IMG/VR virus record: IMGVR_UViG_3300006735_000170
Coordinates: 1 to 28,128 of that record
DNA from: a virus
Reading direction: 5' to 3' (one strand)
DNA length: 28,128 nt
Below the pieces are notes generated by a model. The model did not search any database, was not told where the DNA came from, and saw nothing but the letters and a program-made list of their open reading frames with translations. A program made the translations under genes and the position numbers. Positions 1 to 28,128 of this stretch are shown piece after piece. The number at the start of each line of letters is the position of its first letter. Positions within the stretch are counted from its first letter, which is position 1.

Positions 1-142
1 CACCCATACCACAAATAATAAACTTTTCCATTCTAGCAATTCTAGCTTCCATTCTATCTATTCTTTCAAATGTTTGTTTCTGCATATATCTACAAATTCT
101 TTCATGATGTTCTATTTTTTGTAATGCAGATTTCTTAGGCAT
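1..142 (-). CDS. Small coiled-coil protein, XhlA/holin-like, 3' end cut by window edge
   Basis: The start codon is at 142, overlapping the stop of the 968-residue gene by 8 bases. The frame stays open for 47 codons to the window edge, so the C-terminus is missing. The visible part begins MPKKSALQKIEHHERICRYM and continues as a charged helix with regularly spaced I/M/L (residues about 5-40), then turns hydrophobic at FIICGMG. A short N-terminal coiled coil followed by a C-terminal membrane segment is the layout of XhlA-type and related small phage membrane proteins, and I recall similar N-termini in marine phages. Holin is therefore an inference; the decisive membrane segment lies outside the window. 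It follows the internal virion protein genes. Confidence 0.6.
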   Translation of the reverse strand, partial: MPKKSALQKIEHHERICRYMQKQTFERIDRMEARIARMEKFIICGMG

Positions 143-3041
143 TCTGTCCCCTTCTAGTTGCAATTAATTGACCTAACTCATCTCTTGGAAACGCTGCTTG
201 ATAATCTTGGGGTGCTATTTGTGCTGTCATTTGCGGTGCTTGTTGAGCTACAGGTAATCCTGGTAATTTAGGCAGAGCAGCAGTAAGTGGGCCTTCGTCC
301 ATGGTCTCTAGTCCTCTAGCCATAACTTGTGCTTCATTTTCATTGACAGGTGCACCACCTATGATTGAAACAACGTCTTCCATTTCAGGTGGAGGAATAA
401 CTTTAGCTAAATCCTTTTCTGGTACTTCAGGAAATAATCTATCGTAATCTTCTTGATTCATATTTATATCTTTAGGTGGAGTAGAATCATATTGCGTATT
501 AATTAATCTTTCTAATAATTGTTGTGTGCCAACATCCTCGCCACCATAAACAATTGGATCATTTGGATATTCATTACCAAAAGTAGAAATCATATCAATG
601 ATAGCTCTGTTCATTAGAGGTAATGCAACACTTGGTAATTTACCTTCGTCTAAAAGTTCTAAATATGTTTTAAAAGTAGAACCTACTTTATCCATAACTT
701 TAGGAGATGATAAAATTCTGTTTGTTCTGTTCCCTAAAAACAACATCAAAGCTGTACCAGGTAAACCCATACCATACATAGCACCAGCAGCACCAATAGA
801 TCCTGGGCCAGTAAGTACAAGTCTTCTAGCTAAGAATGTAGATGCATTTGGAATATCATAACTGTTTAGAGCATCAACATAAGTTAATAACTCATCAATC
901 TTGTTAGTCATTTTTTTACCTGCTTGTTCTCCAAAGATCATATTAATTTTATTTTTGTATTCATTTGTAGGAAATACTAATCTTCTAAATTCATCAGGGT
1001 CAAATTTTAAATTACCATAATACGCAAAGTCTTGACCAATATCAGCACCTTTTTTTATTTGATCTAAGGTTCTTCCAGGTAACCTTTGTAATTCCATTTG
1101 TTTTTCTTTACCTAACATTTGTTCAATAAAGCTGTCATCTTGTGCAACTTTAAAAGATTTTTGATAAGAGTCTGCAAGATAAGAACTAAATAATCTTCTT
1201 AGAGAGTCATTACCTGGTTTAGTTCCTTTTTTAACAAATTCAAAAGTTTGTTTTTCTGGATTAAATCTATATACATCTGCTTCTACCAATTTTTGCAAAT
1301 CAGTTATAGCATCGTAACTTTGTCTACCTGCTCCTGATTGAAATACATTTTTAGAAATCATTTGAGCTAATTGATCTTTATTAATTCTACCTGATTCAAA
1401 AAAACCAGCTAACTGTTTGTCAGAAAATAAATTTTTATCAAAAGCTTTAGCAAATCTATTAGCAAGAGCCGTTTGAAAAGATACAATGTTAGTTTGGTAA
1501 AAATTGTTTGCATCTAGAAGTTGAGTTCTTAATCTTGTAATAGCTTCTTCGTTTAACTTCATACCTCTCGCACCTTCAATATCACCGACTTTTACTTTAG
1601 TTGGGTCTGCAGGTTGCAAAATATTGTTTGCTATGTTTGCATCTTGTGGTGGATATTTTAAAAATATTTCATCAGAAGGGTTTAGTTTTACTGAAGAAAA
1701 ATCTTTTTCTAAAGCTTTCTTCATATCTTTGTAAGTACCAATTAAAGGTAAATTTTTAGGTGAAGTTGCTACAGCTCTATTTAACATTATCTGTAATTCT
1801 AAAAATTCATTAGGTGATATCTTTCTGTTAGCTTTTATTAATGATTCATAAGCTTGTCTAAATCTACCGATCGGAGTTTGTAATAAATCATTATCTATTG
1901 TCATTTTAAATTCAGCTGGTGAAAAATTATTAGCTAATAAAGAATTATAATATTTTCTTGAGAAGTTTAAGTCTATCATCATAGGGTCTCCAAACTGTTT
2001 GGACATAGATCTAAAACTTTCATACATAGAATCAGATACTCCTCTGAATCTTACAAAGTTATCTGACATCTGTTTAGCAATATCATTTGAAACTGTGGCT
2101 AGTTCAGCCATATGCATATTAGGTTGTAAGTTAAAATTCTTTTCAAATGCTTGTGTAAATTCTCTATATCTTGATTCTTTAGCAGCTAATGCAGGATTAC
2201 CTACAAAAGGTAATTGACCAAAGACTTTATTAAATGCTTTAACAACTCTACCACCGATTGATGTAGGGTCTGCCATTTCTAAATAAGATGCTTCTAATCC
2301 ATTTTTTTCAGCAATAGCTTTTATAGTTTTAGCATAATCACCCTCTAATCCTAAAAACTTTCTTACTAAATAACCTGCACCAAATGCAGAAGGAGCTAAT
2401 AGTTCTGCACCTGCGTTCCAAGCAAGTCCAACAGCAAAATCATCAGCTGCTCTCATAAATGGGTTTTTATCTAAATCTTCCTTATAGCCTGAAGAAGTTA
2501 TACCTTCTTTAGCTCTTATAATATCATCAGCCACATCATAAGCTAAACCTCCTGCAGAATAACCTAATGATCCTGCTACCACTGGTCTTAAAATTGCAGA
2601 AACAGGTTCAGGTAGATTTTTAGCAGAGTTACTTAAATTTTTAAGAGTTGATGCAAATTGATTTGTGCTTTTTTTAGAAAATACTTGTTTAAGTTTACCA
2701 ATTTGACCTGAGTATTTTGTTGGATTAACTAATATTTGTGCTAACCTTTTTCGGTCCATCATTAATTGTGTAGCAAAAAACCCCATATCAAATATTGTTT
2801 TAACAGTATCTCTATTTAAGATATCTCCTGTTTTAGCTCTGATAGGGTCTTCTTGGTAAGACTTTTCTTTTGCTAGTTCATCAGCAACTTGAGTTTGTTT
2901 TTCTAAAATATCGGCTATTGGTTTTGTTTGGAGAACACCTTTCTTTTGTAGACCGTCTAATATTTGTAAACGATCTTTATCAAGAGCTCTTAAATCAAGT
3001 TGATTAGAATTAATTAAATCTGCTACTTCTTGTGGGGTCAT
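135..3041 (-). CDS. Very large internal virion (ejection) protein
   Basis: The 968-residue protein is the largest in the window and last in a run of four proteins expected inside the particle. Its start overlaps the previous stop as ATGA. It is mostly helical and charged, with several Gly/Ala-rich hydrophobic stretches (roughly residues 145-170, 200-235 and 745-775) and a Pro/Gln-rich C-terminus. I see no lytic transglycosylase or peptidase catalytic motif. Large helical proteins with membrane-compatible segments near the end of a podovirus structural operon commonly form the ejectosome that carries DNA across the cell envelope, as T7 gp16 and P22 gp16/gp20 do. The role is inferred from size, composition and position rather than a recognised domain. 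A tape-measure protein is less likely, because the window has no long-tail genes. Confidence 0.65.
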   Translation of the reverse strand: MTPQEVADLINSNQLDLRALDKDRLQILDGLQKKGVLQTKPIADILEKQTQVADELAKEKSYQEDPIRAKTGDILNRDTVKTIFDMGFFATQLMMDRKRLAQILVNPTKYSGQIGKLKQVFSKKSTNQFASTLKNLSNSAKNLPEPVSAILRPVVAGSLGYSAGGLAYDVADDIIRAKEGITSSGYKEDLDKNPFMRAADDFAVGLAWNAGAELLAPSAFGAGYLVRKFLGLEGDYAKTIKAIAEKNGLEASYLEMADPTSIGGRVVKAFNKVFGQLPFVGNPALAAKESRYREFTQAFEKNFNLQPNMHMAELATVSNDIAKQMSDNFVRFRGVSDSMYESFRSMSKQFGDPMMIDLNFSRKYYNSLLANNFSPAEFKMTIDNDLLQTPIGRFRQAYESLIKANRKISPNEFLELQIMLNRAVATSPKNLPLIGTYKDMKKALEKDFSSVKLNPSDEIFLKYPPQDANIANNILQPADPTKVKVGDIEGARGMKLNEEAITRLRTQLLDANNFYQTNIVSFQTALANRFAKAFDKNLFSDKQLAGFFESGRINKDQLAQMISKNVFQSGAGRQSYDAITDLQKLVEADVYRFNPEKQTFEFVKKGTKPGNDSLRRLFSSYLADSYQKSFKVAQDDSFIEQMLGKEKQMELQRLPGRTLDQIKKGADIGQDFAYYGNLKFDPDEFRRLVFPTNEYKNKINMIFGEQAGKKMTNKIDELLTYVDALNSYDIPNASTFLARRLVLTGPGSIGAAGAMYGMGLPGTALMLFLGNRTNRILSSPKVMDKVGSTFKTYLELLDEGKLPSVALPLMNRAIIDMISTFGNEYPNDPIVYGGEDVGTQQLLERLINTQYDSTPPKDINMNQEDYDRLFPEVPEKDLAKVIPPPEMEDVVSIIGGAPVNENEAQVMARGLETMDEGPLTAALPKLPGLPVAQQAPQMTAQIAPQDYQAAFPRDELGQLIATRRGQNA

Positions 3042-4918
3042 TCTTTAATAATTCCTTGTAAGTTATCTTTGTTAAACATTTTACCAAATGCATCTTGGTC
3101 TTGGTTATTATCAACATCAAAACCTCCAATAAATTTATTTATATTATCTTGATTTTTATCTATCATTTGTGAAGCAAAATCTTTATCAATAGCATCAAGC
3201 TCCATTGGATTATAATAGAAAACATCTTTCCATTGGTTTCTAATACCACCTAATCTATTTTTAAAAGTTTCATTAACTGTTTTATAAGCTGTTAAAATTT
3301 CTAATGGGTTTTGATCATAGAAAGGCACATAACCAACAGTACCGCCTAATCTTCTTTCAGCTCTTTCAATATCGGCTACAGCCAAACGGTCTTTATCTTT
3401 AAGTGTTTGTGCTAAAGCATAAGTAGACAATAGTTCTAATGTTTCTAACAGTGCTTGTGCTTGAATTTCTTCTGATGCAGAATCTAAATCTTGTGCTTTA
3501 TCTTCAATTTTTTTAAATATACCTTGAAGTTTTTTATCAACGCCATCTTCTACTTCACCAAATGATTTAAAATTTTGAAAATTAGTTTCTTCTCTATCTT
3601 TTAATTTTAAAATCGTTTCTTTATAACTTTTTGAACCTGTAGCAATATTTGCTAACTCACCAAATTTAAGTGTAAGTTTTTTCCAACCACCTTGTACCCC
3701 AATAAGATCTGGGTTTTCAGCGGCTACTTTAATAAATAAATTAGTATATAAATCACCTGATTTAACTGCTTTATATTCATTTAAAATCTTTGATTTATTA
3801 GCAACATTATCACCAATTGGAGCTTGGCCAATTACTTCACTTGGTTCTATTCTGATTTTTTCAGGTTTATTCCCTATCATTTCATAACCTATATAATATC
3901 CTTCTTCAGTTTGAGAGGCAGGTATAGGATCAGATATTTCACCGTTAGGTTTTTTATATCTTATTTTTATTGAGGGAGCTTTTATTTTTGTATCTTTTCT
4001 TTTTGCATTTGTTTCTAATAAAACTCTAGCTAAAGCTAACTCTTCTTTTTCTCTTTCTCGTTCAAGTGCAATTGCCATAGGAATTACGTTTTGACCTGCT
4101 TGACCAAGAACATCTAAAAATCCAGTGACACCTGGTTGCGTTGTTTTACCAGATAATAAGTTTGAAGCTAATTGCAGTAATAATAATTTACCTGATTTAT
4201 TATAACCTCTTTCACCCATAACTTGTTTTGCAGCATCCATGGCTGCAGATAATTCAGTCATTTTACCTTGTTTTCTTGCTTCTGATTCTATAGCATTAAA
4301 TACTTTTTCTGCGTTTTTAATGCTCTTTTTTTGATCATCTACTAAAGCTTTTGCTTCATTTTGATTTGTTTCTGGGTCTTTGTTTTCAGTTTCTTTAGGT
4401 ACTTTTTTTACAACTTTTGAACCGCCTTTCTCTATAACCTCAGGCCCTGTTTCTCTATCATCTACTTTGACTTCATTTTTAAATTTTTCAAATAACCTTT
4501 GTGTAAGTGGTGTATTAAGATTTAACTTCTTCGCTTCTTTAAGTAAATCTACAGTAGATGGACTATCTGGAATCTCATCATAGTCTTGTATACCTTGATA
4601 AGACCCTCGCACTTGTCTTTTCAACTCAGCTCTGTCCTTTACTGGTTGAGGTGTAAATGTATCTGCAATAGAATACATAATAGCAGGACCAGCAATAGGT
4701 AATGTATATGGATTAGTTAAACCCATTGCACCTAAAGTTCTTATAGGTAATTTTTTTGCAAACTGTGTATAAGTTTGTGGATTCTTAATGGTATTTAAAG
4801 CAGATATACCTGCTTGACTTAACCCAGCAGACGTAAATGGTGATTGAGGAACCATTCCACCGTTTTGCAGTTTAAGTATACCTTTTTTAAATAATTTTCT
4901 ATCTTTTAACTTTGACAT
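3038..4918 (-). CDS. Internal virion protein, helical, 626 aa
   Basis: The start at 4918 has a strong ribosome binding site (AGGAG) that lies inside a small hairpin overlapping the stop of the previous gene. The N-terminus is basic and contains LQNGGMVPQ, one of the double-glycine motifs shared with other proteins here. Residues about 190-320 are long charged helices around a hydrophobic patch (LLLLQLASNLLSGKT and following), an arrangement I associate with internal proteins of marine podoviruses. The rest is helical and rich in K, E and N. No enzymatic motif is visible. It ends in an ATGA overlap with the 968-residue gene, so the two are probably translated together and may sit in one core or ejectosome complex. 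Confidence 0.6.
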   Translation of the reverse strand: MSKLKDRKLFKKGILKLQNGGMVPQSPFTSAGLSQAGISALNTIKNPQTYTQFAKKLPIRTLGAMGLTNPYTLPIAGPAIMYSIADTFTPQPVKDRAELKRQVRGSYQGIQDYDEIPDSPSTVDLLKEAKKLNLNTPLTQRLFEKFKNEVKVDDRETGPEVIEKGGSKVVKKVPKETENKDPETNQNEAKALVDDQKKSIKNAEKVFNAIESEARKQGKMTELSAAMDAAKQVMGERGYNKSGKLLLLQLASNLLSGKTTQPGVTGFLDVLGQAGQNVIPMAIALEREREKEELALARVLLETNAKRKDTKIKAPSIKIRYKKPNGEISDPIPASQTEEGYYIGYEMIGNKPEKIRIEPSEVIGQAPIGDNVANKSKILNEYKAVKSGDLYTNLFIKVAAENPDLIGVQGGWKKLTLKFGELANIATGSKSYKETILKLKDREETNFQNFKSFGEVEDGVDKKLQGIFKKIEDKAQDLDSASEEIQAQALLETLELLSTYALAQTLKDKDRLAVADIERAERRLGGTVGYVPFYDQNPLEILTAYKTVNETFKNRLGGIRNQWKDVFYYNPMELDAIDKDFASQMIDKNQDNINKFIGGFDVDNNQDQDAFGKMFNKDNLQGIIKE

Positions 4919-4922
4919 TATT

Positions 4923-4936
4923 CTCCTAATTAGGAG
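4923..4936 (-). promoter_or_regulatory. Hairpin sequestering the ribosome binding site of the 626-aa gene
   Basis: On the minus strand CTCCTAATTAGGAG is a perfect 14-base palindrome. Its 3' half AGGAG is the ribosome binding site for the ATG at 4918, and its 5' half encodes the last residues of the 271-aa protein, whose TAG stop lies inside. A ribosome finishing the upstream gene would open it. Confidence 0.5.
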
Positions 4937-5741
4937 CTAACGCAGCATAAGCTCCTATACCAGTTCCTACTGCTTGAGCAAAAGGTGAAGCTTGTGGTGC
5001 GAAGCCCTGAGTTACTGTTGACTGTGTAGAAGGTGCTCCTCTTTGAATATCAGATACAAAAGACATTCTTTGGAAAGGATCGGTAATTGCCTGAACTTTA
5101 GTTTGTCTATCAGCTTCTAATTTAGCTTGTTCAATACCTCTTTCTAAACCACCTGCAGCAAATAAATTTTGTATGTCTCCTTGTTGTTGTCTCATTCTAG
5201 CATCAGCTGCGGCTAACCCAGTTTGTGCTTGTAGTTGTTGCCCTGCTTGAAATGCACCTAATGCACCTTGAAAAGCTCTACCTTGCGCCATACCTATTTC
5301 TGAAAGCCTTGCTCTTTCAGCTTCAGCTCTTTGCACTCCTTCTCTACCTCCTCCAAATGCTCCAGCAGAAATAGCTTGGTTTGCAATTCTTTGTTGACCA
5401 AGTTGAGCCTGTCTATTTATTTCATCAGTTATAAAAGATTGGTACGGATTTAAATATTGTTGAAACTGTTGAGAAGACGGATCTAACGCTGCAGCTTGTT
5501 CCGCTGCTTGTATGGAAGACAAACCTGCTCCTGTGGTTCTAGCTTGTGTAATACCTTGAGTCTCTGCTCCAGTTAAACCTGCAACTTGAAAACTAGGTAA
5601 TCCTAATGGTTTTTCAGCTAATTTTGCTGCAGCATCCATAAGTCCTAATCTTCTTGCTTCAATCTCTGGTGCTTCTCTAATTGTTTGTACGTTTGTAGTG
5701 TTAGCGGGTGCTCCGCCGCCACCTCCTCCACCTGATGACAT
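4926..5741 (-). CDS. Internal virion protein, Ala/Gln-rich, NPY...GAFGGGR family
   Basis: The 271-residue protein opens with seven glycines (residues 4-10), then becomes Ala/Gln-rich and helical. Two landmarks, NPYQ at 98-101 followed by a helix and GAFGGGRE at 127-134, are typical of a structural protein found beside internal core proteins in many podovirus-like genomes. The C-terminus ends in a small-residue segment (AVGTGIGAYAAL) that could insert in a membrane. The start is supported by a perfect AGGAGG at ideal spacing, which is formed by the final Gly-Gly codons of the preceding gene. The gap to that gene is one base. The virion or ejection role is inferred from family resemblance and neighbours. 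Confidence 0.65.
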   Translation of the reverse strand: MSSGGGGGGGAPANTTNVQTIREAPEIEARRLGLMDAAAKLAEKPLGLPSFQVAGLTGAETQGITQARTTGAGLSSIQAAEQAAALDPSSQQFQQYLNPYQSFITDEINRQAQLGQQRIANQAISAGAFGGGREGVQRAEAERARLSEIGMAQGRAFQGALGAFQAGQQLQAQTGLAAADARMRQQQGDIQNLFAAGGLERGIEQAKLEADRQTKVQAITDPFQRMSFVSDIQRGAPSTQSTVTQGFAPQASPFAQAVGTGIGAYAALAPN

Positions 5742-5742
5742 C

Positions 5743-6165
5743 TTATTTTCCTCCTAAAAATTTATCCATTTGAACATGTGAATATTCGTATCCTAATGGA
5801 GTTAGCATTTTTTTCCAACCTGGTCTGCCATAAATTTCTATTTTTTTACAATCAAAATTATTTGAAGCCCAGTTTTCAAATTCATTAATTTTGTCCACCC
5901 ATAGAGGTAAGTCATGTCCAGTTGCAATTCTCACTAAACCAATATTATAATTAGGTTGTTCCATAATCTGTGAAATACAGACACCATGTACATTGTCTTT
6001 TTTATCTGCAATAACCCATAGCTGTTCGACACCTTTTTTACAATTTTCTTTTACATCCGTATGGTCTCTAAAGTTATGATTTCTATCTAAAGCAGATTGT
6101 ACCTTATCCTTGACTAAAGGCCATATTTTATCAATCTCTTTTGGTTTAAATAATATTAAGTCCAC
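5743..6165 (-). CDS. GNAT-fold (acetyltransferase-like) phage protein
   Basis: The 140-residue protein starts with GTG in a TAGTG junction that overlaps the stop of the 460-residue gene by one base. The central strand pattern (LWVIADKKDNVHGVCIS) followed by a helix, then GRPGW at 113-117, LGYEY and a C-terminal K-F-L fits a GNAT acetyltransferase fold. I have seen this compact type beside phage internal protein genes. The usual acetyl-CoA loop (Q/R-x-x-G-x-G/A) is not clear, so activity is uncertain. Possible roles are acetylation of a virion protein or a structural role using the fold. Its last codons supply the ribosome binding site of the next gene, which indicates tight translational coupling with an internal protein. 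Confidence 0.6.
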   Translation of the reverse strand: MDLILFKPKEIDKIWPLVKDKVQSALDRNHNFRDHTDVKENCKKGVEQLWVIADKKDNVHGVCISQIMEQPNYNIGLVRIATGHDLPLWVDKINEFENWASNNFDCKKIEIYGRPGWKKMLTPLGYEYSHVQMDKFLGGK

Positions 6166-7547
6166 TAAACACTCCCTGCTATTTTTTCTAATTCACTCAT
6201 TTGTTTGTAAAAAAATTTAGCACCTAATTCTCTTTGTTCTTTTTTATTTTTACCTCCCATTGCTTTACCAGCACCTAATACTGATTTAGCTTTAGTAACA
6301 AATTCTCCATCTGCCAGTTGTGCTAACATAGTGTCTTTGTTTCCTGATCCTTTACCTGTTTCATCAGTTACCATTTTACCAGAAGTTCTTTTATAATTAG
6401 AAGTATCGTTTTCATCTCTTTTCAATTTCGAGGGTAATACATCTACTATATCACCTTTATTAAATTGTTGCATTCTTGGTTCGTTTGCTGCTCTTGATCT
6501 AAATGTATCCATCAAATCTTTTATTGCATCTGGTGTTGGAGGAGCTTCTGGAACTCTTACTTCTTCACCTCGGGGTGATGACATCAGACCCATAATACCT
6601 CCAATATCACCTACGTCCATTTCAGTTTCATTAGTCAATTTTATTAATTGTTCTTTTGCTTTTTGAACATCTGCAATTGTAATTCTATCTTTATCTCTCA
6701 TAGTAGTCGCATATTCAATGGCTGTTTTATCTGGGTCTTCTGCAAATTTCATTATAAAATCTTTTTTAATTCTTGCAGGCAATTTAATTTCTACTTTTTC
6801 AGATTCTGTAACTTCGCCACTTAGAGGTCTTGCTTTCATTGAAGCTTGCATCGTTCTCGGATCTTTAACAGATTCTTGAAATCTTTCCATTAAATTTGCA
6901 ACAATCCCTGGTCCGTCGGCCGTCTTCTGTTGTTCCATATCAAATTGTAACATCTCATCATCTGGTGACATCATATTTGCATCAGCAATACCACCTTCTT
7001 GCATACCTGAGTATGGAGACCCTTCAGGATATTTTTCGTAATCGGGTCCGTATTTTCCAGAGAGCGGTTGAAACATTTCAGGATCTGATGCATAAAATCT
7101 ATTGAAACCAGGATACTTTGGATCTGGTGGTGGAGTTGGATCAAATAACCCTGCTCCATAAGCAGCAGCTCCTAAACCAGCTGATCCTAAACCAACTCTA
7201 AATTTTGAAATGTCTCCACTTCCATCTGGTTTTAAAAATGGTTTTTCAATTGCACCTAATCCTCTTTCTAATTTTCCTAAAAACCCTGTTGACTTAGTTG
7301 TTTGATCTTTTGCTAATTCTTTAAGCATTTGTTTTTCAGCAGCTTTATTAACAGTGCCTGGCACAATTTGATCAGTTGCCATACTTGCTATACCTTCTGA
7401 TCCTCCTTTTGCCAAAGGTGAAGTAGGCCCCAAGGCATAAGATATAGCCGTGTCTCTAATTGTTGATTTTAAAAGGTCAGAACCTCTTTTACCTTGTAAT
7501 GCATTTATACCACCAGATATAAGTGCTGCCATTAAAACTGGATTCAT
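6165..7547 (-). CDS. Internal virion protein with C-terminal ADGEFV motif, 460 aa
   Basis: The ATG at 7547 follows AGGAG by about 11 bases. The N-terminal 40 residues are hydrophobic and small (MAALISGGINALQG), and a second Gly/Ala segment lies near residues 120-135 (VGLGSAGLGAAAYGAG). Then come a proline-rich stretch, the double-glycine motif MQEGGIAD, and a charged helical half. Near residue 411 it carries LAQLADGEFVTKAKSVLGAG. This "GEFV...A" signature occurs in many phage structural proteins thought to pack in the particle or act during ejection. It is the first gene after the glycosyltransferases and the first of the putative ejection group. The family is recognised only loosely; no catalytic residues are evident. 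Confidence 0.6.
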   Translation of the reverse strand: MNPVLMAALISGGINALQGKRGSDLLKSTIRDTAISYALGPTSPLAKGGSEGIASMATDQIVPGTVNKAAEKQMLKELAKDQTTKSTGFLGKLERGLGAIEKPFLKPDGSGDISKFRVGLGSAGLGAAAYGAGLFDPTPPPDPKYPGFNRFYASDPEMFQPLSGKYGPDYEKYPEGSPYSGMQEGGIADANMMSPDDEMLQFDMEQQKTADGPGIVANLMERFQESVKDPRTMQASMKARPLSGEVTESEKVEIKLPARIKKDFIMKFAEDPDKTAIEYATTMRDKDRITIADVQKAKEQLIKLTNETEMDVGDIGGIMGLMSSPRGEEVRVPEAPPTPDAIKDLMDTFRSRAANEPRMQQFNKGDIVDVLPSKLKRDENDTSNYKRTSGKMVTDETGKGSGNKDTMLAQLADGEFVTKAKSVLGAGKAMGGKNKKEQRELGAKFFYKQMSELEKIAGSV

Positions 7548-7563
7548 ATTTTATTAAGCTCCT

Positions 7564-7589
7564 GTAAATACGTATTTATGTAAATTTAC
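7564..7589. promoter_or_regulatory. Two adjacent AT-rich palindromes in an inter-gene gap
   Basis: TAAATACGTATTTA (7565-7578) and GTAAATTTAC (7580-7589) are perfect palindromes that share a TAAAT half-site, lying around the stop of the last glycosyltransferase. No GC stem plus T-run is present, so a classic terminator is unlikely; an operator or weak processing site is possible. Confidence 0.35.
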
Positions 7590-8323
7590 TCAATTTTAGC
7601 GCATTCGTCAATGAACTTGGCTTTAAAAGGATAGTTACCGTGGTGTGTTATTTCGGAGTTTATAAGCGCAAATATACGTCCTCCAGCCTTTCTAAAACGG
7701 TCACAGAACGCAAAATCTTCACCTATTATTTGTCCTGTTTCTTTAACAAACTCAGTATCCCAAAAGTTGTAAGAGTGTTTCATGTTTTTTTCTGTTTCAT
7801 TTATTAAATGATTTTGTCTTACTTTAAGTTCAGGATAGTAATTAATCATTCTTTCAAATGCTTCTCTTTTTATCAACATACAACCTGCAGGGCCTCGTTT
7901 TATTTCCATCCAACCATTAATACTCTCGAAGTTATCTTCATCCATTACTTTCATTGGAAAGTGAAAACCACCTTTATTCACAGGTATTTTATGTTTTTCG
8001 AATAATTCTTTTGATTTTTTCCAATCAATCCATTTCATAGGATATGGTATTAAAGTAACTTCCTCATCAGCCTCAACCATTTTAAATATATCTTGTTCAT
8101 TAAATTGAATATCAGTATCTACAAATAACATGTGAGTACAGTCCGAACTTAAAAACCCAGCAGTGCAACCATTTCTACCAAAAGTAACAATAGAACTTTT
8201 GTGTAAATGTAATGTAATACCAACTTTTCTTTTATGACATTCTGACTGTAGTGAAAAAACAGATCTCATATAGTGGATATCTACTAGACCTGTTGTTGGA
8301 GAAGCTAAATATAATTTAGTCAT
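7586..8323 (-). CDS. GT-A fold glycosyltransferase (paralogue 2)
   Basis: The 245-residue protein has GT-A landmarks. It has an N-terminal strand-helix region, LHLHKSS at 39-44, GRN at 49-51, and the metal/nucleotide-sugar motif DTD at 69-71 after a hydrophobic strand (HMLFV). It also has PAGCMLIKR at 145-153, GEDFAFC at 201-207 and a His at 227. The same landmarks recur in order in the adjacent 299-residue protein, so the pair looks like a tandem duplication. The likely activity is transfer of a sugar from an activated donor. The acceptor is unknown: a virion protein, phage DNA or host surface glycan are all possible. The start overlaps the upstream stop by 8 bases. Its stop lies just before a gap with two AT-rich palindromes. 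Confidence 0.75.
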   Translation of the reverse strand: MTKLYLASPTTGLVDIHYMRSVFSLQSECHKRKVGITLHLHKSSIVTFGRNGCTAGFLSSDCTHMLFVDTDIQFNEQDIFKMVEADEEVTLIPYPMKWIDWKKSKELFEKHKIPVNKGGFHFPMKVMDEDNFESINGWMEIKRGPAGCMLIKREAFERMINYYPELKVRQNHLINETEKNMKHSYNFWDTEFVKETGQIIGEDFAFCDRFRKAGGRIFALINSEITHHGNYPFKAKFIDECAKIE

Positions 8324-9215
8324 GTTTTATAAATTCATCCATGTACCGACCAATGTATTGATGTTCTCCCACATGCATAATATATTCATCTACTATAGCA
8401 AAAATCTTGCCTCCAACTTCTTTCCATAACTTACAAAAACCAAAATCTTCTCCTAAGTAAGTTTGCGTTTCCTTATCATGAACAGTATCAAAAAAATTGT
8501 AGTAATTATCTTTTTCTTCACTCTTGCCATTTATAATAGAACTTTGTTTTATTTTTCTATCAGGATATGTTTTTATTAATTTTTCAAACACTGAACGTTT
8601 AATTAACAAACAACCCGCAGGAGCATGGGTTATTTCTGTTATGCCTTTATTTACTACAATTTTACTAGCATCTTCTAACCTTACTGGATAAGTGCACGCA
8701 CCAGTTTCCATATCTGCTTCTGTTTTTATTAATCCTCTTTCAAATTTTTCTTTTAACTTTCCAAACTGTATGCTTTTCAATGGGTAAGGTACGCATATTA
8801 CATCTTTATCTGCATCAATCATTTTTCTAACCACATGCGGGCTAATTGCAATATCAGAATCTAAAAATAATAAATAATCTGCTTTAGTTTCTAAAAATGA
8901 TGCAACCGTAAGATTTCTACCTTGTGTAATAAGTGATGATTTATGCATTAGAAAAGACACGCTATCACCATTCTTTAAAAAATCTTTTTGTATTTCCAAA
9001 AGACATTGAGTATAATGAATGGATACTTCTGAATGCACAGGAGTGCCTACACATATTTTTATTTGTTGTTCTTCTTTAAATCCCTCCATTAATATTTTAG
9101 AGGTTGTTTTTTCTTTTTCAAACCAAATAGGTTCTGAAGGATCTTGTGGGGACACGTTTATCTCCTTTATTGTTTGATAGGTATCGTTATTAGACCAATT
9201 TTTACTTTTTTGCAT
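8316..9215 (-). CDS. GT-A fold glycosyltransferase (paralogue 1)
   Basis: The 299-residue protein resembles its downstream neighbour but has an N-terminal extension of about 50 polar residues. Landmarks are LMHKSS near 89, GRN near 99, DSD at 119-121 after the strand YLLFL, PAGCLLIKR at 199-207, GEDFGFC at 255-261 and His 281. The D-x-D motif is the usual metal and nucleotide-sugar site of GT-A enzymes. The start codon overlaps the preceding glycosyltransferase by 14 bases, so the three transferases are co-translated. The extension could be a docking segment. Substrates cannot be read from the sequence. The two GT-A genes may add different sugars or act in sequence. Confidence 0.75.
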   Translation of the reverse strand: MQKSKNWSNNDTYQTIKEINVSPQDPSEPIWFEKEKTTSKILMEGFKEEQQIKICVGTPVHSEVSIHYTQCLLEIQKDFLKNGDSVSFLMHKSSLITQGRNLTVASFLETKADYLLFLDSDIAISPHVVRKMIDADKDVICVPYPLKSIQFGKLKEKFERGLIKTEADMETGACTYPVRLEDASKIVVNKGITEITHAPAGCLLIKRSVFEKLIKTYPDRKIKQSSIINGKSEEKDNYYNFFDTVHDKETQTYLGEDFGFCKLWKEVGGKIFAIVDEYIMHVGEHQYIGRYMDEFIKHD

Positions 9216-10131
9216 TTATTACGTTGTATAAAAAATTATTCCACTCCATAGCTTTTTTATCCCAATTGTAATATTTTTTATAAAAAGCTTGTTGCATGTC
9301 TAAGCTATCTTGAATAGCTGTTTCATGAAGTGTTTTAGCAGCCATTTCAATAGCAGCAGCAAATGTTTGAGATAGTATTTTTAAGTCTTTTGTATAAGTA
9401 ACATACATAGGAAATTCTGCGCAGGTTTCATACAAAGCACCATAGTTAGTCACAATTGAATACAGTCCAGCAGATAAAGATTCAATAGCAGATATACAGG
9501 ATGTTTCCTCAAAAATACTTGGGTACACGTACATATTGTATTTGTTTAAATTTTCTAAAATAAAACTATTAGGTCTGTAACCAATATAATTGACGTTTGG
9601 TAATTCTGAAGCTTGTTTATAAAGAGGCACATATCGGTGATCATTTTGATTTTTAAAATCTTCACCGTATACTTCAGTTGAACTGTATACATCTAATTTT
9701 ATTAGTGGATTTTTTACTAGTTGCATTGCACCAAGTAATACACTCAAACCTCTCCATGGTGTATTCTGATGGATTATTCTTATTGGATCACCTTTTTTAA
9801 AAACTTTTCTTTTAGGAAAACTTGTGCAACCATTTTTAATTACATGACATTTTTCAGTTGGTATATCAAACATCATTCTAAATTTTTCATATGTCCAATT
9901 ACTATTAAAGACATACCAATCATATTTACTATGATTAGTTTTTTGACTAAACCAAGGTGCTATATTGGGCTGGTCGTAAGAATTTTTTTGCCAAAGAATA
10001 TTTGGTTTAGTTGGATGTAGAGGTATTTTTTCAGGTACAGAAGTAGTTATCTGTACTTGATCTAATAAGTTTTTATTAGCGTATTGATCTAAAAAACTAT
10101 GTTGTAGTTCAGTTCCACCTTGGGGATTCAT
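9202..10131 (-). CDS. GT4-like (GT-B fold) glycosyltransferase
   Basis: The 309-residue protein begins MNPQGGTELQ. The GGTE at 5-8 matches the glycine-rich acceptor-side loop of GT4 enzymes. It also has WRG at 126-128 in a GT-B-like position and the family's acidic motif, FEETSCISAIE, where E209 and E217 form the E-x7-E pattern that contacts the nucleotide sugar. The protein is shorter than bacterial GT4 enzymes (about 350-400 residues), but this compact phage version looks intact. It starts in a TAATG junction with the 72-residue gene and leads the three-transferase group. It probably adds a first or linking sugar, but the acceptor is unknown. Confidence 0.8.
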   Translation of the reverse strand: MNPQGGTELQHSFLDQYANKNLLDQVQITTSVPEKIPLHPTKPNILWQKNSYDQPNIAPWFSQKTNHSKYDWYVFNSNWTYEKFRMMFDIPTEKCHVIKNGCTSFPKRKVFKKGDPIRIIHQNTPWRGLSVLLGAMQLVKNPLIKLDVYSSTEVYGEDFKNQNDHRYVPLYKQASELPNVNYIGYRPNSFILENLNKYNMYVYPSIFEETSCISAIESLSAGLYSIVTNYGALYETCAEFPMYVTYTKDLKILSQTFAAAIEMAAKTLHETAIQDSLDMQQAFYKKYYNWDKKAMEWNNFLYNVINAKK

Positions 10132-10349
10132 TATTTGGTTTTACCAAATACCTCTAAAGATGCAACTGTTATTTTTTGATTGATTTGAAGATCATCCTCA
10201 ACAGTGTCAGTATTGGTATCAGCAACATCATTATCAAAATCAGCTTTGCTAGCATATACTTTCCCTGTTCTTTTATTTTTAATTTCTTCTTCAGCTTTTG
10301 CTGGAAGAACTGGAACTTCTTCTCCATTAATCATTACTGTTTTTGTCAT
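10131..10349 (-). CDS. Conserved small acidic phage protein (PVLPAKAEEEIKNK family)
   Basis: The 72-residue protein starts in an ATGA overlap. It begins with a strand containing NGEEV, then PVLPAKAEEEIKNK and an acidic middle (DTNTDTVEDD). I recognise this small family from marine podoviruses and cyanophages, where it sits among structural genes, but its function is not known to me. The acidic, soluble character and lack of cysteines fit a small virion or assembly protein. It lies between a very basic 43-residue protein and the glycosyltransferases; opposite charges make an interaction with the basic neighbour conceivable, but this is only a guess. Confidence 0.7.
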   Translation of the reverse strand: MTKTVMINGEEVPVLPAKAEEEIKNKRTGKVYASKADFDNDVADTNTDTVEDDLQINQKITVASLEVFGKTK

Positions 10350-10477
10350 TTTCGTCCTTGTTTGTTATAAGGTTTATAGTCTCTTTTTTCGTGTTTGTTA
10401 AGTGTCTTCTTATGTCTCCCTGGTCTTTTTCTTGGTTTTGGTCTAGGTACAAAATTTACAAATTTTTGTTTAGCCAT
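10346..10477 (-). CDS. Very basic 43-aa conserved phage protein
   Basis: Translating the short space between its neighbours gives a complete reading frame. It begins MAKQKFVNFVPRPKPRKRPG, continues with RHKKTLNKHEKRD and ends QGRK. The start overlaps the stop of the 116-residue gene by 8 bases, and the stop overlaps the next start as ATGA. I recall close relatives of this Lys/Arg/Pro-rich peptide at the same position in other marine phage genomes, which makes it a real gene despite its size. The charge suggests nucleic-acid binding or binding to an acidic partner. No fold or catalytic motif can be assigned. Confidence 0.7.
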   Translation of the reverse strand: MAKQKFVNFVPRPKPRKRPGRHKKTLNKHEKRDYKPYNKQGRK

Positions 10478-10820
10478 TTTCTTGTGATCTATTTATGAGT
10501 GCATAATTTATAGCACCTTGAATTTTGTTACTACCTGTAGCTGCTGTGACTGTAATTGCATCACCTGCTTCTAAATTTAAACCTTGAGGAGCTGCATTGA
10601 TTTGTGTTTTAGCAGCTACATCATCTCTAAAAAATTCGTATTCTGTACTTGAATCAGAGGAATCTACAATATTCATATTGACTAAAATAGCAGAAGATGC
10701 ATCATTGTTTGCACAATAAACACTTTTTACAATAATCGTAGCATCACTTGGACAAGTAAGTGCTGTAGTTTTTCCAGTACCAGCTTGTTTGAATCCTTGA
10801 TTTTTATATTGTATTGTCAT
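10470..10820 (-). CDS. Conserved structural protein, 116 aa, beta-rich
   Basis: The 116-residue protein starts in an ATGA overlap with the preceding gene. The sequence alternates strands and polar turns throughout: TTALTCPSDATIIVKSVYC, then LVNMNIVDSSDSSTEYEFF, then a C-terminal EAGDAITVTAATGSNKIQG. This looks like a single beta-sandwich domain of the kind used in phage head-decoration, tail or baseplate accessory proteins. I recall homologues among marine phage structural genes but know no experimentally assigned role. Its position between the nozzle region and small structural genes supports a virion component. Confidence 0.6.
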   Translation of the reverse strand: MTIQYKNQGFKQAGTGKTTALTCPSDATIIVKSVYCANNDASSAILVNMNIVDSSDSSTEYEFFRDDVAAKTQINAAPQGLNLEAGDAITVTAATGSNKIQGAINYALINRSQENG

Positions 10821-10981
10821 GATAAAAAATAATTAAACGTATCTTGCTCATCTTTCAAGTCTTTTTGAAAAGCAAAATTTAGTTGGTTTTTAAGAGTTTC
10901 TAAAGATGCCATAATTTGTCTTTGATTTTCTGGATCATATATTTCTTTAGGTTCTGGTATAATTGCTGTTATTTTTGCCAT
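10817..10981 (-). CDS. Small conserved phage protein, 54 aa, helical
   Basis: I choose the ATG at 10981, after the stop of the preceding gene at 10995, over an upstream start that would run far into that gene. The product starts MAKITAIIPEPKEIYDPENQ and ends with a helix containing LKNQLNFAFQKDLKDEQ. Similar 50-60 residue proteins with LENQLN...FQ-DLKDEQ endings are common in marine podovirus and cyanophage structural regions. The function is unknown. The amphipathic C-terminal helix could support oligomerisation. The stop overlaps the next start as ATGA. Confidence 0.7.
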   Translation of the reverse strand: MAKITAIIPEPKEIYDPENQRQIMASLETLKNQLNFAFQKDLKDEQDTFNYFLS

Positions 10982-10994
10982 TTTTTTATTATAT

Positions 10995-11516
10995 CTATTT
11001 GAATCTGAAAAGCAAGTTGCCTGCGATTGTTTCATTATTTGAACATGAAGATACTCCATGTTTCATAAAACTAGGAAAAATAATCATTTGATCATCTTTA
11101 CATTGTATTTTTTTTGTAGCATCAAACAAATTTGCTACCTGATAAGATATTATTAAATCTTCATATGGTGAAATAAAATATGTTTTACTTTCTCCAACCT
11201 TTTTATAAATTACAAAACTAAAAACACAACCAGGATGTATGTGTGGCTCTTGATAATCTTTATCTAAATATTTATTTGTCCAAATTGATTGAAGAGCAAT
11301 TTCATATTCTTTCTTGTAAAGTTCATCTAAATTTTTAATCAATTGTTTAAATAAATATTTTTCAGAGTTTTCTGTAAGTTTGTTTTGAGAATAAAAAGAA
11401 GATACGGTATTTGATACCCAAGATTGTGTTTTTTTAAATTCTTGTTTTTCAAATTTAATTTTTTTTGATTCTATATTTGAAACAAATATAGGCATACCAA
11501 ATATGTTATAAATCAC
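10995..11516 (-). CDS. Putative 2OG-Fe(II) oxygenase-like protein (HxH variant)
   Basis: The 173-residue protein starts with GTG in a TAGTG junction, overlapping the nozzle stop by one base; GGAAGAAG upstream may serve as ribosome binding site. After a helical first half come a tryptophan-led strand (residues 79-90), HIHPG with H92 and H94, a strand VFSFVIY, then IIFPSFMKHGV with H153. This order matches the double-stranded beta-helix of phage 2OG-Fe(II) oxygenases of the 2OG-FeII_Oxy_5 type, where an H-x-H/D pair and a distal His bind iron. The usual 2OG-binding Arg about ten residues after the distal His is not obvious (NETIAGNLLF), so the enzyme may use another residue or be inactive. It is separated from the main oxygenase cluster by the nozzle gene. 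Confidence 0.6.
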   Translation of the reverse strand: MIYNIFGMPIFVSNIESKKIKFEKQEFKKTQSWVSNTVSSFYSQNKLTENSEKYLFKQLIKNLDELYKKEYEIALQSIWTNKYLDKDYQEPHIHPGCVFSFVIYKKVGESKTYFISPYEDLIISYQVANLFDATKKIQCKDDQMIIFPSFMKHGVSSCSNNETIAGNLLFRFK

Positions 11517-13444
11517 TATCTTCTTCCATCAGGTTGAAAATCAAATCTAAATAAACCTAATCTCCAATTTTCATCTATAGAATCGTTTGATATTTTCAAA
11601 GCTGCTAATCTTGCTCTTGCTCGAGTATCTATTTTAGTTGTAGAGCTACTTACAGAAAAAGGCCCTAACGGTGAGCTAGTTTGACTTTCCGAAGGAAAAT
11701 CTCTTAGTTGCATCGTCACTTCAGCATTACCTTGAAGAACTTTAAAGTCAGGAATAAATCTTCTTATCTTTATAAAAAATTCACCTTCTCCATCTGCATC
11801 TAAGTCAAAGTCACCAGATTGTATAAAAGCTTCAATAGCTGTTTTATTTCCGCTTGCATCAACTTCATTTACTCCTGTCTCATGTTCAAAATAGATAGAT
11901 TTACCTTGACCTATGGTAATTCCACTTACAGTTGGAAAATTAGGTGCACTGTTTTGAACAAATTTTGTTGCATAAGGTTTATCGAAAACTACTTTATCTA
12001 CATAAGAGCTTCTTGCTAGAGTTCCTGTTGTCCAAGTGTTTTCTAAATAATTATACGTTACTATTCTATTATTAAATTGACTTGAATCATCTGGGTAAAA
12101 CCATATTATTTCATTAAATAAACTATTGTGTGCACCAAATACCTGTTGTCCTGCAGCATAATTTAAACCAGGATTACTACCTGTTGTTTTAAAAACAAAG
12201 TCTTCTACCAAACAAGGAAGACGTTTGACTGATCCGTCATACACAAAAAATCCTCCTTCATCAGACATCCAATAAACAGTAGCATCAACAAACACTAAAG
12301 AGTTTTGCCCTATGATTCCACAGTTTGATCCTACTTGTCGTATAGAAAATGTAAAAGGTGGACCAACGAATTGCATTATATATGCTGAGGTATCTGTACC
12401 AACAAACGTGTAATCTTTTGCTTGAACAGCTCCCCTTATTTCAGTCCCAGAATCAAGCTGAAATGTTCCTGCTGTGTTAGTAGATGTTGGAGCGTACACT
12501 GTTCTATCTTCTTGATCAGAGAATCTAATAAACATTTTATCTTGAGTACCAGGAGTGCCAATAGTTGTTTCAGTGCCAAGATGAAATAAATGCCTATCTC
12601 TGTCTGATACAATAGTCATAACTGATTTTGTAGGATTGTTAGTAATAGGAGTCGCTCTAGTAGTAAGAGCATTACCATCTACTGCTATTGGGTTCCAATT
12701 GAATGATCTTCCATTATGTACAGTTGCAATTAATATTTGACCATAATTATCTAGTGACCACATTCCAGGATCTAAGACTACATTTGTAGTAGTTCTAGCT
12801 GTTCCCCAAGTTGAAGATCCCCACGTTCCAGCTCCCCAACCATAACCTCCAGTCGAAACCAAATCTCCTATTTTAATGTAAGGTAAAGGATCTAAAGTTC
12901 CGTTGTTTGATACTCCTGATTTAGTTTCAGTTGTAGGCATTAATATCGTAAATGTAGTTGTGGTTGGTGCAGTTTGAACTTCAAATAATTTATCGTCAAA
13001 ATCTGCAGCAGTGTAAACTGTGTTTGCGGTTGTGAATGATCCAGCGTTTTCAAAAGTCAATATATCACCCGCAGATAAATCGTGAGCTCCTGATGTTGTA
13101 ATAGTAACTGTTGCTGATGCATTAGTCGTTGTTATATTTGCTCCAGTAGATTGCCTATCTGGGTCAATGGGTGTGATATCATAGAAAGTTCCTGAGTGAT
13201 AAATATACAAACATCTATTCGTTCCTATTGCATTGTATTTTCGGCCATCTAAATCAGCGTATATGTGTTGTTTTCTAGCTGCACCTATCAATTCAGATGA
13301 AGTATCTTGAAGCCAACCACCAATTTTTTCAGGTTGACCGTACCTAAAACGTACATTATCCCCGTCTACCCAATTATTTTCATTTTGAGTATCTGTTTGC
13401 TGTTTATTAAATCCAGGTCTAAAAGGTATTTTTATTAAAGCCAT
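11516..13444 (-). CDS. Tail nozzle / packaged-DNA stabilisation protein (P22 gp10- or SU10 nozzle-like)
   Basis: I choose the ATG at 13444, where MALIKIPFRPGFN begins, over one six codons upstream. The N-terminus continues with the family pattern NWVDGDNVRFRYGQPEKIGG. Near residues 200-213 lies the W/G-rich loop GYGWGAGTWGSSTWG, which I recognise from podovirus nozzle proteins. The remainder is repeated beta segments (HLFHLGTE, YTFVGTDTSAYIMQF, TVYWMSDEGGFFVYDG, EIIWFYPDD) consistent with propeller-like repeats, ending with strands around IKIRRFIPDF. The likely role is to close the tail channel below the adaptors and hold packaged DNA. The length, about 642 residues, suits the family. The leader is very short and holds a TATAAT-like box but no clear ribosome binding site. 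Confidence 0.75.
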   Translation of the reverse strand: MALIKIPFRPGFNKQQTDTQNENNWVDGDNVRFRYGQPEKIGGWLQDTSSELIGAARKQHIYADLDGRKYNAIGTNRCLYIYHSGTFYDITPIDPDRQSTGANITTTNASATVTITTSGAHDLSAGDILTFENAGSFTTANTVYTAADFDDKLFEVQTAPTTTTFTILMPTTETKSGVSNNGTLDPLPYIKIGDLVSTGGYGWGAGTWGSSTWGTARTTTNVVLDPGMWSLDNYGQILIATVHNGRSFNWNPIAVDGNALTTRATPITNNPTKSVMTIVSDRDRHLFHLGTETTIGTPGTQDKMFIRFSDQEDRTVYAPTSTNTAGTFQLDSGTEIRGAVQAKDYTFVGTDTSAYIMQFVGPPFTFSIRQVGSNCGIIGQNSLVFVDATVYWMSDEGGFFVYDGSVKRLPCLVEDFVFKTTGSNPGLNYAAGQQVFGAHNSLFNEIIWFYPDDSSQFNNRIVTYNYLENTWTTGTLARSSYVDKVVFDKPYATKFVQNSAPNFPTVSGITIGQGKSIYFEHETGVNEVDASGNKTAIEAFIQSGDFDLDADGEGEFFIKIRRFIPDFKVLQGNAEVTMQLRDFPSESQTSSPLGPFSVSSSTTKIDTRARARLAALKISNDSIDENWRLGLFRFDFQPDGRR

Positions 13445-13450
13445 AACAAT

Positions 13451-13481
13451 ATTATACATCAATATTCTAATTCAATAAAGA
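13451..13481 (-). promoter_or_regulatory. TATAAT box immediately before the nozzle gene
   Basis: A perfect TATAAT lies at 13456-13451 on the minus strand, placed so that transcription would begin at or next to the nozzle ATG (13444), giving a leaderless message. No good -35 box is at 17 bases. No ribosome binding site is evident, which fits the idea only weakly. Confidence 0.25.
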
Positions 13482-13823
13482 TCAACCCGTTTTAGATATT
13501 ATTATATTCCATTCTGATTTAGCTAATAAATCGTCTAATAATATATCTCTAATATTATATTTTTCTATATATTCATGTATTTCATTTGTATCTAATATTA
13601 TCCAATGAGTATCTGTTTCGAATACCATCTTGTCTGCATTTGATTTAGTATCCCCAGTTTTCTCTAATTTTTTACCTTCAGCTTTGGACATGCCTCTAAC
13701 ATCAAATTTAAATATTTGATTAGATTTATTTTTAAGTCTCCCTTGCACATGCCATGTTTTTTGAGTTTTAGGATAAGTGATATCCTCTAAACATTGTTTT
13801 GCAAATCTTTTTAAAATTGTCAT
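13482..13823 (-). CDS. Unknown protein, 113 aa, after the oxygenase cluster
   Basis: I choose the ATG at 13823, which overlaps the preceding stop as ATGA, over an ATG five codons upstream. The product begins MTILKRFAKQCLEDITYP. It has a strand-rich middle (TWHVQGRLKNKSNQIFKFDV), a lysine-rich turn, a strand pair THWIILDT, and an acidic C-terminal helix containing YIEKYNIRDILLDDLL. It looks like a small alpha/beta domain, but I do not recognise the family. Co-translation with the oxygenases suggests a linked role, for example as partner or substrate adaptor; that is a guess from position only. Confidence 0.6.
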   Translation of the reverse strand: MTILKRFAKQCLEDITYPKTQKTWHVQGRLKNKSNQIFKFDVRGMSKAEGKKLEKTGDTKSNADKMVFETDTHWIILDTNEIHEYIEKYNIRDILLDDLLAKSEWNIIISKTG

Positions 13824-14452
13824 GTTCTTTTGAACCATGAAGGTAATCCTAAATGAGGACGCTTATCAAACATATTTTCTTTTGCTCCTGGTGTTTTAGA
13901 ATTATTATAATGTAAAAATACTTGTATACATTCTTTACCTTTAAATTTTTCTCTCCAATGTTCTAGTTCACATCCAGAATAAACCAACATATCTCCTTGT
14001 TCTAAATCTATCTTTTCACCTTTTAAACCTTGTTTACCAGATGGTTCTAAAAAAATAGGCCAATTGTCTCCTCCTAAATTCATCGTAGTTGAAATTTCAC
14101 AACTAAATCTATCTTTGTGTCTTTTAAGCTCATCACCTTTTTTATATATTCTAGCATAAGTATACGCAGGATATAATTTTAATCCTGTTACTTCTTCCAT
14201 TTTTGGTTGACATTTTAGCAACAAAGTTTCCATAGCTATATTGCTATACTGGCAGTATGTGTCAGGTATCTGTTGGTTTTTATTTTCATAGTGACCTATA
14301 ATATTTTCATAGGGTGAGAAGTATCTTCTATTCATACAAGTATCATAAACTTGTTTTTGCATACTAAAATAATTAGCAATAAATGCAGCTAACTCTTTTG
14401 ATATTGCTTTACGTATTACTGTATACTTTTTCTTTTTAAACACTTTTATCAT
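13820..14452 (-). CDS. 2OG-Fe(II) oxygenase (HKD...H)
   Basis: I choose the ATG at 14452 (MIKVFKKKKYTVI), in an ATGA overlap, over a GTG eight codons upstream. The 210-residue protein has YARIYKKGDELKRHKD, with H112 and D114 as iron ligands, followed by the strand EISTTMNLG. Further on are a GDMLVYSGCELEHWRE segment with H165 as third ligand, and the strand VFLHY. This is the 2OG-Fe(II) double-stranded beta-helix order. The C-terminal RPHLGLPSW tail is a feature I recall in marine phage relatives. The 2OG-anchoring basic residue is probably a Lys in EKFKGKE rather than Arg; I am less sure of that. The substrate is unknown; hydroxylation of a protein side chain or a nucleic acid base is possible. 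Confidence 0.75.
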   Translation of the reverse strand: MIKVFKKKKYTVIRKAISKELAAFIANYFSMQKQVYDTCMNRRYFSPYENIIGHYENKNQQIPDTYCQYSNIAMETLLLKCQPKMEEVTGLKLYPAYTYARIYKKGDELKRHKDRFSCEISTTMNLGGDNWPIFLEPSGKQGLKGEKIDLEQGDMLVYSGCELEHWREKFKGKECIQVFLHYNNSKTPGAKENMFDKRPHLGLPSWFKRT

Positions 14453-15075
14453 TTGAAAGGATATCCTAAATTCCACATTACTAAAGAATACCTTATACCT
14501 TTAGTTACAGGTTTAACTCTATGCCACACAAATGAAGGAAAAACAACAATTGAACCTTTGGATAATATTTCTGTGCATTTGTGAAAATTATTTTTTTTAT
14601 CAGGATCATTATTTCTAAAATCAAATTCTAGTTCTCCACCTTCATATTCAGATCCATCTGTCAATTGACACGTCATAGAAAGTTTTCTTATTTTTCCATT
14701 ATCAGGATGTCCTTTTTCTTTTTGATAGGGTCGGTCCCAACTATCACAATGCCAATCATAGTATTGATTTAATTTATATTTTGTAAATTGAATTGATTCT
14801 GATCTGTTCCAATCAAAATTCCAACCAGCCATACTATTTGCAGCATAGATATAAGGATGTAATTCTCTATATATCCAAGCATCGTTTAGCCATACTAAAT
14901 CAGAATTTCTCTTTTTTTTAATATCTTTAATCTGATCTTTAGTTAATTTTTTTTCATCATAACCACCTGTAATACCCATACTTTCTGAATGAGATAATCC
15001 ATATTTAATAATATCATCGCATACTTTAGGAGGTATTGCAGATTTAAAGTACCAATAATAGTTATAAAGATTCAT
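14449..15075 (-). CDS. PKHD-type 2OG-Fe(II) oxygenase (HCD...H...R)
   Basis: The 208-residue protein has the most complete oxygenase signature here. YYDWHCDSW holds H109 and D111, LSMTCQLTDGSEYEGGELEF forms the following strands, and VVFPSFVWHRV gives distal H185 with R195 ten residues later as the 2OG anchor. The fold and motif order match PKHD-type hydroxylases, relatives of prolyl 4-hydroxylase and PiuC that phages often carry. The start overlaps the preceding stop as ATGA. The length agrees with PKHD proteins of about 200-230 residues. I expect an active dioxygenase; a peptide prolyl or lysyl side chain is a reasonable but unproven substrate. Confidence 0.85.
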   Translation of the reverse strand: MNLYNYYWYFKSAIPPKVCDDIIKYGLSHSESMGITGGYDEKKLTKDQIKDIKKKRNSDLVWLNDAWIYRELHPYIYAANSMAGWNFDWNRSESIQFTKYKLNQYYDWHCDSWDRPYQKEKGHPDNGKIRKLSMTCQLTDGSEYEGGELEFDFRNNDPDKKNNFHKCTEILSKGSIVVFPSFVWHRVKPVTKGIRYSLVMWNLGYPFK

Positions 15076-15548
15076 GCGTAATTAAAATTAATCACAACTC
15101 TTCTTTTTTTATCTGTGCAAGAAGATCCTGTGTGTTTTATTGAAGAGTTAAATTCAACATAAGTATTTTCTTTACTTTTAACAATTTTGTTATTTTCGAA
15201 TTTAGTGTATCCATTACAAGTGTTCACATAAAATATTCCTGTTTTTCCTTCTGACTGATCTACATGCATGCCGTGTTCCGTGGTTTTAATATCTTTAGTC
15301 AACAAATTTGCTTTGATTTTATTGAGTTTTTTAAATTTTAATTTTTTGAGAATAGGTTCTACCATATCAAAATAATTTTTATCACAATTTATTTGACCGT
15401 CCTTAAAAAATATAAATGTAAATTGAAAATAATTATCATCTGTATCTACCACACCATTGTTGAAATACCAGGGCATGTAAATTCCCATCAAAAAATCTTT
15501 AAGTTTTGTAAATTCTTTTTTAGATAAAAAGTTATTATAAACTTTCAT
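15072..15548 (-). CDS. 2OG-Fe(II) oxygenase-like protein (HVD...H...R)
   Basis: The 158-residue protein starts inside the end of the previous gene (14-base overlap). It is shorter than its neighbours but keeps the key residues. EHGMHVDQ holds H95 and D97, a strand GIFYVNTCNGYTKF follows, and the SSIKHTGSSC segment has H139, with R150 eleven residues later in RRVVINFNY. This is the spacing expected for 2OG-Fe(II) oxygenases. The N-terminal half is a helix plus strands rich in K, F and N, typical of this AT-rich genome. The substrate is unknown. It is clearly divergent from the two following oxygenases, so the cluster is not a simple recent tandem duplication. Confidence 0.7.
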   Translation of the reverse strand: MKVYNNFLSKKEFTKLKDFLMGIYMPWYFNNGVVDTDDNYFQFTFIFFKDGQINCDKNYFDMVEPILKKLKFKKLNKIKANLLTKDIKTTEHGMHVDQSEGKTGIFYVNTCNGYTKFENNKIVKSKENTYVEFNSSIKHTGSSCTDKKRRVVINFNYA

Positions 15549-16035
15549 AAGTTATTGTTTGCACATAATTTATTTCTTCAGAATTATTTGTTATGTGGTA
15601 CGTATTAGTTGATGGAAACATAATAAACATATTGTTTAATAGTTCTATATCCCAACTTTGTCCTTTAACTCTATTATCATCGTAGTATATTTTAACCAAA
15701 CAATCTTGAAGATTCACACCATATAATAATACAAAATCACATGAATCATTTGGATTCATAAGATCAACCTCCAATAAAGGAGGAGTATTACTTTTTGCAT
15801 TATAAACATTACCCCAAGAACGTTTTTGTCTTAATTTAAGTTTATATTTTAGATACATGTTTTCTGCTATGTAATTATTTAATTTATCCCAGTTTTTTGA
15901 AAATTTATGTTTAGTGTTATTAATTGAACACTCTAAAATATTTGCTCTTAATTCATTACTATCTATCTCAAAATCTTTTGGCATTGATACTTCGCCATAA
16001 TATAATGCTTGTTCAGATAGTATTTTTTTATTCAT
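15535..16035 (-). CDS. Degenerate oxygenase-like protein, 166 aa
   Basis: The ATG at 16035 follows GGTGG at good spacing. The C-terminal half keeps the strand order of the neighbouring oxygenases: LLEVDLMNPNDSCDFVLLYG, then FIMFPSTNTYHITNN with H147 at the distal-ligand position. However, no H-x-D pair is visible where it is expected; only E89 and D91 sit there. No Arg follows H147. It may be a catalytically dead double-stranded beta-helix protein acting as partner or scaffold for the oxygenases, or a separate small structural protein. It is first in the cluster, after a 30-base gap holding a possible promoter. The function is not assigned; the fold call is an inference. Confidence 0.5.
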   Translation of the reverse strand: MNKKILSEQALYYGEVSMPKDFEIDSNELRANILECSINNTKHKFSKNWDKLNNYIAENMYLKYKLKLRQKRSWGNVYNAKSNTPPLLEVDLMNPNDSCDFVLLYGVNLQDCLVKIYYDDNRVKGQSWDIELLNNMFIMFPSTNTYHITNNSEEINYVQTITYESL

Positions 16036-16044
16036 GCCACCAAT

Positions 16045-16073
16045 ACTTTAATTTATGGTATCTATTTATGCAA
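16045..16073 (-). promoter_or_regulatory. Weak sigma-70-like promoter candidate before the oxygenase cluster
   Basis: On the minus strand, TTGCAT (16073-16068) and TAAAGT (16050-16045) are separated by 17 bases in one of the few non-coding gaps. The spacing is ideal, but the -10 box is a poor match, and AT-rich sequence gives such hits by chance. Confidence 0.2.
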
Positions 16074-16497
16074 GAAAATTAGTAAGATCCCAAGCTTGCG
16101 TACCCTCATTCCAAACATATATCCATGCGTGAGTTTCAGCACTATTTTGTGCAGATTGTTCCTCAGTCAAAGAAGGAGGATCACCAGCTGGTGATTTCCA
16201 TGTAGCTGATTCAATATGTTTTACCCAAGACGGATGTGGTTGTGGAGGCCAAAAAATTTGATTTACCTCGTCCCATGTAAAACCTATACCTGCAAAGTTT
16301 CCTCTAAAAGGAGTGCCTCCTAAACTGTGTTGATTAGCTTGTGTATTGTAAGACGTTTGAATCCACATATGTGCAGGCCAATTGCTATGTGTTTCTAAAT
16401 ATGCTTGTCCTGAAGCTTCATCTGTAATGTGTTCGTTATCAACTACATTTACTGTTAGTACTTCATTATTTTCATTTATTTTTGCAAAATGTGCCAT
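16066..16497 (-). CDS. Conserved marine-phage structural protein (MAHFAKI... family)
   Basis: The 143-residue protein begins MAHFAKINENNEVLTVNVVD and carries WIQTSYN, NFAGIGFTWDE, IFWPPQPHPSWV and a C-terminal WIYVWNEGTQAWDL. This set of tryptophan- and proline-rich motifs is characteristic of a family I recognise from cyanophages and pelagiphages, located beside tail fibre genes. Its fold appears beta-rich, with repeated W/Y-G motifs. The role is not established; a tail or fibre accessory protein is most likely. It starts after AGGT in a short spacer behind the glycine-rich gene and ends before the oxygenase cluster. Confidence 0.7.
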   Translation of the reverse strand: MAHFAKINENNEVLTVNVVDNEHITDEASGQAYLETHSNWPAHMWIQTSYNTQANQHSLGGTPFRGNFAGIGFTWDEVNQIFWPPQPHPSWVKHIESATWKSPAGDPPSLTEEQSAQNSAETHAWIYVWNEGTQAWDLTNFLA

Positions 16498-16505
16498 ATT
16501 TTTAC

Positions 16506-17453
16506 CTATTGAAATTTATATTTTATAACAACGATACCAGATCCTCCTGCTCCTCGTCCGCCTCCAAAATTATCTCCATTTCCTCCGTCGCCCGTGTTTG
16601 CTCCACCAATTGTACCTCCACTTTGACCTCTACCGCCAGCTCCATAAGTTCCTGAATTTGGAGCAGGGCCTATATTAGGATTTACATCTTTAGCATTTCC
16701 GCCAGCTCCTCCTGGGCCACTTGAACCTGCAGAATTTGTTCCGCCACCGCCTGATCCATTATTACCTGGGCCACCGCCATTACCAAAATTTGATGCTCCT
16801 GGGCTTGATTGTGAAGGTTGAGTTGCTGATGTATTACCAGGTCTCGCACCTCCTCCGCCTCCTCCGCATCCGCCAGATTCAGCTCCTGAAGAAGAAGGGC
16901 CTCCTCCGCCTCCGTGTCCACCGCCTAAACCTGTATAGCCTAGACCAGTTGAATTAGATCCTGGAGTTCCAGGTGTTGGGTCAGCATTCGGACCGTTTCC
17001 ACCGCCTCCGATTACAATCGGATAACTTCCTGGACTTGCTGAAACAGTATAGCCATCACTATCGAGAACCATGCCGCCTCCGCCGCCTCCTCCTCCGTAG
17101 AAAGAGCCGCCGCCTCCCGCTCCCGCTACAACGACAGCAGTTACAGAATCTGATCCTGCAGGATTACCAACACTACTCACAGTAAAAGTTCCATTACCTG
17201 TAAACACATGAATTTTATAATCTCCAGAAGTGGTCACTGTTCCGCCACTTGCAGAAATAAATGATGCAGCTGTTGCCGCTCTAAATTGACCAATCGCAAT
17301 TTGTCCAGAGGAAGGAATAGGGCCGTTTGGAGCTGGAGCTCCTGAAGGAACTAAAGGGCCTCCAGAATAATACTCTGATAATGCAATTGGATTTGACCCA
17401 CCAAATTCAGTTTGTATATCACTTAGACCAACGTTTGTACTAGGAACAGACAT
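16506..17453 (-). CDS. Glycine-rich tail-fibre tip / adhesin-like protein
   Basis: The 315-residue protein starts in a TAATG junction with the fibre gene, with AAGGAG in good position. Residues about 1-60 are a small module with SNPIALSEYY and repeated Pro/Ser. Residues 75-110 form strands (KIHVFTGNGTFTV, VTAVVVAGAGGGG). Residues about 108-305 are dominated by glycine runs split by short polar segments, closing with GIVVIKYKF. This resembles the glycine-rich distal adhesins of phage fibres, where glycine helices pack in layers and surface loops contact the receptor, as in T-even gp38. The gene is visibly more GC-rich than its surroundings because of Gly codons. A receptor-binding role is inferred. 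Confidence 0.7.
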   Translation of the reverse strand: MSVPSTNVGLSDIQTEFGGSNPIALSEYYSGGPLVPSGAPAPNGPIPSSGQIAIGQFRAATAASFISASGGTVTTSGDYKIHVFTGNGTFTVSSVGNPAGSDSVTAVVVAGAGGGGSFYGGGGGGGGMVLDSDGYTVSASPGSYPIVIGGGGNGPNADPTPGTPGSNSTGLGYTGLGGGHGGGGGPSSSGAESGGCGGGGGGARPGNTSATQPSQSSPGASNFGNGGGPGNNGSGGGGTNSAGSSGPGGAGGNAKDVNPNIGPAPNSGTYGAGGRGQSGGTIGGANTGDGGNGDNFGGGRGAGGSGIVVIKYKFQ

Positions 17454-18442
17454 TATTTTTTCTCCTTACTTAAATTTTCTATTTTATCATTTAGTGTTTT
17501 TACTGCTTCAATTAATAAACATGTTAGTCTATCATATTTTACAGCTTTCACACCATCAGACCTTTGAGCCACTGCCTCTGGTAAAACTTTTTCTACCTCT
17601 TGTGCAATAACTCCAACATCTTTTTTTCTAACAAAATAACCATCTTCACCGCCTCTTTTATCTATATAATCTTTTTTCCAATCAAACAGCACACCATTTA
17701 ATTTTTTTATAGATTCTAATGGTTCAGGAATATTAACAATATTTTCTTTGAGTGCAACATCTGAAGAAAAGAAAGCAGTCACATCATTAGTAGCTCTTAT
17801 TTCTCCCGTAGTACCTGAAGCAGCTGTTCCTACTCCAAAAGAATCAAACTGGACATCGTTAGATGTGCCTAAAGATAACGAAGTTCTTGCGGTTGCTCCT
17901 GACTCTGCAGTAAATGTAGAACCATTCCCAACAATAAAATTACCATCAGAAGTTGCTAATCCTGCAATTGCAGCAAGTCCAGCATCATATGCTTGAACAT
18001 CTGTACCAACCACTAAACCAGCAAGCTGATTTGTTATTTCTACAACATTTGTTCCGTCTGCATAAACAATTACAGCATTTTTTTCTGTAGCACTAAAAGT
18101 AAAACCAGTTCCACTTACTGTTTTGAATTGAACTGTATTTGCACCTGATGTTCCGTTTACTAAAGTATATACTTTTTCAATACCATTAGGAATCGTTACA
18201 ATTTGATCTCCTGTAATTGTTCCTATAAATTTTATTACTGCATTTCTAGCGTTTGATAATGCTCCATCACTCATCAATAAATTAGTTGTTTGAGCACCCC
18301 CAGCTATTGATACCTCTTGATATCCTGCAATTGCTTGTTGAACTAAATTTAAATTTGTGTTGGTTTTATCTCCCCAGGTTCCAGAGTTAGCCCCTGTAAC
18401 CATTAATTCTAGTTTTAAATCTGTTGAGTAACTTGATGTCAT
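17453..18442 (-). CDS. Second tail fibre with C-terminal Peptidase S74 chaperone domain
   Basis: The 329-residue protein opens MTSSYSTDLKLELMVTGANS and GTWGDKTNTNLNLVQQAI, an N-terminal module known from marine phage fibres. A repeat block with GATARTSLSLGTS leads to the C-terminal chaperone domain. SSDVALKENI has S227 and K232, the Ser-Lys pair five residues apart that self-cleaves the domain, and it is followed by NGVLFDW, DVGVIAQEVEKVLPE and KAVKYDR. The domain ends in a coiled coil. It should fold the fibre trimer and then be released. The domain is about two-thirds identical, by eye count, to that of the 716-residue fibre. A ribosome binding site AAGGAT precedes the ATG. Confidence 0.85.
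   Translation of the reverse strand: MTSSYSTDLKLELMVTGANSGTWGDKTNTNLNLVQQAIAGYQEVSIAGGAQTTNLLMSDGALSNARNAVIKFIGTITGDQIVTIPNGIEKVYTLVNGTSGANTVQFKTVSGTGFTFSATEKNAVIVYADGTNVVEITNQLAGLVVGTDVQAYDAGLAAIAGLATSDGNFIVGNGSTFTAESGATARTSLSLGTSNDVQFDSFGVGTAASGTTGEIRATNDVTAFFSSDVALKENIVNIPEPLESIKKLNGVLFDWKKDYIDKRGGEDGYFVRKKDVGVIAQEVEKVLPEAVAQRSDGVKAVKYDRLTCLLIEAVKTLNDKIENLSKEKK
17456..17767 (-). repeat. Copy of S74 chaperone-domain coding sequence (second copy 19317-19625)
   Basis: This stretch encodes the self-cleaving chaperone domain of the 329-residue fibre. It is a diverged duplicate of 19317-19625 at the end of the 716-residue fibre, collinear and similar at DNA and protein level, with the preceding segment (GEIRATND) also shared. 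Confidence 0.75.
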
Positions 18443-18461
18443 ATTTTATATTATATCCTTA

Positions 18462-19310
18462 CTATGCAGCTAAATCAACCTCCGTCCAAACATTAGAAAC
18501 ACCTGGATCTACTTCAGACCAACCTGAAACAATCACTTGTCCAATAGACATAGAAGCAGAAACTCCAGTAGTTTCAGCACTTGCATCATCTGTTAAAACT
18601 TCACCAACCGCAGTTGTTAATTGTGATCCTGTTACAGTGTATGTTGAATTATGATTGACACTTCCAACAGCAGTTGAAAGTTGAATACCTGATAATGAAA
18701 TATTTGCATCTCCAGTTATACTTTCATTTCCTATAGCAGACGTTAAAGAAATTCCTGTTACACTCACATCTGCATCTGCATCAGTGTCTTCATTACCTAA
18801 AGCAGACGTTAAAGAAATTCCTGTAACTGGAACATCTGCATTTGCTCGCGCAGTTTCATTTCCTATAGCAGACGCTAAAGAAATTCCTGTTACTGCAACT
18901 TCTATTAAAGAAAAAGCATTTACTGAACCAACATTAGAAGATAATGCTATTCCACTTACTACTTGAGTTGCATCACCTTCTGGTACTTCTTCTCCTACAG
19001 CAGACGCTAAAGAAATTCCTGAAACCGAAACATCAGCATTTGCAGATACTACAATATTTACAGGAGAAATTGTCGATAAACTTTCTGAAGCGAAAGGACT
19101 TTCTCCAAAAGCTGAGAGTGTATCAGTAAAAGCAAAACTATTTGTTATAGATAAAGGTATGCCAGTGACAACAGCGTCTACTCCTATTGTACCCGAAATA
19201 CCTACATTGTTAATTGCTGTTGAAGATGAAATTCCTGTAACATCTACAAAAATACTAGAAGACTCTTGCGAAAAGGCTGTTGTAGAAAATGGACTAGTAG
19301 CAAAAGCCAT
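18462..19310 (-). CDS. Beta-repeat fibre/tail protein with 22-residue repeats
   Basis: The 282-residue protein consists largely of V-T-G-I-S-L-T-S-A-x-G-N-E type units repeating every 22 residues, more degenerate at both ends. Alternating short hydrophobic strands with GN/GE turns suggest a stacked beta structure such as a beta-solenoid or a fibrous shaft. The N-terminus (MAFATSPFSTTAFSQ) is Ser/Thr-rich, and the C-terminus has two similar W-S-E-V-D segments (WSEVDPG, WTEVDLA). It lies between two chaperone-tipped fibre genes, only three bases after one of them; GGAG within the previous stop region is the ribosome binding site. I recall related repeats in marine phage fibre proteins. A shaft, spacer or decoration role is inferred. 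Confidence 0.65.
   Translation of the reverse strand: MAFATSPFSTTAFSQESSSIFVDVTGISSSTAINNVGISGTIGVDAVVTGIPLSITNSFAFTDTLSAFGESPFASESLSTISPVNIVVSANADVSVSGISLASAVGEEVPEGDATQVVSGIALSSNVGSVNAFSLIEVAVTGISLASAIGNETARANADVPVTGISLTSALGNEDTDADADVSVTGISLTSAIGNESITGDANISLSGIQLSTAVGSVNHNSTYTVTGSQLTTAVGEVLTDDASAETTGVSASMSIGQVIVSGWSEVDPGVSNVWTEVDLAA
18604..19025 (-). repeat. 66-bp in-frame tandem repeats
   Basis: A GCAGACGYTAAAGAAATTCC-like core (plus-strand reading) recurs at 18736, 18802, 18868 and 19000, with a weaker copy at 18670 and a diverged one near 18934. All are multiples of 66 bases apart. The repeat encodes 22 residues and stays in frame. Confidence 0.85.
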
Positions 19311-19313
19311 TGG

Positions 19314-21464
19314 TTAGGCTCCTGATTTTAGTTCTTCTATTTCTTTTTTAAGTTCTTTTACAGATTCAATTAATAAAGCAACAATTCTATCATACTTAAC
19401 AGCTTTTATACCGTTCTCTCTTGTTGCAACTACTTGCGGTAAAACTTTTTCTATTTCTTGTGCAATAACACCAACGTCATTTTTTCTAACGAAATATTTG
19501 TCTTCACCACCGTGTTCTTTAATATAATCATCAGTCCAATCAAAAGTTACACCATTTATTTGGCTAACTTTTTCTAAAGGGTTTTCAATATTTTTTATAT
19601 TTTCTTTAAGAGATTTATCAGAAGAATAAAAAGCAGTAATATCGTTAGTTGCTCTTATTTCACCACTTGTTCCAGACGCAGCAGTTGCTACTCCTAAAGA
19701 ATCTACTTGTTGATCATTAAATTCAACATCTGAAGAAGTGCCTAATCCTATCGAAGTTCTTGCAGTAGCACCAGTTTCTAAAACAAAATTAGAACCATCA
19801 CCAACAATAAAACCTCCGTTAGTTACAGCTAAACCTGCAACATCTTGGAGCTGTGCATCTAGCCTTGCATTAGCTAAAGTACCAGAACCAATATTACTTG
19901 CATTAGTTGTATCAGTTGTTGCAGAAGTGGCTAAACCTAAGTCTGATCTAACTTCAGATGCGCTTCTACCTTCTAAACCGTTTGCAGTAAAACGAGCAAA
20001 ATCATCGTCAGCAGCATCTGCATCGTCTATTTTTACTGCATTAGTGTTTGCTATTCCAAAAGTTAAAGAAGCTTGACCACCAATGTCTGAAAGAACTTCA
20101 GAAGCAGAACGTCCTTCAATCGCAGTACCAGCAACACGTAAAAAATCATCATCTGCTACACCTGTTGTAAATTTAGGAACATTTGTATTTGATATACCTG
20201 TATCTAATACAGCAGCTGTTCCTAATCCAAGTGATGTTCTAGCTGTTGCTCCATTTTCTGCTACAAAGTTAGATCCATCCCCAACAATAATATTTCCATC
20301 TGTCACGGCTAGACCTGCAACGTCTTGAAGTTGTTGATCTAATCTAGCATTTGCAACTGTCCCAGTAAGCTGACTTGCATCAATACTTTTATTAGTTAAT
20401 GTGTCCGTTGTTGCCTTACCAACTAACGTATCATCTGCTGCTGGAAGTGTAAGTGTAACATCACCTGTTGCAGCTGGGCCTTTTAAAGTTACAGAATTTG
20501 TACCATTGTCAGTATCCTCTTTGAATAATATTGATCCTGCACTAGAACTCGATCCTGTTAATACTGGTGCTGTTAAAGATTTATTTGTTAAAGTTTGTGT
20601 GCCTGTTAAAGTTGCAACTGTTGAATCAATTGCAATGTCATCTGCGTTAGCGGTAATCCCTGTTCCTCCAACAACGTTTAAGGTTACATCTCCTGATGTA
20701 CCGCCACCTGTCATACCTGCACCAGCTACAACTGAAGTAATGTCTCCTACTGGAACTGAAGCTACTTCTGCATCTACGTACGCTTTTATTGATTGTTGTG
20801 TTGCTAAGTGAGTAGCACTGTCAGATGCCATGTTATCTTCATCTTTAATTGAAGTTCCACTTATTGTGCTATTTAATACTGCACTTGTTAAAGTTTTGTT
20901 TGTTAAAGTTTGTGTTCCTATATCAGATACAAGAGTTGCAGCACTGTTTCCTATTGTGGTTCCACCAGGTAACGTTAAGGTATTTGTTGCAGCTACTGAG
21001 TGTGGTGCACCAATAAGTGTCTGTGCGTGAGCGTTACTAGACTCACAATAAAATTTAATTTGTGATACAGCACCGCCATCATTTTTAAGATCAATAAGAC
21101 CACCTTCAATAAATAAATCATGAGGTAAAGTTACATGATTACTTGCGTCTTCAATAACTGCTTTAGATGCAGGAAGAGTACAAAATACATTTTTTGTACC
21201 TGCAGAAAAATCAACCGCACTATCAGAATTAGAAGATGAGATAATAGTTGTTCTTGCTAGAGTGTCAGGTGATGCGTCAGTAACTGTTCCAAGTCCTACT
21301 TCGAATTCTCCATTTGAATTTACAATCGCGTAGTAAGTTGTGTTACTATTTCCAATTCCTGCAACAAAAGTTTCAAAACCAGATACAGCTCCAGCTAAAT
21401 TAAAGGTTCCTGTACCAGTCGTTGTTGAAGTTTCTTTTACTCTATCATTTACAACCAAAGCCAT
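19314..21464 (-). CDS. Main tail fibre with C-terminal Peptidase S74 chaperone domain
   Basis: The 716-residue protein starts after AAGGAG. Residues 1-105 form an N-terminal attachment module (VNDRVKETSTTTGTGTF through FSAGTKNVFCTLP) known from marine phage fibres. The middle holds repeated collar and shaft motifs: two TLTNK...L units, ATQQSIKAYVDAEV, two DDDF...EGRSASEV units, and two GATARTS...GLGT units in a duplicated block. The C-terminus has SSDKSLKENI with S615 and K620 as the autocleavage pair. It continues with NGVTFDW, DVGVIAQEIEKVLPQ, KAVKYDR and a coiled coil. The fibre should trimerise with help of this domain, which then cuts itself off. It begins the receptor-binding gene group. 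Confidence 0.85.
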   Translation of the reverse strand: MALVVNDRVKETSTTTGTGTFNLAGAVSGFETFVAGIGNSNTTYYAIVNSNGEFEVGLGTVTDASPDTLARTTIISSSNSDSAVDFSAGTKNVFCTLPASKAVIEDASNHVTLPHDLFIEGGLIDLKNDGGAVSQIKFYCESSNAHAQTLIGAPHSVAATNTLTLPGGTTIGNSAATLVSDIGTQTLTNKTLTSAVLNSTISGTSIKDEDNMASDSATHLATQQSIKAYVDAEVASVPVGDITSVVAGAGMTGGGTSGDVTLNVVGGTGITANADDIAIDSTVATLTGTQTLTNKSLTAPVLTGSSSSAGSILFKEDTDNGTNSVTLKGPAATGDVTLTLPAADDTLVGKATTDTLTNKSIDASQLTGTVANARLDQQLQDVAGLAVTDGNIIVGDGSNFVAENGATARTSLGLGTAAVLDTGISNTNVPKFTTGVADDDFLRVAGTAIEGRSASEVLSDIGGQASLTFGIANTNAVKIDDADAADDDFARFTANGLEGRSASEVRSDLGLATSATTDTTNASNIGSGTLANARLDAQLQDVAGLAVTNGGFIVGDGSNFVLETGATARTSIGLGTSSDVEFNDQQVDSLGVATAASGTSGEIRATNDITAFYSSDKSLKENIKNIENPLEKVSQINGVTFDWTDDYIKEHGGEDKYFVRKNDVGVIAQEIEKVLPQVVATRENGIKAVKYDRIVALLIESVKELKKEIEELKSGA
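19741..19885 (-). repeat. 145-bp direct repeat, copy A, in fibre gene
   Basis: This segment aligns without gaps to 20221-20365, exactly 480 bases (160 codons) away. It encodes a GDGSNFV...GATARTS...GLGT block next to an ARLD-QLQDVAGLAVT block. A shorter related copy lies in the second fibre gene near 17870-17985. Confidence 0.75.
20221..20365 (-). repeat. 145-bp direct repeat, copy B, in fibre gene
   Basis: Gap-free partner of 19741-19885, diverged by point changes, many in third codon positions. It marks an internal duplication of a fibre shaft module. Confidence 0.75.
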
Positions 21465-21483
21465 TTCAACTCCTTTTTAAATT

Positions 21484-21924
21484 TTACGATATTCTCAAAA
21501 TTGCAGCAGAAGTTGTGAACGCAGGGAATTGAATAGTGAAAGTTCCTGATGTTGCAGTTTTATCACCACCGAAATCCAACACACAAACTGCTGTGTTTGA
21601 GTTAGATGTATTATAAATCAAAGCTCCTCTTGCTGTTAAAGTTACTCCTGTAAATGATCTGTCAGCAAAATCTACGATTGCTACTCCTGAAGCAACTGAA
21701 GTGTTTTGAGATCCTTTTGCAAGTTTCCCTCCACCTGAAGTATACTGTCCAGAGGCACCAACTTGGTTATCAGTTGTAAACGAAGTTGTTGAAGCTCCTA
21801 AAGTTGCAGAGTTAGTGTAAAGTGCTAATTTAAATTGATCACCTGATGTTTGTGTAAAATCATGCTTTCCTTCCAACAGCTCTTTTTTAAATGAATTTGC
21901 TATTGCATTTGTTGTTATTGCCAT
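21484..21924 (-). CDS. Conserved structural protein, 146 aa, beta-rich
   Basis: The protein begins MAITTNAIANSFKKELLEGKH, with a short helix, and continues with FKLALYTNSATLGASTTSFT, strands separated by Gly/Ser turns, a GGGKLAKG loop, ARGALIYN and a C-terminal strand set around TFTIQFPAF. I recognise this family from marine podoviruses and cyanophages, located between the head-tail adaptors and the tail fibres, but know of no demonstrated function. Position and composition suggest a virion component, perhaps a tail or head-decoration protein. The ribosome binding site AAGGAG is well placed. Confidence 0.65.
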   Translation of the reverse strand: MAITTNAIANSFKKELLEGKHDFTQTSGDQFKLALYTNSATLGASTTSFTTDNQVGASGQYTSGGGKLAKGSQNTSVASGVAIVDFADRSFTGVTLTARGALIYNTSNSNTAVCVLDFGGDKTATSGTFTIQFPAFTTSAAILRIS

Positions 21925-21946
21925 TTTATGCTCCTTTTAATTTTAA

Positions 21947-22630
21947 TTAGGGATTTGGTGAATCTAATTGTATTCGAGTCACCCCATCACTATATTCATC
22001 TCTTCTTCTGTATCCTTTTTGTAAGATACTGAATGTTTTCAATTCTTCAGTATAACGGTTTTTATACAAGTTGTACATATCAGTGGGGCCTTTTAAAAAC
22101 CCAAAAGCCTCTGTCATTACACCATAGAATAATAAATTCTCAGCATATGTAGACAAATAAGTAGTTGTATTTGTAGAAGATAAATGCTGAGGAGTTTTTA
22201 CATAATTAATTTGAACAGTAAAAGCTGAGCTTGGAGCTGGAGCCACTACTATGTTCGTAGGATTTTCATCCCAATATGAATAATATTTAGGTACACCAGT
22301 AACTAAAGCACTGGTATCTGGTGAATATTCTGAAATAAATGACTGGTCTCTTTTTTCAAGAAAGACTCTTGGAGTCCCTGATTGTGTTGAATCAAAAACC
22401 TGTACTCCTCTTAGATAAAGCAGATCTCCTGGTAAAACTAAATATCTATTACTCGCTGTAAAAGCAGATGTAGAATATTTACGATCCACATCCATTCCAT
22501 CTACTGCTCTTGAAATAGTTAATTCTACATCATTGATAAAACCATCAACAATAGAATCTGTTAATACCGTAGAATCAACTTCAGTATAATCTCTTACTTT
22601 TGTTACTAATTCTGAAAAAGTTATTGCCAT
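21947..22630 (-). CDS. Head-tail adaptor (SU10 adaptor-like)
   Basis: I choose the ATG at 22630 in a TAATG junction over a start 15 codons upstream. The product, 227 residues, starts MAITFSELVTKVRDYTEVDS and continues with a helix (FINDVELTISRAVDG), a strand region with LVLPGDLLYLRGVQV, APSSAFTVQINYVKTP, and a helix YAENLLFYGVMTEAF. It closes with a helix carrying MYNLYKNRYTEELKTF. This helix, beta-sandwich, helix order is typical of adaptors that form a ring under the portal, as in SU10-type podoviruses and T7 gp11-like gatekeepers. It probably links the portal to the nozzle protein encoded further along. The LPxDLLxLxxV motif is a frequent family mark. Confidence 0.7.
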   Translation of the reverse strand: MAITFSELVTKVRDYTEVDSTVLTDSIVDGFINDVELTISRAVDGMDVDRKYSTSAFTASNRYLVLPGDLLYLRGVQVFDSTQSGTPRVFLEKRDQSFISEYSPDTSALVTGVPKYYSYWDENPTNIVVAPAPSSAFTVQINYVKTPQHLSSTNTTTYLSTYAENLLFYGVMTEAFGFLKGPTDMYNLYKNRYTEELKTFSILQKGYRRRDEYSDGVTRIQLDSPNP

Positions 22631-23343
22631 TATGATATATTTATCTGGCCTCCCATTCCAGAATGATTGGTACAAAAATAATATAACGTGGAGGGTGCGC
22701 TCGCGTCAACTGTTATATCAGTATAAGCTCCAACATTTCCAGGGGTGCCTGTAGCTGATACACCAGTGGTATATAACGAACCACCTGAATGTGTTCCATC
22801 TGATGTCGTTGAAAATCTTAGTGGGTGAGATCCTCCTGCACCGTTTGAAGAATCAGATTGATCAAATCTATATACATTTCCTTTTGTAAAACTTAGAGTA
22901 GGTTGTTGAGCACCATCTATAAAATATTTGTTTGATCCTAAAACACTTTGCACAGTTGTTGTATAAGTGGTCAAAGTTCCTGTTCCAGTTGTCGATATTG
23001 TTACAGGAGATAAATACATCGCCATTGCAGGTTTTACGTTTGTACTTGGTCTCATACCATCTGATGAAAAAGCAGAAGTGCTTTGACCAAATTCAGGAAA
23101 AGCTGTAACTACCATATTTCCACCCCCTATTTGATCTGAGGGAAACTTTTGAGGTCTAGCATCTAAAAGTGCTTGAGGGTCTGCACCATAAACTTTTGGA
23201 TCTAATTGTGGATGTTTTGATTCAAATTCTGTAAAATGAACGATAGATCCATTCCATTCTTTTACCATTTCTGAATATGGAAAAGCTTGACCAGAACGGT
23301 CAGATATAGCTAATGAATTTTTACCTCTTGCAAATCTTCCCAT
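22630..23343 (-). CDS. Structural protein with C-terminal cupredoxin-like domain
   Basis: The 237-residue protein has a basic N-terminus (MGRFARGKNSLAISDRSGQA) with PYSEMVKEWNGS, a segment typical of marine phage head or tail proteins. A linker with a TGTGTLTTYTTT stretch leads to a beta domain from about residue 138. That domain carries H173 (GSHPLRF), C224, H227 and M230 in YFCTNHSGMGG. A distant His followed by C-x2-H-x2-M matches the blue-copper ligand spacing of amicyanin. I have seen this domain in marine phage structural proteins. It may bind copper or just use the fold for stability. Both ends form TAATG junctions with adaptor genes, so it is probably part of the head-tail joint. Confidence 0.7.
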   Translation of the reverse strand: MGRFARGKNSLAISDRSGQAFPYSEMVKEWNGSIVHFTEFESKHPQLDPKVYGADPQALLDARPQKFPSDQIGGGNMVVTAFPEFGQSTSAFSSDGMRPSTNVKPAMAMYLSPVTISTTGTGTLTTYTTTVQSVLGSNKYFIDGAQQPTLSFTKGNVYRFDQSDSSNGAGGSHPLRFSTTSDGTHSGGSLYTTGVSATGTPGNVGAYTDITVDASAPSTLYYFCTNHSGMGGQINIS

Positions 23344-24032
23344 TAATTCCTCGTTGGATAATAACTTGCAGGAGAAATAAATACAGAAGTTCTTTGTCGG
23401 TCTTCATCTAATGCTCGTTTAAGTTCGTCTTCATAATACATCTTCAATGCTTGTGTTCTTTCTGGTGCATATTTTAATGATAAATAAAAAGCAAGTCCAG
23501 AAATCATACAAGGTAAAAATCTAAAAGGAATATCAGCTGTATTTCCGTATGCTCCTGCATCTTCTATTCTTTTTAAAGTATAATAGTGTAAATGCGTGTA
23601 AGTAGTTGCATCTGGCGTTAAATACAAAGTTATAGTTGGAACTGTTTGTCTATCAACAAAATATTGTGACGGTTGTCCTGTTGATCCTTTGTTGGGTAAA
23701 GCTGCATAAGTTGATCTATCAATTTTGGATAATGTTAGATCAGTAACATTTGTTCCTGGTGATGATCCAGTCGATACATATGCCTCTAAAACATCATTAG
23801 TAGATGTAGGAGTTGTATAAGTTGCTGTACCAGCAGTTAGGACTTGAGTTTGTTTTTCAACTTTCCAAAGATGTACACCTCTGTTTCCCCACTCTGAAAA
23901 TAAAACATTTAGACCACGTCTTGCTTTTTTAAGATCGTATCCTGAATTAGTTTGAAGACCACATCTTTCATAAGCCTCTTCTACAATGTCATCAATTGAT
24001 AAATCAAATGCTGTAGTTCCTGATGTAGCCAT
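23343..24032 (-). CDS. Head completion / tail accessory protein (P22 gp4-like)
   Basis: The 229-residue protein begins with a short strand and then the helix DLSIDDIVEEAYERCGLQ and a second helix KKARRGLNVLFSEWGNRG. This two-helix start with L-N-x-L-F-x-E-W is shared by the P22 gp4 group of proteins that bind below the portal. A beta region follows (TATYTTPTSTNDVLEAYV, TITLYLTPD), then two helices with FLPCMISGLAFYLSLKY and YYEDELKRALDEDR. The C-terminal helix and SPASYYP tail fit portal or adaptor docking. The start has AAGGAT upstream. The exact ring (first or second adaptor) cannot be decided from sequence alone. Confidence 0.6.
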   Translation of the reverse strand: MATSGTTAFDLSIDDIVEEAYERCGLQTNSGYDLKKARRGLNVLFSEWGNRGVHLWKVEKQTQVLTAGTATYTTPTSTNDVLEAYVSTGSSPGTNVTDLTLSKIDRSTYAALPNKGSTGQPSQYFVDRQTVPTITLYLTPDATTYTHLHYYTLKRIEDAGAYGNTADIPFRFLPCMISGLAFYLSLKYAPERTQALKMYYEDELKRALDEDRQRTSVFISPASYYPTRN

Positions 24033-24045
24033 TTAAACATATCCT

Positions 24046-24267
24046 TTATTTACTTTTACCAACGTTTTTATAATCTTTAGCTTTGCCTTTAAAAATTAAA
24101 ACACCTTTTCTACCTTTAGGTGTAATTTCTTTTACTGTGACTGGTTTTCTTACTCTTCCACCCTTATTGTAGCCTGTAGGTTTCATCATACCGCCACCCA
24201 TTTTACCGACAGGTGATTTACCAGACATAGCCATTTTCTTGTGCATTTTTATTTTTGAATTATCCAT
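24046..24267 (-). CDS. Small Lys/Gly/Met-rich phage protein, 73 aa
   Basis: The gene starts in a TAATG junction with the larger Lys/Gly-rich protein. The product is strongly basic and holds MGGGMMKPTGYNKGGRVRKP, an example of the double-glycine motif that repeats across this group, followed by a strand-like KPVTVKEITPKGRKGVLIF and a lysine-rich end. I do not recognise a function. Charge and position suggest DNA contact or a small virion component. It is immediately upstream of the head-tail protein genes. Confidence 0.6.
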   Translation of the reverse strand: MDNSKIKMHKKMAMSGKSPVGKMGGGMMKPTGYNKGGRVRKPVTVKEITPKGRKGVLIFKGKAKDYKNVGKSK

Positions 24268-24944
24268 TAGAATACTCCTTTAAAGTTAGTTCCTTTGATG
24301 GCGATTCCGCCACCTTTCATTTTGTTTTTTTTACCTCTCAAGATTTTAAAATCATCTCCAGAAATTTTACCGTCTTTATTTGCATCAAGTTTCTTTTGAC
24401 CACCGATCAGACCACCTTTTTTTACTGCATAACCAATTATATTTTTCCCTGGTCTAGATGGTCCATCTCTATCGTATTCTACACCAAAATCTGATTTAGG
24501 TTGGTTTTTTGTTTTATCTAAATCTTTACGATCTTTACTAGGAGGCCCTTGTCGTTTTTTTGGTTTTCCAGGTAATGAAGGTATCCCACTTTTAGGTTTA
24601 CGTTTTCTACCTTCTTCTTTTCTTGAAATTCCTCCGTCTTTCATACCTATCTCCTTTTTTAATTCTTCTAGTCTTTTCTTTTTCTTAGACTCATTAGATT
24701 GTTTTTTTATATTTTCTTTAAGAGATTTATCAGGTTCATCAGCTTTCGCTTTCTTTTTAGAGAATATGCCAAATCCACCTGACATATATCCTTTTACATC
24801 TCCGCCTTTTTTCATACCAGGAAGTTTAGGTTGTGTTCTAACAGGTTTGTTTTTATTTTGACGTTCTTCACGTTCTTTACGGATTCTTTCAATAATCTTT
24901 TTTACTGAATCTCCTATTGGTCTTAAACCTTCTCTTCTCGGCAT
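24267..24944 (-). CDS. Lys-rich protein with double-glycine motifs and EF-hand-like loop
   Basis: The 225-residue protein follows AGGAG. It is rich in K, R, G and P and probably disordered over much of its length. Four or more motifs of the form K/D-GG-hydrophobic are visible, including MKKGGDV near 44, MKDGGI near 101, VKKGGLI near 174 and KGGGIAI near 210. Residues 187-198 read DANKDGKISGDD, with D/N/D at loop positions 1, 3 and 5, Gly at 6, Ile at 8 and Asp at 12. That is a near-canonical calcium-binding EF-hand loop. The C-terminus GIAIKGTNFKGVF is a tail I recall in other marine phage proteins. Its role is unknown; a calcium-dependent virion or assembly protein is possible. Confidence 0.65.
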   Translation of the reverse strand: MPRREGLRPIGDSVKKIIERIRKEREERQNKNKPVRTQPKLPGMKKGGDVKGYMSGGFGIFSKKKAKADEPDKSLKENIKKQSNESKKKKRLEELKKEIGMKDGGISRKEEGRKRKPKSGIPSLPGKPKKRQGPPSKDRKDLDKTKNQPKSDFGVEYDRDGPSRPGKNIIGYAVKKGGLIGGQKKLDANKDGKISGDDFKILRGKKNKMKGGGIAIKGTNFKGVF

Positions 24945-24953
24945 TTTGTTCTC

Positions 24954-25346
24954 CTATAAAATTTTGTACTTAGTTGTATCTATTATACCACCACATTGTT
25001 TCTTTGCAAAGGTAGCAACATTAGTTGGTTTACCGCCAACACCTTGAGCTTTACTTCTTTTCCTTGCAACGGCACTCCGCCTCTGAGAGTCTGTCATGCT
25101 TGCTGCTTTGGCAGCAGGGACGCACTTTGGATATTTTCTTTTTGATCCACTTGCAGATTTTCTTCCACATTCTTTAAAACCTCCGCCTTTTTTCTTAGAT
25201 CCTATATCGACCCATTTTTGATTAAACCACTTGGTTAAACCGCCTTCTTTCATTCCAGCAGGGACACAATTAGGAACCATCTTGTTCCCTTTTTTCTTCA
25301 TGCCCTTTTGGACATAACCATCCCAACATGTTCCTTGTTTAGACAT
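24954..25346 (-). CDS. Two-part cysteine-motif protein (DUF5872-like)
   Basis: The 130-residue protein has two related halves. The first contains CWDGY at 7-11, G-M-K-K-K, and VPNCVPA at 24-30. The second contains KWFNQKWVDIGS at 39-50, GGGFKECGR at 54-62, YPKCVPA at 72-78 and a helix MTDSQRRSAVARKR. Each half ends in P-N/K-C-V-P-A. The second half matches, from memory, a domain of unknown function found in phages and giant viruses (DUF5872). The C-terminus GGIIDTTKYKIL resembles the end of the preceding protein. Four motif cysteines could pair or bind zinc. The start overlaps the preceding gene by 8 bases. The function is unknown. Confidence 0.65.
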   Translation of the reverse strand: MSKQGTCWDGYVQKGMKKKGNKMVPNCVPAGMKEGGLTKWFNQKWVDIGSKKKGGGFKECGRKSASGSKRKYPKCVPAAKAASMTDSQRRSAVARKRSKAQGVGGKPTNVATFAKKQCGGIIDTTKYKIL

Positions 25347-25761
25347 ATTTCATCTTTGTCATATCAATCATACCACCATCAGCTTTTTTGATAGAGTCTA
25401 AAGTTTTAGCTTGTTGTTTATGTAAGCCTGATGCTTTGTGTAAAGCTTTAGCTACTTTTTTAATTTTTATTTCACCACCGTTTTTAGCTGTAGCTCTTTT
25501 ACCTTCAACTATATCTTTTACTCTTGGATTATCTGCAGGTAAACAAATTTTACCTCCGTTTTTATATCCAGATCGAATCATTTCACCACCCTGAGCTTTA
25601 CCTGCAGGTTTAGGGCCTTTGAAATCTTTTCTCTTCACACCAGAAGGATCTTTAATTTTTCCCGCACAAATTTTGCTAGCATAGGCATTAGCATATGCTG
25701 ACGGATAAACTTTAAATTTACGTTTCGCTGCTGCTTTCCCTCTCGGGCATAATTTGGTCAT
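25339..25761 (-). CDS. Conserved CPxGKAAAK...VYPSAYAN protein, 140 aa
   Basis: The protein begins MTKLCPRGKAAAKRKFKVYP, then SAYANAYASKICAGKIKDPS, a motif I know from short proteins in marine phages and large viruses. C5 and C32 bracket it. The rest is basic with repeated double-glycine motifs (AQGGEMI, KNGGKICLP, KNGGEIKI, DGGMIDM) and ends GGMIDMTKMKYV, closely resembling the end of the next protein (GGIIDTTKYKIL). No catalytic motif is visible. The ATG at 25761 lies inside the preceding small gene (44-base overlap). It is likely a small DNA-associated or virion protein; unproven. Confidence 0.65.
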   Translation of the reverse strand: MTKLCPRGKAAAKRKFKVYPSAYANAYASKICAGKIKDPSGVKRKDFKGPKPAGKAQGGEMIRSGYKNGGKICLPADNPRVKDIVEGKRATAKNGGEIKIKKVAKALHKASGLHKQQAKTLDSIKKADGGMIDMTKMKYV

Positions 25762-25861
25762 TTTTAAATTTGCTCCTGTTATAAACTTTCTTAGACTTTA
25801 TCACTTTCATTCTATATCGTCTAGTCCGTAGGGCTTTAGCTATTGAGTTTTTTCTAGGCAT
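25718..25861 (-). CDS. Very basic 47-aa phage protein
   Basis: Reading the space after the methyltransferase-like gene gives a complete 47-codon frame. It begins MPRKNSIAKALRTRRYRMKV, continues IKSKKVYNRSKFKN and ends with a polar tail RESSSET. It overlaps the preceding stop by 22 bases and runs 44 bases into the next gene. I recall similar Arg/Lys-rich peptides with ALR-P/R-YRM-V-KSKK-Y-RK in related phages, which supports it. It may bind nucleic acid. The C-terminal part, inside the next gene, is less certain to be conserved. Confidence 0.65.
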   Translation of the reverse strand: MPRKNSIAKALRTRRYRMKVIKSKKVYNRSKFKNDQIMPERESSSET

Positions 25862-26439
25862 ATTTTATTTTTGCCTGATTCTATTATAGAAAAACCATAT
25901 TTTTCAAGAACCGCATGAATTAATTCCATGTCGTATGCAGGATAATCATCAAATACAAATCTAGTCCCTTTAATAGATCTGTTTGCAAACCATACAGCTT
26001 CTGTAATAACATCTTTAGTCATATGTGGTCCGTCAAAATGAACAAAGTTGAAATATTCCAAATGACCATTTTCATTCATAAATTGAGTATCAGTCATTTT
26101 TATGAAATTAAACATTGGATACTCTTCAAAATCTTTTATCATTTGTTGACCCATCGTATCTGGGTAGGTAGGAGCAACTCCTTTTTGATATCCTTTCCAA
26201 GTGACATTAGGTTGGTTATCACAATGTTGGTACACTAAATCTCCATAAGGATCTATTCCAAAATGCATATAACGAAGACCTTTTAATCTTTCTTTAAAAG
26301 AATCCATTATAATTTTAGAACCAAGTCCTTCTCGGACTCCTATTTCACAAGAATAAAATCTATCTTTTGGACTGTATACTGGAGCTGTTGCGCACCATTT
26401 TTTTAGAAGGTCGTAATCTGAACTGTCGCCTTTTATCAT
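25840..26439 (-). CDS. Class I methyltransferase-like protein (Methyltransf_24 type)
   Basis: I choose the ATG at 26439, which has AAAAGGA five bases upstream, over a GTG six codons earlier. The 199-residue product has a Rossmann-type order. CEIGVREGLG at 31-40 serves as the SAM-binding glycine motif, and HFGIDPYGD holds D63 at the end of strand 2. FVHFDGPH at 132-139 has the D-G-x-H seen in Methyltransf_24 and macrocin-O-methyltransferase relatives, and a later strand ends in DDYP at 164-167. A SAM-dependent O-methyltransferase is the best reading; a structurally similar hydroxylase cannot be excluded. The substrate is unknown, possibly a sugar, which would fit the glycosyltransferases downstream. 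Confidence 0.7.
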   Translation of the reverse strand: MIKGDSSDYDLLKKWCATAPVYSPKDRFYSCEIGVREGLGSKIIMDSFKERLKGLRYMHFGIDPYGDLVYQHCDNQPNVTWKGYQKGVAPTYPDTMGQQMIKDFEEYPMFNFIKMTDTQFMNENGHLEYFNFVHFDGPHMTKDVITEAVWFANRSIKGTRFVFDDYPAYDMELIHAVLEKYGFSIIESGKNKICLEKTQ

Positions 26440-26509
26440 TGGATCCTTTTCTAGCACCTCTTAATTTGCCTTCTACTTCTTTTGGAATTTGTGATCTTGA
26501 TATTGGCAT
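26360..26509 (-). CDS. Small basic protein, 49 aa, overlapping the methyltransferase-like gene
   Basis: The ATG at 26509 forms a TAATG junction with the endolysin stop. The product begins MPISRSQIPKEVEGKLRGAR, is strongly basic, and ends SSSIQSKR. The MPISRSQ start resembles short proteins I recall from related phages, often longer and carrying a GG motif. Here the frame overlaps the next gene by 80 bases, and the second half lacks recognisable features. It may be a true small gene or a remnant truncated by a frameshift. Confidence 0.5.
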   Translation of the reverse strand: MPISRSQIPKEVEGKLRGARKGSNDKRRQFRLRPSKKMVRNSSSIQSKR

Positions 26510-26985
26510 TAAACTAAATCGGTTGCTTTTCCTATAATTGGTTTATACTTAGTTCTACCATCTGATTTATAGGCATGCAAGAATTGTTTTCTTGGTTGGT
26601 CAGTTGTGTAACTGCAGTGTATCCATCCACTGTTTGGCTCACCTGGAGTATAAAACTCTAATATTAATTGATCAAAGTCGAGGTTCTTATTGATCCAATC
26701 AGCTAATTCAGCATTGTCTGTACCCATCACTTCAAAATCTGCCGCTTCTGCACGAGCATGTTGACTTTTTATTGAGCTACCTATTTTTAGGCATAGCTGC
26801 TCACTACGGAAACCGCTTGTCACTTTTACTCTTCCAAAATGATCTCGCACGGGTTGTAAAATATTTTCACAAAGAGCTTTTAACTTTTCAATCTGACCTG
26901 AGTTAGGATTATTATTAATATCTAAACGAATAGCAGTATCCGATTTGATTAATTCTTGTAGTGTAAAATTACGACTAAGATTCAT
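26509..26985 (-). CDS. Peptidase M15-type endolysin (D-Ala-D-Ala carboxypeptidase / endopeptidase fold)
   Basis: The 158-residue protein starts two bases after the previous stop with GGAG upstream. The N-terminus has FTLQELIKS, the usual opening of M15_3 family domains. VTSGFRSEQL at 55-64 is followed by SQHARAEAADFE with H76 and D83 as zinc ligands. E110 in LILEFY is the likely catalytic acid, and WIHCSY supplies H123. The motif order S-x-H-x6-D ... E ... W-x-H is complete, and the length is normal for a single-domain phage enzyme. It probably cleaves peptide cross-links of the host cell wall at lysis. There is no signal peptide, so export would rely on a holin among the small upstream membrane proteins. 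Confidence 0.85.
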   Translation of the reverse strand: MNLSRNFTLQELIKSDTAIRLDINNNPNSGQIEKLKALCENILQPVRDHFGRVKVTSGFRSEQLCLKIGSSIKSQHARAEAADFEVMGTDNAELADWINKNLDFDQLILEFYTPGEPNSGWIHCSYTTDQPRKQFLHAYKSDGRTKYKPIIGKATDLV

Positions 26986-26987
26986 GT

Positions 26988-27206
26988 TTACTCCAATATT
27001 AATTTTTTAATAGACTTTGATCCATCTATATTTGACTCTAATTCCGCCATAGATTTTATACACTGGTATTTAACTTTACCATTAGGTTTTAACTGACGTT
27101 TAGCTACACGTGCGCCCTTCAAACATTCAGACATTGAAGTTTGTATACGTGCCTCCTTGATCTCTCCGTTAATAATCATAAGTAGGGCTACCACTAATTC
27201 TGTCAT
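26988..27206 (-). CDS. Small protein with hydrophobic N-terminus, DGSKSIKK family, 72 aa
   Basis: The gene starts in an ATGA overlap. Residues 3-12 (ELVVALLMII) are hydrophobic, followed by NGEIKEARIQTSMSECL, and two cysteines, C28 and C49, that could form a disulphide in the periplasm. The C-terminal NIDGSKSIKKLIL is a pattern I recall from small proteins next to endolysins in marine phages. The hydrophobic part is short for a membrane span or signal peptide and has no clear cleavage site. Its place directly before the endolysin points to lysis or a periplasmic role; the function is unknown. Confidence 0.65.
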   Translation of the reverse strand: MTELVVALLMIINGEIKEARIQTSMSECLKGARVAKRQLKPNGKVKYQCIKSMAELESNIDGSKSIKKLILE

Positions 27207-27373
27207 ACTATCTTACCTTTGTTTTCACCTTCTTTAATAACATATTTTTGTGTACCATTTTTACCATGTTCAACAGATTTTTTTAAGTCCTTTACGTAAT
27301 TCATCTGCTTAGCTTCTTTGTTAATGTGTGCTATATAATCTAAAACTTTTTTAGTGACTCGTCCCGTTGCCAT
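27203..27373 (-). CDS. Small basic protein, 56 aa, in lysis region
   Basis: Reading the gap between its neighbours gives a complete 56-codon frame. It starts MATGRVTKKVLDYIAHINKE and continues with NYVKDLKKSVEHGKNGTQKY; it ends KGKIV. It overlaps the previous gene by 23 bases and the next start as ATGA, leaving no non-coding sequence. It appears helical and soluble, without cysteine. I do not recognise a domain; it may assist or regulate the neighbouring membrane proteins. The tight fit between coupled genes is the main evidence that it is real. Confidence 0.6.
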   Translation of the reverse strand: MATGRVTKKVLDYIAHINKEAKQMNYVKDLKKSVEHGKNGTQKYVIKEGENKGKIV

Positions 27374-27734
27374 TTGCTCTTACCTTATCTTTTAAATGTT
27401 CAATATCTGCTAACGCTTTGTCTAATTGTTCTCTTAAAAATTCTATATTAACTTTGTTTGTCATGTTCATTTCTTGAGTTTCTTCCATTTTCTCAACGGA
27501 TTTGTAAAGATCTTCCAATAAAAAATGTTGCTCCTGGTCTACAGGAACTTGTTCAGATTTTTTTAACAAATCATTTTCAAACAACTCACGTGATGTCTCT
27601 AACGACACTAACCTCGCCGTCAGCTCTGTGTATGCGAACACGCCCATTGCTACCAGCACAATCAAAGAGGCTACGGTCTTCATCGGCATTTGTACCCGTG
27701 CTTCTTCTCCGATGTTCATTGGTTTATTGGACAT
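27351..27734 (-). CDS. Single-pass membrane protein with periplasmic coiled coil, spanin- or holin-like
   Basis: I choose the ATG at 27734, which has GGAGG six bases upstream, over a GTG four codons earlier. The 127-residue protein has a short cytoplasmic start, one membrane span at about residues 20-37 (VASLIVLVAMGVFAYTEL) and a long charged coiled coil to about residue 120. N-terminal anchor plus periplasmic helix is the layout of an inner-membrane spanin (Rz type), but other phage membrane proteins share it. No lipoprotein partner with a clean lipobox is visible. It lies in the probable lysis cassette and overlaps its upstream neighbour by 11 bases. Confidence 0.65.
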   Translation of the reverse strand: MSNKPMNIGEEARVQMPMKTVASLIVLVAMGVFAYTELTARLVSLETSRELFENDLLKKSEQVPVDQEQHFLLEDLYKSVEKMEETQEMNMTNKVNIEFLREQLDKALADIEHLKDKVRANGNGTSH

Positions 27735-27894
27735 GCGGTCCTCCACAGAAAGCTAAAATTACTAACATCAAGATTAATAAACCTGTAAAGTAATAATTCA
27801 TATTTATCCTAGTCATACGTTGACAAAGATTATCAACCATTAGACCAATTTTGTCTAGAGCACTAAAAAAACCATATATCCACTTATCTATCAT
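27724..27894 (-). CDS. 56-aa small membrane protein, holin candidate
   Basis: The ATG at 27894 overlaps the previous stop as ATGA. The product begins MIDKWIYGFFSALDKIGLMV, passes a basic segment (CQRMTRINM) and ends with a hydrophobic span FTGLLILMLVILAFCGG at about residues 36-52. Met 32 has its own AGGA ribosome binding site five bases upstream, so a 25-residue form starting at 27801 could also be made. Small size, one span and location four genes before the endolysin support a holin or a holin regulator, but sequence alone cannot prove this. The LAFC near the end is not a good lipobox. Confidence 0.6.
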   Translation of the reverse strand: MIDKWIYGFFSALDKIGLMVDNLCQRMTRINMNYYFTGLLILMLVILAFCGGPHVQ

Positions 27895-28127
27895 TCGTAT
27901 GTATTATCCTCTGCTTTTACTTTTTCTTCCATTTCGTAAAACATCTTGTCCGTATCTTCTGTAACCATATCATTATTTTCTGCATCCCAAACGGTGGTTT
28001 GGACTTTATAGTCTGGCCAGCTGTTATCAGTAGTATAACTATTAACGTGCCACAAAATACGATTATTAGGCTGAGCTGCATAATTCCCGTTAGCAAGAGC
28101 CAATATATGCGCACACTTATGTTCTTG
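27891..28127 (-). CDS. Hypothetical protein, 5' end cut by window edge
   Basis: The frame is open to the right edge of the window, so the true start probably lies outside; a TTG at 28103 would be a poor choice. The visible 78 residues include HKCAHILALANGNYAAQ, LWHVNSYTTDNSWPDY, and VQTTVWDAENNDMV, then an acidic helix EDTDKMFYEMEEKVKAED. It is soluble and acidic. I do not recognise the family. The stop overlaps the start of the small membrane protein as ATGA, which ties it to the same message. Confidence 0.5.
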   Translation of the reverse strand, partial: QEHKCAHILALANGNYAAQPNNRILWHVNSYTTDNSWPDYKVQTTVWDAENNDMVTEDTDKMFYEMEEKVKAEDNTYE

Positions 28128-28128
28128 A

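Follow-up and report, generated by a model that had tools for sequence, protein, structure and literature searches.

A run of predicted 2OG-Fe(II) oxygenase genes, headed by a probable pseudo-oxygenase, adjoins a Gly-rich tail fibre in a pelagiphage-like virus, and its presence in related loci correlates with proline in that fibre

Clusters of several 2OG-Fe(II) oxygenase genes are already known in the HTVC023P-type pelagiphages and in cyanophages. For the former, which are the same phage group as that of the contig considered here, the accessible part of Wittmers et al. (2022; PMC9599517) describes eight non-orthologous 2OG genes co-located with a 'ferrochelatase', which annotation is taken there at face value, with no link to a substrate or to the tail; in our analysis the same protein is a 2OG oxygenase tied to a fibre unit. 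Most cyanomyoviruses, for their part, carry multiple 2OG genes (Sullivan et al., 2010; PMC3037559), with 24 such genes in cyanophage S-SCSM1 (PMC9602691), and these, together with the accompanying 'hypothetical with ferrochelatase domain', belong to the same kind of enzyme families as the genes treated below; they have been described as metabolic or DNA-repair functions, whereas the proline link that we report comes from non-cyanophage loci. Two further systems bear on the locus: the gp38 of phages S16 and PP01, a tail-tip adhesin built as a polyglycine-II sandwich with receptor-binding loops, for which no hydroxylase array is described (PMC12892980); and the TlxI/TlxJ heterodimer of a fungal natural-product pathway (PMC12141560; PDB 7VBQ), in which a 2OG-fold protein devoid of a catalytic feature—the 2OG-binding Arg—assists an active partner. 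What is new here is the relabelling of two genes (A and C), the conservation of another (D), the fixed position of a fibre–T unit before the run, and the link to proline.

The window analysed is an entire IMG/VR virus contig of 28,128 bases, related to the Pelagibacter phages HTVC023P, HTVC033P, and 023Pt_psg01. A first-pass annotation had placed four overlapping oxygenase-like reading frames at 13820-16035, between tail-fibre and nozzle genes, and all four are present there on the minus strand. In the order of transcription, all on that strand, the block starts with an S74 tail fibre (17453-18442) and a fibre or adhesin recognized by its composition and its C-terminal Gly_rich_2 domain (16506-17453; PF21722, E 1.4e-8), which protein is the proposed substrate. 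There follow T, a small fibre-partner protein (16066-16497; phrog_7759, 3e-29); D (15535-16035; 166 aa); C (15072-15548; 158 aa); B (14449-15075; 208 aa); A (13820-14476; 218 aa); a 118-aa entry of the ORF list with no assigned function, found in only some relatives (13482-13838); and a virion structural protein of the 'stabilization' or nozzle-like type (11516-13462; phrog_3287, 3.8e-84), which gene forms the downstream boundary of the array. Next comes E (10995-11516), a fifth 2OG gene that was absent from the original set, followed by a glycosyltransferase resembling GT4 and by a pair of phrog_1574 proteins, of which one is weakly similar to GT2/Anp1. The overlaps, given earlier as 4 to 14 bases, measure 14 (D/C), 4 (C/B), and 4 (B/A), the last of these with the ATG at 14452 as the start of A, which start is more likely than the GTG (14476) that would extend the overlap to 28 bases.

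The iron triads ascribed to three of the proteins lie at HVD95-97...H139...R150 in C, at HCD109-111...H185...R195 in B, and at HKD120-122...H173 in A, where H173 in the GTG numbering is H165 when counted from the ATG. That these are not chance motifs is indicated by the relatives. In A, His120, Asp122, and His173, along with Arg109, Arg175, Gln185, and His189, are invariant in 182 of 182 sequences with identities down to 29%; in C both iron histidines are invariant (102/102); and in B, His185 is present in all 196 relatives and His109 in 172 of them. By triad and by fold, then, A, B, and C belong to the 2OG-Fe(II) oxygenase superfamily and are predicted enzymes. Of the checks that had been proposed, structure prediction and profile searches gave modelled folds for A and D that match 2OG oxygenases, and assigned B and C by profile.

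Regarding A, its AlphaFold model (pLDDT 96.6) matched in the PDB a Pseudomonas P4H (1.6e-9), the PHDs including PHD2, and other 2OG oxygenases, with no chelatase among the fold matches listed, while its BFVD matches placed the S-SM1 'Ferrochelatase' protein alongside prolyl 4-hydroxylase-like viral proteins. The family, which matches 154 phage records and carries the phrog_2954 label 'ferrochelatase', gave no match to the Pfam ferrochelatase model in any of 67 members. Because the triad is invariant, the model is of the 2OG type, and that Pfam match is lacking, we consider the label wrong; by its triad and its predicted fold A is a 2OG-Fe(II) oxygenase. The label is built upon, as far as the accessible parts of the papers extend, in PMC9599517 and PMC11561400. 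Proteins in which A and B are fused also exist, and phrog_3531 implies the same fusion.

B, of the PKHD/P4H type, matches PF13640 (3.5e-15) and the PKHD-type YbiX/PiuC models. C is assigned by phrog_274 to 'DNA endonuclease V', which we regard as a mislabel: none of 15 members matched the glycosylase or EndoV Pfam models, and for DenV/EndoV there was neither a Pfam nor a PDB sequence match; instead, besides carrying the triad, C is matched by 2OG profiles, 9 of the 15 members by PF13640, and the family profile aligns with that of B at E 1e-15. The profiles thus support a double-stranded beta-helix as the probable fold of both B and C. E, with an HxH...H motif, resembles PF13759 (9.7e-8), phrog_81 (3.5e-26), and TIGR02466 (4e-8, a value under that model's cut-off).

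The fourth member, D, had been called oxygenase-like on the order of its fold, and that part is supported by an AlphaFold model (pLDDT 81.7), whose top-scoring PDB hits are to 2OG oxygenases and to prolyl hydroxylases (E down to 1.4e-7), with 7VBQ/7VBR among the fold matches, though Pfam, PHROG, and TIGR-type profiles yielded no family match, and PDB sequence searches with D, with T, and with the window fibre returned nothing useful. The iron histidines are lost. Among 82 homologues, 74 have Tyr146 in place of the distal His and 74 have a residue other than His at position 89—E, N, or D in the family of the window protein—while Asp91 is retained in 71. More distant relatives (L099, L101, L103, L170, L175, L180) still possess HxD/N...H, the connection of D to these sequences being good though not certain (first-round E 6e-5 to 1e-3). 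Since 35 columns are invariant among 50 close members, D is evidently retained for a reason; rather than a further enzyme, it is more plausibly a conserved pseudo-oxygenase with a predicted double-stranded beta-helix fold. The nearest solved folds for both A and D, Pseudomonas P4H and human PHD2/EGLN, are mostly prolyl hydroxylases, at very low sequence identities of about 8-17%.

The cluster is conserved, in that its order recurs in 80 close IMG/VR loci as T-D-(C)-B-(E)-(C)-A, the middle members varying; with the fibre included it reads fibre-T-D-(C)-B-(E)-(C)-A, and in wider sets of loci the runs comprise up to nine genes, most of them headed by D. T adjoins the run when both share a strand and otherwise faces it from the opposite one; in pelagimyophages the module is inverted and still lies beside T; and where [fibre-T] pairs are repeated, up to four times, the 2OG run comes after the last pair. 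HTVC027P has three consecutive 2OG genes, of which only one is annotated, inverted at the same tail site. The mutual divergence that had been noted in the window holds for the families, which match each other weakly by profile and are old and distinct. Recent tandem duplication of a single enzyme is unlikely, as the paralogues barely match by profile and orthologues of A in a myovirus are still 45% identical.

In 300 of the 301 cases examined, whether or not a 2OG array was present, the gene immediately upstream of T was Gly-rich, and PF21722 scored above its cut-off in the window fibre and in 10 of 10 sampled T-adjacent Gly-rich relatives. Glycine makes up 40.5% and proline 7.5% (15 residues) of the Gly-richest 200 aa of the window fibre; by analogy with gp38, as a Gly-rich tail-tip adhesin, and from its Gly-rich C-terminal repeat domain, this fibre may be a polyglycine-II adhesin, the fold remaining putative and the PDB sequence search having given no match. 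Because fibre–T units without arrays are common, hydroxylation cannot be essential for this type of fibre. The notion that the Gly-rich fibre is the exclusive partner of the arrays was rejected, since it occurs without them and the HTVC027P array occurs without Gly_rich_2. T as the sole substrate is likewise unlikely, being conserved in phages without 2OG genes; a role as fibre chaperone or tip protein is possible.

Proline-rich inserts (NTPPVSPPQG) were noticed in array-bearing fibres, after which all residues were compared; as the proline hypothesis arose from those fibres, part of the data is not independent. In the Gly-richest 200 aa, proline amounts to 5.9% in fibres with an array and 1.5% in those without; the fractions are 5.6% (n=130) and 1.6% (n=80) once Melnitz-type T loci, fetched later, are taken in. 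The N-terminal portions of these fibres have 3.7 versus 3.5% (regression p=0.44), and the other genes of the loci 3.5 versus 3.6%, that is, no difference, although after GC correction these genes too have a small shift of 0.65 points (p=3e-4); GC is lower, not higher, in the array loci. A PGLS over the T tree (205 loci), on which the presence of the array underwent about 17 gains or losses, gave p=6e-12 for the proline association on the log scale and 1.3e-7 at lambda=1. With GC as a covariate p is 3.6e-7, Asp being next at 2e-3 and all the other residues above 0.01; and the effect holds with other-gene proline as a covariate, with windows of 150-250 aa (three sizes), and at GC<0.42. It is also present in the T-fetched loci taken by themselves (2.8 versus 1.5%, p=1.9e-7) and within the HTVC025P/L271-type loci (2.8% with an array, n=63, versus 1.0% without, n=16; p=6e-7).

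Isolates conform to this pattern. In HTVC023P, four array-linked fibres (gp59-62) have 8.5-13.5% proline, and a fifth Gly-rich protein, situated away from the array, 2.0%; the values are 8.0-8.5% in 023Pt_psg01, 6.5% in HTVC033P, 5.5% in Mosig, and 4.0% in HTVC008M. The corresponding values are 1.0% in HTVC025P, from the same host species (Pelagibacter HTCC1062, as for HTVC023P and HTVC033P), and 1.5% in CRP-207, in whose whole genomes no match to PF13640 or phrog_81 was found, and 1.0% in Melnitz-2, which has 2OG genes only elsewhere in its genome. Of all residues, proline is by far the one most tied to the presence of the array, as a correlation. In loci bearing A, fibre proline is 7.8%, against 2.8% in the others, but lineage confounds this difference, and two loci that carry A in another lineage have 3.5 and 0.5%; we therefore discarded the idea that A drives proline.

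The earlier suggestion of a modification of repeated virion residues acquires from this correlation a quantitative lead, namely proline in the Gly-rich fibre domain. Because the adhesins are proline-rich only when an array adjoins them, the array probably hydroxylates adhesin prolines; and we give somewhat better than an even chance to the more complete proposition that the run is a tail-maturation module whose predicted enzymes hydroxylate the phage's own Gly-rich adhesin, chiefly on prolines. Under this proposal the module, encoded beside the adhesin and its partner T and presumably co-transcribed with them, would supply late-expressed prolyl hydroxylases; A, B, and C, along with the separate E, would use Fe(II), O2, and 2-oxoglutarate to act mainly on the prolines of the polyglycine-type domain and its loops, as in collagen, whose extended helices are stabilized by hydroxyproline. 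The hydroxylation might either stiffen extended Gly/Pro helices or change the surface that contacts the receptor. D, devoid of an iron site, would probably have a structural role, forming a pair with an active enzyme or directing it, in a manner comparable to TlxI, even though the feature missing from the latter is the 2OG-binding Arg and from D the iron histidines. A counterpoint is HTVC027P, with its three 2OG genes at the tail site and no Gly_rich_2 domain. The generalization that marine phages mature Gly/Pro-rich tail adhesins through collagen-like prolyl hydroxylation with a pseudo-enzyme subunit is more tentative, at slightly less than an even chance; in the part of the literature covered, no report of hydroxylation of phage tail proteins was found.

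Among other explanations, the enzymes could be auxiliary metabolic genes serving host metabolism through 2-oxoglutarate drawdown or under nitrogen or iron stress, and located at the tail site by chance, for which there are published proposals of 2OG modulation (PMC3037559), seasonal enrichment (PMC11561400), and a link to iron (PMC12753301). We judge this unlikely, since it leaves unexplained the fixed place behind fibre–T in podo- and myophages, even when inverted, as well as the proline correlation and the conserved inactive member, and since the iron argument loses its 'ferrochelatase' part. Equally improbable in our estimation is that the array modifies some other virion protein or residue—T, or Asp/Asn in the fibre repeats—with the proline difference as a by-product: the HTVC027P array without a Gly-rich fibre, the slight parallel rise in Asp, and the very number of enzymes, which suggests several targets, are in its favour, whereas among the 20 residues none has a signal approaching that of proline. 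An AlkB/TET-like oxidation of nucleic acids or nucleotides followed by glycosyltransfer, suggested by the glycosyltransferase and phrog_1574 genes downstream and by very faint profile similarities to TET-like and m6A-demethylase enzymes (E 0.1-0.4), is very improbable, for the window proteins have no AlkB or TET/JBP Pfam match at E<=1, PF13532 is touched by only 2 of 67 relatives of A, the genes lie within a virion block, and the fold matches are prolyl-hydroxylase-like. No more credible is an LpxO- or phytanoyl-CoA-style modification of host-surface lipid or LPS in concert with the downstream glycosyltransferases, since the window proteins match neither the phytanoyl-CoA nor the aspartyl/asparaginyl hydroxylase families and the proline link would be left unexplained.

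The identification of A as an oxygenase takes away what the viral heme or iron-insertion account rested on in two or more papers, PMC9599517 and PMC11561400 among them. With a substrate class named, moreover, the open question becomes answerable by one mass-spectrometry experiment on existing isolates. If the prolyl-hydroxylation proposal is true, protein hydroxylation would be a step in phage tail assembly and host recognition, and phages would join the organisms that harden or tune Gly/Pro-rich fibres through hydroxylation.

Behind the tail-fibre genes the array codes for three 2OG-Fe(II) oxygenases and an adjoining fourth protein of that fold which lacks the iron-binding histidines. The pair formed by the Gly-rich fibre, the proposed substrate, and its small partner protein T is repeated in tandem in L247, L251, L254, L264, L270, and L293, with two to four copies and differing fibres, an arrangement resembling alternative adhesins stacked in series. 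Another possible modification target is a 282-residue protein of the virion operon (18462-19310), rich in Asp/Asn and built of repeats of about 25 residues (VTGISLTSAIGNE...). Downstream of the nozzle gene, the region 7586-10131 encodes two phrog_1574 proteins, of which one weakly resembles Anp1/GT2, along with a GT4-like glycosyltransferase. HTVC023P and HTVC027P carry similar genes, and the products could glycosylate any residues that are hydroxylated.

HTVC027P contains three 2OG genes in succession (7292-8953), a single one being named in both its database record and a 2025 paper. In HTVC008M, at 14343-16302, an additional 2OG gene beside the terminase genes overlaps one annotated as a tryptophan halogenase. 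In the SAR11 phage Mosig, at 4312-5548, genes annotated as phycocyanobilin reductase and heme oxygenase lie immediately beside the 2OG run.

The family of gene C (15072-15548; phrog_274), labelled DNA endonuclease V (denV) in cyanophages, is, judging from sequence, a 2OG oxygenase family. Likewise, the common phage annotation "ferrochelatase" for gene A (13820-14476; phrog_2954/phrog_3531), a family matching 154 phage records, is a mislabelled 2OG oxygenase, and upon that label rest iron and heme interpretations already in print.
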